Assembly: GCF_003664645.1 (NCBI RefSeq)
Contig: NZ_RCHC01000002.1
Coordinates: forward strand, 186,001-250,000
Source: Acinetobacter chengduensis
Lineage (GTDB): Bacteria > Pseudomonadota > Gammaproteobacteria > Pseudomonadales > Moraxellaceae
Length of the DNA: 64,000 bases
Direction: 5' to 3'
Shown here: one piece after another, positions 1-64,000 of the stretch
Position numbering within the stretch: position 1 is the stretch's first letter
Layout of the letters: each line of letters begins with the position of its first letter
Notes under the pieces: model-generated
What the model was told of the DNA's origin: nothing
Databases searched by the model: none
Seen by the model: the letters and a program-made list of their open reading frames with translations, nothing else
Made by a program: the position numbers and the translations under genes

Positions 1-540
1 GTCTAAAATGGCCGCATGTGGCATCAAATAATACGATGCAAATGGCATTTTGACATTTTTTTGATTATCCGAAACCACGGCAACCATAGTCACTTCTGAA
101 CCCGTTCCCGAGGTAGTAGGAATCACAAAAAATGGCTTTAAAGGTTTTGGTAGGTTATGTGCACCTGAGTATTTCAGCAGGTCATCTCCACCTTCGGACA
201 CTAAAATATTCGTGGCCTTAGAGGTATCAATAACTGAGCCACCACCCACAGCAATAATCGCATCGCAATTGTTATCGCGATAAAGCTGAGCGGCTTTACG
301 TACAGTCTCAAGGCTTGAATCTGGAGGTACATCGTCAAAAATATGCCCAATCACTGTTTCACTTGATTCAAAAGCAGCTTCAATCGGTGCAAGTAAGTTG
401 TTACTACGTACGCCTTTGTCGGTAATAATTAATGGACGAGTCGCACCTAAAGTCGCAAGTTCAAAAGGGATATGCTCTAGCGCAGCATGCCCAGCAATGA
501 CTTTAACTGGACAAAAAAATTCGTAATAGGGTTTAGCCAT
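1..540 (-). CDS. Iron-containing alcohol dehydrogenase, N-terminal part (gene runs off the left edge)
   Basis: The first 180 residues of a group III (iron-type) alcohol dehydrogenase are visible, reading leftward from an ATG at 538-540. The family oxidises alcohols or reduces aldehydes with NAD(P) and a bound metal. The translation shows the nucleotide-binding AVGGGSVIDT and the conserved PTTSGTGSEVT, both diagnostic of the family. The metal-binding Asp and His residues lie in the missing C-terminal half, so activity cannot be judged. It starts 3 bases after the stop of the SCP2-like gene, which points to one transcript. The substrate is unknown. Confidence 0.9.
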   Translation of the reverse strand, partial: MAKPYYEFFCPVKVIAGHAALEHIPFELATLGATRPLIITDKGVRSNNLLAPIEAAFESSETVIGHIFDDVPPDSSLETVRKAAQLYRDNNCDAIIAVGGGSVIDTSKATNILVSEGGDDLLKYSGAHNLPKPLKPFFVIPTTSGTGSEVTMVAVVSDNQKNVKMPFASYYLMPHAAILD

Positions 541-543
541 GGG

Positions 544-1095
544 TTATGCGCTCCGCTTGAAATAGGATTGAGCTACCTTAAGATAGATATTTGCAGCTCC
601 AGTTAATTTTTCTTTTAGGCTTAAATCGTTTGGATATTCTTTGACAGCTAATTCTGCAACCAGTTTTGGCAAAATCAGCGCTTCCATTTTATTCAAGCAA
701 CGTACCAGTCGAATGGCATAAGAAATATCGCCATTGGCAATCATACGGTCATTGGCAAATGCTTGTGCGGTACTTTCTTGAAATGAAAACACCAAAAATG
801 CATGATTAAGATGCTTAAAAGTAATGGTTAAATCTGGCTTAGTCACTAAATCAGGAACTAATTCCAGTTTTTTATCTGCTGTCACACGCGCAATGAATGC
901 AGGTCCATTGGGAAATACATTCATAGAGAGTGTGAAATGATCTGGAAATTGAGCGACTTCCTGTTTGACTTCTGCATCGACTTGGCTCGCCATCACTAAG
1001 CCTCTGCCAATCACGTCCATCATGAGTTTGACATAGGCTAGCTGCAAAGCGGGCTTGACGGATTTAGTTGCAATCACGTATTCATCCCTTTTCAA
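544..1095 (-). CDS. SCP2-like lipid-binding domain protein (putative)
   Basis: A 183-residue soluble protein with no signal peptide. From about residue 60 to 140 it has the pattern of an SCP2 sterol-carrier fold: an extended strand region (PDLTITFKHLNHAF) followed by a helix and a glycine-aspartate turn (MIANGDISYAIRLVRCLN) leading to a hydrophobic C-terminal helix. That fold binds lipids or acyl chains in a tunnel. The gene lies directly upstream of, and almost touches, an iron alcohol dehydrogenase, so a role in presenting or sensing a long-chain alcohol or aldehyde is a reasonable guess but only that. The family assignment is from pattern, not a search. Confidence 0.6.
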   Translation of the reverse strand: MKRDEYVIATKSVKPALQLAYVKLMMDVIGRGLVMASQVDAEVKQEVAQFPDHFTLSMNVFPNGPAFIARVTADKKLELVPDLVTKPDLTITFKHLNHAFLVFSFQESTAQAFANDRMIANGDISYAIRLVRCLNKMEALILPKLVAELAVKEYPNDLSLKEKLTGAANIYLKVAQSYFKRSA

Positions 1096-1152
1096 AATAT
1101 TATTTATTTAGAGTAAATACTCTAATTTATTTTATCTATGAAAGCAAAGGCT

Positions 1153-1809
1153 TTATTTTTGTTCAATCTGAACGTCTTTAAAGTAACCGCTGTTTTGCAA
1201 GGTTTCAATCATATCGACGCATAAGTTTTCAAATTTTGGATAGTCTTCGACAAGGTCTTGTACACGAACCATTTCTAAGCCTGCATAGCCACATGGATTA
1301 ATCGTATGAAAACCAAATAGGTCGCAGTCGATGTTCAATGCTAAGCCGTGATAAGAGCGACCTTTACGAATTTTAAAGCCAAGTGAGCCAATTTTTCGTT
1401 CATCAACATATACCCCAGGTGCATCTGCTTTGGCGTATGCTTCAATGCCATATTTTTTAAGCAAATCGATCATGAGATTTTCAGCATAGCTGACTAAAGT
1501 GCGTACATTCCAACCTAAGCGATTTAAGTCAAACATAAAATATGCAACAAGCTGACCCGGACCATGCCATGTCACTTGGCCACCACGATCACTTTGCACC
1601 ACTGGAATATTACTGTGCAATAAAATGTGTTCGGGTTTACCTGCTTGGCCCTGCGTTAGGACATCATGATGTTGCAAAATCCACAATTCATCTGGCGTAT
1701 TTTCGTCACGTTGTTCGGTCAATTGTTTCATTTCCAGAAAACGATCTTCATAAGACGTTAACTGAGTGTAATGACGAATAATGAGTTGTGGTTTAGCTTC
1801 AATCTCCAC
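1153..1809 (-). CDS. lipB: Octanoyl-[acyl-carrier-protein]:protein transferase LipB
   Basis: LipB moves octanoyl groups from acyl carrier protein onto lipoyl domains of 2-oxoacid dehydrogenases and GcvH, the first step of lipoate synthesis; LipA then inserts sulfur. The 218-residue protein has the family signature [16 protein letters not shown] (75-90) and both catalytic residues in their usual settings: Lys146 in [10 protein letters not shown] and Cys173 in [10 protein letters not shown]. The start is a GTG at 1807-1809 with AAGGA about 10 bases upstream. The ybeD gene lies just upstream on the same strand, a neighbourhood common in gamma-proteobacteria, although a terminator-like hairpin separates them here. 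Confidence 0.96.
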
Positions 1810-1921
1810 GATTTTAAATCCTTAAGAAATGCTCTATTTAAAATCTATTATAGATAAATTAGATGAGATAAGGGGAGCTGAGGGCAGATTTTGTATATGC
1901 GCTAGGCAATAAAGTAAGCAT

Positions 1922-1950
1922 AAAAAAACACGCCCGAAAGCGTGTTTTTA
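1922..1950 (-). terminator. Intrinsic terminator after ybeD
   Basis: An inverted repeat AAAACACGC..GCGTGTTTTT with loop CCGAAA sits directly after the ybeD stop codon. Both sides carry A/T runs, so it could act in both directions. It falls between ybeD and lipB, so lipB may depend on read-through or its own promoter. Confidence 0.75.
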
Positions 1951-2247
1951 TTAGAGTGCCGTTTTGATGAGAGGACAAGCTGCAAGGTCTGCATATACAG
2001 CATGCACTTGCTCAAGCTCTTCAAAACGAAGCTGTGCAGTAATTGAATGATATTTACCAGTGCGTGAAGGCGTTACAGTCATAGCTGTGCCGTCAAATTC
2101 TGGAAAATGTTTAATAAAAATATCATTCACGGCTTGGCGAAGTTCATCACCCGCATTACCAATCAGTTTAATAGGGTAGTCCATTGGAAACACCCAAAGA
2201 TGCTCTTGTAATTCACGTGATGGAGTGCGATCAGTCATGTCAGTCAT
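1951..2247 (-). CDS. ybeD: YbeD / DUF493 family protein
   Basis: A 98-residue protein of the DUF493 family, a small ferredoxin-like ACT-resembling fold often found beside lipB and thought to be regulatory. Recognisable features are WVFPMDYPIKLIGNAG near residues 17-32 and the C-terminal strand RTGKYHSITAQLRFEELEQV. The open frame extends to 2298, but I place the start at the ATG at 2245-2247 (MTDMTDRTPS) because GAGG lies about 8 bases upstream of it, while the upstream extension (MNQNTCALQV) has no such site. The biochemical role is not established. Confidence 0.88.
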   Translation of the reverse strand: MTDMTDRTPSRELQEHLWVFPMDYPIKLIGNAGDELRQAVNDIFIKHFPEFDGTAMTVTPSRTGKYHSITAQLRFEELEQVHAVYADLAACPLIKTAL

Positions 2248-2364
2248 AGGACACCTCAATATTAAAAATACCTGCAATGCGCAGGTATTTTGATTCATTT
2301 GCTACATGCTCTTATTATGGGGGAGCTTCCCCCATAATCAAGCCTGTATTATCCCACTGATGGG

Positions 2365-4254
2365 TTAGTCATTCTCAAGGAACGAACGTAAGTGTTCAGA
2401 ACGAGATGGATGACGTAATTTACGCAAAGCTTTGGCTTCAATCTGACGAATACGTTCACGTGTTACGTCAAACTGTTTACCGACTTCTTCTAAAGTATGA
2501 TCCGTTGGCATATCAATACCAAAACGCATTTTTAAGACTTTCGCTTCACGTTCAGTCAAGTTTTCTAAAACTTCACGTGTTGCCTCTTTCAAGCCTTCAG
2601 AGGTTGCTGCATCAATTGGAGAAGTAATGTTACCATCTTCAATGAAATCACCCAGATGCGAATCTTCATCATCACCAATTGGCGTTTCCATAGAAATCGG
2701 TTCTTTGGCAATTTTGAGGACTTTACGAACTTTAACTTCGTCCATTTCTAGACGTTCGCCTAATTCTTCAGGGGTTGGCTCACGGCCCATTTCTTGAAGC
2801 AATTGACGAGATACACGGTTAATCTTGTTAATCGTTTCAATCATGTGCACAGGAATACGAATGGTACGTGCTTGATCGGCAATTGAACGGGTAATGGCCT
2901 GACGAATCCACCATGTTGCATAAGTTGAGAACTTATAACCACGACGGTATTCAAACTTATCTACCGCTTTCATCAAACCGATGTTACCTTCTTGAATCAA
3001 GTCGAGGAATTGTAGACCACGGTTGGTGTATTTTTTCGCAATCGAGATTACAAGACGTAAGTTCGCTTCGACCATTTCTTTTTTAGCACGGCGCGCTTTC
3101 GCTTCGCCTACAGCCATACGTTTAGAAATTTCTTTAATTTCTTTAACGCTTAAATTGAGATCTTTTTCAATATCTGCAATTTTTTGTTGGAAGGCTAGAA
3201 TATCAGGACGTACTTTTTCTAAGTAGCCTTTCATTTCTGCAGGTGCTTTCGCAATTTGCTCATCTAACCAAGCTTGGTTAGATTCTTGACCTGGGAATGA
3301 TGTACGGAATAGCGTACGATCCATACGACCACGACGTACTGCATAACGCATTACTTCACGTTCTGAGGTACGAATTTGTTCATGTGTACCACGAATCATT
3401 TCAGAAATGATGTCGAATAGGCGAGGCGTAAATTTAAACATCATAAACACAGCAGCTAAATCTTCGAGTGCTTGTTTACCTTCTTTACTATTACGACCGT
3501 GTTTTGCAACCAGTGCTTTAGTATTTGTCCACGCGTTTTCTAATTCAGTAAAACGTGCTTTGGCAATTTCAGGGTCTGGGCCAGAATCACCTTCAGAATC
3601 ATCATCACTTTCAGATTCTTCTTCTTCATCGTCATCATCCAATTTTACATCTTTGGTTGATTTACTTGATGATGCATCATCTTCGTCTAGATCTTCAGAC
3701 TCATCTTCTAAAACTTCAGGAATATCTTCATCAGTTTCAGGGTCTAAATAACCAGATAAAATATCAGCAAGGCGACGTTCACCCGCTTCGTAATCTTTAT
3801 ATTCTTTTAAAACCACTTCAACGGCATTTGGCCAATAAGCGATTGAGTTTAAAACGTCACGAATACCTTCTTCGATTCGTTTCGCAATGCTAATTTCGCC
3901 TTCGCGCGTCAGTAGCTCAACTGTACCCATTTCACGCATATACATACGAACTGGGTCAGTCGTACGACCTGGTTCATTTTCAACTGATGCGAGTACAGCA
4001 GCGGCTTCTTCTTCAGCAACTTCATCTGTTGCGTCGCTACCACCCTCAAACATGGCATCATCAGTTTCAGGTGCACGGTCATGTACAGGAATACCGACGT
4101 CATTCAACATTTGAATGATGTCTTCAATCTGTTCGCTTTCTGTGATTGAATCCGGAAGATGATCGTTGACCTCAGCGAAAGTTAAGTAACCTTGTTCTTT
4201 GCCTCGGCTAATCAGCGCCGCTACTTGGGAAGTAGGGGAATTCATATCGCTCAT
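2365..4254 (-). CDS. rpoD: RNA polymerase sigma factor RpoD (sigma-70)
   Basis: The primary sigma factor, directing core RNA polymerase to housekeeping promoters. At 629 residues it is full length. Domains in order: region 1.1 (about 1-80), region 1.2 ([21 protein letters not shown], about 100-120), a non-conserved insert (about 130-370) with a very acidic serine-rich tract near 180-230, regions 2.1-2.4 (including [20 protein letters not shown] and [15 protein letters not shown]), region 3, and region 4.2 with the helix-turn-helix [22 protein letters not shown]. It is transcribed alone, away from the small acidic gene at 4666. In E. coli rpoD follows rpsU and dnaG; here dnaG is about 18 kb away. 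Confidence 0.98.
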
Positions 4255-4518
4255 CTATGCTTACTCTTCGTTGAATCTAGGACATTAAAATCGTAAAGTT
4301 TTAATAAACTAATACGATTCATCTCAATAAAAATTTATCAATAGCTTGCTTATTCCATTGAATATTCGGTCTTAGTTGAAAGACGCTTCAATGAAATATT
4401 AAAAAATTAAATTCAGTAATTTAGGTGGGGCTGAAATTGTTGTTTTCAAGTTCATCCCGTGCGCATTTGGTCAGATGAGATCATCTCGATCGTCATAAAA
4501 CTGAAAGACGCAGGGTGG

Positions 4519-4527
4519 ATTATATCA
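4519..4527 (-). promoter_or_regulatory. Probable rpoD promoter (extended -10)
   Basis: On the minus strand this reads TGATATAAT, a perfect -10 hexamer with the extended TGn motif. No good -35 is visible 16-18 bases upstream, which is acceptable for an extended -10 promoter. It would start transcription near 4512. Confidence 0.5.
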
Positions 4528-4593
4528 TGCCATAACTGAGGCTAAGAAAAAAGGCCAATTTACGGCTTTAACACCTAAAAACACAAATAAAAC

Positions 4594-4622
4594 TTGACAA
4601 GGTTCTATAACCCATATAAATA
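4594..4622 (+). promoter_or_regulatory. Probable promoter of the small acidic gene
   Basis: A perfect -35 TTGACA (4594-4599) is followed by an AT-rich -10 candidate, TATAAA at 15 bases or TAAATA at 17 bases spacing. The GTG start codon follows about 45 bases later. Confidence 0.55.
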
Positions 4623-4665
4623 GCGCCTAGACCCCTTTAATTTTTTTCATTATGAGGTAGTTTCA

Positions 4666-4875
4666 GTGTCTTCGACAGATTTTGAACTAGATGATAACTA
4701 CGGTGATGATGATGTTAATTTCGATGAGGCCGGCGGAAAAATTAGCGCTAAAGAATCGCTAGAAAAACGTCGCCTGATTGATGAACTTCTTGCACAACGT
4801 CGTTTAGAGCGTGAACTCAAAGATTTTGACTATGACTTTGACGATGACGACGATTTTGGCGATGAAGACGACTAA
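4666..4875 (+). CDS. Small acidic protein, PA3496-like putative envelope integrity family
   Basis: A 69-residue, very acidic protein. Two Asp/Glu-rich ends flank a basic-acidic helix (SAKESLEKRRLIDELLAQRRLERELKD split over residues 27-53) that would form a short coiled coil. The arrangement matches the small PA3496-type proteins annotated as putative envelope integrity factors in pseudomonads and Acinetobacter; the molecular function is not known. The GTG start at 4666 has GAGG at 4654-4657 upstream. It is followed about 70 bases later by a UPF0149 gene on the same strand and probably shares its transcript. Confidence 0.75.
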   Translation: MSSTDFELDDNYGDDDVNFDEAGGKISAKESLEKRRLIDELLAQRRLERELKDFDYDFDDDDDFGDEDD

Positions 4876-4944
4876 AATCAGTTTTTGCAGAGTGTTTTTA
4901 AATGCTATGCTTACACATTAAGTTTGTATATTTGTGGATATAAA

Positions 4945-5469
4945 ATGAGTGCTTTAGATTTAGACCGTTTGAGCGACTATCTAGACGGCGATCAGAATGA
5001 GTTTGGTCTGGATTTTGCTGCAACTCATGGTTTCTTGTGCGCAATTGCAGTTGGCCCTAAATTTGATAAGTGGCTAAATGAGTTATTTGAAGGTAACCAA
5101 AAAAAGGTGCCAGCAGATATTATTGCGCAAGTTGAAGCTTGGTTGGATTCGATTCGTCAAAATTTAGCCAATGAAGAAGGAATTGAATTTCCTTTTGAAA
5201 TTGAAGAAGCAGATGTTGAATCTAGCCTTGGCGATTGGAGCGTTGGTTTTGTTGACGCCATGTTCCTTAATGAAGAAGCATGGTTCGCGCCTGAATTTGA
5301 GGAACAATTGGTTGATTTAACTTTACCAATTATGGTCTTCAGTGGTATCGATGAAGAAGACCCTCAAATGGAAACCTTCCGCCGTAATGGTCAGTTAATG
5401 GATGAACTTGCAGAAGAGATTCCAGAGAACTTAAATGAATTGTATTTGATGTATCACACACCAAACTAA
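4945..5469 (+). CDS. UPF0149 (YgfB/YecA-like) family protein
   Basis: A 174-residue, strongly acidic soluble protein with the UPF0149 pattern: an N-terminal helix (LDRLSDYLDG), then FAATHGFLCAIAVGP, a typical signature of the family, and a C-terminal helical half. It lacks the C-terminal SEC-C zinc motif of longer YecA proteins. The open frame begins at a TTG at 4885, but the ATG at 4945 (MSALDLDRLS) gives the normal family length. The role is poorly defined; the Pseudomonas relative YgfB acts as a modulator of gene expression. A bidirectional terminator follows. Confidence 0.85.
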   Translation: MSALDLDRLSDYLDGDQNEFGLDFAATHGFLCAIAVGPKFDKWLNELFEGNQKKVPADIIAQVEAWLDSIRQNLANEEGIEFPFEIEEADVESSLGDWSVGFVDAMFLNEEAWFAPEFEEQLVDLTLPIMVFSGIDEEDPQMETFRRNGQLMDELAEEIPENLNELYLMYHTPN

Positions 5470-5478
5470 TTCAAATAA

Positions 5479-5517
5479 GTCATAAAAAAAGCACCAATTC
5501 GGGTGCTTTTTTATGAC
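5479..5517. terminator. Bidirectional terminator
   Basis: A hairpin AAAAGCACC..GGTGCTTTT inside a longer inverted repeat (GTCATAAAA..TTTTATGAC) lies between the convergent UPF0149 and ABZJ_00895 genes, with T runs in both directions. Confidence 0.85.
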
Positions 5518-5536
5518 TAATCTTCTGTTGTAGTAT

Positions 5537-5968
5537 TTAAGATTTGCGCTTTTTCTGCTTTTCTAAGCCTTTAAGTACATTTTTACTCATCCAACCAAAG
5601 CTTAGAGCCAGTAGTGCATAATGAATGAGGAACGTGAATCCAAATGCTAACGCAATTACCCATAGTGGTACTGCACTTAATACGCTAAAAGCTGAAATAG
5701 ATTTAAATATAGCAAGTACGACGATTACTGAAGAGATCAGGCTAATCATAATTGAAGAGATCAGACAGCCCCAAATGAGTTGTTTCTTTTCTTCAGCGTT
5801 AGGGACTCTTTGTTGATCTTGTACAAATTTACTGGCTGTGGCAAATCCTGCGGCCATAATGCTAGCAACTGAGGTGCCGTTAGGTATGTCAAGGAAGTAA
5901 ATAATGACAGCCATGAGTACCATTGCAGCTAAATAGGCGATAGAAAAGTAAATAATGTATTTTTTCAT
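5537..5968 (-). CDS. ABZJ_00895 family small membrane protein
   Basis: A 143-residue inner-membrane protein with four predicted transmembrane helices: about 5-24 (YFSIAYLAAMVLMAVIIYFL), 33-48, 66-90 (WGCLISSIMISLISSVIVVL) and 100-128. The short basic tail ends KGLEKQKKRKS. Its length and helix pattern match a family named after an Acinetobacter baumannii locus and largely confined to that genus. Function unknown. It is transcribed away from the DedA gene's start, with about 140 bases between the two, and is probably independent. Confidence 0.7.
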   Translation of the reverse strand: MKKYIIYFSIAYLAAMVLMAVIIYFLDIPNGTSVASIMAAGFATASKFVQDQQRVPNAEEKKQLIWGCLISSIMISLISSVIVVLAIFKSISAFSVLSAVPLWVIALAFGFTFLIHYALLALSFGWMSKNVLKGLEKQKKRKS

Positions 5969-6106
5969 TCGTGTTTATATTCGAGTGTTATTTAAATGAG
6001 AAGCCATAACAAGACGGCAATTTTTTATAATATAAGTATAAGTGATGATTGAGAAATACAAAACGCACATAGAGCGACTTTATGTCTCACTCAGCGGTTA
6101 ATACTT

Positions 6107-6733
6107 TTATTTGTTTTGTTGCGCACGATTTTTGCGTTGTTGGCGACGGTATAGAATCCAGATCATCACAACTATCACGATTGCAATAATTACATAGCCA
6201 ACACGACTAAAGATTTCATGCATCAGTGCTTGGTTTTCACCAAAGTAATAGCCGACACAGGCTAAAAAAGTGGTCCAAATAACCGTACCTAAGCTACTGT
6301 AGAGCATGAACTTCCAAAAAGGCATGCGACTCATGCCTGCTGGAATGCTAATCAGTGAGCGTACCGCAGGAATCATACGGCCAAAAAACACAATGCGATG
6401 ACCATATTGCTCGAACCATGCTAATGCAGTTTTAACATCTTCAGTTTTTATAAACAAATACTTTCCGTATTTATCGACACAGCAAAAAATGCTGTCGTGA
6501 TTGAACTTATAGCCCACCCAGTACAGCACAGCAGCAGCCACAAGAGATCCAACACTTCCTGCAATAATTACGCCTGTGAGTAGAAGTTGACCTTGTGATG
6601 CGGTATAGCCCGCTGAGGGCATAATAATTTCTGAGGGAATCGGTGGAAAGACATTATCTAGAAACATCAGGAAAGCGATACCCAAGTAACCGAGTTGTTG
6701 CATGATGCTTAAAATCCATTCGGTTAAATTCAT
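6107..6733 (-). CDS. DedA family membrane protein
   Basis: A 208-residue polytopic inner-membrane protein of the DedA (SNARE-associated/VTT) superfamily, whose members flip or recycle phospholipid carriers such as undecaprenyl phosphate and affect envelope stress and antibiotic tolerance. Diagnostic motifs are FLDNVFPPIPSEIIMPSAG (about 24-42) in the re-entrant region and FGRMIPAVRSLISIPAGMSR (about 117-136), containing the conserved arginines. The C-terminus is a hydrophobic helix followed by a basic tail (RRQQRKNRAQQNK). Which DedA subtype it is cannot be decided here. Confidence 0.9.
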   Translation of the reverse strand: MNLTEWILSIMQQLGYLGIAFLMFLDNVFPPIPSEIIMPSAGYTASQGQLLLTGVIIAGSVGSLVAAAVLYWVGYKFNHDSIFCCVDKYGKYLFIKTEDVKTALAWFEQYGHRIVFFGRMIPAVRSLISIPAGMSRMPFWKFMLYSSLGTVIWTTFLACVGYYFGENQALMHEIFSRVGYVIIAIVIVVMIWILYRRQQRKNRAQQNK

Positions 6734-6874
6734 GGGACGTCCAAATATAATCAGATGAAGTAAAAATAAATAGTGTTTGAGTATGCAAGATAATCCATAT
6801 CATGTGTGTTACAAAATCATGTAAATTGTGTATTTACGAGTCTTTTAAAACATTTTGGCTATTTATAAAGTGCA

Positions 6875-6906
6875 ATAAAAAACCCTCCATTGGAGGGCTT
6901 TTTAAT
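6875..6906 (-). terminator. Terminator after trhO
   Basis: AAAACCCTCC..GGAGGGCTTTTT hairpin immediately after the trhO stop codon, with A/T runs on both sides. Confidence 0.85.
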
Positions 6907-6926
6907 TTTATGGGTTTACTACACTT

Positions 6927-7859
6927 TTAGAGGCGTTTACGTTTCGCTGCTAAAATTTGCGATTGACGCATACGGAAGCCTTCTTTTTGCTTGTCTGTTG
7001 TTTTGTTGATGCAGTAAACACAAGACACCCCATGCTCATAGCTTGGTAGCTCCACTTCTGCAGGAACAAGAGGCCAGCCACATGCGTGACATTTAATGTT
7101 TGCACCTTCTTCCATACCATGTGTTACGGCTGTACGTCCATCAAATACAAAGCATTCGCCTTCCCATAAGCTTTCATCAGCCGGGGTTTCTTCTAGGTAT
7201 TTTAGAATGCCACCTTTGAGGTGATACACTTCGTTAAAGCCTTCTTGAAGAAGTAGTGATGTTGATTTCTCACAGCGAATACCGCCAGTACAGAACATCG
7301 CAATTTTTTTATCTTTGTGTTGTTCCAACTCTTTTTTTACATAGTCTGGAAATTCACGGAAAGTTTCTGTTTTAGGGTCAACAGCACCCTTGAACGTACC
7401 AGCTTTATATTCGTAGTCATTACGTGTATCAATTAAAATTACATCGTCACGTGCAATTAGCTCGTTCCATTCTTTCGGGTCTAAGTAATGGCCCACAAGA
7501 TCACGTGGCTTAACTTCTACGCCTAAAGTAACAATTTCTTTTTTGAGTTTAATTTTCATTTTCCGGAAAGGTTTTTCCGCGCTGTGTGACTCTTTGTATT
7601 CCATAGACGTAAAGCCCTCGTCTAAAAGGAATTGGTGTACAGCATCAATTGCAACGCGGTCGCCCGCGACCGTGCCGTTAATACCTTCGTCTGCCACAAT
7701 AAGAGTACCGCACAAATTGATTGAGCCGACTAAGTTCAACAGGCGTTCTTTTAACGCAGCTGCGTCTTGAACTTCTTTAAATTGATATAGCGCGGCAACA
7801 ACCCAACCAGTGGTCGCTTGCTGTTCTACAGGTGCAAGCTGTTCTACAGTAGCGTTCAT
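6927..7859 (-). CDS. trhO: tRNA uridine(34) hydroxylase TrhO (rhodanese family)
   Basis: TrhO (YceA) hydroxylates U34 of certain tRNAs to 5-hydroxyuridine using oxygen, leading to cmo5U/mo5U. The 310-residue protein has an N-terminal ferredoxin-like domain (GTLIVADEGINGTVAG), a rhodanese domain (about 130-235) with active-site loop FCTGGIRCEKS, and a C-terminal zinc-ribbon-like CHACGWPL...CVYC. The frame is open to 7952, but the ATG at 7857-7859 (MNATVEQLAP) has GGAG just upstream and gives the family length. It is divergent from the DUF1289 gene. Confidence 0.92.
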   Translation of the reverse strand: MNATVEQLAPVEQQATTGWVVAALYQFKEVQDAAALKERLLNLVGSINLCGTLIVADEGINGTVAGDRVAIDAVHQFLLDEGFTSMEYKESHSAEKPFRKMKIKLKKEIVTLGVEVKPRDLVGHYLDPKEWNELIARDDVILIDTRNDYEYKAGTFKGAVDPKTETFREFPDYVKKELEQHKDKKIAMFCTGGIRCEKSTSLLLQEGFNEVYHLKGGILKYLEETPADESLWEGECFVFDGRTAVTHGMEEGANIKCHACGWPLVPAEVELPSYEHGVSCVYCINKTTDKQKEGFRMRQSQILAAKRKRL

Positions 7860-8047
7860 GGAGTACTCCAAAAATAGAAAAATAAAAATAGGAATTTCGA
7901 AAGGCGCGTATTTTAACGTGTATTGATGGAATATGCGAGTAAAACAGTACAAGGCAATGACTTCTATTCGTGCTCAACTGCGTGTATATTCGGGGCCTCA
8001 CGTTGTGTTTTGTTTTAATAACAACAGCAGAATTTTAGGAGTTTGTT

Positions 8048-8539
8048 TTGAGTAATGACCGTCGAATTGCTTCACTTACGCCATGTGCAGGGCGTTGTTC
8101 AACGGTATTTGGTGATGCAGTATGTCGTGGCTGTCGCCGATTCAATCATGAAGTTATTCAGTGGAATACTTATAATTCAGTACAACAAACTGCTGTGTGG
8201 AAACGTTTAGACGCACAGTTGGATCAAATTTTAGTGCCTATGCTACCTTTTGCGGATCTTCGTCATGTAGAAGGTTTTGTTCTGTCTAAGCGTGTGCGTT
8301 TACGTCCAGATGCGAGCCAAGGACGCAAGTTGTATCATGCCTTAAAGCTGTGTGAAAAAAACCGTCATTTTACCGATGATAGTGGGCTTGGAATTCACTA
8401 TAAACAAGTGCGACCGCTGTGGGAAGAATTTGAACGTCGTGTATTGGCACTGGCAACAGCCAGCTATGATTTTGCCTTTTTACGAGCAGATGGCATTAGT
8501 CATCATTTACTGAAGGTATATGAAGAAGAGGACGAATAG
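8048..8539 (+). CDS. DUF1289 domain-containing protein
   Basis: A 163-residue protein whose N-terminus carries a DUF1289 cysteine cluster (CAGRCSTVFGDAVCRGCRRF, residues about 13-32), probably binding a metal. The remainder is helical and has no other motif I recognise. The start is a TTG at 8048 chosen because AGGAG at 8037-8041 is well spaced and no ATG is near. The stop codon lies in the loop of a terminator hairpin. Function unknown. Confidence 0.8.
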   Translation: MSNDRRIASLTPCAGRCSTVFGDAVCRGCRRFNHEVIQWNTYNSVQQTAVWKRLDAQLDQILVPMLPFADLRHVEGFVLSKRVRLRPDASQGRKLYHALKLCEKNRHFTDDSGLGIHYKQVRPLWEEFERRVLALATASYDFAFLRADGISHHLLKVYEEEDE

Positions 8540-8552
8540 TCCTCTTTTTTTT
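8524..8552 (+). terminator. Terminator overlapping the end of the DUF1289 gene
   Basis: AAGAGGAC..GTCCTCTTTTTTTT. The 5' arm is coding sequence and the TAG stop (8537-8539) is in the loop. Confidence 0.8.
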
Positions 8553-8587
8553 GATGAAGAGATATAAGGTTATCTTGGTATTTATAT

Positions 8588-9199
8588 ATGAACTACTCTG
8601 AATATTTTTTATATTGTGTTGCTGTGATTGTGATGATTGCAACGCCTGGGCCAGTCATGCTTTTGGTGGCTAGCGCTGGATTAAAAGGAGGCTATAAAAA
8701 AGCGCTACAAACGATTTTTGGGACGAATTTAGCCTCATTGGTGCTGATTGTATTGTCTGTACTGATTTTAAAAGGCGTATTGAATATTAATGAGCAATGG
8801 CTAAATGCAATTAAAATATTGGGGTGTATCTATATTGCTTATATTGGCCTACAGGTTTTAAAAGAAGCACGTGAGGCTCAACCCGAACAAAATCAGGTGG
8901 CGCTATCCGATACGCAAGGCGGTTTTAAGCAAGGTTTGCTGGTGGGTATTTCCAATCCTAAAGATATTATTTTCTTTGCATCTTTCTTTCCGCAATTTAC
9001 AGGTATTACAGCTGATTTGAATTTGAGCCTGAGCATTTTAACCATCAGCTGGATTATTTTAGATTTCGCCACGCTGTCTTTGGTTTATCTAGCGTTTAAT
9101 CGTTTATCAGGCTCCGCCGTGTACCCAAAATTACTGGGAATCTGTGGCGCCGTACTGGTTGTGGTTGCTTTATACGGTATTTATAGTGCTTTATTTTGA
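8588..9199 (+). CDS. LysE/RhtB family amino-acid exporter
   Basis: A 203-residue inner-membrane protein with about six transmembrane helices, matching the LysE/RhtB family that exports amino acids or related metabolites by proton exchange. The N-terminus has the family hallmark MIATPGPVMLLVASAGLKGG (about 16-35), and the middle has GLLVGISNPKDIIFFASFFPQF (split near 115-136). The final 9 bases overlap the end of the convergent tetR gene. The substrate cannot be predicted. Confidence 0.9.
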   Translation: MNYSEYFLYCVAVIVMIATPGPVMLLVASAGLKGGYKKALQTIFGTNLASLVLIVLSVLILKGVLNINEQWLNAIKILGCIYIAYIGLQVLKEAREAQPEQNQVALSDTQGGFKQGLLVGISNPKDIIFFASFFPQFTGITADLNLSLSILTISWIILDFATLSLVYLAFNRLSGSAVYPKLLGICGAVLVVVALYGIYSALF

Positions 9200-9754
9200 A
9201 GGCTGGGCTATTAATAAATCAATTAATTGAAAGATCAGCGCTTTTTGTTGGTTGCACATTTGTGCATTAAAGCCATCGATCAATACTGTGCTGATGAGGC
9301 CTTCAAGCTGAAGATAAAATAGGGCGCTTATTTCCTGTTGCTGAGGAAGATGGGTGGTTTTGTTTTGGATCAAATCGCGGATCCATTGCTTATGCGCCTG
9401 AGAAATGGCAAGGATATCTGTATCTTCAGCATTTGATTCACTCACAGCCCGCACAAACAGGCAACCTTTAAAGTGATCTGCCTGAAACCAGTTGATATGC
9501 CAGTCATAAATTTTTTCTAAGGCCTTTATGCCATCAAGTTCTTGAACGCTAGAGAGCAGGCTTTGTCGAAAGCGTTCATCACGCGCTTGTAATACGCTGT
9601 AAACCAACTGGTGCTTATTTTTAAAATATGTGTATAGCGTCGTTTTAGAACACCCAGATTCATCCCGAATAAGATCGACACCAACAGCACTAAAGCTTTG
9701 CTGATTAAACAGCTGTTCAGCGGTTTTTAATATTTTCTGTGCTGATTTAGACAT
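9191..9754 (-). CDS. TetR/AcrR family transcriptional regulator
   Basis: A 187-residue repressor-type protein. The N-terminal helix-turn-helix is residues about 6-50 (AEQLFNQQSFSAVGVDLI, then GCSKTTLYTYFKNKHQLV). The C-terminal ligand-binding and dimer domain contains FKGCLFVRAVSES. It is divergent from an HPP-family gene, and the 105-bp gap carries a perfect 24-bp palindrome that is the obvious operator, so I infer it represses itself and the HPP gene. The inducer is unknown. Confidence 0.92.
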   Translation of the reverse strand: MSKSAQKILKTAEQLFNQQSFSAVGVDLIRDESGCSKTTLYTYFKNKHQLVYSVLQARDERFRQSLLSSVQELDGIKALEKIYDWHINWFQADHFKGCLFVRAVSESNAEDTDILAISQAHKQWIRDLIQNKTTHLPQQQEISALFYLQLEGLISTVLIDGFNAQMCNQQKALIFQLIDLLIAQPSK

Positions 9755-9788
9755 CGTGCTATTGCCTCATTTGAAATAGTATATTTAC

Positions 9789-9812
9789 AAATAGTACAGA
9801 TCTGTACTATTT
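9789..9812. promoter_or_regulatory. Perfect 24-bp palindrome, likely TetR operator
   Basis: The half-site AAATAGTACAGA is followed immediately by its exact reverse complement. It sits midway between the tetR and HPP genes. It overlaps a possible HPP promoter, with TTTACA at 9784-9789 and CTATTT 17 bases later, so binding would block RNA polymerase. A partial extra half-site (AATAGTA) lies just upstream at about 9774. Confidence 0.8.
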
Positions 9813-9859
9813 TAATTATAGCGCGCGCGGTATCTAAGATCAATCAAGAGGAAATAAGG

Positions 9860-10396
9860 ATGAATATATTGGCCAGTAAAGAGAAACTAGCGCCTAAACC
9901 CTCAGGACAGGCACTGCTACGCGGATTTTGTGGGGGGACGCTCAGCATTTTTATTTTGTTGCTCATCGGGCAGTATTCACATCATGCATGGATCATGGCA
10001 CCTTTTGGTGCGAGTTGTGTATTGTTGTATGCGGTACCTCAGTCGCCATTGGCACAGCCACGGAATGTGATTTTTGGGCATGTGGTGTCTGCGGCTATAG
10101 GTTTATGTGTTGCGCTATATTTTCCAGTTAATACTTTCAGTATTGCTATTACTGTCGGGCTGGCTATTTGTTGTATGCAATTTTTTAGATGTGTACATCC
10201 GCCAGCAGGTGCAAATCCATTGGTCATTTTATTGACCGTACATATACAGCACTACGATTGGTGGTTTTTATTATTTCCAGTGTTATCTGGTGCCGTGAGT
10301 TTGGTTGTTGTAGCTTATATGGTGAATAATTGGCGCAGTAGTAAACCGTGGCCAGAGTATGGTCTAGCTGTGTGGCACACTAAAACGAAAGAATGA
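9860..10396 (+). CDS. HPP family membrane protein
   Basis: A 178-residue inner-membrane protein with about five transmembrane helices. It carries the family's name motif in CVHPPAGANPLVIL (about 112-125) and the upstream APFGASCVLLYAVP...QPRNVIFGH signature. Some HPP proteins in plants and cyanobacteria transport nitrite; others are uncharacterised. GAGGAA lies 7-12 bases before the ATG. It appears controlled by the divergent TetR protein through the shared palindrome. Confidence 0.88.
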   Translation: MNILASKEKLAPKPSGQALLRGFCGGTLSIFILLLIGQYSHHAWIMAPFGASCVLLYAVPQSPLAQPRNVIFGHVVSAAIGLCVALYFPVNTFSIAITVGLAICCMQFFRCVHPPAGANPLVILLTVHIQHYDWWFLLFPVLSGAVSLVVVAYMVNNWRSSKPWPEYGLAVWHTKTKE

Positions 10397-10517
10397 GTGG
10401 CCGGTAAGAAGGAAATTACTCTATTTTAGAGTCAGGCTGTGCAGATCTAGCATGTATGCAACTGCTTGCGATTGGTTTTATATAGAATGAATCATCTGTG
10501 AAATTAAATACATATAG

Positions 10518-10546
10518 AAAAGCCCAACACAGAGGATGGGCTTTTC
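10518..10546. terminator. Bidirectional terminator between HPP gene and ribB
   Basis: AAAAGCCCA..TGGGCTTTT hairpin with a 10-base loop, located closer to the ribB stop. It can serve both convergent genes. Confidence 0.8.
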
Positions 10547-10562
10547 TTCAAAAAGACATTAA

Positions 10563-11222
10563 TTAGAGTTGATGTGCCAAACGGTATTGAACAATTTCAT
10601 CAATAGTAATTAATGTTAAAGCATGTTTTTCTGCGTAGGACAGGACTTGAATACCAGATGCCATTGAGCCATCCGGATTAGTCACTTCACAGAGAACGCC
10701 CGCTGGTTTAAGACCCGCTAAACGTGCCAGATCTACACTGCCTTCGGTATGTCCACGACGAGTGAGTACACCACCATCACGCGCACGTAATGGAAATACG
10801 TGTCCAGGACGATTTAAATCACGAGCCACAGCACCATCTTTAATGGCTGCATGAATAGTGGTGGTGCGGTCTTGGGCTGATACGCCTGTAGTCACACCTT
10901 CGGCAGCTTCAATGGTCACGGTAAAAGCGGTTTTAAATTGGCTTGAATTATCTGCAACCATTGGTGGTAAGGCTAAATGATCTGCCAGTGTATTGGTGAG
11001 TGTGAGGCAAACAATCCCAGATCCATCACGAATCATGCGTGCCATGGTTTCGACATTCAGTGTTTCAGCTGCCACAATGAGGTCAGCTTCATTTTCACGG
11101 TCAAAATCATCCATGACCAAAACAGGTTTGCCTTGGCGCATATCTTCAAGTGCTTGTAATACACGTTGCTCTGAAGGGGGAAGTGCTACAAAGAAAATTT
11201 CGGGTTGCATTAAACTAGACAT
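10563..11222 (-). CDS. ribB: 3,4-dihydroxy-2-butanone-4-phosphate synthase RibB
   Basis: RibB converts ribulose 5-phosphate to 3,4-dihydroxy-2-butanone 4-phosphate and formate, supplying the four-carbon unit of riboflavin. The 219-residue protein has the acidic metal-binding loop [12 protein letters not shown] (about 38-49) and the second signature [20 protein letters not shown] (about 137-156) followed by [13 protein letters not shown]. It is a stand-alone RibB, without a RibA (GTP cyclohydrolase II) domain. An FMN riboswitch sits in its leader, so FMN is expected to repress it. Confidence 0.97.
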
Positions 11223-11327
11223 TGAAACGCTCTCGTAAGTTTTAAGGTACGGTTGAACATTTCAGGACATGTGAAATAGTGTGGCGTTACGGCATAACTT
11301 GAAAATTTCAAGATATTAAGATGTGAC

Positions 11328-11476
11328 GTCGTCTTCTTTCATCCGGACTATACCGTCGGCTTTGGAATCTCACCAAATCTGCTATGCACCATAAAGTACA
11401 TTGGCTCGTGGGCTATGGGCAATTTATTTAACCCAATTACCACCGGTGGGGAATTACACCCCGCCCTGAAGCGATG
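11328..11476 (-). promoter_or_regulatory. FMN riboswitch (RFN element) of ribB
   Basis: Read on the minus strand it begins TTCAGGGCGGGGTGTAATTC, continues CCCACCGGTGGTAATT and ends GCCGACGGTATAGTCCGGAT followed by GAAAGAAGACGA. These are the conserved boxes of the RFN aptamer. No U-tract terminator follows in the 105 bases before ribB, so control is more likely at translation initiation. A small hairpin CTTGAAATTTTCAAG lies downstream. Confidence 0.95.
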
Positions 11477-11483
11477 TCATTTG

Positions 11484-11489
11484 ATTATA
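11484..11489 (-). promoter_or_regulatory. -10 element of the ribB riboswitch transcript
   Basis: A perfect TATAAT on the minus strand, which would start transcription at about 11477, exactly at the 5' edge of the riboswitch. The -35 region is poor (CTGGCC at 17 bases). Confidence 0.55.
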
Positions 11490-11750
11490 TGCTTATTATC
11501 CATAAAGGCCAGCTTTTCTGTATGACTAGGCAAATGATTTGAGCAAAAATGGTATTTAGGCTGTTACTGGGTGATGCCTATATTCAATACGTACTGGTGT
11601 TATTTAGCAGATCTCTTTAAGCTGGGGGATAAATCATAGTGTTAGAGGGTAATTTATTTATGCACTATAAAAAAGAAAAAAATGATGAAAAAGGTGTGAA
11701 GTGCTGAGCTTTAAATCACCTCAAAATAAAAATAAGGTTGGATCGATATT
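11490..11750. other. Intergenic stretch between ribB leader and the DUF2157 gene
   Basis: With the riboswitch and ribB leader, this makes a 528-base gap without a gene. This half is AT-rich and I see no ORF, RNA motif or strong promoter in it. Confidence 0.5.
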
Positions 11751-13550
11751 ATGGAAAATTTACTGAATCGGCAGAATTTTCAGCAACATTTAACTGCCAT
11801 CGGTTTTAGCTTATTGGGTGTGAGTATCTTGTATTTAATTGCAGCCAATTGGTGGATGCTACCGCACTCTATTCAGCTGGCTTTGCCACAGATATTACTT
11901 TTTATACTTGCGATTGCCAGTGTTTATTTATCTCATGCATCAGAAAGCATCATACAAAGCTTGCATACTTTATGTGGGTTAATGTTAGGTTTATCCCTTG
12001 CGGTCATTGGTCAGGTGTATCAAACGGGTGCCAATAGTTATTTGTTATTTTTGCTGTGGTCTGTGCTGTTAGTTCCTTGGTTATATCGCCCAAATACAGG
12101 GATTTTTATTTTACTGGGTTTAACAGGATTTCTAACACTTTATCTTGCTTCTGTTCAGTTGGGATTTAAAGGCTGGCAAAGTATTGTTGTGCTACTACTT
12201 TGGTGGAGCGGGATGTGGCTACTGGCATCTTGGCAATATCGCGCTTTAGAAAAATATACCTTGCTCTGGATTATTGTTTTATCCGTGGTCAGCATGGTTG
12301 GCTTTTTCTCTACGGAGAATCAGTCTGCGTTTATATTCTGGGTCTGTGCTTTTCTACCGCTGTCTTTACTGGCTTGGCAAAGTTACTACAAGCAAGACAC
12401 TTTGGCTTTTAGCCTGTTGAGTGCGGGTATAGGTATTAACATCTTTATGTGGATAGCCTATGGTTTAGTCTCACAATTAAATTTAGGTAGCTTTGGCTTC
12501 TTAATTCTGGTGATGATGAGTCTTGGCATTTTTTACTTAATCACAAAAGTGATACTAAAGGTTTTACCAAAATCTTATGTCAGTACTATTCCCTTAGGTA
12601 TTGGTGCATGGTTAGCAGGACTTTTTCTTTCGGCCTTTGTTTTTGGCATGGTTCGCTCTGCATGGGGTGCCTTGCTGTGTGGTGTTGTGGCTTATGTGAT
12701 TGTTATTTTGCAATTTCGAAAAGGGGATAAACTTGCTCAACACTTTAAAAATCAACTGTTGTATAGCTTACTGATATTTTCACAAGTGGGTATGTATGGT
12801 GGCGTGTTTGGGCTGACAGAAAATCCAGTATGGGCCATGCTGGTCATGCCACCCTTAATATTGATCACTTATTTATTACGCTTGCGTGCATGGTTGCTGT
12901 GGCTACAGCTACTGTCTTTTTATTCTATGCTTTTGCTGAGTTTATATTTTGCGGTGTATGAGTGGCAGATGCATCAGGTCGCTTTTAGCTGGTGCTGGTA
13001 TGGGGTGCATTACGGCATCTATGGCTTGATTCTCATCGCTTTGCTGAAGTTGGACCAAAAATATCAACGAAGCCTATTACTTTGGGGCTTATGTGTGCTG
13101 TTCATTGGTCCTGCATCACTCATGATGGGGCGTGATTTATTCGCCATTTCAGGTGGACTCATTACCGTAGCATGGTGGGGGCAGTTGCTTTTTGCAGGCC
13201 TATGGTGGCTGGTGTTTGGCTATGTTTATAAGCGCTATTGTTCGCAGACATTCAGTCCTTTTCAGTTGGCACTTTGGTTTATTTTTTCTATGGTTTTATT
13301 GGCCTTAGGGTATTTTGAAATTTTCCTTTGTGTATTGGTGCTGGCTTGGGGGCTTGAGCATCGAGATCGGCTGATCTATGCGTTGAGTATTGTGGTGCTC
13401 TGCCTTTTACTTTTTCATCTGTATTATTTCTTGGGTCTCAGCTTTCTTGCAAAAAGCCTCACCATCTTTTTATCAGGTCTGGCTGTATTGGTGTTGCGAT
13501 ATTTGGTACGCCGTAATCAGTTGGTCAATACAGCACAGGACGTGATATGA
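11751..13550 (+). CDS. DUF2157 domain-containing polytopic membrane protein
   Basis: A 599-residue inner-membrane protein made almost entirely of hydrophobic helices, about 16-18 by eye. The N-terminal part matches DUF2157 (about 10-150: FSLLGVSILYLIAANWW, then IIQSLHTLCGLMLGLSLAVIGQVYQTGANSY, given here in pieces of the pattern). Its last four bases overlap the start of the GDYXXLXY gene (ATGA at 13547-13550), so the two are translationally coupled and probably form a complex. Function unknown. Confidence 0.85.
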   Translation: MENLLNRQNFQQHLTAIGFSLLGVSILYLIAANWWMLPHSIQLALPQILLFILAIASVYLSHASESIIQSLHTLCGLMLGLSLAVIGQVYQTGANSYLLFLLWSVLLVPWLYRPNTGIFILLGLTGFLTLYLASVQLGFKGWQSIVVLLLWWSGMWLLASWQYRALEKYTLLWIIVLSVVSMVGFFSTENQSAFIFWVCAFLPLSLLAWQSYYKQDTLAFSLLSAGIGINIFMWIAYGLVSQLNLGSFGFLILVMMSLGIFYLITKVILKVLPKSYVSTIPLGIGAWLAGLFLSAFVFGMVRSAWGALLCGVVAYVIVILQFRKGDKLAQHFKNQLLYSLLIFSQVGMYGGVFGLTENPVWAMLVMPPLILITYLLRLRAWLLWLQLLSFYSMLLLSLYFAVYEWQMHQVAFSWCWYGVHYGIYGLILIALLKLDQKYQRSLLLWGLCVLFIGPASLMMGRDLFAISGGLITVAWWGQLLFAGLWWLVFGYVYKRYCSQTFSPFQLALWFIFSMVLLALGYFEIFLCVLVLAWGLEHRDRLIYALSIVVLCLLLFHLYYFLGLSFLAKSLTIFLSGLAVLVLRYLVRRNQLVNTAQDVI

Positions 13551-14077
13551 AAAAAATAATTCCAATCTTTTTGGCAGGACTAAGCTTAATTTTATTTGGT
13601 GCCTTAATTGCAAAGAATGAGCAACATTTAGCTACAGGGCAAAGCATTTATGTGTCTTTAGCACCCGTCGATCCGCGCGCATTGCTACAGGGCGACTATA
13701 TGGCTTTGCGTTATGACTTAAATTTTGTAGGCACTGTACAAGCACCTCGAGGAGCATTAGCTTTGGCTTATGTGCTTATAGATAGTCAGGAGCGTGTTTT
13801 AAAAACCAGTTTTAAACGACAAGATTTATTAGGACAGGGGCGTATTTATCCTTTACAGCTTAAGATGGGGAGCGGAGAACTTCCATTCCCAGCATCAGAT
13901 AGTTATTTTTTTGCAGAAGGTTTGGCCAGTTGTTATGAGCAAGCGCGTTTTGCATTATTTAAAGTGTCGGCACAAGGCAAGCCTGTATTGGCTGATTTAG
14001 TCGATGAGCAATTGCAGAGCTTAAATTGTGAGGCACAACAAAAATGGCAAAATGGCGTAAAAAAGTCTGCTATATAA
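13547..14077 (+). CDS. GDYXXLXY domain-containing protein
   Basis: A 176-residue protein with one N-terminal membrane anchor or signal sequence (KIIPIFLAGLSLILFGALIA) and a periplasmic domain. The naming motif appears as GDYMALRYDLNF at about residues 49-60, preceded by LAPVDPRALLQ. Proteins with this motif are regularly encoded next to DUF2157/DUF4401 membrane proteins, as here. No enzymatic activity is known for the pair. Confidence 0.88.
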   Translation: MKKIIPIFLAGLSLILFGALIAKNEQHLATGQSIYVSLAPVDPRALLQGDYMALRYDLNFVGTVQAPRGALALAYVLIDSQERVLKTSFKRQDLLGQGRIYPLQLKMGSGELPFPASDSYFFAEGLASCYEQARFALFKVSAQGKPVLADLVDEQLQSLNCEAQQKWQNGVKKSAI

Positions 14078-14138
14078 ATCTAATCGAGGGTTGCTAAAAG
14101 TCATTCGTAGATACAGATGCTTAGAACATCAGGCATAT

Positions 14139-14166
14139 AAAAACCCGCAGATGTGCGGGTTTTTTA
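14139..14166. terminator. Bidirectional terminator before panD 3' end
   Basis: AAAACCCGCAG..TGCGGGTTTTTT hairpin between the convergent GDYXXLXY gene and panD. Confidence 0.85.
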
Positions 14167-14177
14167 AAATCTTGGAC

Positions 14178-14558
14178 TTAAGCCACTTGAACAGGAATAC
14201 AGTTCGCTGTGTGGTTTACAGTATTATTTGGGTTTGCATACACTAAACGCGGTTTATGCGCATTTGCTTCAGCTTCAGTGAAATCACCAAATGTTGCAAT
14301 AATCATTAGGTCGCCAACGTCAGCTTGAAGTGCAGCGCCACCATTTACAGAAATGATGCCAGAACCTTCTTCACCACGAATTGCATACGTTGTAAAACGC
14401 TTACCATTCGTCACGTTCCACATGTGAATTTCTTCATATTCGCGGATACCGGCTAAATCCAAAAGAATGCCATCGATCGCACAAGAACCTTCATAATGTA
14501 ATTCTGCTTGTGTTACGACACAACGATGGATTTTTGCTTTTAATAAACGAGATAGCAT
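14178..14558 (-). CDS. panD: Aspartate 1-decarboxylase PanD
   Basis: PanD decarboxylates L-aspartate to beta-alanine for pantothenate and CoA. The 126-residue proenzyme has the self-cleavage site Gly24-Ser25 ([11 protein letters not shown]); Ser25 becomes the catalytic pyruvoyl group. Tyr58 is expected in the [13 protein letters not shown] segment. It stands alone here, without panB or panC. The leader of about 150 bases before pth's 3' end shows no clear regulatory motif. Confidence 0.97.
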
Positions 14559-14709
14559 GGCTAGCGTCTCCTTAGTAGACCTAAGATGTTGATCTTATGG
14601 TTAAATCAGTTTCCTACTTGCAGCTTAGACTCGGCAAGCAAGCGCATTTTGCTCTGAAATGAGCAACATGGCAAGAAACATTGTTCAACAATTTGTGGAT
14701 TGATCAGTT

Positions 14710-15285
14710 CTATTTGTAAGCATTGATTTGGTTCATGGCTTGTTGTATGTCTCCGTTTACCAGTAGTTTGCTACGTGATAAAGCATGAGCAATAGCATCA
14801 TCCATTAAACCTTGTTCACTGCTAGGGGCTTTGCCCAATACATGTCCAGATACGCGGTCTTTAGAACCAGGGTGACCAATACCAATGCGTAAGCGATGGA
14901 AATTAGGACCTGTATGTGGAACGATATCACGTAAACCATTATGACCACCGTGACCACCACCAGTTTTAAGGCGAATGACACCTGGGTTCATGTCTAGTTC
15001 ATCGTGTGCAATGAGCATTGCTTCGGGAGCAATTTGATAGAATTTTGCGAAGGGAACAACACTTTTACCTGAAAGGTTCATAAATGTTGTAGGTAACAAC
15101 AGACGAACGTCCTGACCTTCAATATTACCACGACCACTAATTCCATGAAATTTTGGGTCTGCTTTGAGCGAGATACCATAAGCTTGGGCTAAACGTTCTA
15201 CGAACCAGAAGCCAGCATTATGGCGGGTTTGGGCATACTCAGAACCTGGGTTGCCCAAACCTACAATCAGTGAAATATTTGACAC
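14710..15285 (-). CDS. pth: Peptidyl-tRNA hydrolase Pth
   Basis: Pth releases peptides from peptidyl-tRNAs that drop off ribosomes. The 191-residue protein opens with LIVGLGNPGSEYAQTRHNAGF, containing Asn12 and the catalytic base His22, and has the substrate-contact segments FMNLSG and AHDELDM plus GGGHGGHNGLRD. It follows rplY by 19 bases on the same strand, the conserved rplY-pth order of many gamma-proteobacteria. Confidence 0.97.
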   Translation of the reverse strand: MSNISLIVGLGNPGSEYAQTRHNAGFWFVERLAQAYGISLKADPKFHGISGRGNIEGQDVRLLLPTTFMNLSGKSVVPFAKFYQIAPEAMLIAHDELDMNPGVIRLKTGGGHGGHNGLRDIVPHTGPNFHRLRIGIGHPGSKDRVSGHVLGKAPSSEQGLMDDAIAHALSRSKLLVNGDIQQAMNQINAYK

Positions 15286-15304
15286 TAATTTACACCATTA
15301 ACAC

Positions 15305-15601
15305 TTATGCGCGTTTGAAGTCAGCGTGCATTGGAGTGTTTTTAGACGGGTGACGTTGTAAAGCTTGGATTTTAACGCTTTCAACTTTACCGTCGATGTT
15401 GATTTCTACAGTTTCTTCAAAGAAAGCTTTGTTTTCTAAAGCTTTAACAAGCTCACGAAGCTCTAAAGTTACTGCTACAGGAGCTACTTCGCCACCGTAG
15501 ATGATTGCTGGAACTTTAGCTTGAAGACGAAGGCGGCGGCTCGAACCTTTCCCTTGTACTGCTTCTTCACGTGCTACTGCATTTAATACGAAGTTTGCCA
15601 T
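15305..15601 (-). CDS. rplY: 50S ribosomal protein L25
   Basis: L25 binds 5S rRNA in the large subunit. This is the short form (98 residues), lacking the C-terminal CTC domain. It begins MANFVLNAVAREE and contains the 5S-binding RLRLQAKVPAIIYGG (about 23-37). I start at the ATG at 15599-15601 rather than 15610 because AGGATG is suitably upstream. A terminator separates it from prs, and a short leader hairpin lies between the terminator and the start. Confidence 0.95.
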   Translation of the reverse strand: MANFVLNAVAREEAVQGKGSSRRLRLQAKVPAIIYGGEVAPVAVTLELRELVKALENKAFFEETVEINIDGKVESVKIQALQRHPSKNTPMHADFKRA

Positions 15602-15628
15602 GATAGACATCCTAATTTAAGTTTAATT

Positions 15629-15652
15629 GACTAGACCTTCGACCAGTCTAGT
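15629..15652 (-). promoter_or_regulatory. Hairpin in the rplY leader
   Basis: On the minus strand ACTAGACTGG is followed by GAAGGTCTAGTC, giving a 7-bp stem (ACTAGAC/GTCTAGT) about 28 bases before rplY. It has no U-tract, so it is not a terminator. L25 autoregulates its own mRNA in E. coli, and this stem could be the element; that link is inference. Confidence 0.35.
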
Positions 15653-15656
15653 GAGT

Positions 15657-15682
15657 AAAAGCCCCGCCAAAAGGCAGGGCTT
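15657..15682 (-). terminator. Terminator after prs
   Basis: On the minus strand GAAGCCCTGCC, loop TTTT, GGCGGGGCTTTT. It separates prs from rplY-pth. Confidence 0.8.
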
Positions 15683-15699
15683 CGGAATTCAGCGCTATA

Positions 15700-16653
15700 T
15701 TATAGATAAGAATCAAACATTGCGCTAATAGATTCTTCGTTGTTAATACGACGAATCGTTTCAGCAACCATACTTGCTACTGAAACTTGACGAATCTTGC
15801 CAAGAGCTAAAGCTTCTTCTGAAAGAGGAATTGTGTCAGTAACAACAAGTTCATCAATAACAGAGTTCTTTAGGTTCTCAATTGCTTTACCAGACAATAC
15901 TGGGTGAGTTGCGTATGCAACAACTTTACGCGCACCAAAAGTTTTTAATGCGTCAGCTGCTTTACACAATGTACCCGCTGTATCTACCATGTCATCAACA
16001 ATGACACAGTCACGGCCTTTAACATCACCAATCAAATGCATCACTTGTGATTCATTTGCTTTTTGACGACGTTTATCGATGATTGCAAGATCGATATCAC
16101 CCATTTGTTTAGCAACAGCACGCGCACGTACTACACCACCAACGTCAGGAGATACAACCATAAGATTGTCATGTGACTGTTGACGAAGATCAGCTAAAAG
16201 AGCAGGTGTACCGTAGATGTTGTCTACAGGAATATCGAAGAAACCTTGGATTTGGTCTGCGTGTAGATCGATCATTACAACACGGTCAATACCTACAGTT
16301 GTAAGCATATCTGCAACAACTTTAGCAGTAATTGGCACACGGCTTGAACGAGGACGACGGTCTTGACGAGCATAACCAAAATAAGGAATCACGGCAGTGA
16401 TACGGCCAGCGCTCGCACGGCGTAATGCGTCTGCCATAACTAAGACTTCCATAAGGTTGTCATTGGTTGGGGCACACGTAGGCTGTACGATAAATACGTC
16501 TTTACCACGAACATTCTCAGTGATTTCTACAGCAATTTCACCATCTGAAAAGGTAGAAACGGCAGCAGCACCTAGAGGAATGTGTAAATGGCTTACGACT
16601 TTTTGAGCGAATTGTGGATGCGCAGTTCCACTAAAAACGACAAGATTGGGCAT
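15700..16653 (-). CDS. prs: Ribose-phosphate pyrophosphokinase (PRPP synthetase)
   Basis: Prs makes phosphoribosyl pyrophosphate from ribose 5-phosphate and ATP for nucleotide, histidine, tryptophan and NAD synthesis. The 317-residue protein has the catalytic flexible loop [18 protein letters not shown] (about 95-112), [19 protein letters not shown] (about 127-145, with the metal-binding His) and the PRPP-binding [14 protein letters not shown] (about 215-228). It lies downstream of the tRNA-Gln cluster, and a strong promoter before the last tRNA copy probably drives tRNA-Gln plus prs. ispE lies upstream of the same block, as in E. coli. Confidence 0.97.
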
Positions 16654-16690
16654 GAAGCACCCTTGGCGGTTGATATATAGGGAAAATAGA

Positions 16691-16765
16691 TGGCAGGGGT
16701 AGCTGGATTCGAACCAACGGATGCCGAGATCAAAACCCGGTGCCTTACCACTTGGCGATACCCCT
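16691..16765 (-). tRNA. tRNA-Gln (UUG), copy 1 (nearest prs)
   Basis: 75 bases including an encoded CCA. Cloverleaf arms pair: acceptor AGGGGTA/TACCCCT, anticodon stem CCGGG/CTCGG around loop TTTTGAT, giving anticodon TTG, and T arm GTTCGAATC. It has its own consensus promoter at 16777-16805. Confidence 0.97.
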
Positions 16766-16776
16766 AATGCGGCAGA

Positions 16777-16805
16777 ACTTTAATATTTTTATAGCTTTTT
16801 GTCAA
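16777..16805 (-). promoter_or_regulatory. Promoter for tRNA-Gln copy 1 and prs
   Basis: On the minus strand TTGACA (16800-16805), exactly 17 bases, then TAAAGT (16777-16782). The start point would be near 16770, only a few bases before the mature tRNA. Confidence 0.8.
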
Positions 16806-16856
16806 GATTATTTAACATCGAAGCTACAAAAGAATGTTCTGTCTTTTTTGAGAAAA

Positions 16857-16931
16857 TGGCAGGGGTAGCTGGATTCGAACCAACGGATGCCGAGATCAAA
16901 ACCCGGTGCCTTACCACTTGGCGATACCCCT
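16857..16931 (-). tRNA. tRNA-Gln (UUG), copy 2
   Basis: Identical over 75 bases to copy 1, with anticodon TTG and encoded CCA. Only 18 bases separate it from copy 3, so it is probably cut from a longer transcript. Confidence 0.97.
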
Positions 16932-16949
16932 AATTTGATGACTGTAAGA

Positions 16950-17024
16950 TGGCAGGGGTAGCTGGATTCGAACCAACGGATGCCGAGATCAAAACCCGGT
17001 GCCTTACCACTTGGCGATACCCCT
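16950..17024 (-). tRNA. tRNA-Gln (UUG), copy 3
   Basis: Identical to the other copies. It is 28 bases from copy 4, with no promoter-like sequence between. Confidence 0.97.
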
Positions 17025-17052
17025 AATACAGTACATCTACAGATGAATTAAA

Positions 17053-17127
17053 TGGCAGGGGTAGCTGGATTCGAACCAACGGATGCCGAGATCAAAACCC
17101 GGTGCCTTACCACTTGGCGATACCCCT
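17053..17127 (-). tRNA. tRNA-Gln (UUG), copy 4 (adjacent to ispE)
   Basis: Identical to the other copies. Its 5' end is one base after the ispE stop codon, so any promoter of its own would have to be inside ispE. Co-transcription with ispE and processing is likely. Confidence 0.97.
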
Positions 17128-17128
17128 A

Positions 17129-17962
17129 TCACACCTTAAATTTGCGTAATGGCGATTCTTGTAAACTATTCACCAAGTAAGCTTTACATGGTGCATTTTC
17201 AAGAATGTCATTTACATTCAAATTTTCGGTTAACTCAATAAACACACAAGCACCTGTACCTGTAAGTTTTGCAGTACCGAACTGATCTAAGTATTGCATT
17301 GCTTCATCTACTTCAGGATATAAACTTCTTGCCAGAGGCTCAAAGTTATTGCCGAAACTCGATGGCGTTAACTGATAGGCGCAAAATTTAGAGGGCTTTG
17401 AGTTTCTTGTCAACGTTTTTTGTGAAAAAAGCAGTTGAGTGCTGATAAAACAATCAGGTTTAAGCACAATGAACTTTTTTTGAGCTAAATCTATGAATGT
17501 TAAGTGTTCCCCGATGCCTTCAGCCCATGCATTTTGACCATGCACAAAGATGGGAACGTCGGCACCTAATTGAACACCAAGCGATGCAAGTTGCTCAATT
17601 GTTAATCCGCACTGCCAAAGCTGGTTCAAAATAATCAGTGTCGTTGCTGCATTTGATGAGCCACCACCGAGTCCTGCACCCATTGGAATATGCTTTTCAA
17701 TGCTGATTTTTAAGCCAGTTGGTGTTTTTGCATGTGGTTTTAGAATTTGTGCTGCTTTGTAAATGAGGTTTTGTTCAAGTTCAACAGTGCCAATTCCATC
17801 AATTTCGATGTCTGTAGAAGTTGTTTGTTTGAATTCTAGCCAGTCATATAAGTCGATGAGCTGAAAAATGCTCTGCAATTCGTGGTAGCCATTTTCACGG
17901 CGTCCAGTAATATGCAAAAACAAATTTAATTTGGCAGGGGAAGGAACTCGAATTACATTCAC
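17129..17962 (-). CDS. ispE: 4-diphosphocytidyl-2-C-methyl-D-erythritol kinase IspE
   Basis: IspE phosphorylates CDP-methylerythritol in the non-mevalonate isoprenoid pathway. It is a GHMP kinase: substrate site PSPAKLNLFLHITGRRENGYHE near the start, ATP loop PMGAGLGGGSSNAATT (about 92-107 of this start) and catalytic Asp in LGADVPIFVHG. The frame is open from an ATG at 18007, but I prefer the GTG at 17960-17962 (MNVIRVPSPAK): AGGA is about 8-11 bases upstream, it gives the usual length of about 277 residues, and a TATAAT at 18017-18022 would place the transcript start on the upstream ATG. The start is the uncertain part, not the identity. Confidence 0.93.
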   Translation of the reverse strand: MNVIRVPSPAKLNLFLHITGRRENGYHELQSIFQLIDLYDWLEFKQTTSTDIEIDGIGTVELEQNLIYKAAQILKPHAKTPTGLKISIEKHIPMGAGLGGGSSNAATTLIILNQLWQCGLTIEQLASLGVQLGADVPIFVHGQNAWAEGIGEHLTFIDLAQKKFIVLKPDCFISTQLLFSQKTLTRNSKPSKFCAYQLTPSSFGNNFEPLARSLYPEVDEAMQYLDQFGTAKLTGTGACVFIELTENLNVNDILENAPCKAYLVNSLQESPLRKFKV

Positions 17963-18007
17963 AATCGTTTTTTCCTGAAACTTAGTGCTTATAAGTGCGT
18001 CACGCAT

Positions 18008-18305
18008 TGATTGGGCATTATAGTCGAATATTGTTTTGAGAGGATTGCATTTTGGTACTATGTCAGTTGTGCGCTACCTAAACGATTAAAACATCGAATT
18101 TTGCAGGCATTGTACCGAATGAGTTTTCTACAGATCAGTGTCGAGCTGTCTTTTAAATGTGGTGCAAGTTGACTTCAATTACTCGCTCACTATTTATTTT
18201 TTATTAGAAAGAAGAAAAAGAGTGAAGAGAGTGATTGAAACAAATGCATTAAGCATGTACCAAAGCATGAGCTATTCATACTTTGGCTACTCATATTTAT
18301 TGTTT
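18008..18305. other. Intergenic stretch between lolB and ispE
   Basis: 298 bases, AT-rich. It holds the probable ispE promoter at its left end. A 78-codon frame on the plus strand overlaps lolB and has no ribosome site or family resemblance, so I do not call it. No RNA motif is evident. Confidence 0.5.
18017..18022 (-). promoter_or_regulatory. Probable -10 of the ispE promoter
   Basis: A perfect TATAAT on the minus strand. The start would be near 18009-18011, making a leader of about 48 bases before the GTG at 17962. The -35 is not clear. Confidence 0.45.
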
Positions 18306-18920
18306 TTAACGGTTTTGAATCACCATGGTGATACGGTTTTCTTTACCAGATTCGAGTGCTTGTTTCAAAATTAGCTTATTAGGTAAGTTATTTTGTTCTG
18401 CATAGCTTAAATCCACATCCCAATCATCTTCTGTAATATGAGTGATGCGCTGTTGTTGATCTTTATTTACAACGGCTGAATCTGTGGCTGGTTTTGCTTG
18501 TACCCATTTGATTAAATGCGTAATAGGTGCATGCCATCCAGTTGCACGTTCGAGCAACTCTTCTGGGCTGTCTGCGTGGATTTCGCCTGTTTTAGCGCTA
18601 TTGAGTGTTACTTGGCCTGTGCTACCTGTAATTTGCGTTTTACCCACCCCTAAAATGCCACTTAATTCGATGTCAAATTTATCTTGCTGTTGTTGCCATG
18701 TAAAAAAAGCACTGCCAGATTGCTGCGGTGTGCGCACGCCAATTTTGCCTTGTAAGGCAAATTGATCTATAGCTTCGTTTGTAGATTGTGCTTTTTCTGG
18801 TGCAGTTGGCTGTACAGTTTGAGGAGGCAGTTGCGGTTTGCTGAATTGTTGACAGCCTGTCAAAGCCAACGTGCTACATGCAAAAAATGGAAGGGTATAT
18901 TTAGACAGTTGGCGCATCAT
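18306..18920 (-). CDS. lolB: Outer-membrane lipoprotein receptor LolB
   Basis: LolB accepts lipoproteins from LolA and inserts them in the outer membrane. The 204-residue precursor has a lipoprotein signal with lipobox LALTGC, lipidated Cys23 (Cys22 if the second Met is the start). The mature part follows the LolB pattern: FALQGKIGVRTPQQSGSAFFTW (in the 54-75 region), LLERATGW and a C-terminal LSYAEQNNLPNKLILKQ. The gene follows the TPR gene by 6 bases and is likely co-transcribed with it; lolB next to ispE and prs is a widely conserved order. Confidence 0.9.
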   Translation of the reverse strand: MMRQLSKYTLPFFACSTLALTGCQQFSKPQLPPQTVQPTAPEKAQSTNEAIDQFALQGKIGVRTPQQSGSAFFTWQQQQDKFDIELSGILGVGKTQITGSTGQVTLNSAKTGEIHADSPEELLERATGWHAPITHLIKWVQAKPATDSAVVNKDQQQRITHITEDDWDVDLSYAEQNNLPNKLILKQALESGKENRITMVIQNR

Positions 18921-18926
18921 GCGGGC

Positions 18927-20684
18927 TTAACTCTTTTTAATATGTTGAGGTAACAATAGCGAATTTAATTGATCTAATTGAGGATCATTTGGGTATTTTT
19001 GTTGCAGTTGGTGTAACACTTGGTTGAATTTATTCATGTCACCTTGCATGAAAACAGCACGGGCATAACGTGTGCCAATATTGACGCTGTGGCTTAAGTT
19101 ATAAGCTTTTTCGAGTACTTGTGCAGAAGTGATAAAATCATTTTGCAAGAAACAAATATAGCCAAGGGTATCCAAAATAGATGCTTGTTCTGGCGCATAT
19201 TCAAGCGCATGTTCTACATAACTACGTGCTTCATCTAAGCGTCTGTTTTGCATGGCTAATGTGTAGGCATAAGCATTGAGATAAGTTGGGCTATTGGGTT
19301 CTAATTTGAGTAGTTTTTTGAGTAAGTTGTCGAGCTTTTCGCGGTCTTGAAAAGGGTCAAGCATGAGCACTTCGGCATATATAAGCTCTGGATCATCTGG
19401 CAGGTTTTTAACTGCTTCATCTAATAATCTTACAGCTGCTTTTTTATTGTCCATGCGCTTTAAAATATCGGCTTGTGCTAGATATAAAAAACTTGCATGT
19501 TGCGGATAATTCACACGTTCTTGCGTTAAAAAACGAAGTGCATCATTAAGCTTATCTTGCGTGGCAAAAATGTGAATCATGTTGCGTCTAGAAACGGTAT
19601 ACAGGCTACCATCTACAAGGCGGTAATAAGCTTTAGCAGTTTCAAAATGTTGTTTTCGCTCAGCATTTACAGCAAGGTAGTAGTAAGCTTCATTTTGATA
19701 TTGTGCTGAATAACGGAGTTCAACCAAATATTTTTCGGCCTGCTCATAATGTTCTAAATCAATACTGGTTAAGCCTGCAATAAACAGTGCTTCGTCGGTT
19801 TTAGGCCATTTTTTCAGTAAATCTTCTAGTTTACTCAGAGCCAGTTCTGAGCGGTTAATATTGATTAAATACTTTGCTTCCGCAAGGCGCACATCTATAT
19901 TATTGCGATGCTGATGACTGGCTTTGGCATACCAATTAACGGTGTCATCTATATTGCCTAAAGCATTTAAAATATTGGCTTTTAATAAAATGTAACTGGT
20001 AACTTTAGGGCGTTTTTTTAGCGCAAGATTAATGGTGTTGAGTGCATTATCTAATTGATTATTTTGAGCTTCTAAGCCTGCAATTAACACTAAAATAGAT
20101 GGATTCGTACTTTCTTTGCTTGCACGTAAGGCACGAATTAAAAAGTCACGATCTTCCTCAGATTCTGGCGAAATACCTGTTAAAATTTGAGCCAAATCAG
20201 CATTGGGATCAATATTTAAAATCTTATTTAAGGTGTCAGCAGCCAAATCATATTCATGGGTTTTAAGAGCAATATGTGCCAAGTAAAACATGGCAGGTAC
20301 ATCTTCTGGCTCTTGCACCACCCAAAACGTTGCGATGTCTAAGGCCGCTCGCATATCATTTTGTTCTATAGCAATATTTAATGCGCGTTGCTTAACCGTA
20401 GTTGAATTGCTTTTTATAGCCAAAACAGTGTAATTATGTACTGCGGTAGGTATATCGTCATAAGCCAGCGCAAACTCAGCAATCATGCTTTGCTTAAGTG
20501 CATCATAATTTGAATTTGCATGGTAAAATTCTCCAGATGCTCGAATTTGAGCACTAGAAGCCATGCTACCAAGTAACAAGAATGTGGTAGAATACTGCTT
20601 TATTGTCTCGCCGCGAATTCGGCTATTTGTTTGACGCAATTTTTCTTGATCCAAGTAATGCTTTTTATGACACCGATGTTGCAC
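18927..20684 (-). CDS. Exported tetratricopeptide-repeat protein
   Basis: A 585-residue protein of tandem TPR-type helical hairpins from about residue 60 to the C-terminus (for example VPAMFYLAHIALKTHEYDLA and AYAYTLAMQNRRLDEARSY). A hydrophobic segment, STTFLLLGSMASSAQ (about 32-46), looks like a signal peptide, so a periplasmic or outer-membrane scaffold role is likely. The frame opens at an ATG at 20684, but a TTG at about 20639 would give a more usual signal peptide length; the start is uncertain. It lies directly upstream of lolB, which suggests envelope function. It is divergent from hemA. Confidence 0.8.
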   Translation of the reverse strand: MQHRCHKKHYLDQEKLRQTNSRIRGETIKQYSTTFLLLGSMASSAQIRASGEFYHANSNYDALKQSMIAEFALAYDDIPTAVHNYTVLAIKSNSTTVKQRALNIAIEQNDMRAALDIATFWVVQEPEDVPAMFYLAHIALKTHEYDLAADTLNKILNIDPNADLAQILTGISPESEEDRDFLIRALRASKESTNPSILVLIAGLEAQNNQLDNALNTINLALKKRPKVTSYILLKANILNALGNIDDTVNWYAKASHQHRNNIDVRLAEAKYLININRSELALSKLEDLLKKWPKTDEALFIAGLTSIDLEHYEQAEKYLVELRYSAQYQNEAYYYLAVNAERKQHFETAKAYYRLVDGSLYTVSRRNMIHIFATQDKLNDALRFLTQERVNYPQHASFLYLAQADILKRMDNKKAAVRLLDEAVKNLPDDPELIYAEVLMLDPFQDREKLDNLLKKLLKLEPNSPTYLNAYAYTLAMQNRRLDEARSYVEHALEYAPEQASILDTLGYICFLQNDFITSAQVLEKAYNLSHSVNIGTRYARAVFMQGDMNKFNQVLHQLQQKYPNDPQLDQLNSLLLPQHIKKS

Positions 20685-20717
20685 AATAGCATAAATTTAG
20701 CGAAATGATGACCTGAT

Positions 20718-22001
20718 ATGTCTTTCTTTGCATTAGGTGTCAATCATCAAACCGCCTCTGTAGAGCTACGCGAACAGATTGCATTTAACCCAGAAAAGTT
20801 AAGTGCTTTACTCGCGGAGCAGAGTCAGTGTGCCGATTTAAATGACATGGTTGTGGTATCAACCTGTAATCGCACTGAAGTGTATGCAATGTCTGAAAAT
20901 GCAGACAAGGTGATGAATTGGCTCGCACAATCCAATGGTTTAGATGTTCGACAATTGAGTAATCATGTTTACCGCTATGAAAATGCCAATGCAGTAACAC
21001 ATCTTATGCGTGTGGCGAGTGGTCTAGACTCCCTGATGCTTGGTGAGCCACAAATTTTGGGTCAAGTCAAAACAGCACTGTCTTTAGCCAAAGATGCCTC
21101 TACAGTTTCACCCAATTTAAACCGTATATTTGAATATGCCTTTTATGCAGCCAAGCGTGTACGCTCGGAAACTGCAGTGGGTAGCCATGCTGTATCTATG
21201 GGTTATGCAGTTGCTCAGTTAGCACTCCAAGTTTTTAGTAAGCCAGAGCAACTGACTGTAATGGTGGTGGCTGCGGGCGAAATGAATAGCTTAGTCGCAA
21301 AGCATTTGGCCGAAATGGGTGTGGGTAAAATTATTATTTGTAACCGTACTCGCAGTCGCGCCGAAACTTTGGCACAAGAAATTGCACATCGTGTTGATGT
21401 AGAAATTATCGAATTCTCTCAGTTGGCCGAAAATCTGCACCGCGCAGATGTTATTTCGAGCTGTACGGGTAGTTTGCATCAAGTGATTTATTTTGCAGAT
21501 GTAAAAGCCGCATTAAAAAAACGCCGTTATAAACAAATGTTATTGGTCGATTTAGCTGTACCTCGTGATATAGAGCCTAAAGTGGAAACACTGGATGGTG
21601 TTTACTTGTATGGTGTGGACGACTTACAGTCTGTAATTGATGAAAACCTTGCACAGCGTCGCCAAGCGGCTGTGGAAGCTGAAGTGATGGTCAATCAATT
21701 GGCGACTGAGCTAATCACACAGCAAAAAGTCAATCTTGCGGGTGAAACCATTCATGCTTACCGCCAGCAGGGTGAACAGTTGCGTAAAGAAGAGTTGGCT
21801 TTTGCAGTTGAGCGTATTCAGCGTGGTGAAAATGCTGAATTGGTGATGACTGAATTCTCACATCGTTTAACTCAAAAATTACTACACCCGACTTCAATTT
21901 TACTGCGTGAAGCGGCTAAAGCTGAAGATCCAAGTAGCTTTGAGTTGATGAAGGAAAAGCTTAATTTAGTAGCTAAAAAACGTCGTAAATCAAAACATTA
22001 A
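20718..22001 (+). CDS. hemA: Glutamyl-tRNA reductase HemA
   Basis: HemA reduces glutamyl-tRNA(Glu) to glutamate-1-semialdehyde, the first committed step of C5-pathway haem synthesis. The 427-residue protein has the catalytic Cys50 in [12 protein letters not shown], the substrate-binding [13 protein letters not shown] (about 106-118), an NADPH-binding domain ([21 protein letters not shown], within 180-205) and a C-terminal dimer helix. It is divergent from the TPR-lolB pair, an arrangement seen in many gamma-proteobacteria. It ends 15 bases from the end of dnaG, with no clear terminator. Confidence 0.98.
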
Positions 22002-22016
22002 TTAATTTAAGTTGAT

Positions 22017-23933
22017 CTAGCTAGAGATTAGGCGCTGAGCCATTTTCTTGGTTAACTCATTGAGTTGGCGACGTAAATTGACACCTTCCTTTAATGATTT
22101 AGCGTCTCGGATTTTGGCTTTGAGAAATTTATTTTGAAGACCTTCAGAGTATTCTGTGGCATGGTTAAAAGCACGTTCAGGTGTTTCTAGCATATAAGAT
22201 ACATTTACGCGCTCAAGTATTTCGGCAAGTTCATTAGAATATTTTGATGTTGCGCCTAGCACATAATATATAGCCATTTCTTGATCATCAGGTAAATTTT
22301 CAAAAATTTTATCTAAGCAATTTAAGAAATATTCAAGAATTGAATTCTCGTTTAAATATGCCCTTAAAATTTCAAAATGGGTATATAGGTATGGATTCAT
22401 CGCCAATAATGCAATGGCAAAATCCTCATCACGAGTGCGAATGTTAAAAGATAATATTGCATCATTATTTGTACTAGGTGTCCAACGTCGTCCAACCCCC
22501 ATTCTTTCTTTAAAAGATTGACTAAGTAGGTATTTGTAAGTCCCGAATTTAGGTAGTAAATCTGTTAATTGACGAAGTTCACCCATTACCTGACTTTTAC
22601 CTTCAGGTGTAGAAATATCTTGATTTTGCGTTAGCAGTCCAAAAACAAAATCAGACATGAGAGGCGCTTTATTAAGTAACCTTCTAAAATTCTCAATTCC
22701 TTCACGACGAATTAATGAATCTGGATCATGGTTATTGGGCAACACGAAAAACTTAAGTTCACGGCCGTCATTAAGCAGTGGTAGTGCAATTTCAAGCGTA
22801 CGACGGGCAGCTTTTTGCCCAGCAACATCGCCATCGAAAGCAATAGTTATGCGATTATTTTGTTTAAATAGAATATTTAGATGTTCAGTATTACTAGCTG
22901 TACCTAAAGTTGCGACTGCACCCGCTACGCCATATTGTTGCAAGGCAATCACGTCCATATAGCCTTCCACCATCAACCAGTCATGGGCTTTTTGCTTACG
23001 TCCTTCATACAGACCATAGAGCAATTGGTTTTTATGGAAAACTTCGGAATCGGGAGAGTTAATATATTTGGGCTTAATCTCGTCGTTAAGTGCACGACCA
23101 CCAAAACCCACCACACGACCTTTTACATCGCGGATTGGAAAAATAACGCGGTCACGTAATAAGTTAAAGCTACGGCCATTGTCATTGGTACGAATTAGCC
23201 CAAGTAACTTAATCCCTTCAATATCTTGTGGAAATGCTTTTTCGAGATGTTGCCAGTCTTCTGGCGCATAGCCCAAACGCCAATAAGCAATGGTCTCTGA
23301 GCTCAAGCCACGCTGTTTAAAATATTGCTGCGCTGTTTGGCTTTGCGGTAATTGTTGTTCATAAAACTGGGCAATATTTTCCAATAAATCGTAAAGGTTA
23401 CCATCTTGTACGGCTTCTTCAGCCACATTAAATTGCTCAAAGCCTGCAAATGGGTCTTGTAATTCAGACGCGTCAAATGCTTGAAACTCGGCAAATGGAT
23501 CATGTTCTAAATTAGGCGTAAATGTGTCATTGCGAGTAGATGGCTGAGCTGAACGATCTGTGCTTGGTGTAGGTGCTGGCGTGGTTACCTTGGGTTTGGG
23601 CGCTTCGCGTTTGTATTTGAGCTTATTGGCATCGCGATTATCTTTAGGTAATTCAACACCTGTTTGGCTCGACAGGTCTTTCATGACATCGACAAAATTG
23701 CGACTGCCAATATCCATTAAAAAGCGAATGGCATTACCATTGGCTTGGCAACCAAAACAGTGGAAATACTGCTTATCGCGATAAACATGAAAAGAAGGAG
23801 ATTTTTCTTGGTGAAAAGGGCAACAGCCTGAATAAGTACGACCCGTCTTTTTCAATTTCACGAATTGACCAATCACATCGACAATATCGGTGCGATCTAG
23901 TATTTGATCAATTGTATGTTGAGGGATAGCCAT
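22017..23933 (-). CDS. dnaG: DNA primase DnaG
   Basis: DnaG lays RNA primers at the replication fork. At 638 residues it has the N-terminal zinc finger with ligands Cys38, His41, Cys59 and Cys62 (CPFHQEKSPSF...FHCFGC), the RNA-polymerase core, the Toprim motifs VEGYMDVIAL and IAFDGDVAGQKAARR, and a C-terminal helicase-binding domain. An extended, proline- and threonine-rich linker of about 90 residues (about 105-195) separates the zinc finger from the core; it is longer than in E. coli. dnaG is outside the classic rpsU-dnaG-rpoD operon. Confidence 0.98.
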   Translation of the reverse strand: MAIPQHTIDQILDRTDIVDVIGQFVKLKKTGRTYSGCCPFHQEKSPSFHVYRDKQYFHCFGCQANGNAIRFLMDIGSRNFVDVMKDLSSQTGVELPKDNRDANKLKYKREAPKPKVTTPAPTPSTDRSAQPSTRNDTFTPNLEHDPFAEFQAFDASELQDPFAGFEQFNVAEEAVQDGNLYDLLENIAQFYEQQLPQSQTAQQYFKQRGLSSETIAYWRLGYAPEDWQHLEKAFPQDIEGIKLLGLIRTNDNGRSFNLLRDRVIFPIRDVKGRVVGFGGRALNDEIKPKYINSPDSEVFHKNQLLYGLYEGRKQKAHDWLMVEGYMDVIALQQYGVAGAVATLGTASNTEHLNILFKQNNRITIAFDGDVAGQKAARRTLEIALPLLNDGRELKFFVLPNNHDPDSLIRREGIENFRRLLNKAPLMSDFVFGLLTQNQDISTPEGKSQVMGELRQLTDLLPKFGTYKYLLSQSFKERMGVGRRWTPSTNNDAILSFNIRTRDEDFAIALLAMNPYLYTHFEILRAYLNENSILEYFLNCLDKIFENLPDDQEMAIYYVLGATSKYSNELAEILERVNVSYMLETPERAFNHATEYSEGLQNKFLKAKIRDAKSLKEGVNLRRQLNELTKKMAQRLISS

Positions 23934-24093
23934 GCCGTTGCCGATTTAATCTAGAAATTTATTACGAAACAAATAAAGGATTGTTTTTACAGAACAAAAT
24001 TGATTCAATCAATGAACGTATCTGTAGTTTAAAAGTTTTACGTGTATCTTTTATACAATTGTTCGCCTGTGGTGTACAAGCCTAAAACTAAAA

Positions 24094-24124
24094 TATAAAA
24101 GGGCAAGTATAATAACTTGCCCTA
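24094..24124 (-). terminator. Terminator after bamD
   Basis: GGGCAAGT..ACTTGCCC hairpin with loop TATTAT on the minus strand, followed by TTTTATATTTT. It lies about 30 bases past the bamD stop. Confidence 0.8.
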
Positions 24125-24154
24125 TGAAAAAATGCACCCAGAATAGCGGTTGAA

Positions 24155-25147
24155 TTACTCAGCTGATTTCTCAATGCTCGTCGTTTCAGATTTTGGACGG
24201 TCGAGTAGGCCGAAACTCAAACGATTTGTCAGGCTACGGTCTTCATTCTCGACAGAGTTTTGAGTTTTACTGTCTTGTTCTGAGTGTGTACGACCTTCTT
24301 TACCAAAAATGCCCAGCGTTACTCGGTTAATGATACTGCCATCACTACGTGCTGCACGCATATTCACTGTACCATCTGCTTTTACAAGCTCAGGGTAGTT
24401 TTGTTTTAAAACGTTAATATATTGTTGTGCAGTGGCTTTATCGCCCAGTTTTTCATAACCGTATGCCACTGTAGCAAGGGCTTCTGGAATTTGAGGTGTT
24501 TGAGGGTAATGTTCAATTACCCAAAGTGAACGTTCTACTGCCGCCAAGTATGCCTTACGTTTAATATTGAAACGCGCCGCATTCATTTCACTTTCAGCCA
24601 ATTCTTGGCCGATAAATTTCATACGTTGCGCCGCATCGACTGCGTATTCGCTCGATGGGTAGCGACGAATAAAGTCTACAAAGTTTTGATAGGCTATTTT
24701 TAAGTAGCTCACATCACGATGCGCTTGTTTTAAAGAAGTGTAACGAAGTAAGCCATCGTAGTTTTGTTCCATGTTTGAAACGCCACGTACATAATAAGCA
24801 TAATCTACTTTCGGGTGTTGTGGATTCAAACGAATAAAGCGATCTGCTAAAGCCACTGCACCTTCATAATCTTTTTGCTGGAATTTTACATAGAGTAATT
24901 CAAGCTGTGCTTGTGTTGCATAATTACCTGTAGGGTAATAAGTTTCTAAAGCTTCGAGATGTTTTGCGGCATCAGTATATTGATGACGATCTAACGCTTT
25001 TTGTGCTTTTTCAATATAAACTTGCTCACTAGAAAGTGGGCCTGTGTCTACAACTTCTTTTTTGGGATTGCTGCTGCAGCCTACCATTGCCGATGCAATG
25101 CCAATTGTTAGAGCAAGCATTGTCATTTTATAATGTGGTAGTGACAT
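24155..25147 (-). CDS. bamD: Outer-membrane protein assembly factor BamD
   Basis: BamD is the essential lipoprotein of the BAM complex that inserts beta-barrels. The 330-residue precursor has a lipoprotein signal ending MVGCSS with lipidated Cys24. The TPR repeats run from about 40 to 260 (YIEKAQKALDRHQYTDAAKHL, then YVRGVSNMEQNYDGLL). A C-terminal tail of about 65 residues after the last TPR (SLTNRLSFGLLDRP near the end) makes it longer than the E. coli protein (245 aa). It is divergent from rluD, a conserved arrangement. Confidence 0.93.
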   Translation of the reverse strand: MSLPHYKMTMLALTIGIASAMVGCSSNPKKEVVDTGPLSSEQVYIEKAQKALDRHQYTDAAKHLEALETYYPTGNYATQAQLELLYVKFQQKDYEGAVALADRFIRLNPQHPKVDYAYYVRGVSNMEQNYDGLLRYTSLKQAHRDVSYLKIAYQNFVDFIRRYPSSEYAVDAAQRMKFIGQELAESEMNAARFNIKRKAYLAAVERSLWVIEHYPQTPQIPEALATVAYGYEKLGDKATAQQYINVLKQNYPELVKADGTVNMRAARSDGSIINRVTLGIFGKEGRTHSEQDSKTQNSVENEDRSLTNRLSFGLLDRPKSETTSIEKSAE

Positions 25148-25218
25148 AAAAATTCCTCTGTTATTACGGGCAATGAGCTACAATTGCACTATTAAACCAC
25201 TTTTGTCTGAATGAGCAA

Positions 25219-26271
25219 ATGAGTCAAGCACAATCTTCCAATTCTACTTTCCCTGAAACTGATTTCAATTTACTTGAAGATTCTGAGGATGCAGATAACC
25301 ATACTTCAGACTCAACTGCAACACGTTTATCGTTGCAATTTCAATTGGATGAAAGCTATCTGGGGCAACGTATAGACCAAGTTGCAGCATCAGTTTGGTC
25401 AGACTTTTCACGTGAGAAGCTGAAACAATGGATTAAAGACGGCAGTTTGCTGGTCGATGGCGTAGTCGTAAAGCCTAAATTTAAATGTGAAGGTGTTGAA
25501 TTATTAAGCCTTAATGTTGAATTAGAGCCTCAAACACGCAGTCTGCCAGAAAATATTCCATTGGATATCGTTTACGAAGATGATGATATTATTGTCATTA
25601 ATAAGCCAGTGGGCATGGTTGTACATCCTGGTGCAGGTAATATTACCGGTACATTAGTGAATGCTTTGCTATATCACTATCCAAAATCTGTTGAACTTGC
25701 ACGTGCAGGTTTGGTACACCGTATTGATAAAGACACATCGGGCTTACTGGTTGTTGCAAAAAACCTAGAAGCTCAGTTCGCTTTAAGTCGCCAACTTGAG
25801 AAAAAATCGGTTTATCGTATTTACGATTTAGTGGTATACGGCAACATTATTGCGGGTGGTACGGTTGATCAACCGATCAAGCGTCATCCAGTTGACCGTA
25901 TTAAAATGGCCGTATTGCCAGGCGGTAAAGATGCAGTAACGCATTACAACGTCAAAGAGCGCTTCCAAAACTTTACGCGTGTACAAGCACGCTTAGAAAC
26001 AGGTCGTACTCACCAAATTCGTGTGCACTTTACTTATATTGGTCATGGTTTAGTAGGCGATCAAGTATACGTGCCTCGTGTACGTTTACCTGCGGGTGCG
26101 TCTGAATTGTTAGAAGACACTTTACGTGGCTTTAGACGTCAAGCACTGCATGCTGCAAAACTTGGTCTAGTACATCCACGTACACGTGAAGACATGATGT
26201 TTGAAGCGCCTTGGCCTGAAGACTTCACCCAGTTAGTTGAAGTGTTGCGCACAGAAAATAAAGCGTACTAA
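25219..26271 (+). CDS. rluD: 23S rRNA pseudouridine synthase RluD
   Basis: RluD makes pseudouridines 1911, 1915 and 1917 in helix 69 of 23S rRNA. The 350-residue protein has an acidic N-terminal extension (about 1-40), an S4 RNA-binding domain (about 46-105, LGQRIDQVAASVWSDFSREK), and the RluA-type catalytic domain with GLVHRIDKDTSGLLVVAKN, whose first Asp is the nucleophile. The divergence from bamD and the downstream pgeF match the usual gamma-proteobacterial order and favour RluD over other RluA-family members. Confidence 0.93.
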   Translation: MSQAQSSNSTFPETDFNLLEDSEDADNHTSDSTATRLSLQFQLDESYLGQRIDQVAASVWSDFSREKLKQWIKDGSLLVDGVVVKPKFKCEGVELLSLNVELEPQTRSLPENIPLDIVYEDDDIIVINKPVGMVVHPGAGNITGTLVNALLYHYPKSVELARAGLVHRIDKDTSGLLVVAKNLEAQFALSRQLEKKSVYRIYDLVVYGNIIAGGTVDQPIKRHPVDRIKMAVLPGGKDAVTHYNVKERFQNFTRVQARLETGRTHQIRVHFTYIGHGLVGDQVYVPRVRLPAGASELLEDTLRGFRRQALHAAKLGLVHPRTREDMMFEAPWPEDFTQLVEVLRTENKAY

Positions 26272-26286
26272 TTTCAAAATGAAATT

Positions 26287-26334
26287 AAGCCCATATAAAG
26301 GCAATCTAAGTTGCCCGAGTATGGGCTTTTTTCG
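26287..26334 (+). terminator. Terminator after rluD
   Basis: AAGCCCAT..ATGGGCTTTTTT. Inside the 27-base loop there is a second short stem (GGCAA/TTGCC). Confidence 0.8.
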
Positions 26335-26357
26335 TTATGATGAGTTCAAAGATATAA

Positions 26358-27113
26358 ATGAAAGGAATGGACATGCAGTTTGTGGAAGGATTGCCTAAAG
26401 GGATCTACGTCGGTCAGACCCGAGTACATCACACGCAGACCTTAGCGACGACCAATCAAGCACTCAATGGCTTTAATTTAGCATTACATGTTCAAGATGA
26501 TGCAAAGCGCGTACAACATCACCGTATGGCTTTATTACAAGATTTCGCTAGTTATGGCGTTAATAAAATCACTTGGATGAACCAAACGCATAGCACAGGT
26601 TGCCATACCGTAAACGAACAAATTCCTTTTGAGCCTTTAGAAGGTGATGGCTTGGTGACTCAGCGTCAAGGTCATGCCTTAATGATGATGACTGCTGATT
26701 GTTTACCTGTAGTTTTGGGTAATGCTACGGGCACTGAAGTTGCTAATTTACATGCGGGTTGGCGTGGTTTGGCGGGTGGTATCATTGAAAATACCATTGC
26801 TACAATGCAATCAGCTCCAACATGGGCTTGGTTGGGCGCTGCCATTAGCCAAGAATGCTTTGAAATAGGCGCAGAAGTCAAACTCGCATTTTGTTCAAAA
26901 TATCCAGATTTAGAAGATGCATTCAGAGCAGGTGAAAAAGCTGATAAATATTATGCGGACTTGTATGCGATTGCGCGTTACATTTTAGTGCAACAGGGTG
27001 TACAGACCGTTTTAGGTGGAGATCAATGCTCATACCGCCAAGAGGAAGAGTATTTTTCATATCGCCGTCATGCGCAAACAGGGCGTATGGCAACATTCGT
27101 GTTTATGGCTTGA
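26358..27113 (+). CDS. pgeF: Peptidoglycan editing factor PgeF (YfiH family, polyphenol oxidase-like)
   Basis: A 251-residue protein of the YfiH/LACC1 family. Members act on purine nucleosides or polyphenols, and E. coli YfiH prevents misincorporation of serine into peptidoglycan. The metal/active-site residues are in NQTHSTGCHTV (about 72-82), MTADCLPVVLGN (about 111-122) and NLHAGWRGLAGG (about 128-139): the conserved His, Cys, His. It follows rluD after a terminator, so it may have its own promoter. The first Met (MKGMDMQFVEG) or the Met at residue 4 may be the true start. Confidence 0.9.
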   Translation: MKGMDMQFVEGLPKGIYVGQTRVHHTQTLATTNQALNGFNLALHVQDDAKRVQHHRMALLQDFASYGVNKITWMNQTHSTGCHTVNEQIPFEPLEGDGLVTQRQGHALMMMTADCLPVVLGNATGTEVANLHAGWRGLAGGIIENTIATMQSAPTWAWLGAAISQECFEIGAEVKLAFCSKYPDLEDAFRAGEKADKYYADLYAIARYILVQQGVQTVLGGDQCSYRQEEEYFSYRRHAQTGRMATFVFMA

Positions 27114-27153
27114 AAATGTTAAACTTGAGTGAATCTATCAGCTTTTAATTGTT

Positions 27154-27705
27154 ATGTCTTTGTCTGATCAATCTCTCGCTATTGTTTATCACAGTCCATA
27201 CGGGCATACCGCTAAAGTTGCTGATTTTATTTCCCAAGGTGCTCGAAAGGTCGGGGTTCAAGTTCATTTAATGGATATTGAGCATTTGGATTGGGAGGCA
27301 CTTGATGGGGCTCAAGCCATTGTATTCGGATGTCCAACCTATATGGGGAATATCACCTCGGGCTTAAAGCTCTTTATGGAGCAATCTTCTAAGCGCTGGC
27401 TTGCACGTTCATGGCAAGGCAAATTGGCTGCTGGTTTTACCAATGGTGGCGGATTGAGTGGCGACAAGCTGGCTGTATTACAGCAAATTAACTTATTTGC
27501 TATGCAACATGGCATGTTGTGGTCAGGCTTACCGATGATGCCTACAGGTCGTGGTACGCAAGATCTGAATCGTATGTCGAGTTTTTTAGGCTTAATGACG
27601 CAATCTGACAATGCACCTATAGAGGTGACACCACCCGCAGGTGATTTAGACACAGCACTTTGGTTTGGTGAATACTTAGCTTTATTATTAAGTAGAATTA
27701 AATAA
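27154..27705 (+). CDS. Flavodoxin-like (WrbA/NADPH-dependent FMN reductase-like) protein
   Basis: A 183-residue flavodoxin-fold protein. The FMN phosphate loop is YHSPYGHTAKVADFI (about 12-26), and the second FMN contact is CPTYMGNITSGLKLFMEQS (about 67-85). It ends in a short hydrophobic helix. The family includes WrbA-like quinone reductases and iron-sulfur flavoproteins; there is no CxxCxxC motif, so the latter is excluded. The substrate is not known. It starts about 40 bases after pgeF and may share its transcript. Confidence 0.85.
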   Translation: MSLSDQSLAIVYHSPYGHTAKVADFISQGARKVGVQVHLMDIEHLDWEALDGAQAIVFGCPTYMGNITSGLKLFMEQSSKRWLARSWQGKLAAGFTNGGGLSGDKLAVLQQINLFAMQHGMLWSGLPMMPTGRGTQDLNRMSSFLGLMTQSDNAPIEVTPPAGDLDTALWFGEYLALLLSRIK

Positions 27706-27756
27706 TGACGTATTGTTGAAATTAATTGTTAATAGATATTTCAACTATAAATGAAT

Positions 27757-27795
27757 GAAAAGCCAAAAGAATTTCTGTTCTTTTGGCTTTTTTTG
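27757..27795 (+). terminator. Terminator after the flavodoxin-like gene
   Basis: AAAAGCCAAAAGAA..TTCTTTTGGCTTTTTTT, a 14-bp stem with loop TTTCTG. Confidence 0.9.
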
Positions 27796-27936
27796 AGGCT
27801 GTAAATGGCATTTTAAGGGTGTTTAGTGTGATTTAAGTCACAAAATGATATATATGATTGAGCTATTTCTTGTTCTAATCTTCTCATAAAATCGCCGAGG
27901 ATGGCGCTCCTAAAAAGAGAAGAAGGATGAGCTAAA

Positions 27937-29361
27937 ATGAAAAGAACAACACTTGTCGCAGGTGTTACGCTTTGTTTTTTAAATAGTGTACATGCGGCTG
28001 ATGGGCTGAATCTCTTGGATGATCAAGAGCTGTCCAAAGTGAATGGTCAAGCTTTATTGAGTATGACAGTCACTAATCCAGAAAATACCAATGCACAAAT
28101 GAAAGCTGAAAATATTGGCTTTTATAAGCTCGGTATGGATGCTGTGATGGATTTAAACATTAATGTGAAGAGCTTAAAACTTGGCTGTGGCGGTGTAAAT
28201 GGTGCAGGTGGCTGTGATATCGACATTGATAATTTAAGTCTGAGTGGACAAAGCAATACAGCAGATGGACGAGCATCATCTTCTGCGCAGTTAACGAATC
28301 CTTTTATTGAATTTGCTGTGAAAAACCCTAACAGTGCGGCGGCACGAGAGATTGTTGGTTTTCGCTTAAGTGCAGATAAGGTTGTGGGCTTGCTGACAAC
28401 GGGGACAGAAAATAGCTCTAAACCCAATGGTATTAATAGTTTATCGGGTTATATGAAAGTACAGTCTGACAGCAGTGGTACGATTAAAGGCTTAGCCAGT
28501 ACAGCAGGCACACGATACAACCTGTATGGTTCGAATCAATACGGCAATCTTTCGGTCAATGGTCGCTTACAAGCTCTAGGTTTAGGTGGACTTGCCGAAG
28601 TCAATTTTACCACCACTGCAGGTGGCTTTAATATTCCAGATATTAATAATAACCCGTTTACCACGCCAGCAATTGTGGTGAATGGTACACGCATGAAATC
28701 TGTAACACTGGTATCACGGGTCAATGTGCCTGATATTTTGTTGGGTGACGATAAAAGTGGATACTCTACAGAAGGTAAGGTCAATTATGACCCAGTTACG
28801 GGCTATCCTACGGGTGTAACTGCTTTAGGCGGTAAGGTAACAGCGACAGTAACCAGCTGTAATTTATTAGCTTGTTTGTTGGCACCTACAAATTCAAAGT
28901 TTGAAAATGTGTATATGAACGGCAAAATCACGGGAGTAACCGCAGATTTAACCCTAAATCAATCTTTGGGTTTAATTCATAACTTACCTATCAACTCAGC
29001 TTTATCACTCAGTCTACAAAAGCAAGCAGTGAAATGGATGGGTACCAATGATGATGATATTGCACAAAAAGGTTGGTGGTTATCGGCAAAAGACCCAGTG
29101 AATATTGGGGATGTGATTCCACAAGACTTAATTAATATCGATCAGTTATTCCCACAAATTGGTACTGCTGTCAGTGCTTATTTACAAAAGAATCCAGCTA
29201 AAACCAACGATTTGGGAGGCTTGTTAAAGCTAGGTGCATTAACAGCTAATATTGGCAATATTGATTTGAGTAGTACACCATTAAAATTAAATGTTGAAAA
29301 CTTAATTTTAAAAGGCCAAAGCTTTGCGTCTAATTGCTATGGTGGTTTAAAGTTCTGCTAA
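27937..29361 (+). CDS. Uncharacterised secreted protein with N-terminal LDDxELSxVxGQ motif
   Basis: A 474-residue protein with a clear Sec signal peptide (MKRTTLVAGVTLCFLNSVHA, cut after about residue 20). The mature start reads LNLLDDQELSKVNGQALLSM, a motif I associate with FilA/DUF6160-type secreted proteins of Acinetobacter and pseudomonads. The rest is rich in Gly, Asn, Ser and Thr with alternating hydrophobic strands (DINVKSLKLG, IDIDNLSLSG), suggesting a beta-helix or beta-sandwich. Cysteines are few and clustered (GCGGVNGAGGCDID; SCNLLACLL; SNCYGGLKFC), possibly disulfides. It is monocistronic, between two terminators. Family membership is not proven and the function is unknown. Confidence 0.75.
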   Translation: MKRTTLVAGVTLCFLNSVHAADGLNLLDDQELSKVNGQALLSMTVTNPENTNAQMKAENIGFYKLGMDAVMDLNINVKSLKLGCGGVNGAGGCDIDIDNLSLSGQSNTADGRASSSAQLTNPFIEFAVKNPNSAAAREIVGFRLSADKVVGLLTTGTENSSKPNGINSLSGYMKVQSDSSGTIKGLASTAGTRYNLYGSNQYGNLSVNGRLQALGLGGLAEVNFTTTAGGFNIPDINNNPFTTPAIVVNGTRMKSVTLVSRVNVPDILLGDDKSGYSTEGKVNYDPVTGYPTGVTALGGKVTATVTSCNLLACLLAPTNSKFENVYMNGKITGVTADLTLNQSLGLIHNLPINSALSLSLQKQAVKWMGTNDDDIAQKGWWLSAKDPVNIGDVIPQDLINIDQLFPQIGTAVSAYLQKNPAKTNDLGGLLKLGALTANIGNIDLSSTPLKLNVENLILKGQSFASNCYGGLKFC

Positions 29362-29392
29362 TACTAGTCGCTCACGTATAAGTTTAAGCCGA

Positions 29393-29446
29393 TCCTTTAT
29401 ATGTAAAAAACCTCCGTATTTGGAGGTTTTTTTTACATATAAAGGA
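29393..29446. terminator. Long bidirectional terminator
   Basis: An inverted repeat with arms TCCTTTATATGTAAAAAA and CCTCC closing on a 5-base loop, GTATT. It serves the secreted-protein gene and the convergent smpB. Only the A/T runs differ in length between the arms. Confidence 0.9.
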
Positions 29447-29453
29447 TGAGCAA

Positions 29454-29933
29454 TTATTTATGCATAATGCGGGCTTTATCGCGTTGCCAATCACGGTCTT
29501 TCTCAGTCGCACGTTTGTCATGCAATTGTTTACCTTTTACCAATGCAATTTCAAGCTTGGCATTTGGGCCTTTCCAATAACACGCCAGCGGCACACATGA
29601 ATAACCTTTTTGATTGATTGCGCCCATAAGTTTTTCAATTTCACGGCGGTTCAGTAACAACTTACGTGTACGTGTTGCTTCTGGTACCACGTGTGTAGAA
29701 GCACTCAACAAAGGCTGCACTTGCGCGCCAAATAAAAACGCTTCGCCATTTTTAAAAGTAATATAACTTTCAACAATGGTCATACGGCCTGCACGCATTG
29801 ATTTGACTTCCCAACCTTGTAGAGAAAGTCCTGCTTCAAATTTTTCTTCAATAAAATAATCGTGGCGTGCACGCTTGTTAAGTGCAATAGTGCCGCCGTT
29901 ATTTTTTTTAACTACAATACTTGCTTTCGCCAT
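29454..29933 (-). CDS. smpB: SsrA-binding protein SmpB
   Basis: SmpB binds tmRNA and brings it to stalled ribosomes for trans-translation. The 159-residue protein shows the oligonucleotide-binding core: [18 protein letters not shown], then [13 protein letters not shown] (about 37-49), [15 protein letters not shown], and the basic C-terminal tail ([20 protein letters not shown]) that enters the mRNA channel. The tmRNA gene itself is not in this window. Confidence 0.97.
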
Positions 29934-30054
29934 AATCTGATACTTCCAAACTTAAGACTATTGTACCCGAACTTACATAGATATGAAGTTTTTAAATGAT
30001 GGAGTTTCTTCACCCAAAAACAAGATTTTGCTAAAATACAGTCCTACAAAATAA

Positions 30055-30826
<772 letters not shown>

Positions 30827-30836
30827 TTCAAATTTT

Positions 30837-30845
30837 TGCTAAGAT
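30837..30845 (+). promoter_or_regulatory. Extended -10 promoter of rnpB
   Basis: TGCTAAGAT, an extended -10. It would place the start near 30852, at the 5' end of the RNase P RNA. The -35 is weak. Confidence 0.55.
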
Positions 30846-30852
30846 GCACCTC

Positions 30853-31226
<374 letters not shown>

Positions 31227-31259
31227 AACAAATTTTGATCGATTAAGCGCATGAGGTAC

Positions 31260-31288
31260 TTGACGTACCGTGGATAAAACCACATAAT
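31260..31288 (+). promoter_or_regulatory. Promoter of tRNA-Met
   Basis: TTGACG (31260-31265), 17 bases, CATAAT (31283-31288), followed by a GC-rich discriminator GCGCGC, typical of stringently controlled stable RNA genes. Confidence 0.8.
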
Positions 31289-31303
31289 GCGCGCACAGTT
31301 TAA

Positions 31304-31380
31304 GGCTATGTAGCTCAGTTGGTTAGAGCACCGCACTCATAATGCGGGGGTCACAAGTTCAAGTCTCGTCATAGCCACCA
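31304..31380 (+). tRNA. tRNA-Met (CAU), elongator type
   Basis: 77 bases with encoded CCA. The anticodon stem CCGCA/TGCGG holds loop CTCATAA, anticodon CAT. The body closely resembles the E. coli elongator tRNA-Met (GGCTAnGTAGCTCAGTTGG start) rather than initiator or lysidine-type tRNA-Ile. Confidence 0.95.
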
Positions 31381-31387
31381 TATTCTG

Positions 31388-31417
31388 AAAAACCCACTCC
31401 GATTGAGTGGGTTTTTT
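31388..31417 (+). terminator. Terminator after tRNA-Met
   Basis: AAAACCCACTC..GAGTGGGTTTTTTT, 7 bases after the tRNA CCA end. It also closes the pseudogene on the other strand. Confidence 0.9.
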
Positions 31418-31420
31418 TAT

Positions 31421-32118
31421 TTATGAAAATAAATCTGATCTTAGTAATTTTTCGATATCATTCATGTCAGTTTTTAACTTATCTGAAATAGGTTGAAGAT
31501 CTAGTGTAAATTTTTTAGTTATTTCATTCTGTGCTGATTCATTAAAAAAGAGATTAGAAATATTACTTGTATATTGAGTAGTCATTTCAAAAATATTTTT
31601 ATAGCCTATTGTTATATCTTTTAGCTTATCTCTTATTTCATCAGGTGCAAAGAACTTCAAACGATTACATTCATTTTGTAGGGTATTAAGTTCATCAGAT
31701 AAGTTTTCAAAAAAACTTTGAATATTTTTATGATACTCACTAGTGATTCTAGCAATCTCATTGGGATCATTTTTTTCTGAAGCTTTAACGATGCTGATCA
31801 AAAAGTTTTACATGTAAAGATTTATTGATTTTTGTGAATCGATTTGCGCTTTTGATTGAAATTTGTCTAAGTTACTAAAGAAGTTTCCATAAACTTCTTG
31901 TTTGATGCCAAAATTCTTTTTTTTCTTTTCAAGCCTAATTCGAAGGTATGTTTTAGGCCTTCTAATTCCTTATCTCTTTCAGCCTTATAATCAATTAGAC
32001 ATTTATCATTTTTTTGTTTTTGGTAAAAAGAAAATATCAGCCATAAAATATTCGTAAGTGCAAATACTGTGGTGAAAAAAATTGGATTTCCACTAATAAA
32101 ACTCAAAATAGTTTGCAT
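31421..32118 (-). pseudogene. Broken gene for a membrane-anchored coiled-coil protein (frameshift plus stop)
   Basis: Two short frames on this strand are parts of one gene. The first (32118-31867) encodes a transmembrane helix (NPIFFTTVFALTNILWLIFSF split over 11-31) and a charged helix to LKRKK. At an A8 run (31917-31924) the frame that continues sensibly, KNFGIKQEVYGNFFSNLDKF, is the -1 frame. It runs to a TAA at 31808-31810, after which the same frame continues as NFLISIVKASEKNDP to 31421. Joined, it would be about 233 residues with long coiled coils. The region is very AT-rich. No function is recognised. Sequencing error at the A8 run could explain the first lesion but not the TAA. Confidence 0.7.
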
Positions 32119-32156
32119 ACTTAATCTTTTGGAATTTTAATGGCTTAATATTAGAT

Positions 32157-32777
32157 TTAATTCCTTAAAAATTCTACTAGAAATTCCAGATCATCCGTCT
32201 GCAACTGTTCACGCATCTTTAAAAACTGCTTTTCATCTAAGTCATAAATTTTAAGGGAAAGCAGTTTTTCAATATCGTCCGCAGGAAAGCGGTATTTAAT
32301 AATTTTTGCAGGTACCCCCCCTACAACGGCATAAGGTGGCACATCTTTAGTGACCACTGCACCTGTAGCTACCACAGCGCCTTCACCAAGCTTAACACCT
32401 TGCATAATCATGGCACGTGAACCAATCCAGCAACCATCACCAATAACAGTATTGCCAGCAGGCATAAAACTGCGTGTATCAAATGGAAAAGCAGAAATCC
32501 AGTCTGTACGGTGCAATTGATTGCCACCCATCATAATCACGCATTCTGCGCCAAAACAGACAAAATTGCCGATATGTAGCTGATCAATCGGTTTATCTGG
32601 TGTGGAGGGCTTATCATGCAAATAACGTACTACACAGCGCTCAAAGCCCTGATCCCAGTAAGCTGAGTAATAGCTGTAATTGCCCTTAATATGAATATTG
32701 GGGTTTTTGACAGTTTTAGAGATAAACTCAAACTCACACCAATGATTAACAGGGGAATTAATTAACTTTTCAGACAT
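32157..32777 (-). CDS. CatB-related O-acetyltransferase (left-handed beta-helix)
   Basis: A 206-residue hexapeptide-repeat acetyltransferase of the xenobiotic (Vat/CatB) type, which uses acetyl-CoA to modify small hydroxylated molecules including chloramphenicol and streptogramins. Features: NYSYYSAYW (about 33-41), the catalytic-His segment [18 protein letters not shown] (about 82-99), and left-handed-helix repeats [26 protein letters not shown] and [18 protein letters not shown]. CatB relatives with no resistance role exist, so resistance should not be assumed. It lies 55 bases from the methyltransferase gene on the same strand. Confidence 0.88.
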
Positions 32778-32832
32778 ACAATTTAAAGGAGGAGTTAGTG
32801 CAGTGCTATTTTATATCACTGGATGCAAAAGT

Positions 32833-33705
32833 CTAAATAATCTGTAAACGGATTAAGTGCGCTGCATCTGTATGTTGCATTCCTTTTTTAGAGCCGACCA
32901 AATAGCGCTCCGTGATGTCTGTACCAGATAGATCTTCTAAAACGAGATATCCCAAATTCCACATTAAATCGTGCAATTGCTGTGTATTAAAAAATCCCAT
33001 GATAGGTTCATTGAGTAAGTGAGTAACTTGACTAAGAAACATGGTGCCAAGGCGTTCAATACCCTGTAAATGTTGATATGGCACCGAATAATCAAACACA
33101 ACTTCACTGTTAGTGGTAGCACAACTCGCAAGATCCTTTAATGTGCTGAGTGTTGTTTCTGGTTTAAGATAATGCGTTGTGCCTAGCCAAGAAAAATATG
33201 CAATTTGATTGGCATCGTAACTACTCTTTTTAAGTGCCTCGCTGAGTTTTTCTTGTTCAAAATTAATGGGTACAAATTCGACGTTCTCTGGAATCTTTCC
33301 GTGTTCACTTAAAACGCTAATTTTCAGAGCTTGGGTATCTGGATGATCAACTTCATAAATTTTGACATCTGGGTATTGGGCAGCAGCCCGTAAAGCAAAA
33401 GAATCTAGGCCAGCACCAATCATGACATATTGTTTTACACCACGATTGAGCGCCTCGTATAACCAGTCTTCACTATAAGCCGAACGTAATGCAACTTGTG
33501 TGACCAGTAAATCCCATGCGCGGCGTACGGGCTGTGTTTTTAATAGTCGCATAAGTACCTTATTTGAAAGTACAAATCGCCATGCAGGACTGGTCATTTT
33601 GATTGCATAAGCATCATGAAATAAGGGTGGCTGATTGCTAAGGTTATCGTAAGCGCGAATAGCCGCGGCTGCTTGGGCGGTATTGCTGGCACGTCCAGTT
33701 TTCAT
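32833..33705 (-). CDS. SAM-dependent methyltransferase, LCMT/PPM1-like family
   Basis: A 290-residue class I methyltransferase of the leucine-carboxyl-methyltransferase-like family. The SAM-binding motif is YVMIGAGLDSFALRAA (about 93-108), followed by YEVDHPDTQALK (about 115-126), and the N-terminus has GRASNTAQAAAAIRAYDN with the RA...R pattern typical of the family. In bacteria such proteins methylate unknown small molecules or polyketides. It lies upstream of, and probably with, the CatB-like acetyltransferase: two small-molecule modifying enzymes together. Confidence 0.85.
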   Translation of the reverse strand: MKTGRASNTAQAAAAIRAYDNLSNQPPLFHDAYAIKMTSPAWRFVLSNKVLMRLLKTQPVRRAWDLLVTQVALRSAYSEDWLYEALNRGVKQYVMIGAGLDSFALRAAAQYPDVKIYEVDHPDTQALKISVLSEHGKIPENVEFVPINFEQEKLSEALKKSSYDANQIAYFSWLGTTHYLKPETTLSTLKDLASCATTNSEVVFDYSVPYQHLQGIERLGTMFLSQVTHLLNEPIMGFFNTQQLHDLMWNLGYLVLEDLSGTDITERYLVGSKKGMQHTDAAHLIRLQII

Positions 33706-33850
33706 AATGCATGCACACTTTAATTTTTTTAATTCGATGTTTTAACACTAATAGAATGTGCAAAATTTACAATGACAATAATGATTTAAACTTGTGATGA
33801 TTACGGCAAGTTAAAATATGAGCTAGATAGACGAGTAATGATGATTTGGC

Positions 33851-33878
33851 AATAAAAAACCCCTCAAAAGAGGGGCTT
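33851..33878 (-). terminator. Terminator after greA
   Basis: On the minus strand GCCCCTC, loop TTTT, GAGGGGTTTTTT. Confidence 0.85.
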
Positions 33879-33897
33879 CAATTTTGAATTATTTCAA

Positions 33898-34377
33898 TTA
33901 AGAAATATATTCAACTTTAACAACTTCGTATTCAACTTCACCATTTGGTGTTTGAATTTTTGCTTCGTCGCCTTCGTTTTTACCCAAAAGACCACGTGCA
34001 ATTGGTGAGTTCACAGAGATTTTATTAATTTTAAAATCAGCTTCGTCATCACCAACAATGCGGTAAGTTTTTTGTTCTTCAGTGTCTAGGTTTTCAATTG
34101 TTACCGTTACACCAAATACAACACGACCGTTTTGCTCAAGATCTTTTACATCAACTACTTGGCATGCACCCAATTTACCTTCGATATCTTGAATACGGCC
34201 TTCGCAGAAACCTTGTTGCTCACGTGCTGCGTGATATTCTGCATTTTCTTTTAAGTCACCGTGTTCGCGCGCTTCAGCAATTGAAGCAGTAATACGTGGG
34301 CGATCCACAGTTTTAAGTTGGTGTAATTCTTTCTCTAAGGCAATTTTGCCTTCAGGAGTCATAGGATAACGTTGCAT
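33898..34377 (-). CDS. greA: Transcript cleavage factor GreA
   Basis: GreA enters the RNA polymerase secondary channel and stimulates cleavage of backtracked transcripts. The 159-residue protein has the N-terminal coiled coil with the acidic tip ([20 protein letters not shown], about 31-50, with the DLKENAEY signature) and a C-terminal FKBP-like domain ending [18 protein letters not shown]. It lies downstream of carA and carB on the same strand, a common carAB-greA order; a hairpin between carB and greA may reduce read-through. Confidence 0.97.
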
Positions 34378-34419
34378 GGTTGTCCCTCAAAAAAATGTCA
34401 AAAAGACAAAGTATATAAA

Positions 34420-34455
34420 TGAAAAAAGCCCGCCACCAAGAAGGTGACGGGACTT
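34420..34455 (-). terminator. Terminator after carB
   Basis: On the minus strand CCCGTCACC, loop TTCTT, GGTGGCGGGCTTTTTT, with one mismatch in the stem. It lies about 14 bases past the carB stop. Confidence 0.7.
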
Positions 34456-34468
34456 CTCGGTAGCTTAA

Positions 34469-37400
34469 TTAACCTTTGGTAAGGTCTTGCAAGCGGTATA
34501 CATCCATTGGCAATTTAATTGCTAAAGCTTGGCATACAGCATCAGCACCGTTTAGAGTGGTGGTGTTATACACTTTACCTTGGAGTGCAGAACGGCGGAT
34601 AGAGAATGAATCTTCTTGCGCCTTTTTACCTTCAGTCGTGTTAATTACAAGGTGGATTTCGCCGTTTTTAATACGGTCCACAATGTTAGGACGACCTTCA
34701 GTCACTTTGTTCACGCGTTCACATTCAAGACCAGCTTCACTGATAACTTTAAATGTACCATCAGTCGCAAGAATCTTGAAGCCTAAATCAATAAGTTGTT
34801 TCGCAATGCCTGCAGCACGAGGCTTGTCTGAATCACGCACTGAAATAAATGCATGTTTCACTTCACCTTCAGTTGGTAGACCAGGTAAACGTTCATTTGC
34901 ACCTAAAACGGCTTTGTAGAACGCTTCACCAAATGTTTTACCAACGCCCATCACTTCACCTGTAGATTTCATCTCAGGTCCAAGAATTGGGTCAACGCCA
35001 GGGAACTTGTTGAATGGGAACACTGCTTCTTTTACAGAGAAGTGCTCAGGAATAATCTCTGAAGTGAATCCTTGAGATTCTAGAGATTGACCCGCCATAC
35101 AACGTGCAGCCACTTTCGCTAAAGATTCGCCGATACACTTAGATACGAATGGAACAGTACGTGATGCACGTGGGTTCACTTCTAAGATGTATACGTCATT
35201 ACCTTTCACAGCAAACTGTACGTTCATCAAACCAATTACGCCAAGCTCTTTCGCCATAGCAATTGTTTGACGGCGCATTTCGTCCTGTACTTCTTTAGAT
35301 AAAGAGTAAGGAGGAATAGAACATGCAGAGTCACCTGAGTGAATACCTGCTTGTTCGATGTGCTGCATAATACCGCCGATCACAACGTCTTTACCGTCAG
35401 ATACGCAGTCTACGTCAACTTCGATTGCGTCATCTAGGAAACGGTCAAGAAGAACTGGCGCTTCATTCGATGCTTGAACCGCATCACGTAAGTAGCGTTT
35501 TAATTCTTCGTCGTTGTAAACGATTTCCATCGCACGGCCACCAAGCACGTAAGAAGGACGTACTACAAGTGGGTAGCCAACTTTCGCTGCTTCAGCCATA
35601 CCTTCTTCAGCAGATTTTACAATACTGTTGTTTGGTTGACGAAGTTGCAGACGTTGAATCATTTGTTGGAAACGTTCGCGGTCTTCTGCACGGTCAATGG
35701 CGTCAGGAGATGTACCAATGATTGGCGCACCAGCTTCTTCTAAAGCACGAGCCAATTTTAAAGGTGTTTGACCACCGTACTGTACGATAATGCCTTTAGG
35801 CTTCTCAATACGCACGATTTCAAGAACATCTTCAAGTGTAATTGGTTCGAAGTACAAACGATCAGATGTGTCGTAATCTGTAGAAACAGTTTCAGGGTTA
35901 CAGTTCACCATGATTGTTTCGTAGCCGTCATCACGCATAGCAAGTGCCGCGTGTACACAGCAGTAATCGAATTCGATACCTTGACCAATACGGTTAGGAC
36001 CGCCACCAATCACCATGATCTTGTCACGAGTTGAAGGATTTGCTTCACATTCTTCATCGTAAGTTGAGTACATGTAAGCTGTATCTGATTCAAACTCAGC
36101 AGCACATGTATCTACACGTTTGTAAACTGGAGTCACGCCCAAGTTCCAACGGTGTTTACGGAATTGTTTTTGTGAAATGCCCATCAAGTTCGCAATGCGA
36201 AGATCTGATAAACCTTTACGTTTGAATGAACGGATGTTGTCCGCATTCAAATCACCAAAACCTAAAGTTTTGATTTGGTTTTCAGTTTTAATGATGTCTT
36301 CGATTTGGATTAAGAACCAACGGTCGATGTTTGTCGCAGCAAATACTTCGTCTAGTGTGAAACCGTGACGGAATGCATCGCCCACGTACCAAATACGCTC
36401 TGGACCTGGAACTTTAAGCTCTTGTAAGATTTTCTCACGCGCGCCTTCAGTACCCACTTCAATTTTTTCATCAAAACCACAAGCGCCCACTTCAAGACCA
36501 CGAAGGGCTTTAGATACAGACTCTTGGAAGTTACGACCAATTGCCATGACTTCACCTACAGACTTCATCTGAGTTGTAAGTGTTGCATCAGCTTGTGGGA
36601 ATTTTTCGAAGTTGAAACGAGGAATCTTGGTTACAACGTAGTCAATCGCAGGTTCGAATGAAGCTGGAGTTGTACCGCCAGTGATGTCATTTTTCAATTC
36701 ATCAAGGGTATAACCAACAGCCAATTTTGCAGCGATTTTTGCAATTGGGAAACCAGTTGCTTTAGACGCAAGAGCAGATGAACGTGATACACGTGGGTTC
36801 ATCTCGATCACAACCATACGGCCGTCTTTCGGGTTGATACCGAACTGTACGTTAGAACCGCCAGTTTCAACACCAATTTCACGAAGTACAGCTAAAGATG
36901 CATTACGTAAAAGCTGGAATTCTTTGTCTGTCAATGTTTGCGCAGGAGCAACAGTGATTGAGTCACCTGTGTGTACGCCCATTGGGTCAAAGTTTTCAAT
37001 CGTACATACGATGATACAGTTGTCGTTTTTGTCACGAACAACTTCCATTTCGTATTCTTTCCAACCAATTAAAGATTCATCGATCAATAATTGTTTGGTT
37101 GGAGAAAGATCGAAACCACGTTCACAGATTTCAATGAATTCTTCTTTGTTGTACGCGATACCGCCACCTGAACCACCCATCGTGAATGATGGGCGGATAA
37201 TTACAGGGAAGCCGAAACGTGCTTGGATTTCCAAAGCGTGTTCCATGCTTTCTGCAACGTCAGCACGTGGACATTCCAAACCGATTTTGCGCATTGCGAT
37301 ATCGAAAAGTTTACGGTCTTCCGCTTTTTCGATTGCTTCTTTCGTCGCGCCAATCAATTCAACATTGTATTTTTCTAAAATACCGTGCTCATCAAGTGCA

Positions 37401-37699
37401 AGGGCACAGTTCAAAGCAGTTTGACCACCCATTGTAGGAAGAACTGCGTCAGGGCGTTCTTTCTCAATGATAGCTGCAACAGTTTGCCAAGTAATCGGTT
37501 CGATGTACGTTGCATCTGCCATTGCAGGGTCAGTCATAATGGTCGCTGGGTTAGAGTTCACCAAAATAACACGGTAGCCTTCTTCACGAAGGGCTTTACA
37601 AGCTTGCGCACCTGAGTAGTCAAACTCACATGCTTGACCGATCACAATCGGACCCGCACCAATAATTAAGATGCTTTTAATGTCTGTACGTTTAGCCAT
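34469..37699 (-). CDS. carB: Carbamoyl-phosphate synthase large subunit CarB
   Basis: CarB uses ammonia channelled from CarA, bicarbonate and two ATP to make carbamoyl phosphate for pyrimidines and arginine. At 1076 residues it is full length: two homologous ATP-grasp halves ([22 protein letters not shown] at the start, [19 protein letters not shown] near 560, with matching [15 protein letters not shown] and [15 protein letters not shown]) and a C-terminal MGS-like allosteric domain (about 940-1076) that normally binds UMP and IMP or ornithine. carA is 13 bases upstream. Confidence 0.98.
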
Positions 37700-37712
37700 G
37701 ATGCTTCCTTAA

Positions 37713-38855
37713 TTACTTCTTAGATGCTTCGATAAGTTCGATGAAATGATCGAACAATGGTGCGCAGTCATGTGGACCAGGGCTTGCTTCAGGGTGACCT
37801 TGGAAACTGAACGCAGGTTTGTCTGTGCGATGAATCCCTTGTAGGGTTTGGTCGAACAGTGATTTGTGCGTAGCTTTCAAGTTTGCAGGTAGTGTTTCTG
37901 CATCTACTGCGAAGCCGTGGTTTTGCGAAGTAATCATCACTGTACCAGTTTCGATGTTCTGTACAGGATGGTTGGCACCGTGGTGACCGTGAGGCATTTT
38001 CACAGTCTTAGCACCGCTTGCTAGCGCAAGAATTTGGTGACCCAAGCAAATACCAAATACAGGTACATTACGAGCGTCTTCTACAATTGTTTTTACAGCT
38101 TCAATTGCGTAGTCACATGCCGCTGGATCGCCGGGGCCGTTCGACAAGAACACGCCATCTGGATTCAACGCAAGTACGTCAGCAGCAGGAGTTTGCGCAG
38201 GTACGACAGTCAATTTACAACCGCGATCTGCAAGCATACGCAAGATGTTGGTTTTGACACCGTAATCGTATGCAACAACATGGAATTTAAGTTCAGGCTG
38301 AGAAAAGCCTTTGCCAAGTGTCCAAGAGCCTTCAGACCATTCAAAGCCTTCAGGGTCGCAGCATTCTTTTGCAAGATCTAAACCGTTTAAACCACCAAAA
38401 GCGCGTGCTTTTTCTAATGCTTGTTCTTCAGTGATATTTTCACCAGCAAGAATACAGCCGTTTTGCGCGCCTTTGTCACGTAAGATACGTGTTAATCGTC
38501 GGGTATCGATGTCCGCAATGGCAACAACATTATGTTCTTTTAAGTATTCACCTAATGACTGCGTAGATCGGAAGTTGCTATGCAATAAAGGTAGGTCACG
38601 AATGATCAATCCGTTGGCCCATACTTTATGAATTCGACCTGACTCAGCGTCTTCATCATTACAACCTGTATTACCGATATGTGGGTAAGTTAGGGTTACA
38701 AGTTGCTGTGCATAACTTGGGTCAGTCAAAATTTCTTGATAGCCAGTCATGGCAGTGTTGAAAACGACTTCACCAGTCGTACTACCCGATGCACCAATAG
38801 AAGTACCTTTAAAGATAGTTCCGTCGGCAAGGGCTAAAATTGCTGGGGTGCTCAA
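37713..38855 (-). CDS. carA: Carbamoyl-phosphate synthase small subunit CarA
   Basis: CarA is the glutaminase subunit that releases ammonia from glutamine for CarB. The 380-residue protein has an N-terminal subunit-interaction domain ([22 protein letters not shown]) and a class I glutamine amidotransferase domain with catalytic Cys270 in VFGICLGHQ, and the His/Glu pair in [13 protein letters not shown] near the C-terminus. Its leader contains a nested hairpin with U-tracts, a candidate attenuator, so expression may respond to pyrimidine or transcription conditions. Confidence 0.98.
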
Positions 38856-38881
38856 ACCAAAGCTCCTGAAATTTAGGCTGT

Positions 38882-38949
38882 AAAAAAGCGAGAAGACGAA
38901 AAAAAAGGAAGGTTACTTTAAAACCTACCCTCCCTATGTCTGCTCGCTT
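38882..38949 (-). promoter_or_regulatory. Structured carA leader with nested hairpins and two U-tracts (candidate attenuator)
   Basis: On the minus strand AAGCGAGCAGAC (38949-38938) pairs with GTCTTCTCGCTT (38897-38886), 11 of 12, and the 3' arm runs into TTTTTT, so the outer stem looks like an intrinsic terminator. Inside, GGAGGGT (38933-38927) can pair with ACCTTCC (38913-38907) and is followed by T8 (38906-38899), a second terminator-like unit. Both lie between a promoter and carA. Confidence 0.6.
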
Positions 38950-38964
38950 GAACTTAACACGGCA

Positions 38965-39000
38965 TTATACGCAGTAAGCCCTTGGAAGTCCATTCTAAAA
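38965..39000 (-). promoter_or_regulatory. Probable carA promoter
   Basis: On the minus strand GCGTATAATGCC supplies a perfect TATAAT just upstream of the structured leader, with a moderate -35 (GGACTT or TGGACT) 16-17 bases before it. The leader would be about 110 bases. Confidence 0.55.
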
Positions 39001-39164
39001 GTCGTGAATATATAAGATAAAGCGCTTGCATTTCATAAAAAAGTTTGTTTTTTGTTGTTTGTCGAAAAATGTAAGCAATTAATTATTGTCTGACAAATCA
39101 TAAATTAAAATTTATCAAGTATCGCTAATATGTGGTTTCATGAATAACTATAGGTATAACAATC

Positions 39165-39644
39165 ATGGCAACTCAAGAAAAAGCAAGTACAGAGAAAACA
39201 ACCCTGAAGTCTATTGCAACAGAGGGTGCCGATAAGCTTGAAAAAGTGGCGAAAGAAGCGACTGAACAAGCTGTAGAGGCCGTTGTAGATAGTAAAGAAA
39301 AACTTCAGGAAGAGGCCAAGGTGCTGAATGCAAATGTGCAAGGTCAGCTACAGCAATTGAAGCAAGATATTTTGCAAAAAATTGAATTGCTCAAAAGTCA
39401 TTTTGGTACATCGCAAAAAGACTTCACCGAGTTAAAAACATTTGTTAAAACTGAATTTAATGCTGTGTTAGATGATTTATCAAAATTAGGTAAAGAGTTG
39501 AAAGCAGATGTCTCTGAGATTTCAGGTAAGCACAAAGAGCAGATTACAGAAACGTTTAAGCGCTCAAAAGAGCATACGCTGGAAGCCTGGAAAAAAGTGA
39601 ACCCAGTAAAGGCTGATGCTCAAGACTCAACGCTAAAAAGCTAA
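39165..39644 (+). CDS. Phasin-like coiled-coil protein of unknown function
   Basis: A 159-residue, Lys/Glu/Ala-rich protein that is helical almost throughout, with a heptad pattern (LEKVAKEATEQAVEAVVDSK, about 25-44; LQQLKQDILQKIELLKSHFG, about 63-82). No signal peptide or membrane segment. The composition resembles phasins and other granule- or DNA-associated helical proteins, and the N-terminal AT-rich Ala/Lys stretch is low complexity, so homology claims are weak. It is monocistronic, with its own terminator. Function unknown. Confidence 0.65.
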   Translation: MATQEKASTEKTTLKSIATEGADKLEKVAKEATEQAVEAVVDSKEKLQEEAKVLNANVQGQLQQLKQDILQKIELLKSHFGTSQKDFTELKTFVKTEFNAVLDDLSKLGKELKADVSEISGKHKEQITETFKRSKEHTLEAWKKVNPVKADAQDSTLKS

Positions 39645-39728
39645 AAGATTGCGCTGATGTTCGCTTGAAAGGGAAGTTTGCTGAGTTGTGTGTATAAATG
39701 AGCAAATTCAAGTGGGTTGTTAGCATGA

Positions 39729-39762
39729 AAAAATGGGTAGGGTAGGGACTGCCCATTTTTTG
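39729..39762 (+). terminator. Terminator after the coiled-coil gene
   Basis: AAAAAATGGGTAG..CTGCCCATTTTTT, loop GGTAGGGA. Confidence 0.8.
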
Positions 39763-39921
39763 TCTTTATTTTAAGTTTTAAATGCGCGTTATTATTTGTG
39801 CTGGTATTAAGTTTGGATGCATACGCTAAATCTAAGATAAATTAACAATGCAATAAGTTGCTGTTGAATGATGCTTTGTATGAGCGAAAGCATTGTGTGT
39901 GATAAAAGCTAAACGTTAGGC

Positions 39922-39953
39922 GAAAAAAATGAGGCAATCTGCCTCATTTTTTG
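39922..39953 (-). terminator. Terminator after the DOMON-like gene
   Basis: AAAAAATGAGGCA..TGCCTCATTTTTT, with A/T runs both sides; loop GATT region. Confidence 0.85.
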
Positions 39954-39967
39954 TGCTTTGATATTCA

Positions 39968-40507
39968 TCAAAATTGATGTAGCCAGTCACGCTTATTGTG
40001 AAAATCTGCTTGTGGGCTGCTGTGTTGCATCGCGTAATACTGATCACCTTGAGAAGTTTTGAGTACTGCGCTTAGACCAATATATAGGTCTGCCCATTTT
40101 AATTTATGAATCAACATAAATTCTGTTAGATCCAGACTGACATTTAATCCGTAATGTGTGCGCTTTAATTGGTTCAGCTCAATATCATACGTAGCTTGCG
40201 GCGGCATATTTTCCGGATAGCGGTATTCTTCAAACTGATAGGCTTGCCATGCTTCGGAGGGAGATAGATTGATTTCACGGTAAAAATCTTCACCATGCAC
40301 ACCAATAAAAATCTCGAAGCAGGTCTGTTCCCATAGAAAGTCACGACGCGGATTAGATGCAGAAGCTTCTGGCCATTGGATCAGTTGATTAGGGTCGCGT
40401 ATCCAAAAACCTGTGTTTAAGGTATACGGACTTTTTTGTTCAATTGCGCCAACGACAGAAATCGCTTGAAATCGACGATCAAAGGCACTGAGTTCGAAAC
40501 TAGCCAT
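39968..40507 (-). CDS. DOMON-like domain protein
   Basis: A 179-residue protein without a signal peptide that matches the cytosolic DOMON-like family: a beta-sandwich start (FELSAFDRRFQAISVVGAIE), then DFLWEQTCFEIFIG (about 55-68, a strong signature), FYREINLSPSEAWQAYQFEEYR (within 75-98) and a closing WADLYIGLSAVLKT...YYAMQHSSPQADFH. Related domains bind haem or sugars. The gene starts 9 bases after yhbY, so the two are co-transcribed. Role unknown. Confidence 0.75.
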   Translation of the reverse strand: MASFELSAFDRRFQAISVVGAIEQKSPYTLNTGFWIRDPNQLIQWPEASASNPRRDFLWEQTCFEIFIGVHGEDFYREINLSPSEAWQAYQFEEYRYPENMPPQATYDIELNQLKRTHYGLNVSLDLTEFMLIHKLKWADLYIGLSAVLKTSQGDQYYAMQHSSPQADFHNKRDWLHQF

Positions 40508-40516
40508 AAAGGGAGA

Positions 40517-40840
40517 TTAGTTTGACAAGTGTGCGTGACGAACAAGGTTTGAAAGTTTTGGATTTTGCTTAGCCGCTTTTTTGTAAAGCAAAGCAATTTT
40601 ACCAATTGTTTGTACTACTTCAGCGCCAGACACTGCAGCAACTTCAGAAATAAGTGCAGCACGTGCTTCACGGTCTTCAGCCACGATTTTAACTTTAATC
40701 AGTTCGTGATCATTGAGCGCGCGGTTTAATTCTTCAGTTACGCCTTCGGACAAGCCTTTGTCGCCAAGCATTACAACTGGATTTAATGCATGACCAATTT
40801 GACGTAAGCGTTTACGTTCTTGAATAGATAAAGCCGCCAT
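40517..40840 (-). CDS. yhbY: Ribosome assembly RNA-binding protein YhbY
   Basis: A 107-residue CRM (CRS1/YhbY) domain protein that binds pre-50S particles. The signature RQIGHALNPVVMLGDKGLSEGV (within 13-34) includes the GxxG-like loop, followed by LNRALNDHELIKVKI and the C-terminal VVQTIGKIALLYKK. It is divergent from rlmE, which modifies 23S rRNA, and rlmE is followed by ftsH: the classic yhbY-rlmE-ftsH-folP arrangement. Confidence 0.94.
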   Translation of the reverse strand: MAALSIQERKRLRQIGHALNPVVMLGDKGLSEGVTEELNRALNDHELIKVKIVAEDREARAALISEVAAVSGAEVVQTIGKIALLYKKAAKQNPKLSNLVRHAHLSN

Positions 40841-41035
40841 AAGTATAACCTAAATTTTAAAACGGCTTAGTATAACAAAAGTGAGATTGAAACGCTGTAA
40901 ATTCTATGCAATTTATCGATGTAATTTATTGGAAAAAACATGCGCTGGGTAATGATTTATATACACATGCATACTGCAAAAAGTGTGTTTTTCACGTACA
41001 ATAAAAAATTAGAAGTTATTTTTATTTAGAGAGTT

Positions 41036-41686
41036 ATGGCTACACGCATTACCAACCAAAAGTTATCTAAAAGTAGTCGTGATTGGATGCGAGAGCATTT
41101 AGATGATCCATTTGTGAAAAAAGCACAAAAGGAAGGCTACCGTGCTCGTGCAGCTTATAAACTTCTAGAAATGCAAGAAAAATATAAGCTTATTAAGCCG
41201 GGTATGGTGGTAGTAGACTTGGGTGCTGCACCGGGAAGTTGGTCGCAAATTGCAGGTAAACTTGTTGGTTCTAAGGGTTTGGTGATTGCCTCTGATATTT
41301 TGGAAATGGACGCCTTACCAGATGTGACCTTTTTGCAAGGTGACTTCCGTGAGCAAGAAGTGTTCGATAAATTGTTAAATATTTTAAATGGACGCCAAGT
41401 TGACGTTGTAATTTCAGATATGGCCCCCAATACTTCAGGTAACAAAGCCGTAGATCAGCCACGTCAAATTTATCTTTGTGAGCTTGCACTTGATTTTGCG
41501 AACAAAGTACTTGGTCCAAATGGTCAATTTGTTGTTAAGGTTTTCCAAGGCACAGGTTTTGATGAGTTTCGTAAGCAGATCGTCGACAGTTTCGATGTTT
41601 TAAAAACTGCTAAACCTGCGGCTTCGCGTGCTCGATCTAAAGAGGTATTTTTAGTCGGGCAGGGACGTAAGAAAGCTTTGAAATAA
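41036..41686 (+). CDS. rlmE: 23S rRNA (uridine-2'-O)-methyltransferase RlmE
   Basis: RlmE (FtsJ/RrmJ) methylates U2552 in the A loop of 23S rRNA. The 216-residue protein has the SAM site VVVDLGAAPGSWSQIA (about 58-73) and the K-D-K-E catalytic tetrad in RAAYKLLEM, SDMAPNTSGN, VVKVFQG and SKEVFLVG. AGAGAG precedes the ATG. ftsH follows by 131 bases. Confidence 0.97.
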   Translation: MATRITNQKLSKSSRDWMREHLDDPFVKKAQKEGYRARAAYKLLEMQEKYKLIKPGMVVVDLGAAPGSWSQIAGKLVGSKGLVIASDILEMDALPDVTFLQGDFREQEVFDKLLNILNGRQVDVVISDMAPNTSGNKAVDQPRQIYLCELALDFANKVLGPNGQFVVKVFQGTGFDEFRKQIVDSFDVLKTAKPAASRARSKEVFLVGQGRKKALK

Positions 41687-41817
41687 AGTTTACTTGCCAA
41701 CGCTTTAAAAATTGTGCATTTTGTACGGTTTACATTATTGCTCGCTGATCTGCAGCGTTAAATTAGGGTCACCCAGTATTGGGCATGATCAAATTAGATT
41801 GAAATGGGAATAAAGCT

Positions 41818-43707
41818 TTGAGCGATCTTTTTAAGAATGCCGTATTGTGGCTCGTCATACTGGGTGTGCTGGTACTTATATTCAGCAACGTCAGTGACCG
41901 CAATCAGCCGACAGCGCTGAATTATTCAGAGTTTGTTGCAGCGGTGAATGCTGGTCAAATTAAACGCGTCACGATTGATGGCGAAAGAATCCGTGGTGAA
42001 AAATCAAACGGTTCTGAATTTGAAAGCATTCGTCCAGCCGTTCAAGATCCTGAACTGATGCCGAATTTGATTAAAAATAACGTTGTTGTTGAAGGTACTG
42101 CACCTCAACGTCAAGGTTTATTAATGCAGCTTTTGATTGCGAGCTTCCCAGTATTGTTAATCATTTTGTTATTCATGTTCTTTATGCGGAATATGGGTGG
42201 CGGTGCTGGTGGCAAAAATGGCCCGATGAGCTTTGGTAAATCTAAAGCCAAAATGCTGACAGAAGATCAAATTAAAGTAACATTTACTGATGTTGCAGGT
42301 TGTGATGAAGCAAAACAAGAAGTTGTTGAAATTGTAGATTTCTTAAAAGACCCTACAAAATTCAAACGTCTTGGTGCGACAATTCCACGTGGCGTATTAA
42401 TGGTTGGTCCTCCGGGTACGGGTAAAACTTTACTTGCGAAGGCAATTGCTGGTGAAGCAAAAGTTCCATTCTTTAGTATTTCTGGTTCTGACTTTGTTGA
42501 AATGTTTGTGGGTGTGGGCGCGTCCCGTGTTCGCGATATGTTTGAACAAGCGAAACGCCATGCACCATGTATCATCTTTATCGATGAAATTGATGCGGTA
42601 GGTCGTCATCGTGGTTCAGGTACAGGTGGTGGTCATGATGAGCGTGAGCAAACACTTAACCAAATGCTTGTAGAAATGGACGGTTTTGAAGGCAATGAAG
42701 GTATTATCGTAATTGCTGCTACTAACCGTGCAGACGTTCTAGATAAAGCATTACTTCGTCCAGGTCGTTTTGACCGTCAAGTGATGGTTGGTCTGCCAGA
42801 CATTAAGGGCCGTGAGCAGATTTTAAATGTTCACTTGAAAAAATTGCCTTCAACGACTGGTGTTGACGTTAAAGTTCTAGCACGTGGTACACCGGGTTTC
42901 TCTGGTGCACAATTGGCTAACCTTGTGAACGAAGCTGCATTGTTTGCTGCACGTCGCAATAAAAACACAGTCGATATGCATGATTTTGAAGATGCAAAAG
43001 ATAAACTTTATATGGGTCCTGAGCGTAAATCGATGGTACTTCGTGAAGAAGAACGTCGCGCAACGGCTTATCATGAAGCAGGCCATGCGATTGTTGCTGA
43101 AATTTTACCGGGTACAGACCCAGTACATAAAGTAACTATTATGCCTCGTGGTTGGGCTTTAGGTGTGACTTGGCAGTTGCCTGAGCACGACCAAACCAGC
43201 CATTACAAAGACAAAATGTTGAATGAACTTTCTATTTTGTTTGGTGGTCGTATTGCCGAAGAAGTCTTCATTAACCAAATGTCGACAGGCGCTTCAAATG
43301 ACTTTGAACGTGCAACTAAAATGGCACGTGCGATGGTAACGAAGTACGGTATGTCTGATAAATTGGGCGTAATGGTCTATGAAGATGATTCTCAGCAATC
43401 ATTCATGGGTAGCATTGGTAGTCGTACAATTTCAGAAGCAACACAACAACAAGTCGATGCTGAAGTTCGTCGTATTATTGATGAACAGTACCGCGTAGCT
43501 CGTGATATTCTTGAAAACAACATGGATATTGCGCATGCGATGGTGAAAGCTTTACTTGAGTGGGAAACGATTGATCGCGAACAAATTCGTGACATTATGG
43601 AAGGTCGTGAACCACAGCCACCTAAAGTATATGTAGCAGAAAATCCAGTGATTGATGTTACACCTACAGATGGTCCAGCGACACCACCACCGTTACCTGC
43701 AAATTAA
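41818..43707 (+). CDS. ftsH: ATP-dependent zinc metalloprotease FtsH
   Basis: FtsH is a membrane-anchored AAA+ protease for misassembled membrane proteins, sigma-32 and LpxC. The 629-residue protein has two N-terminal transmembrane segments (about 8-22 and 103-123) flanking a periplasmic domain, Walker A GPPGTGKT (197-204), Walker [16 protein letters not shown], the second region of homology [20 protein letters not shown] and zinc site HEAGH (His419). The C-terminal tail is proline-rich. The start is a TTG at 41818 (MSDLFKNAV), with GGGA upstream and no usable ATG. folP follows after a terminator. Confidence 0.98.
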
Positions 43708-43728
43708 TGCATTAACTGTATAAGTTTA

Positions 43729-43757
43729 AAAAAAAGAGCCTCAGTGAGGCTCTTTTT
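43729..43757 (+). terminator. Terminator after ftsH
   Basis: AAAAAGAGCCTCA..TGAGGCTCTTTTTT, a 9-bp stem with a tight loop. Confidence 0.9.
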
Positions 43758-43834
43758 TGTTTTTGGATGAGCACAATGGCGACTTCGCATACGCAAAATT
43801 GATAACATAGTTAGATTCATTTAGGAGACTTAGT

Positions 43835-44692
43835 ATGCGCTTAATGCCTTTACCAAATAAAATCTTAAAATGTGGTGAGTTGACTTTGGATTTGTCGACA
43901 CCACATGTAATGGGCATTTTAAATGTGACACCTGATTCGTTTAGCGATGGTGGGCAACACAATGGTAAAGATGAAGCTGTAGCGCGTGCTAAGCAGATGA
44001 TTGCCGAGGGTGCAACGGTTATTGATGTTGGGGGTGAATCAACACGCCCTGGTGCATCTGCTGTTGCTGTAGAAGAAGAAATACGTCGCGTTGTGCCTGT
44101 GGTAGAAGAGTTGGCAAAATTAGACGTCGTCATTTCTATTGATACTTCTTCACCAGAGGTGATATCTGCAGCTGTAAATGCTGGAGCGCATATTTGGAAT
44201 GATGTACGTGCGCTGACCCGCCCGAATGCTTTAGAGACCGCAGCTGAGCTGAATATTCCAGTCATTATTATGCACATGCGTGGTGAGCCGACCACCATGA
44301 ATCATTTGGATCAATATACGGATGTAACCACTGATGTGATGGACGAAATATCACAGCGTGTGCAGGATGCATTAGATGCAGGTGTAAAAGCTGAAAATAT
44401 TATGATTGATCCTGGCTTTGGTTTTGCTAAAAATGCACAACAAAACTTAAAATTATTAAATGAGTTATATCAGCTCAATGCATTGGGCTATCCAATTTTA
44501 TCGGCATTGTCGCGCAAGCGGTTTATTGGTGAAGCGGTGGGAGCAAGCGATGCAAAAGAGCGTGCAGTGGGGTCTGTAATGGCTCATTTAATGAGTATTC
44601 AGCAGGGCGCCTGTATGGTACGCGCGCATGATGTTAAAGCAACCAAAGATGCAATTTTAATGTGGAATGCTATGCGTTTGGCTGAGGTTTAA
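43835..44692 (+). CDS. folP: Dihydropteroate synthase FolP
   Basis: FolP joins p-aminobenzoate to the pterin pyrophosphate in folate synthesis and is the sulfonamide target. The 285-residue TIM barrel has GILNVTPDSFSDGG (about 28-41) and IDVGGESTRPGA (about 63-74), both defining signatures, plus IMIDPGFGFAKN and LSALSRKRFIGE. AGGAG lies before the ATG. This is the normal ftsH-folP position; glmM is not next to it here. Confidence 0.97.
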   Translation: MRLMPLPNKILKCGELTLDLSTPHVMGILNVTPDSFSDGGQHNGKDEAVARAKQMIAEGATVIDVGGESTRPGASAVAVEEEIRRVVPVVEELAKLDVVISIDTSSPEVISAAVNAGAHIWNDVRALTRPNALETAAELNIPVIIMHMRGEPTTMNHLDQYTDVTTDVMDEISQRVQDALDAGVKAENIMIDPGFGFAKNAQQNLKLLNELYQLNALGYPILSALSRKRFIGEAVGASDAKERAVGSVMAHLMSIQQGACMVRAHDVKATKDAILMWNAMRLAEV

Positions 44693-44797
44693 GCTCGATA
44701 TTGAATTGTTCCTGTTAAATATTATTGAGATTCATTTGGCGAAATTTAATCAATATGGTATATAAGCTCGCTTATTGTGTTTGTGTTGAGAGCCTGT

Positions 44798-45112
44798 ATG
44801 TTTGCAGATCTTCTTCTCCCGATGTTTGATGATGATTATTACCCAGATATCTTGGTTGCTGAAGTTAAACAATTGATTGTACTTTTTGCCAAAAAAGTAG
44901 CGAAAGCAAATCTTTCTGAAACTGATATTTATCAATTTGCCAATGAAACTGTTTCATTGGTCAATAAGATGAAGCCACAGTTTGAGGATTTGGATTCTTC
45001 TTTGGATGATACGGCCGCGGATTATATTGCTGAAGCAATGATGATGGTTGTACAAGATGAAGGATATATGGATATAGAAATGGAAGAGTTGGTTGCAAAT
45101 AGAGAGTGGTGA
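44798..45112 (+). CDS. DUF5713-like small acidic protein
   Basis: A 104-residue acidic, helical protein. Its pattern, MFDDDYYPDILVAEVKQLI near the start, then TVSLVNKMKPQFEDLDSSLDDTAADYIAEAM (given as a pattern in pieces) and DEGYMD, resembles DUF5713 proteins. The frame opens at a TTG at 44777, but the ATG at 44798 with GAGAG about 6 bases upstream is the better start. The stop codon lies in the loop of the following terminator. Function unknown. Confidence 0.65.
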   Translation: MFADLLLPMFDDDYYPDILVAEVKQLIVLFAKKVAKANLSETDIYQFANETVSLVNKMKPQFEDLDSSLDDTAADYIAEAMMMVVQDEGYMDIEMEELVANREW

Positions 45113-45128
45113 TCCGCTCTCTTTTTTT
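45101..45128 (+). terminator. Terminator overlapping the end of the DUF5713-like gene
   Basis: GAGAGTGG, loop TGAT, CCGCTCTC then T7. The TGA stop codon (45110-45112) is in the loop. Confidence 0.75.
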
Positions 45129-45290
45129 ATCTCAACATTGATTTTTAAGTTTAAGTGCTTAAAACAGAGGCTATATATTTATATTGGACTTAATTTGTAG
45201 GCATAGGCGCTGTTTATAGAAAAATAATAAGATGTATAGAGATGTAGATTGGGATTTTTATTTTATATAGTGATGTATTAAATTTTAGGC

Positions 45291-45321
45291 ATAAAAAAAC
45301 CAGCTTAAAGCTGGGTTCTTT
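45291..45321 (-). terminator. Terminator after tRNA-Leu
   Basis: On the minus strand AACCCAGCTT..AAGCTGGTTTTTTT. Confidence 0.8.
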
Positions 45322-45351
45322 ATATGTACCATCATTTCTATAGTAGAAGGA

Positions 45352-45438
45352 TGGTGCCCGAGGCCAGACTCGAACTGGCACGACTTGAAGGTCGGGGGAT
45401 TTTAAATCCCCTGTGTCTACCGATTTCACCACTCGGGC
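45352..45438 (-). tRNA. tRNA-Leu (UAA)
   Basis: 87 bases with encoded CCA and the long variable arm of a class II tRNA. Anticodon stem GGGGA/TCCCC holds loop TTTAAAA, anticodon TAA; acceptor GCCCGAG/CTCGGGC. Confidence 0.96.
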
Positions 45439-45447
45439 ATGAGCGCA

Positions 45448-45476
45448 ATAATAGAGGAGCAATTATAACTTGGCAA
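45448..45476 (-). promoter_or_regulatory. Promoter of tRNA-Leu
   Basis: On the minus strand TTGCCA (45471-45476), 17 bases, TATTAT (45448-45453), then a TGCGC discriminator 9 bases before the tRNA. Confidence 0.75.
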
Positions 45477-45637
45477 GTATAAATATAACTAATTGCTTTA
45501 TTTTCAAGCAAAACATGAGTTTATGTTTAAAAAAAATCCAATAAATATGCTTAAGTCTAAAATTTAATCAAATTTTCACGTGTCTGAGATGAAATTGAAA
45601 TACAGATTTCTTATTTTGTGTAAAAAAGGAAATCTTT

Positions 45638-47416
45638 ATGAAACCCATTTTAAATCGACGTGAATTGATTCAGCGTGCATTGGCAGGGGTCGGTGCAGTG
45701 TCATTGCCTATAGGTTTAACTGCTTGTGGTAGTAGTGATACATCAGATTCATCTAATGCAATTGCATTACAATTTTTGCATGGGGTCGCGAGTGGTGACC
45801 CATTACAAGATAAAGTCATACTGTGGACACGTGTGACGGTCGCAGATTCAAGTTTACGTTTGGAATTGGATTGGGAAATTGCCACAGATCCAGAATTTAA
45901 AAATATACACAACAAAGGCAAGGCTCAAACCAGTAGTGCGTATGACTTTACGCTAAAAGTGGATGCCGATAAATTAAAAGCCAATCAAACATATTATTAT
46001 CGTTTTAAATTTGGTTCGGTTGTTTCAGCTGTGGGGCAGACCAAAACTTTGGCAGAACAATCTACAGCACTGGAAAAGGTGCGTTTTGCAGTATGCTCTT
46101 GTTCAAACTATCCAGCGGGTTATTTTCATGTATATAAAGAAATGGCTAAACTGGATGTAGATGCTGTATTGCATTTAGGTGATTATATTTATGAATATGG
46201 TCAAGGGGGCTACGCCACAGAAGACGCTAAAACTTTAGGCCGTGAATTTGCACTAGATAACACTCAAGAAATTCTGAATCTGAGTGATTACCGTAAGCGC
46301 TATGCTTTGTATCGCTTAGATCCAGATTTACAAGTGTTACATCAGCGCCATCCGTTTGTCGTGATTTGGGATGATCATGAGTTAAGTAATGATGCATGGT
46401 TCAATGGTGCCGAAAACCATCAAGCCAATGAAGGCAGTTTTGCTGATCGAAAAGCGGCGGCATTGCAAGCTTATTTTGAATGGATGCCTATTCGTGCAAA
46501 AAGTGCAGAAGATCATTTGCACATCTACCGACAGTTTAACTATGGCAATCTAGTACAGTTAAATATGCTTGATACACGTATTTTGGCACGGAGTGAACAG
46601 CTCGATTATGCCACCTACATGACAGCAGTAGGTGGCTTAGACAGCACTAAATTTGCATCTGATTTATACAGCAGTTCGCGCACATTAATGGGTGCTGAAC
46701 AATTGGCATGGTTAAATACATCACTTGCCAATTCTCAAGCAAAATGGAATGTATTGGGGCAACAGGTTTTAATGGCCAAAATGCTCATACCTGCAGAGAT
46801 TTTATCTATTTTAGCCAAAGTGCAAAGTGGTACAGCTGGTGCCGCGGAATTAGCAGCAATTAAGCAAATGATTACAGAATTGTCTGCGATTAAAATTCAA
46901 TATTTGACAGATCCTTCAAAATTAACGGTAGAGCAAATCACACGGATTAAATCTGTATTGCCTTATAATTTAGATGCTTGGGATGGTTATGCCTATGAGC
47001 GTGAAGTACTGTATGGCATGTTACAACAGCTGAAGAAGCAAGTTGTGGTCTTGGCTGGAGACACACATAATGCGTGGTATTCAACCCTATATGCACAAAA
47101 TGGAGTGCAGACAGGTATTGAATTAGCGACCAGCTCGGTGTCTTCACCAGGGATGGAAAAGTATTTGCAAATAAGCCCAGCAGACTTACACAGCTTTGAA
47201 CAAGCTTTTGCCTTATTAATAGATGAATTGCAATATTGTAATTTGAATCAACGGGGCTATTTGCTGGTCGAATTTAATCAAACTGCTGTAAATGCCAATT
47301 GGGTATTTGTGGATACTGTAAAAAGTAAAAACTACCAAATAGATAATACAACAGCCAAAGCGGTGTCATTGGATTTGAACCTAAAAACTATAGCTTCGGT
47401 TGCAAAGAGTGCTTAA
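45638..47416 (+). CDS. PhoD-type alkaline phosphatase/phosphodiesterase, Tat-exported
   Basis: A 592-residue alkaline phosphatase D family protein, which hydrolyses phosphate diesters and monoesters with Fe and Ca. The N-terminus has a twin-arginine signal (NRRELIQRALAGVG, Arg7-Arg8) ending in LTACGSS, a lipobox with Cys30, so it is probably a Tat-exported lipoprotein. A PhoD_N domain (about 45-140) precedes the catalytic domain, with metal-site motifs HLGDYIYEYGQGGY, VIWDDHELSNDAW and VLAGDTHNAWYS. I see no convincing Pho box upstream, so phosphate control is not shown. Confidence 0.92.
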   Translation: MKPILNRRELIQRALAGVGAVSLPIGLTACGSSDTSDSSNAIALQFLHGVASGDPLQDKVILWTRVTVADSSLRLELDWEIATDPEFKNIHNKGKAQTSSAYDFTLKVDADKLKANQTYYYRFKFGSVVSAVGQTKTLAEQSTALEKVRFAVCSCSNYPAGYFHVYKEMAKLDVDAVLHLGDYIYEYGQGGYATEDAKTLGREFALDNTQEILNLSDYRKRYALYRLDPDLQVLHQRHPFVVIWDDHELSNDAWFNGAENHQANEGSFADRKAAALQAYFEWMPIRAKSAEDHLHIYRQFNYGNLVQLNMLDTRILARSEQLDYATYMTAVGGLDSTKFASDLYSSSRTLMGAEQLAWLNTSLANSQAKWNVLGQQVLMAKMLIPAEILSILAKVQSGTAGAAELAAIKQMITELSAIKIQYLTDPSKLTVEQITRIKSVLPYNLDAWDGYAYEREVLYGMLQQLKKQVVVLAGDTHNAWYSTLYAQNGVQTGIELATSSVSSPGMEKYLQISPADLHSFEQAFALLIDELQYCNLNQRGYLLVEFNQTAVNANWVFVDTVKSKNYQIDNTTAKAVSLDLNLKTIASVAKSA

Positions 47417-47429
47417 AGCCTAAATTTGT

Positions 47430-47464
47430 AATAAAAAACTGGGCGTTTAGCCCAGTTTTTTATT
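47430..47464. terminator. Bidirectional terminator
   Basis: AATAAAAAACTGGGC..GCCCAGTTTTTTATT; the minus-strand gene's stop codon overlaps its edge. Confidence 0.9.
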
Positions 47465-48194
47465 TGCTCATTTCTTCTAAATACGCATCAATATCAATAT
47501 GTTTAATGCTTTTACATAATTTATGTTCAAAATGTAGGGTTTCTAAATGTAAGTCCTGCATTTGTTTTAACTGCTGGGAGAGAGCTGTATGCTGAGCAGA
47601 CTGACTTTTGCTCAATCGTAAGCGGAGCTTGGTTTTTAATATTTGCTTATAGGTCCAGTAATTCACACGGCGGATTTCTTGTAAGCAAAAATAGCCAGTT
47701 GATTCAGAATCTGAACGGAATAAGTTTTCTTTGTAAAATTTAACAAAGCCAAAACTCAGTGCAAAGAAAAACAGTAAAGCCTGTAAAAAAGAACTTTCTA
47801 TATAGGCAATATTTAGGGCTTGCAAAATAATTAGCACAGTCAGCTTGATGGGGGTATGACGTACACTTTTATACATTGAAATAGAGCTGTGCTTCATTTG
47901 CTTAATAATAAGAGGGCATACCAGCATGAAAAAAATCATGATTGCGAGTACCGCAATGCCTTCAGCTCGGAATTCACTCCAAGTCGTAAATTGTTTTTGT
48001 AAAAAATCTCCAAGCACCATACTGCTTGAAACAAAAATCATGGCTGCTAGTAACCAAGGCAAGATTTCTTTAATTTCATCGATTAAGCCTTTGGTTTTAA
48101 TTAGGCTGTAAAAAAGAAAATTACGCTTAAATGCTGCAGGATATTGTGACTTTAATTGTTCTAAATACAGCAAAGCCTGTGGGATTTTAAGCAT
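47460..48194 (-). CDS. Conserved-looking membrane protein, unknown
   Basis: A 244-residue protein I do not recognise. There are four likely transmembrane helices at about 45-63 (WLLAAMIFVSSSMVLGDFL), 79-97 (GIAVLAIMIFFMLVCPLII), 117-131 and 135-153 (FLQALLFFFALSFGFVKFY), between a basic N-terminal helix and a long charged C-terminal helix (170-244) that could form a coiled coil in the cytoplasm. It is divergent from the next unknown gene (180-base gap). Confidence 0.65.
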   Translation of the reverse strand: MLKIPQALLYLEQLKSQYPAAFKRNFLFYSLIKTKGLIDEIKEILPWLLAAMIFVSSSMVLGDFLQKQFTTWSEFRAEGIAVLAIMIFFMLVCPLIIKQMKHSSISMYKSVRHTPIKLTVLIILQALNIAYIESSFLQALLFFFALSFGFVKFYKENLFRSDSESTGYFCLQEIRRVNYWTYKQILKTKLRLRLSKSQSAQHTALSQQLKQMQDLHLETLHFEHKLCKSIKHIDIDAYLEEMSK

Positions 48195-48374
48195 GGAAAA
48201 AATGAATGATTTGAAGATGCTTCAATATAAAACAATTTTCATAAAGGTGAGCAATTTTTTTATTCAGCAAGTAGTTCTTCTTATGTAAAAAGCAGAGTGC
48301 AATGAAAGATATTTCCCTTTTTATAAGCTGAATATGAGAAAATACTGCTTTAAGCATTTTTGTAAAGGCAGTGT

Positions 48375-48881
48375 ATGGCTGGTCAATCTCCTGAATCTTT
48401 AAGCGATATCGAAATTTTAGATATTTTAACATCGATGAAAAATGATGTTTTAAATACTGAGGCAGCACAAATCATCCGTAATGGGGGTAAAGCTGGCCGT
48501 CAAGAATCGCACAAGCAGGCATTGGTCGCACTTCACCAGTCTTTTGAAGATAAACTTGTAGAAGCAGTAACTTTAGCTTTAAATTTGAACGAAGCGCAAA
48601 GCAAAAAAATTCGTTATAAAAAAGACCGTATTCGTATTTTAAAAGTACGCGGTATTGATTATATGGCTGTCGATGGTGCGGAAACTGCACAGGTATTGTC
48701 ACAAGTTGCCCAAGCTATTGTACGTGAAGATGCAACAGTCACTCATGATTTGCATAACATTTTCCCATTTTGGAAAGAAGGTTGGCCAATGGTGCAGTTT
48801 GATAATGCCTATACGATTTTAGAAGATGATATTTCAATTCATTATCAAGCATTGCTAGATGCCTTGATCAGTAAACACTGA
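48375..48881 (+). CDS. Hypothetical soluble protein
   Basis: A 168-residue cytoplasmic protein that I do not recognise. It starts MAGQSPESLSDIEILDIL with AAGG about 7 bases before the ATG. The middle is basic (KKIRYKKDRIRILKVRG, about 77-93), and the end has an aromatic segment, HNIFPFWKEGWPMVQFDN. It has neither signal peptide nor membrane helix. A strong terminator follows, and codon use looks like that of its neighbours, so it is a real gene. No function assigned. Confidence 0.7.
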   Translation: MAGQSPESLSDIEILDILTSMKNDVLNTEAAQIIRNGGKAGRQESHKQALVALHQSFEDKLVEAVTLALNLNEAQSKKIRYKKDRIRILKVRGIDYMAVDGAETAQVLSQVAQAIVREDATVTHDLHNIFPFWKEGWPMVQFDNAYTILEDDISIHYQALLDALISKH

Positions 48882-48893
48882 TAAATTGATCAA

Positions 48894-48922
48894 CAAAAAA
48901 AGCGCCATTTGGCGCTTTTTTA
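48894..48922. terminator. Bidirectional terminator
   Basis: AAAAAAAGCGCC..GGCGCTTTTTT hairpin with a 4-base loop, between the hypothetical gene and the citrate transporter's 3' end. Confidence 0.9.
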
Positions 48923-48960
48923 TGGCTTGTGATTTGGATGTTGTAGTTAAGACAAGGCCT

Positions 48961-50310
48961 TTAACTTAATGAGGAATAAAATGGGAACATGCCAAAAACT
49001 AAACCAGAGACCAGCATCACTAAGCAAGTAATAATGGCCCACAGAATCGTAAAGCGTTGATGCTGACCAAATTCAATACCTGCTAAGCCACAGAGTAAAT
49101 AAGTTGAAGGGACGAGTGGAGAAAGCAAATGTACGGGTTGCCCTACAATTGATGCACGAGCCATTTCTACAGGTTCAATGCCATAGTGCATAGCAGCTTC
49201 AGATAAAATAGGCAGTACCCCATAATAAAAAGCGTCATTTGACATAAAAAAGGTCATTGGCATGCTAATAATCGCGGTAATGGGTGCTAAATAAGGCCCC
49301 ATACTGGTGGGAATAATAGCCACTAACTCTTTAGACATAGCTTCCACCATGCCTGTTCCAGCCAAAATACCTGTGAAAATACCCGCAGCAAAAATAATTC
49401 CAACCACATTCAGTGCGCTTCCTGCATGATGTGCGACCAACTGCTTTTGCATGTCAATTTGGCGGTAATTGACCACCAGCGCAATACACAATGCCACCAT
49501 AAATAAAATAGGCATAGGCAGTACATTCATTACTAAACAGATCATCAGCGCAACAGTTAATAGCCCATTAAACCAGCGCAGGTGTGCACGATTGGCTTCT
49601 GGATTACTCGAAATCTGAATATTGTCACCATGGCTGATGTCGAGTTCGATAATACCTAAGCGCTTACGCTCCATACGACCATACATATAACCCAAGAAAT
49701 ACACCCAACCAATTGCAAAGAGCATTGGTAAAACCATAGGAATAAATACATCACTTGGGTCGACATGTAAGGCACTGGCAGCACGCGCGGTTGGCCCACC
49801 CCAAGGAGATAAATTCATGATGCCACTTGAGAGCATCATCAGGCAGGCCATAATTAGTGGACTCATATTTAGACGGCGATACAGGGGAAGCATTGCGGCC
49901 ACACAAATCATATAGGTGGTCGAGCCATCGCCATCAAGCGATACAATAATAGTTAAAGTAATGGTGCCTAAGACAACTTTGAGAGGATCACCTTTAACGA
50001 GGCGTAAAATAAATTTAACGGAAGGGTCAAATAATCCTGTATCAATCATGATGGCAAAATACAGAATAGCGAATAACAGCATAATGCCTGTAGGCGCCAG
50101 TTTTTTAACACCTTCTAGCATCATTTCGCCAATTTCATGGATTTGAATATGGGAAAGGCTATCGAAGTAAAAACCCATTAACCATGCAATGAGTGCAAAT
50201 AACAGCGGAATTAAGGTGAGTGCCACGAGGGGGCTCATTCGGCGTGACATAATCAAATACATAAAGCAAATGATCATACCTAGGCCAAGTAACGTTAACA
50301 TGGTGTTCAA
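48961..50310 (-). CDS. CitMHS family citrate (metal-citrate):proton symporter
   Basis: A 449-residue inner-membrane transporter with about 12 helices. The CitMHS pattern is clear: SLDGDGSTTYMICVAAMLPL (about 125-144), WGGPTARAASALHVDPSDVF (about 170-189), and near the end MSNDAFYYGVLPILSEAA and IVGQPVHLLSPLVPSTYLLC. The family takes up citrate, in some species as a Mg or Ca complex. The divergent side has no dedicated regulator. Metal preference cannot be told from sequence. Confidence 0.9.
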   Translation of the reverse strand: MNTMLTLLGLGMIICFMYLIMSRRMSPLVALTLIPLLFALIAWLMGFYFDSLSHIQIHEIGEMMLEGVKKLAPTGIMLLFAILYFAIMIDTGLFDPSVKFILRLVKGDPLKVVLGTITLTIIVSLDGDGSTTYMICVAAMLPLYRRLNMSPLIMACLMMLSSGIMNLSPWGGPTARAASALHVDPSDVFIPMVLPMLFAIGWVYFLGYMYGRMERKRLGIIELDISHGDNIQISSNPEANRAHLRWFNGLLTVALMICLVMNVLPMPILFMVALCIALVVNYRQIDMQKQLVAHHAGSALNVVGIIFAAGIFTGILAGTGMVEAMSKELVAIIPTSMGPYLAPITAIISMPMTFFMSNDAFYYGVLPILSEAAMHYGIEPVEMARASIVGQPVHLLSPLVPSTYLLCGLAGIEFGQHQRFTILWAIITCLVMLVSGLVFGMFPFYSSLS

Positions 50311-50590
50311 TCCTTTGAGTTTTTTTAGTAGCTTTCAAAGCGCTCAGGCAGGATATAAAAAAAACCAAAAGTACAAAACTACGCATTTAAAATGTGAATT
50401 TAGTCGCTATTTTCTGAAAAAATAAAATTAATAAAACAAAAGCTTAGATACTTGGAAATAGATAAGGAGAATAAGAGTGATTTTTTATATGTAAGTTATT
50501 GTAATTTAAGTAAACATAACCATAAGTCTTTTGATGCAGTTTGGTAAAAAAGCTGTTTAAGGTCAAGCCACAAAGTACTGGAGAAATTGC

Positions 50591-50875
50591 TTAATCGTGT
50601 AGCCAAAAGCGAAAGATCAACCGAATAGGGAACATGAATAAACGCCACCAAAATATCAGCGGGTCAAAGAAAATCGAATCCCAGCCCATGCGCATTGTCT
50701 GGTCATATTCACGACGCTTTCGATTGTTGTGATTTGGAATAACCAGCCAAGAACAAATAAAAAGTATTACCGCAAATACCAAGTAGAGAGGCTCAGGTTG
50801 AATCGCGAAAAAGCGGTAAATTAAATACACCGCAGAATAAAAACTAAAGCAGGCTAATAAAGCGTGTATGGACAT
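50591..50875 (-). CDS. Small hydrophobic membrane protein, unknown
   Basis: A 94-residue protein with two clear transmembrane helices (about 5-23 and 31-47, LVFAVILFICSWLVIP), a short basic loop (NHNNRKRREYDQTMRMG) and a tryptophan/phenylalanine-rich C-terminus (FFDPLIFWWRLFMFPIRLIF) that would lie on or in the membrane. It sits between the CNNM/CBS gene and the citrate transporter on the same strand, 80 bases after the former. I do not recognise its family. Confidence 0.6.
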   Translation of the reverse strand: MSIHALLACFSFYSAVYLIYRFFAIQPEPLYLVFAVILFICSWLVIPNHNNRKRREYDQTMRMGWDSIFFDPLIFWWRLFMFPIRLIFRFWLHD

Positions 50876-50955
50876 CAGCTATATCCTTTATTTTTATTGT
50901 TTTGTCTGTTGTAACTGAAGTAGGGCCTAATTACACCCTACTTCAAATTGCTCAT

Positions 50956-52281
50956 TTAATTTGTGGGTTCTTCAATTGGTTCTTCGGCTTGCTCTAATAA
51001 GCGCGTCACCAGTAACTGGTCAATTTTAAAATGATCAACATCGACTACTTCGAATTTATAACCACCATAAATGACCGCATCAGCAGGACGTGGAATTTTT
51101 CGCAGTTTATACATCATAAAACCCGCTAAGGTTTCATAATTGTCGGTATCTGGCATTTCATCAATCGCTAAGGCATGCATCATATCTTCAATGGGTGTAC
51201 TACCTTCAATCAGCCATGAATTATTATCGCGTTTGATAATTTGCTGATCTTCCTCAATTGGTGTGACCCAGTCACCCATCACGGTAATCATAATATCAGA
51301 TAGGGTAATTACACCGACAACCAGCGCATATTCATTGATAACCACGGCAAATTTTTCTTTGGTCGAACGAAAGCGGTCGAGTAATTCAGACAGTGTGAGC
51401 GTATCTGGAATGGTGAGTACATTACGAATTGTATTTTCGTTTAATTGTAAGAGCGATTGATTGTTTAAAATACGAACCAAAATATCCTTGGCATCCACAT
51501 AACCAATCACATCATCAATATTCTCGCTACACACTAAAAATTTAGAATAAGGATATTCTGCTAGTTTTTGACGAATACTGGCTTCAGATTCTTTTAGGGT
51601 AAAATAAACTACGTTTTCACGTGTGGTCATACTTGAAGGGACGTTACGCTCTTCTAGTTCAAATACATTTTCAATGAAATGATGTTCTTGTTTTTGCAGT
51701 ACGCCTGCCTGTGCACCAGCATCCATCACTGCTGAAATATCATCAAACGTAATATTATCGTCTCGGGTTGTGTTCACTTTAAATAAGCGGAACAGCATAT
51801 TGGCAATGGCATTAATAAACCATGCCAATGGTTTACAGACCACAATAAACACTTGAATGGGGTTAATGACTGACACTGCAATTTTTTCGGGTGCAATCAT
51901 GGCCAAGCGTTTTGGCATGAGGTCTGCAAATAAGATAAACAAAGAAGTGACTAAAGTGAAAGACAAAGCAAAGCTGATACTTTCAGTCCATGGGCCGTGA
52001 TAAAAGCGTGCAACCATGTCATAGAAATAAGGGCGAAATGCGCCTTCACCCAAAATACCACCGAGAATAGCGACAGCATTTAGGCCAATTTGCGAGGCAG
52101 CAAAAAAATCTGCTGAATTTTCTTGTAGGTCGAGCACTTTTTGAGCACGCTCATCGCCCGATTCTGCCAAGATTTTTAATTTAACTTTTCGCGCACCTGC
52201 TAGGGCGATTTCAGTTAAAGATAAAAAACCAGCTCCCGCAATAAGGATGACGATGATTAGGATGTTTTGGAAGAGGCTCAC
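50956..52281 (-). CDS. CNNM/CBS-domain (HlyC/CorC-family) membrane protein
   Basis: A 441-residue member of the DUF21-CBS-CorC_HlyC family, which includes Mg2+ exporters or regulators. Order: DUF21/CNNM transmembrane domain with about four helices (1-180; LSLTEIALAGARKVKLKILAE), a CBS pair (about 210-335; VPSSMTTRENVVYF and LSELLDRFRSTKEKFAVVIN), and a C-terminal CorC/HlyC transporter-associated domain (about 350-430, DNYETLAGFMMYKLRKIP). The start is a GTG at 52279-52281. The haemolysin name is historical. Metal export is inferred from the family. Confidence 0.9.
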   Translation of the reverse strand: MSLFQNILIIVILIAGAGFLSLTEIALAGARKVKLKILAESGDERAQKVLDLQENSADFFAASQIGLNAVAILGGILGEGAFRPYFYDMVARFYHGPWTESISFALSFTLVTSLFILFADLMPKRLAMIAPEKIAVSVINPIQVFIVVCKPLAWFINAIANMLFRLFKVNTTRDDNITFDDISAVMDAGAQAGVLQKQEHHFIENVFELEERNVPSSMTTRENVVYFTLKESEASIRQKLAEYPYSKFLVCSENIDDVIGYVDAKDILVRILNNQSLLQLNENTIRNVLTIPDTLTLSELLDRFRSTKEKFAVVINEYALVVGVITLSDIMITVMGDWVTPIEEDQQIIKRDNNSWLIEGSTPIEDMMHALAIDEMPDTDNYETLAGFMMYKLRKIPRPADAVIYGGYKFEVVDVDHFKIDQLLVTRLLEQAEEPIEEPTN

Positions 52282-52323
52282 TGAGGCACCTGTGGATCAT
52301 CATTATTTTGAATATTTTTAACA

Positions 52324-52366
52324 TAAAAAAACTCGAGAGAATCAATGAAAGATTTCCTCGAGTTCT
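52324..52366 (-). terminator. Terminator after the LysR gene
   Basis: On the minus strand AACTCGAGGAAATC, loop TTTCAT, GATTCTCTCGAGTTTTTTT. The stem is long and interrupted by one mismatch. Confidence 0.85.
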
Positions 52367-52406
52367 AGTATAAGCTTAAAAAAGAAGAATTTATGAAAAT
52401 TTATGT

Positions 52407-53396
52407 TCAATAGTGAGAAAATTGAGAGTTATTCATTAAAAATTCACGGTTTTCTTCTTCAATCATTTGGCGTGCAACATACAAAATAAGCTGGCGTAAC
52501 CAACGATGTGCAGGGTGATGATGCAATAAAGGACACCACGCCATTTTTAATTCAAATTCTGGAATATAAAACGGTGGGTCTTTAATAAGTAGGTTTTGGC
52601 TTTTGGCTTGAAGGCGGGCAATACGTGTGGGTAAGGTCGCAACCAAATCAACATTAGAGGCCAACAAACCAGGCATTTGATAATGACGTGTAAACACAGA
52701 AATTTTTCGTTTTTGACCAATACGCTCTAAAGCTTGATCAATCCAGCCTAAGCCTGCTTGTTTTTCTGGATTTACACCAAAGCCCACGCCCATACCTGTT
52801 TTAGACACCCAAATATGCTGTGCATCAAGGTAACTTTTTAAGTTTAGGTTATTGGCTGCAGGATGTTTACCATTTAAAAGGCAAGAAAAGCTGTCACGCC
52901 AAACCAAAACTTGGTGAAAACTTTGAGGGATTTCATTAAAGCGGTTAATCGCAAGATCGACTTTACCTTGTTCCATATCACGGTACGACACATCACTTGG
53001 CGTTAAAAAGTCGAGCACAACATTCGGCGCTTCTGAGCGAAGTGCTTTTACTAAGCGAGGCACTAAAGTTGCTTCGGCATAGTCTGAAGTCATGATGCGA
53101 AATACACGATTAGAGGTATAAGGTCGGAATTCGGTGCGAGGTTCCAAAATCATGGAAAGATCTGAAAGCGCATCGCGAATACGAGGTTGTAATTCTAAGG
53201 CACGCTCCGTTGGGGTCATACCTTCAGAAGAACGAATCAAGAGAGGATCATTAAATAAATTACGTAGACGACGTAAAATATTACTCATTGCAGGCTGGGT
53301 GACACCCAATTGTTCTGCGGCACGTGTTACATTTTTTTCACGAAGTAGCACATCAAGGTAAATGAGTAGATTAAGATCGACACGCTCCAGATTCAT
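52407..53396 (-). CDS. LysR-type transcriptional regulator (divergent from aceA)
   Basis: A 329-residue LysR-type regulator. The winged helix-turn-helix is residues about 6-65 (VTRAAEQLGVTQPAMSNILRRL, split across 24-45), and the effector-binding domain runs from about 95 to the end. Its N-terminus (MNLERVDLNLLIYLDVLL) is of the NodD/LinR-like LysR subclass. It is divergent from aceA across a 648-base gap, so control of isocitrate lyase is a fair but unproved guess. Confidence 0.9.
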   Translation of the reverse strand: MNLERVDLNLLIYLDVLLREKNVTRAAEQLGVTQPAMSNILRRLRNLFNDPLLIRSSEGMTPTERALELQPRIRDALSDLSMILEPRTEFRPYTSNRVFRIMTSDYAEATLVPRLVKALRSEAPNVVLDFLTPSDVSYRDMEQGKVDLAINRFNEIPQSFHQVLVWRDSFSCLLNGKHPAANNLNLKSYLDAQHIWVSKTGMGVGFGVNPEKQAGLGWIDQALERIGQKRKISVFTRHYQMPGLLASNVDLVATLPTRIARLQAKSQNLLIKDPPFYIPEFELKMAWCPLLHHHPAHRWLRQLILYVARQMIEEENREFLMNNSQFSHY

Positions 53397-54044
53397 AAAA
53401 TAAATACCGAAAATAAAATCATGAAATTATTTTGATTATGCCATAAGCCATGCGCCTTGTGTAATAAACTGATGAAAAAAAAGACATCCATTTATAGGCT
53501 AGAAATACGAGTTTAATGAATAAATTCAACTATTCGGCACGAAAAATATAAGGTTTAAAATCTCTTGAACACGTGTTTGCCTGAAGTAGAGCTTATTGAT
53601 AAGTTGCTCAATTTTAAATCTGAGAGTTTGAACATTTAATGTACTTTTTTGTTGTAAAAAATAGACAGCAGGCTTAGGTGTGGTGATGTTGTTATTTTGA
53701 GCATTTTTGCCAATTTTTAGTCATAATTCACATTTTCAAAGGGCTTCACGACTTAAGTCTAATGAATAAAAAGAAAACAGCTTAGGTGAAAAATAAACTA
53801 AATTTAATTATATATATTTATTTAAAATCAATTGCTTATATAATTTTGGTTAAATTATATTTAGACTTTGATCTACCCATTTTTTAAATAAATATCGAAA
53901 ATTAATACAGAATATTGGATTAATTTTATTGGCCAATCTAATCTAGGTTCATCGAAACGAAGTGCTCTAAATCTAAACAATAAATTGAGGGTAGGATTTT
54001 AGGCATTCGTTTAGGAAATCCTAATATTATTACAGGAAAATATC
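53397..54044. other. Long AT-rich gap between the LysR gene and aceA
   Basis: 648 bases with no supportable ORF. The middle (about 53790-53900) is almost pure A/T, with several overlapping promoter-like sequences none of which stands out. Near aceA there is a hairpin (53992-54023) and then the ribosome site CAGGAAA. LysR binding sites (T-N11-A) are too degenerate here to call. Confidence 0.55.
53992..54023 (+). promoter_or_regulatory. Hairpin in the aceA leader
   Basis: TAGGATTT (53992-53999) pairs with AAATCCTA (54016-54023), an 8-bp stem about 10 bases before the aceA Shine-Dalgarno. It has no U-tract, so it could stabilise mRNA or influence translation. Confidence 0.4.
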
Positions 54045-55649
54045 ATGACTACATACTTATCAGCGATTGATGCAATCCGCGAATTAAAAGCAAAATTCGG
54101 TGCAACATGGCGCGACATCAGCCCAGAAGATGCTGCACGTATGCAAATGCAAAACCGTTTCAAAACTGGTTTAGACATCGCGAAATATACCGCTGCAATT
54201 ATGCGTCGTGATATGGCTGCATACGATGCAGACTCAAGCAAATACACTCAATCACTAGGTTGCTGGCACGGTTTTATCGCACAGCAAAAAATGATTGCGA
54301 ACAAAAAATACTTCGGTACAACTGAACGTCGTTATATCTACCTTTCTGGTTGGATGGTTGCTGCACTTCGTTCAGAATTCGGTCCTCTTCCTGACCAATC
54401 AATGCACGAAAAAACTTCAGTACCTGCATTGATCGAAGAAATCTACACTTTCCTTCGTCAAGCTGATGCAAAAGAACTTAACGATCTTTTCCGTGCGTTG
54501 AATAAAGCAAACGAAGCGGGTGACACTGCTAAAGCAGCTGAACTTACAGCTCAAATTGATAACTTCGAAACTCACGTTGTGCCAATTATTGCGGACATCG
54601 ATGCTGGTTTCGGTAACGAAGAAGCAACTTATTTACTTGCTAAGAAAATGATCGAAGCTGGTGCTTGTGCGCTTCAAATTGAAAACCAAGTATCTGATGC
54701 TAAACAATGTGGTCACCAAGCTGGTAAAGTAACAGTTCCACACGAAGACTTCATCGCTAAAATCCACGCTCTTCGCTATGCATTCTTAGAAATGGGTCTT
54801 GACGACGGTATCATCGTTGCTCGTACGGACTCTGAAGGCGCTGACTTGACTCAAAAAATCCCAGTGGTTAAAGAGCCAGGTGACATCGCTTCTCAATACA
54901 TCAGCTACTTAGATACAGTTGAAATTGACATCGCTGATGCGCAAGAAGACGAAATCCTAATCAAGCGTAACGGTAAACTTCACCGTCCAAAACGTCTTGC
55001 TTCTGGCTTGTACCAATTCCGTCCAGACACGCAAATCGACCGCGTTGTACTTGACTGTGTATCTAGCCTTCAAAACGGTGCTGACCTTCTTTGGATCGAA
55101 ACTGCAACGCCAAACGTTGAAGAAATCGCTCACATGGTTAACCGTGTTAAAGAAACAGTTCCAAATGCGAAGCTTGTTTATAACAACTCTCCATCTTTCA
55201 ACTGGACTTTAAACTTCCGTCAACAAGCTTACGACCGTTGGGTTGCTGAAGGTAAAGACGTTTCTGCTTACGACCGTGCTAAATTAATGAGCGCTGAGTA
55301 CGATGCAACTGAATTAGCTGCTGATGCTGACGAAAAAGTACGTACATTCCAAGCAGATGCTTCTCGTGAAGCGGGCGTGTTCCATCACTTGATCACTCTT
55401 CCGACTTATCACACAGCTGCTCTTTCTACTCACGAGCTTGCTCAAGGTTACTTCGGCGACCAAGGTATGCTTGCTTATGTAGCTGGCGTTCAACGTAAAG
55501 AAATCCGCGGTACGATCGCTTGTGTTAAACACCAAGCAATGGCGGGTTCTGACATCGGTGATGATCACAAAGAAATCTTCTCTGGTGACAACGCTCTTAA
55601 AGCGCATGACGATGCTAAAAACACAATGAACCAATTCGCTGCTCACTAA
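54045..55649 (+). CDS. aceA: Isocitrate lyase AceA (long form)
   Basis: AceA cleaves isocitrate to glyoxylate and succinate in the glyoxylate shunt, needed for growth on acetate and fatty acids. At 534 residues it is the long form found in pseudomonads and Acinetobacter rather than the 434-residue E. coli type. The catalytic Cys lies in DAKQCGHQAGK (about 221-231), with IADIDAGFGNEEATYLL (about 182-198) binding metal and substrate. Codons are those of a very highly expressed gene (mostly GCT, CGT, CTT, AAC, TTC, ATC), unlike its neighbours. aceB or glcB is not adjacent. Confidence 0.97.
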   Translation: MTTYLSAIDAIRELKAKFGATWRDISPEDAARMQMQNRFKTGLDIAKYTAAIMRRDMAAYDADSSKYTQSLGCWHGFIAQQKMIANKKYFGTTERRYIYLSGWMVAALRSEFGPLPDQSMHEKTSVPALIEEIYTFLRQADAKELNDLFRALNKANEAGDTAKAAELTAQIDNFETHVVPIIADIDAGFGNEEATYLLAKKMIEAGACALQIENQVSDAKQCGHQAGKVTVPHEDFIAKIHALRYAFLEMGLDDGIIVARTDSEGADLTQKIPVVKEPGDIASQYISYLDTVEIDIADAQEDEILIKRNGKLHRPKRLASGLYQFRPDTQIDRVVLDCVSSLQNGADLLWIETATPNVEEIAHMVNRVKETVPNAKLVYNNSPSFNWTLNFRQQAYDRWVAEGKDVSAYDRAKLMSAEYDATELAADADEKVRTFQADASREAGVFHHLITLPTYHTAALSTHELAQGYFGDQGMLAYVAGVQRKEIRGTIACVKHQAMAGSDIGDDHKEIFSGDNALKAHDDAKNTMNQFAAH

Positions 55650-55663
55650 GCACTGAACTGATT

Positions 55664-55697
55664 CGAAAAAACCCAGCTTTAGCTGGGTTTTTTTATG
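55664..55697 (+). terminator. Terminator after aceA
   Basis: AAAAACCCAGCT..AGCTGGGTTTTTTT with a 2-base loop region. Confidence 0.9.
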
Positions 55698-55736
55698 TCT
55701 ATTGATTTTATGATGGAAGCTAAAAGTAGAGACATT

Positions 55737-55764
55737 CAAAAAGCAGGTTTGAACCTGCTTTTAT
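55737..55764 (-). terminator. Terminator after dgkA
   Basis: On the minus strand AAAAGCAGGTT..AACCTGCTTTTT, about 35 bases past the dgkA stop. Confidence 0.8.
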
Positions 55765-55798
55765 TGCATACAATTCATTTAATTGCTTATATTTATCT

Positions 55799-56176
55799 TT
55801 AGACAGGCCAAAGAATAATAAGCCAAGTAAAGAAAATAATCGCCAAAGCTACAAATTGCGCTGCACTACCCATATCTTTGGCATTTTTAGACAGTGGATG
55901 TCTTTCTAAAGAGACACGATCTACAACTGCTTCAATTGCAGAGTTAAATAATTCGACAATCAGTGCAAATAGGCACACGGCAATCATCATAGCATGTTCA
56001 ACACGACTCACCTGCAGAAAACAGCTGGTGGGAATAAGTACGATGTTAATGAAAACAATTTGTCGAAAAGCGGCTTCATTTTGAAAAGCGGCTTTAAAGC
56101 CAGCAATTGAATATTGCGTTGCGTTTAAAATACGTTTGATGCCAGTTTTGCCTTTAAAGGGAGAATAGCTAGTCAT
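55799..56176 (-). CDS. dgkA: Diacylglycerol kinase DgkA
   Basis: DgkA phosphorylates diacylglycerol to phosphatidic acid in the inner membrane, recycling the lipid left by envelope glycan synthesis. The 125-residue protein has the usual three helices (about 35-53, 59-80 and 104-122) and the catalytic signature VELFNSAIEAVVDRVSLE, then KNAKDMGSAAQFVAL. It is monocistronic. Confidence 0.95.
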   Translation of the reverse strand: MTSYSPFKGKTGIKRILNATQYSIAGFKAAFQNEAAFRQIVFINIVLIPTSCFLQVSRVEHAMMIAVCLFALIVELFNSAIEAVVDRVSLERHPLSKNAKDMGSAAQFVALAIIFFTWLIILWPV

Positions 56177-56433
56177 GTGATATGGGGAAATTTTAGATTT
56201 TATTTATTTTATGAGACCTAACTTAAATTTGACTGAAAATCTGATCATCTCATTCAGCGAAAACCTGTGCCTTTAGATGTGAATTTTGAAATTAATCTAA
56301 TTTAAGTACATTTAATGCTTAAAAAATGCATAAAAATCAGGCAAAATTGCCACACAAAATTCCTATAACGACATTGAATAATAAGATTATTGCTTCGATA
56401 TAGATTGAAGCGACGTTTTAATAAGGTAGTGCC

Positions 56434-57615
56434 ATGAAAAATAAAATATTCGCAATCCTATTGGCCAGTTTGAGTTTTCAGGTCAACGCTTCTGAAGTAC
56501 AACCAATAGCCAGCGTAATCGTCAATAAGGCATCCGCTGAGCAAGGATTTTTTGTATTTAATTTTGGTGAATATAAAATCACTGCATTACGTGATGGCTC
56601 AATCGATTTAAAGGGAAGTTTATTTAATAAAAACTTAAGTCCAGACGAGCTACAACAGGTATTTTCAAAAGCCAACTTATCTCAAACACAGTATTTACCA
56701 ACCAGTGTGAATACTTTTTTAATTGATGATCTTCATGGGAATTTAACCCTTGTCGATAATGGTGCAGGAAACTGTATGGGCGATAAATTGGGTGCTATGG
56801 CAACCAATATTCAGGCCGCAGGTTATAAGCTACAACATATCAATAGCATTATGCTAACGCATTTACACCTTGATCATGTATGTGGGTTAACACAAAATAA
56901 TTTAGCCGTTTTTCCACTGGCTACGGTCTATGTGAGTGAGCAAGAATTAGCATTTTGGTCGGCAGATCAAGTTTCTGCTCATATCACAGAAGAAAAAAGA
57001 GATAACTACCAAGCCATTGCAACACAAATTAAGACTGTTTTGGCGCCGTATCAAATGTCTAAAAGCTTAAAAACCTTTAAAGCGGGTTCATCTATTAATG
57101 GCATTGAGGTGGTAGAAAGTGCAGGACATACGCCAGGGCATTATTCTTATTTGCTTAAGAGCCAAAATAAGTCTTTGGTCTTTGTAGGGGATATTATTCA
57201 TTCGCATACATTACAGTTTATTGAACCTAAACTTTCGATTGAATTTGATACTGATCCTGTGCAGGCAAGTCAAACACGTGAAGCATTGTTTGCGAAGTAT
57301 GCACAGTCACATACATGGATTGCTGCACCACATTTACCATTTCCTGGGGTGGGGGAAATAGTAGAACTGAGTGCTGGTCATTATGAGTGGAAGCCTTTAG
57401 GCTCTGCAACACCTGCAACACCTGCAACACCTGCAACACCTGCAACACCTGCAACACCTGCAACACCTGTAGTGGCACTAGAAAATACAAGTGAACCGCA
57501 TGTAGAAATACCTGCAGCAGAAGTGGTAATAGCCGAGGTACAAACAACTGTAAAGCCTGTTATTGAGGATGGTGTTGAAACAGAGCAGAGCACAGCCTCG
57601 ACTGCACATCCCTAA
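56434..57615 (+). CDS. Secreted MBL-fold metallo-hydrolase with a repetitive tail
   Basis: A 393-residue exported protein with a Sec signal peptide (cut after about residue 19, FQVNA). The metallo-beta-lactamase fold has THLHLDHVCG (HxHxDH, metal ligands, about 141-150), the downstream His in SAGHTPGHYSYL, and VFVGDIIHS. After the enzyme domain, 7 copies of Ala-Thr-Pro (encoded by a 9-bp unit) and an acidic-to-Val/Thr-rich tail of about 55 residues follow. The family is closest to lactonase-like/quorum-quenching or alkyl sulfatase types by motif only; the substrate is unknown. Confidence 0.85.
   Translation: MKNKIFAILLASLSFQVNASEVQPIASVIVNKASAEQGFFVFNFGEYKITALRDGSIDLKGSLFNKNLSPDELQQVFSKANLSQTQYLPTSVNTFLIDDLHGNLTLVDNGAGNCMGDKLGAMATNIQAAGYKLQHINSIMLTHLHLDHVCGLTQNNLAVFPLATVYVSEQELAFWSADQVSAHITEEKRDNYQAIATQIKTVLAPYQMSKSLKTFKAGSSINGIEVVESAGHTPGHYSYLLKSQNKSLVFVGDIIHSHTLQFIEPKLSIEFDTDPVQASQTREALFAKYAQSHTWIAAPHLPFPGVGEIVELSAGHYEWKPLGSATPATPATPATPATPATPATPVVALENTSEPHVEIPAAEVVIAEVQTTVKPVIEDGVETEQSTASTAHP
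57406..57468 (+). repeat. 9-bp tandem repeat encoding Ala-Thr-Pro
   Basis: Seven uninterrupted copies of GCAACACCT within the 3' part of the metallo-hydrolase gene. Being a multiple of 3, expansion or loss changes tail length but keeps the frame. Confidence 0.98.
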
Positions 57616-57670
57616 TGATTATATCGTGGGCGATCTATTGCTTCTGTACACACGCTGGTAGATAGCGGAT

Positions 57671-57699
57671 AAAAAAAGATGCGAAATGCGTCTTTTTTT
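57671..57699. terminator. Bidirectional terminator
   Basis: AAAAAAAGATGC..GCGTCTTTTTTT hairpin with a GAAA-like loop, between the metallo-hydrolase gene and the RND gene. Confidence 0.85.
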
Positions 57700-57710
57700 A
57701 TGCTGAAACT

Positions 57711-60700
57711 TTACTCTGCCTGATTAGATTTAGGTTTAAACCATGTGCGAATTATCACGAAGGCAAAAGGAATAAAAATTAGTACCAACACTGTACCAAA
57801 GATTACGCCACCAAACACACTCAAGCCAATTTCTTGACGGCTGACTGCACCAGCGCCTTGTGCAAAAATTAATGGGATAACACCAGCACCAAAGGCCAAT
57901 GACGTCATGAGAATTGGGCGAAAACGTAATGAAGCCGCTTCAATGGCAGCATCAATTACGCGTTTGCCTTCGCGTTGTGCCATTGCTGCAAATTCAATAA
58001 TTAAGATGGCATTTTTACACGATAAACCAATGGTTGTAAGCAGTGCGATTTGGAAGTAAATATCATTTGGAAAGCCACCCAAGAATGAAAAGATTACACA
58101 GCCCCCAATCCCTAAAGGAATGGCGATCATAACTGCAGCAGGAATAGACCAGCTTTCGTATAGAGCAGCTAAACAGAGAAAAATAAAACCAATCGAAACT
58201 GCATACAAAAACAGGGCTTGATTACTGGTTTTTTGTTCTTCAAAAGATAATCCACTCCAAGCTAAATCGATATCTTTTGCTTGGTCGACTAAGCTGGCAA
58301 CTTGTTGCATTGCTTGTCCTGAACTCATCGTTGCAGTTTTATCGGCATTGACTTCAAGAGCACTATAGCCATTAAAGCGATTCACCAGTTCTGGACCGCC
58401 AGACCAATTGATGGTGGAGAAGCTTGCAAAAGGCACCATTTCATTTTGATTATTGCGGACAGACCAATATTGTAAGTCTTCAGGTGTTGCACGGAAGGGC
58501 GCATCACTTTGCATCATCACGCGTTTAATCCGGCCTCTATCAATAAAGTCATTGATATATTTACCGCCCAATGCTGCAGATAAAGTGCTGTTAATATCCG
58601 TCATAGCAAGACCCGACGACATCGCGGCTTTAGGGTCGATATTCACCACGAGTTTAGATTTGTCGGGTGCAGCTTTTTTATCAAGGTTTTCAAAGCCAGT
58701 GTATTGTTCAGAATCTTGCTTTAATTGTGTAAATTGCTGATTTAAAAATTGACGACCTTGGCCGTTAATATCACGAATCCAGAAACTTAGGCTGTCGGTA
58801 TCTCCTAAACCAATCACGACAGGTGGGGAGGTGATCATAATTTTTGCATTAGCATGACTACGGAAGTAATCATTGGCGCGTTCACGTATGGCATTGGCAT
58901 TATTTTTTTGCCCAGTACGGACATCCCATGGCTTCAGCTTAATAAAGCCTTGTGCCATGTTCTGGCCTGAACCTGTGCGATTGCTGCCATAACGGAGCAT
59001 GATTAAGTCAACATTGCTTTTTTCTTGTTCTAAAAAGTAATCACGTACCGACTCACCAACCTTCATAGTTTCTGACATTGGTGCATTGTCTTGTAAGGTA
59101 ATTTGTACGCTTAGGCGGCCTTGGTCTTCATTGGGTAAAAAGCTGGTAGGCAAGGCACGATAAAATAATGCAAACACTAAAATGAGTGCTGAAATGATCA
59201 CAACACTCATCCATTTAAAATCAATGATGGCATGACTGAGTTGCAGGTATTTATCTTTGATTCGTTCAAGCTGATAGTTAAATCGAGTCGCCCAAGTAAA
59301 AGGTTGTGTTGTCGGTTTTAAAATGAGAGCACATAATGCTGGAGTCAGCACTAAAGCGACCGCAAGCGAGATTGACATTGCGGTAATTAAAGTCAGCGAA
59401 AATTGGCGATAAATTACCCCAGTAGAACCGCCAAAAAAAGCCATTGGAATAAATACAGCCGTGAGCACCAAGGTGATACCAACTAGCGCTCCACTAATTT
59501 CATGCATAGAAGCGAGAGAGGCTTGTTTGGCATCCAGCTGCTGTTCGTGCATCAGCCGTTCGACGTTTTCAACCACCACAATGGCATCGTCTACCAGTAA
59601 GCCAATGGCGAGTACCAATGCAAATAAGGTGAGGGTATTAATACTCAAACCTAAAACAAGCAATACAGCCATAGTGCCTAAAATAACCACTGGAACTGTA
59701 ATTGCAGGAATTAAAGTCGCGCGCCAACTTTGCAAAAATAGGAACATGACCGCAATTACTAAAAGAATGGCTTCAAATAAGGTTTTGACCACTTCTTTAA
59801 TGGATTCACGGACAAATGGTGTGTTATCACTCGGATAAACCAGTTTATAGCCAGCGGGTAAAGACTTTGACAGATGCTCAACTGTGTCTTGAATGCGTTT
59901 AGCTGTTTGAATGGCATTGGCACCAGAAGCTAAGGAGATCGCCATGCCAGCAGAAGGGTAGCCATTAATGGTGTTGTACGCTTGGTAATTTTCTGCACCT
60001 AACTCAACCCGTGCGACATCTTTTAAATAAACAAAGCTACCATCAACATTGGCTTTTAAAATAATATTTTGAAATTCTTCAGGAGTTTTTAAGCGTGAGC
60101 CAGAGCTAACTTTGGCATTTAAGTATTGTTCTTGCGCGGTAGGAAGTTCACCAATACCACCAGCTGCCACTTGGGTATTTTGTGCTTCAACGGCTTTTTG
60201 AATATCACTTGGAATCAGGTTGTATTTTTTTAGTTGATTTGGATTTAACCAAATACGCATGGCAAATTTTGAACCAAATACATCTACTTCACCTACGCCT
60301 TCAACGCGTCCTAATTCACTCTCTAAATGTGTTAATAAATAATCAGACAGTTCAATATTGCTACTTTTATGCTGCTCATCATAGAGGCCAATGACCATAT
60401 AGGTGTCGCCTAAGGACTTGAGAACTCTCACCCCTTGGCGTTGCACATCGTCTGGTAAACGACTTAAGACACTATTAATAGAGTTTTGTACTTGAACCTG
60501 TGCTGTATCTGGATCAGTACCATTTTCAAAACTAATGTTAATTCGGCTACGGCCATTAGCATCACTGCTGGAGCTAAAATACAGTAAATGATCAAGTCCT
60601 GTAATTTGCTGCTCTAATATTTGGGTTACGCTTTCTTCTACAGTTTGTGCGTCTGCACCTGAATAGTTGGCACTAATAGAAATACGGGGAGGTGCAATAT

Positions 60701-60812
60701 CTGGATAACGCTCTACAGGTAAATTTAATAATGCAAATACACCAGCAACCATCACAAAAATGGCCAGTACAAAGGCAAAAATAGGGCGCTGGATAAAATA
60801 TTTAGAGAGCAT
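57711..60812 (-). CDS. HAE1-type RND efflux pump permease
   Basis: A 1033-residue inner-membrane proton-driven drug exporter permease of the hydrophobe/amphiphile efflux family (AcrB, MexB, AdeB relatives). The start MLSKYFIQRPIFAFVLAIF is typical, as is the proton relay pair Asp-Asp in VLAIGLLVDDAIVVVENVERL (split at about 402-422). Twelve transmembrane helices and two large periplasmic loops are evident. It clearly differs in sequence from the A. baumannii AdeB and AdeJ types I know. No adaptor (MFP) or outer-membrane gene is next to it, so partners must be elsewhere or it is orphaned. Substrates unknown. Confidence 0.92.
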   Translation of the reverse strand: MLSKYFIQRPIFAFVLAIFVMVAGVFALLNLPVERYPDIAPPRISISANYSGADAQTVEESVTQILEQQITGLDHLLYFSSSSDANGRSRINISFENGTDPDTAQVQVQNSINSVLSRLPDDVQRQGVRVLKSLGDTYMVIGLYDEQHKSSNIELSDYLLTHLESELGRVEGVGEVDVFGSKFAMRIWLNPNQLKKYNLIPSDIQKAVEAQNTQVAAGGIGELPTAQEQYLNAKVSSGSRLKTPEEFQNIILKANVDGSFVYLKDVARVELGAENYQAYNTINGYPSAGMAISLASGANAIQTAKRIQDTVEHLSKSLPAGYKLVYPSDNTPFVRESIKEVVKTLFEAILLVIAVMFLFLQSWRATLIPAITVPVVILGTMAVLLVLGLSINTLTLFALVLAIGLLVDDAIVVVENVERLMHEQQLDAKQASLASMHEISGALVGITLVLTAVFIPMAFFGGSTGVIYRQFSLTLITAMSISLAVALVLTPALCALILKPTTQPFTWATRFNYQLERIKDKYLQLSHAIIDFKWMSVVIISALILVFALFYRALPTSFLPNEDQGRLSVQITLQDNAPMSETMKVGESVRDYFLEQEKSNVDLIMLRYGSNRTGSGQNMAQGFIKLKPWDVRTGQKNNANAIRERANDYFRSHANAKIMITSPPVVIGLGDTDSLSFWIRDINGQGRQFLNQQFTQLKQDSEQYTGFENLDKKAAPDKSKLVVNIDPKAAMSSGLAMTDINSTLSAALGGKYINDFIDRGRIKRVMMQSDAPFRATPEDLQYWSVRNNQNEMVPFASFSTINWSGGPELVNRFNGYSALEVNADKTATMSSGQAMQQVASLVDQAKDIDLAWSGLSFEEQKTSNQALFLYAVSIGFIFLCLAALYESWSIPAAVMIAIPLGIGGCVIFSFLGGFPNDIYFQIALLTTIGLSCKNAILIIEFAAMAQREGKRVIDAAIEAASLRFRPILMTSLAFGAGVIPLIFAQGAGAVSRQEIGLSVFGGVIFGTVLVLIFIPFAFVIIRTWFKPKSNQAE

Positions 60813-61354
60813 AATTTAATCACTTTCCATCGCGCTGAAAAGTTCCATCTATTGGTTAAGCATAAGAGCGCCAACGCTTTAAATCAGTCAAAACTGACTG
60901 AGCATAAACACGAAAATTACTGTCTACTTATATACTACAAACATGAATAAAAAATGTAGCTTAGGCAACAAGTTTTAAAATAATTACTATTTCAATAACT
61001 TTCCAAGATGTGATTGAGCATCAAGGTGTTACAAATGTAAATTGAAGGCATGATTAGATTTGAGCAAAATGTGGCTAGTTGATATGCGAGAGCACTTAAC
61101 TGTATTAATTCATTGAATTGTTTATGCTAAAAAGATTTTGATTCATTTAAGCCTCTTAATTTTTGTGTATGCTACGTTTGGTTAAAGTAAAAGAATCAAT
61201 CAGACGTTTTATTTGGTCTCAATATTTATAGATTTTGTTGAAGCGTATATCTGAATCTGAGCTGATTTTGAGGGGGGGAGTTAACCACTTTAAAAATTAA
61301 AAATGAAGTTCACAAAAACATAAATATGACATGATGAAGTAATTGGAGGCGATG
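60813..61354. other. Divergent region between the RND gene and mgtE
   Basis: 542 bases with no convincing ORF. It includes an 18-bp interrupted palindrome near the RND gene (60884-60901) and a short G7 tract at about 61268-61276 upstream of mgtE. Promoters cannot be assigned with confidence. Confidence 0.5.
60884..60901. promoter_or_regulatory. Interrupted palindrome upstream of the RND gene
   Basis: TCAGTC, 6 bases, GACTGA. It lies 72-89 bases before the RND start codon, a likely place for an operator. No regulator gene is adjacent to bind it. Confidence 0.4.
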
Positions 61355-62695
61355 ATGATTGAAATAGAAAACTTAGTTGCGCAAATAAATACCGCAGTCC
61401 AGTCCCAGCAATATGAAGAAGCCAACCACTTACTACAATATTTAAATGCGGCCGACATTGCGTTGGTTTTACAGCATTTTGATCCATGGCATCAGGTTGA
61501 ATTATTACATTTATTAAGTAATAAAGCAGATGTATTTTCATTTTATAGCCCAGCACAACGCGTTAGGTTAGCCGAGCAACTGAATATTACAGATTTGGTT
61601 GAGATTATTGAACAAATGCACTCCGATGATAGTGCAGATTTGGTCAAAGCTTTATCGCCGATAGTACAAAAGCAGTTATATACCCGACTTAGTTTAAACA
61701 AGCGCCTACAAATTCGTTCCTTAGCTGCATATCAGGAAGAATCTGCTGGTGCAATTATGAGTTTGGACGTTGCCACCTTGCCTGCAGAAATTACTATTCA
61801 GCATGCAATTGAGCAACTCAGACAAGACACCTCCAATCCAGATACTCTGTACCAAATTTATATCGTGAATGAGCACAAGCAACTGCAAGGTGTAATCTCA
61901 TTACGAGAAATTATTTTGGCAAATCCTGAGGATATCGTTGCCGATGTGATGCATAAAGAAGTGATTTATGCACATGTGGATGATGACCAGGAAAGTGTGG
62001 TAAAAAAACTCAGTTATTATGATTTTATTGCTTTACCTATCGTCAATGATCAAATGCAATTGCTGGGGATTGTGACTTATGACGATGCTTTGGACGTGGT
62101 CAGTGAAGAAGCCACCGAGGATTTTTTAAAATCGGGTGCGGTGAATGCCAATAGCAAACTGAGTTTAAAAACAGCGCCGATCTTACAGCTATATCAAAAG
62201 CGTGTATTTTGGCTGGTGTTTTTAGTGTTTGGTAGTTTGCTATCGGGATTTGGAATTGCACACTTTGAAGATATTATTGCCTCGAATTTGGTGCTGGTCT
62301 TCTTTTTACCTTTATTGGTGGGCAGTGGCGGTAATGCCGGATCACAATCAGCGACCTTAATGGTACGGGCCTTAGCTACGGGCGATGTTCACTTCAAAGA
62401 TTGGTTTTATCTGATTGGTCGTGAAAGTTTGGTCGCAATATGTTTAGGTGGCACGATGGCTATTGCTGTCTCGGCCTTAGGGTATTACCGTGGTGATTCC
62501 ATGGTTGCTTTGGTGCTGGCATTAAGCATGATGGCAATTGTGATGTTGGGTTGTTTAATTGGTATGAGCCTGCCATTTATATTAAATCGTATGGGACTTG
62601 ACCCTGCGAGTGCATCTGCACCATTGGTGACATCAATTTGCGATGCTTCTGGCGTATTAGTCTACTTATTTATTGCATCCCAATTGTTACTTTAA
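61355..62695 (+). CDS. mgtE: Magnesium transporter MgtE
   Basis: MgtE is a Mg2+-gated Mg2+ channel. The 446-residue protein has an N domain (about 1-130), two CBS domains (about 135-255, with IVADVMHKEVIYAHVDDD), a linker helix and five transmembrane helices (about 280-446). The pore motifs PLLVGSGGNAGSQSATLMVRALATGDV (in pieces) and TSICDASGVLVYLFIA are present. The frame opens at a TTG at 61343, but GGAGG at 61345-61349 is properly spaced for the ATG at 61355, so that is the start. No M-box riboswitch is seen in the leader. Confidence 0.95.
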   Translation: MIEIENLVAQINTAVQSQQYEEANHLLQYLNAADIALVLQHFDPWHQVELLHLLSNKADVFSFYSPAQRVRLAEQLNITDLVEIIEQMHSDDSADLVKALSPIVQKQLYTRLSLNKRLQIRSLAAYQEESAGAIMSLDVATLPAEITIQHAIEQLRQDTSNPDTLYQIYIVNEHKQLQGVISLREIILANPEDIVADVMHKEVIYAHVDDDQESVVKKLSYYDFIALPIVNDQMQLLGIVTYDDALDVVSEEATEDFLKSGAVNANSKLSLKTAPILQLYQKRVFWLVFLVFGSLLSGFGIAHFEDIIASNLVLVFFLPLLVGSGGNAGSQSATLMVRALATGDVHFKDWFYLIGRESLVAICLGGTMAIAVSALGYYRGDSMVALVLALSMMAIVMLGCLIGMSLPFILNRMGLDPASASAPLVTSICDASGVLVYLFIASQLLL

Positions 62696-62756
62696 CGATG
62701 TCAGTATGGATAAGAAACTCATGTTTTGCTTTATTTAACTGTATTTGGATAACAAA

Positions 62757-63353
62757 ATGACTGAAAATAAGCAGATCAAAAATCTAGAAAAAAAACTGTC
62801 TGAGCAAGAGGTGATTCGCTTAGAGCGCGACTTAGCTAAGTTTGCCAATATGATGGATTCTGTGGTGAGAATTCCATTTACCAAGCAAGGCGTAGGCGCA
62901 GATGCTGCTTTAAGTACTATTCCAATTGCAGGCGATATCGCAGGTTTTGTTCTGACCTGTTATGCCATTATGAAAGCAAAACAAATTGGTGTGCCTCAGC
63001 ATAAGTTGAATCCTGTTATGAAAATGGCGATGGCCGATGCTGTAGTGGGCTTTATTCCGATTGTTGGAACGGTATTTGATGTTTTTATTCGTCCAAGTCG
63101 TAAGGCTTTAGATATCGTCCATACGCATATCCGTGAGGAATACCAAATCCATAGTGACTCTCATATCGTTCATCCTTTTTTGCATGAGCAATTAGAACAA
63201 AAGCAACAGCATTCAGCATTTTGGCGTAATCCAATTGTGGCTTGGATCTGGATTCATATTCCAGATTTGTTGGGTTTACTGTTTATTTTATTACTGTGCT
63301 TTGCCATGTGGATGGGTGGGGTTTGGTTGTGGCAATGGATACAAAGTTTTTAA
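62757..63353 (+). CDS. DUF4112 domain-containing protein
   Basis: A 198-residue protein with the DUF4112 signature ALSTIPIAGDIAGFVLTCYA (about 45-64) and ADAVVGFIPIVGTVFDVFIRPSRKA (about 85-109), then a hydrophobic C-terminal helix that anchors it in the membrane (IPDLLGLLFILLLCFAMWMG). I use the ATG at 62757 (MTENKQIKNLEKK), with a GGA about 8 bases upstream, rather than the TTG at 62745. Role unknown. It follows mgtE by 61 bases and may share its transcript. Confidence 0.85.
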   Translation: MTENKQIKNLEKKLSEQEVIRLERDLAKFANMMDSVVRIPFTKQGVGADAALSTIPIAGDIAGFVLTCYAIMKAKQIGVPQHKLNPVMKMAMADAVVGFIPIVGTVFDVFIRPSRKALDIVHTHIREEYQIHSDSHIVHPFLHEQLEQKQQHSAFWRNPIVAWIWIHIPDLLGLLFILLLCFAMWMGGVWLWQWIQSF

Positions 63354-63385
63354 TTGCTAATGTATTTAAACCTGTAATGTAGATA

Positions 63386-63418
63386 TAAAAAAGCCTCCAT
63401 GAAGGAGGCTTTTTTTAT
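63386..63418. terminator. Bidirectional terminator
   Basis: AAAAAAGCCTCC..GGAGGCTTTTTTT hairpin between the DUF4112 gene and the htpX 3' end. Confidence 0.9.
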
Positions 63419-63436
63419 CGAATCGTTAAGCTAACA

Positions 63437-64000
63437 TTATGGGCAATCTAATTGCTGTAATGCGGCAACACGTTGTTCGATGGTAGGGTGAGTCTGGAAC
63501 AAAGCCGCTAAGCTGAAACCTTCTTCACGTCCTGCAGAAATTGCAAAAGCTTTCATTTCTTTAGGCATAGCATCTGGCATTTCAGATTCTGCTTGTAAAC
63601 GTAACAATGCAGAAATCATGGCTTGTTTGCCTGCAAGGCGAGCACCCGCTTCGTCTGCACGGTATTCGCGGTAACGCGAGAACCACATCACGATTGATGA
63701 AGCAAGAATACCAAATACAATATCCAGCACAATAGTAATCACAAAATAAGCGATACCTGGTGCTTCACCTTCTTCGCGACCAAAGACATTACGGTCGATA
63801 AAATCACCTGCAACACGTGCAAAGAACATCACAAAGGCGTTGACTACACCTTGAACTAAAGCCAAGGTCACCATGTCGCCATTGGCTACGTGGCCAATCT
63901 CGTGTGCCAATACCGCGCGAAGTTCGTCTTTATTCATACGCTCAAGCAAACCTGTTGAAACAGCGACAAGTGCGTCGTTTTTGTTCCAACCTGTTGCGAA
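63437..64000 (-). CDS. htpX: Membrane zinc metalloprotease HtpX, C-terminal part (runs off the right edge)
   Basis: HtpX degrades damaged inner-membrane proteins, partly overlapping FtsH. The last 187 residues are present; the N-terminal two helices are beyond the window. The zinc site [11 protein letters not shown] and the downstream third ligand in [15 protein letters not shown] are intact, as is [22 protein letters not shown] at the edge. An internal ATG at 63949 is not the start, because the frame continues conserved to the window end. Confidence 0.95.

Follow-up and report, generated by a model that had tools for sequence, protein, structure and literature searches.

A conserved 24-bp palindrome as the putative operator of a divergent tetR–HPP gene pair in Acinetobacter

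Introduction

Autoregulated TetR-family repressors encoded divergently from the gene of a membrane protein are exemplified by the TetR–TetA, QacR–QacA and AcrR–AcrAB systems. The locus described here lies in a 64-kb window, the whole stretch of Acinetobacter chengduensis DNA that was analysed, and resembles these systems both in the PF00440 helix-turn-helix and all-helical TetR fold of its regulator (Z-scores up to 19.9) and in the presence of a palindromic, putative operator between the genes of the regulator and of a membrane protein. It differs from them in its proposed target, since no drug pump is recognised there but a protein of the HPP family. The type of switch is familiar, and the tetR/HPP operator is a fresh example of it.

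Among HPP proteins, AtNITR2;1 and a cyanobacterial homologue are reportedly nitrite transporters, a result of Maeda et al. (2014) as cited in two papers. Those transporters and the HPP protein of the window are all called members of the HPP family, to which the latter is assigned by a TM_HPP Pfam match and an HPP motif (residues 113–115); while the former reportedly carry nitrite, the present protein is likened to them by family name, without a link to NirB. According to the available portions of two papers, cyanobacterial and chloroplast members of the HPP family transport nitrite, and HPP genes of anammox bacteria rise under nitrite limitation (PMC4137279, PMC7438415). The view of the first-pass annotation that the HPP substrate is not known is therefore not wholly accurate, nitrite being reported for the cyanobacterial and chloroplast proteins (PMC7438415, PMC4137279, available portions).

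A search of the literature for HPP together with Acinetobacter, TetR or operator yielded a single relevant paper, PMC11858219, and a text query with the core sequence of the operator listed two papers, both unrelated by title. In the available part of that paper, the Pseudoalteromonas haloplanktis plasmid pMEGA carries an HPP gene and a TetR/AcrR gene under consecutive locus numbers, PSHA_p00035 and PSHA_p00036 (PMC11858219). These neighbouring numbers suggest the same type of pair as in the window, and another plasmid (L160, below) has the pair in divergent orientation; the same part of the text names no operator and draws no link between the two genes. It also describes a strain related to pMEGA curing with enhanced oxidative-stress tolerance after loss of the whole plasmid, an effect not assignable to the pair (PMC11858219).

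The comparisons presented below, made at the level of sequences and structural models, indicate that the palindrome very probably serves as operator for the TetR-family product of the gene at 9191–9754, a protein that would be autoregulated and would control both itself and the HPP gene.

Results

The minus-strand tetR gene (9191–9754) encodes a predicted TetR-family repressor of 187 residues with an N-terminal TetR_N helix-turn-helix domain (PF00440; E=1.4e-11, 44.4 bits against a cut-off of 24). Its structural model (pLDDT 94.1) gives 92 Foldseek matches at E≤0.001 and adopts the all-α TetR fold; the nearest solved structures include TetR1 (8z6d), SCO4454 (Z 19.8, r.m.s.d. 2.2, 179 aligned residues) and NemR. 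By sequence, TetR1 (PDB 8z6d) comes closest among solved proteins (family profile, E=2.3e-31), shares the GCLF motif and is 30–32% identical to the present protein; a literature search for the code 8Z6D found no paper. Among the matches listed, the nearest named relative is that of A. cumulans, with 89% identity.

All 87 relatives aligned have the residue Cys98, which is part of an FKGCLF motif and aligns with the redox-active Cys106 of E. coli NemR (4yze), a protein that is among the nearest folds of the model (Z 17.5) and shares 18–19% identity with it. In the available part of a review, Cys106 of NemR is tied to the reactive chlorine response (PMC7464077). These likenesses would suit a thiol switch of the NemR kind, in which oxidants, chlorine species or electrophiles modify Cys98 and free the repressor, the HPP protein moving a small anion or protecting the membrane; the alignment of the cysteines is a lead only. 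The altered oxidative-stress tolerance of P. haloplanktis after loss of the plasmid that bears its HPP and TetR genes points the same way, many other genes having been lost with them (PMC11858219, available part). However, the cysteines of NemR that respond to electrophiles, Cys21 and Cys116, correspond to F16 and N108, and as neither has a counterpart, the TetR protein of the window is not NemR. The Gly-Cys motif is also present in SCO4454, which to our knowledge is not known as a thiol switch, and may therefore be structural. Gene content differs as well, since nemR forms an operon with nemA–gloA whereas the neighbours here are LysE-family, HPP and ribB genes, and Acinetobacter is reported, in a title within a reference list, to have a NemR of its own. 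Taken together, a NemR-like thiol switch appears unlikely. A DUF1289 gene is found near both regulators (ydhL beside nemR, at 1682–1921 of the E. coli locus L150, and 8048–8539 in the window), which may be coincidence.

The proposed target, on the plus strand at 9860–10396, encodes a short-form TM_HPP protein of 178 residues (PF04982, E=7.6e-50). Its HPP motif (H113, P114 and P115) is conserved in at least 95% of 87 sequences and invariant in the 53 that were aligned, and the conserved segments of the protein read FGA, SPLAQP and HPPAGANP. The AlphaFold model (pLDDT 89.4) contains six helices of 13–25 residues, where TM_HPP is defined by four transmembrane helices. A Foldseek comparison of the fold with solved structures returned no match below E=1.6; in a second structure comparison the top rank went to anion channels of the plant ALMT type (7vq3, Z 7.5, r.m.s.d. 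6.5, 160 aligned residues), a result that falls within background and serves as a lead only.

If the HPP protein were a nitrite transporter, with a repressor answering nitrite or a nitrogen signal, it would be in the company of the relatives reported to carry nitrite (PMC4137279, PMC7438415, available portions), and nirB is indeed present in the same genome. Against this stands the distribution of nirB among Acinetobacter genomes, where a match over the cut-off occurs in 73 of the 88 with a short HPP gene and in 71 of 87 others (Fisher p = 0.85), and 15 genomes possess the pair without such a match. Moreover, no nitrogen genes were recognised in the neighbour clusters, the 22 largest of which were listed and part of these named. 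Nitrite transport thus seems doubtful for this protein, and nitrite assimilation was rejected as its role because the presence of nirB is unassociated with short HPP.

Neighbouring genes, which vary among loci, were also discarded as a clue to the role of the HPP protein. Over 95 loci spanning 3.5–6.6 kb, of which the short ones extend no more than about 1.5 kb to either side, the commonest neighbours are a ribB-like gene (34 loci), a LysE-type gene (24 loci), a DMT-type transporter (22 loci) and a DUF1289 gene (17 loci), and tricarballylate-like genes lie close to the pair in other loci (the DMT and tricarballylate names are readings of the sequences). Across these loci, HPP has no stable partner other than TetR. 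In the window, ribB (10563–11222) is preceded by an FMN riboswitch (RF00050, 113 bits, 11327–11476, minus strand), an ordinary arrangement.

The gap between the two genes contains AAATAGTACAGATCTGTACTATTT at 9789–9812, a feature without strand that is proposed as the TetR operator for both. As the first-pass annotation had stated, all 24 bases are self-complementary with a spacer of zero; its placing of the palindrome at the centre between the divergent genes is roughly right, the distances to the start codons being 34 bp for tetR and 47 bp for HPP. No longer perfect palindrome occurs in the window, where the runners-up measure 22 bp (3262–3283) and then 16 bp. With independent bases, one would expect 0.006 perfect palindromes of at least 24 bp per window, and about 8e-6 within the tetR–HPP gap, and none of 60 first-order Markov simulations of the window reached 24 bp, the longest palindrome, of 22 bp, arising in one simulation. 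The 22-bp palindrome of the window, ATCTAACCAAGCTTGGTTAGAT, falls within a 629-residue rpoD-like frame (2365–4254), a name that is read from the sequence and agrees with rpoD as it stands in the A. cumulans record. A third half-site, AAATAGTA at 9774–9781, is absent from that place in the other species inspected and was taken as chance. To the right of the operator, some species (L006, L014 and L016) have a second small palindrome, TTTAGCGCGCTAAA, and the window has a GCGCGCGCG run at about the same place (9821–9829).

Conservation of the palindrome was assessed over 95 loci with both genes, which yield 88 distinct intergenic sequences, the window and one Vibrio included. One of the 88 (L094) was not scored, its HPP start having been estimated inside the site so that too little sequence was left; the core is present in that locus. 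Among the 87 scored sequences, 55 match the 24-mer at all 24 positions, 14 at 23, five at 22 and seven at 21, and weaker matches are found at 20 (one sequence), 19 (three), 18 (one) and 14 (one) positions. The palindrome is therefore kept where the tetR/HPP pair is kept, exactly in 55 of the 88 distinct sequences and at no fewer than 23 of 24 positions in 69, the opposite of what would have spoken against the first-pass proposal. Operator columns 2, 7–10 and 15–18 are invariant in 86 of 86 best sites, and mean pairwise identity over the 79 aligned sites with enough flank amounts to 0.95 in the operator, whereas the left flank reaches 0.40 and the right flank 0.46. By these measures the putative operator is unusually well conserved across the genus. 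Its AT-rich ends are nearly invariant, as are residues M1–A5 of the TetR protein; at a guess, the N-terminal arm of the repressor might read these ends. In L096, where the TetR protein is much diverged (35.5% identity), the gap holds a different palindrome of 20 bp, AGTATACCGATCGGTATACT. A decaying pair is seen in L098 (genome G123), with an HPP fragment and a TetR frame interrupted by stops; its palindrome is still perfect and is altered on both sides (AAATGGTACAGATCTGTACCATTT).

The distribution of the site follows that of the genes. In a sample of 175 Acinetobacter genomes, 170 have some HPP match and 88 have a short HPP, assigned by match score and length (the copy in G123 is a fragment and that in G124 is partial); the other HPP matches, among those listed, belong to long proteins whose open frames run to some 380 residues. 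A close TetR relative, scoring at least 197 bits against profile A1, is found in 87 of the 88 short-HPP genomes and in none of the 87 others; scoring covered up to 19 candidates from each genome, and 'none' means none at that score among these. TetR relatives at E≤1e-30 occur in 119 of 175 genomes, and those of genomes outside the short-HPP group reach no more than 142 bits. When no more than one mismatch is allowed, the 16-bp core is present in 80 of the 88 genomes with short HPP and in none of the 87 without, compared with 3 of 175 for a reversed control pattern; as Acinetobacter species are related, these genome counts are not independent events. Of the eight short-HPP genomes without the core, six have variant sites (L040, L072, L075, L084, L088 and L098), one has the other palindrome of L096 and one, G124, has no TetR. 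Genome G003, which is counted among the 80, has its 16-mer match, with one mismatch, away from the locus, inside a coding frame, and its own site is a variant. Together with the conservation of the site, the core counts lend support to the original proposal of a TetR operator between tetR and HPP.

Where present, the core is normally single and at the tetR–HPP locus. In the genome of the window, a search with the 18-mer allowing three mismatches finds only the site at 9789–9812; the looser 16-mer gives 21 sites at three mismatches (20 besides the operator), compared with seven for the reversed control, and at two mismatches only the operator and one asymmetric site. Since the genome holds a single close match to the 18-mer, the regulon is most likely tetR and HPP alone, in agreement with the two-gene regulon first put forward.

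Ownership of the palindrome by another, global regulator, or its use as a nucleoid or methylation site, is very improbable. Regulators encoded elsewhere can bind such gaps, and the core of the palindrome includes GATC. A global regulator, however, would be expected to have more sites than a core that is normally single and is absent from 87 of 87 genomes without short HPP. Furthermore, among 21 distant TetR relatives sampled class-wide, a palindrome of the form ACAGnnCTGT is one of the two best around the gene start in seven, beside other genes, a count made with no chance control. That core looks like a family-level operator, the HPP target being one branch's use of it. That the palindrome might act as a terminator of transcription or form an RNA hairpin, a notion prompted by an inverted repeat and then a fourth T, has a negligible probability, given that both genes point away from it and that it is AT-rich, has no separate loop and was unreported by a terminator scan.

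Attribution of the palindrome to the adjacent TetR protein is also consistent with the predicted promoters. On the minus strand, the predicted tetR promoter (9815–9843) comprises a −35 hexamer TTGATC (9843–9838), a 17-bp spacer and a −10 hexamer TATAAT (9820–9815), a combination that is a good sigma-70 match. Promoter-like sites as such show no excess in the region (4 compared with a mean of 6.1 in shuffles). The best tetR promoter occupies the same register in 63 of 80 loci, with a 17-bp spacer and a −10 hexamer 2–3 bp outside the operator, and a score of at least 8 is reached by 89% of loci compared with 12% of shuffled flanks. The tetR transcription start would thereby fall within the operator, near 9808, and because the predicted promoter overlaps the palindrome, tetR itself is likely a target of its repressor. 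By position and conservation alike, the palindrome has the placement of an operator at the regulator's own promoter. For HPP, a weak candidate promoter on the plus strand (TTTACA-18-TATTTT, 9784–9813) spans the operator and an alternative (TTAATT-17-TAAGAT) lies just downstream on the same strand, neither being decisive. In 40 of 80 loci, although not in the window, the best HPP promoter match, at one spacing, has a −10 element whose −35 partner falls within the operator's right half, and promoters of that layout score at least 8 in 59% of loci compared with 19% of shuffles.

In the switch proposed on these grounds, a TetR dimer, or two dimers, would occupy the palindrome, and the bound repressor would cover the tetR transcription start and the HPP promoter region, keeping both genes off. 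Some ligand or modification would then free the repressor, so that HPP and TetR rise together. Repression of HPP by occlusion is suggested by the position of the site, and we infer likewise the binding, the sign of regulation, the release by an inducer and the action of the HPP protein as a transporter.

The pair is also carried on plasmids. Two plasmids have it, with the exact 24-mer, amid toxin–antitoxin and other unrelated genes; this and the differing gene surroundings suggest a unit that has been kept together through moves. In A. cumulans, 6561 bases around the pair are identical between the chromosome (L004) and plasmid p1_060092 (L005), where the stretch includes housekeeping genes such as rpoD and rplY, indicating either a recent duplication or an assembly artefact.

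An HPP match was found in 152 plasmid records, and of the 30 listed, 26 are from outside Acinetobacter. A TetR gene stands beside HPP in all six of these 26 that were inspected, a chosen sample of the four best and two selected by genus, with divergent orientation in five and co-directional orientation in Thioclava. Two ACAGATCTGT-type sites 28–31 bp apart accompany the divergent pair in Vibrio salinus (L008), a second Vibrio (L156), Xenorhabdus (L157) and Salinivibrio (L158), with a single base altered in each of the Salinivibrio sites. In a third Vibrio and on a Pseudoalteromonas plasmid (L160), the TetR of the pair is more distant and the two sites, 26–27 bp apart, are of the GTAGAC type. 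In the Thioclava plasmid (L155), where tetR and HPP are co-directional, HPP is followed by the genes of a tautomerase-like protein (a reading of the sequence), a cupin and a malonate decarboxylase α-subunit, neighbours that hint at small organic acids.

A class-wide sample gave an HPP match at E≤1e-20 in 69 of 369 genomes. Among 29 of its HPP loci (L099–L127, 2.0–3.5 kb), a relative of the TetR protein lies near HPP in one, L107, at a distance of about 1 kb and with a frame in between; with one such locus in 29, HPP genes do not as a rule belong to such a module.

Discussion

That the pair reappears in the inspected records of Vibrio, Xenorhabdus, Salinivibrio, Pseudoalteromonas and Thioclava suggests that TetR control is characteristic of one branch of HPP genes. 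A broader proposal would make the pair a transferable two-gene stress module of Proteobacteria, in which reactive species act at Cys98 of an invariant Gly-Cys TetR and the HPP protein is an inducible small-anion channel or exporter. We consider it speculative and quite unlikely; if true, it would give HPP proteins a protective role in heterotrophic bacteria that is distinct from nitrite assimilation.

About half of the Acinetobacter genomes sampled (88 of 175) would, on the present evidence, have a sequence-defined putative operator for a repressor of itself and of one HPP protein. Such an operator would provide a clean reporter for finding the signal to which the repressor responds, and with it a physiological clue to HPP proteins where they are untied to nitrite assimilation.
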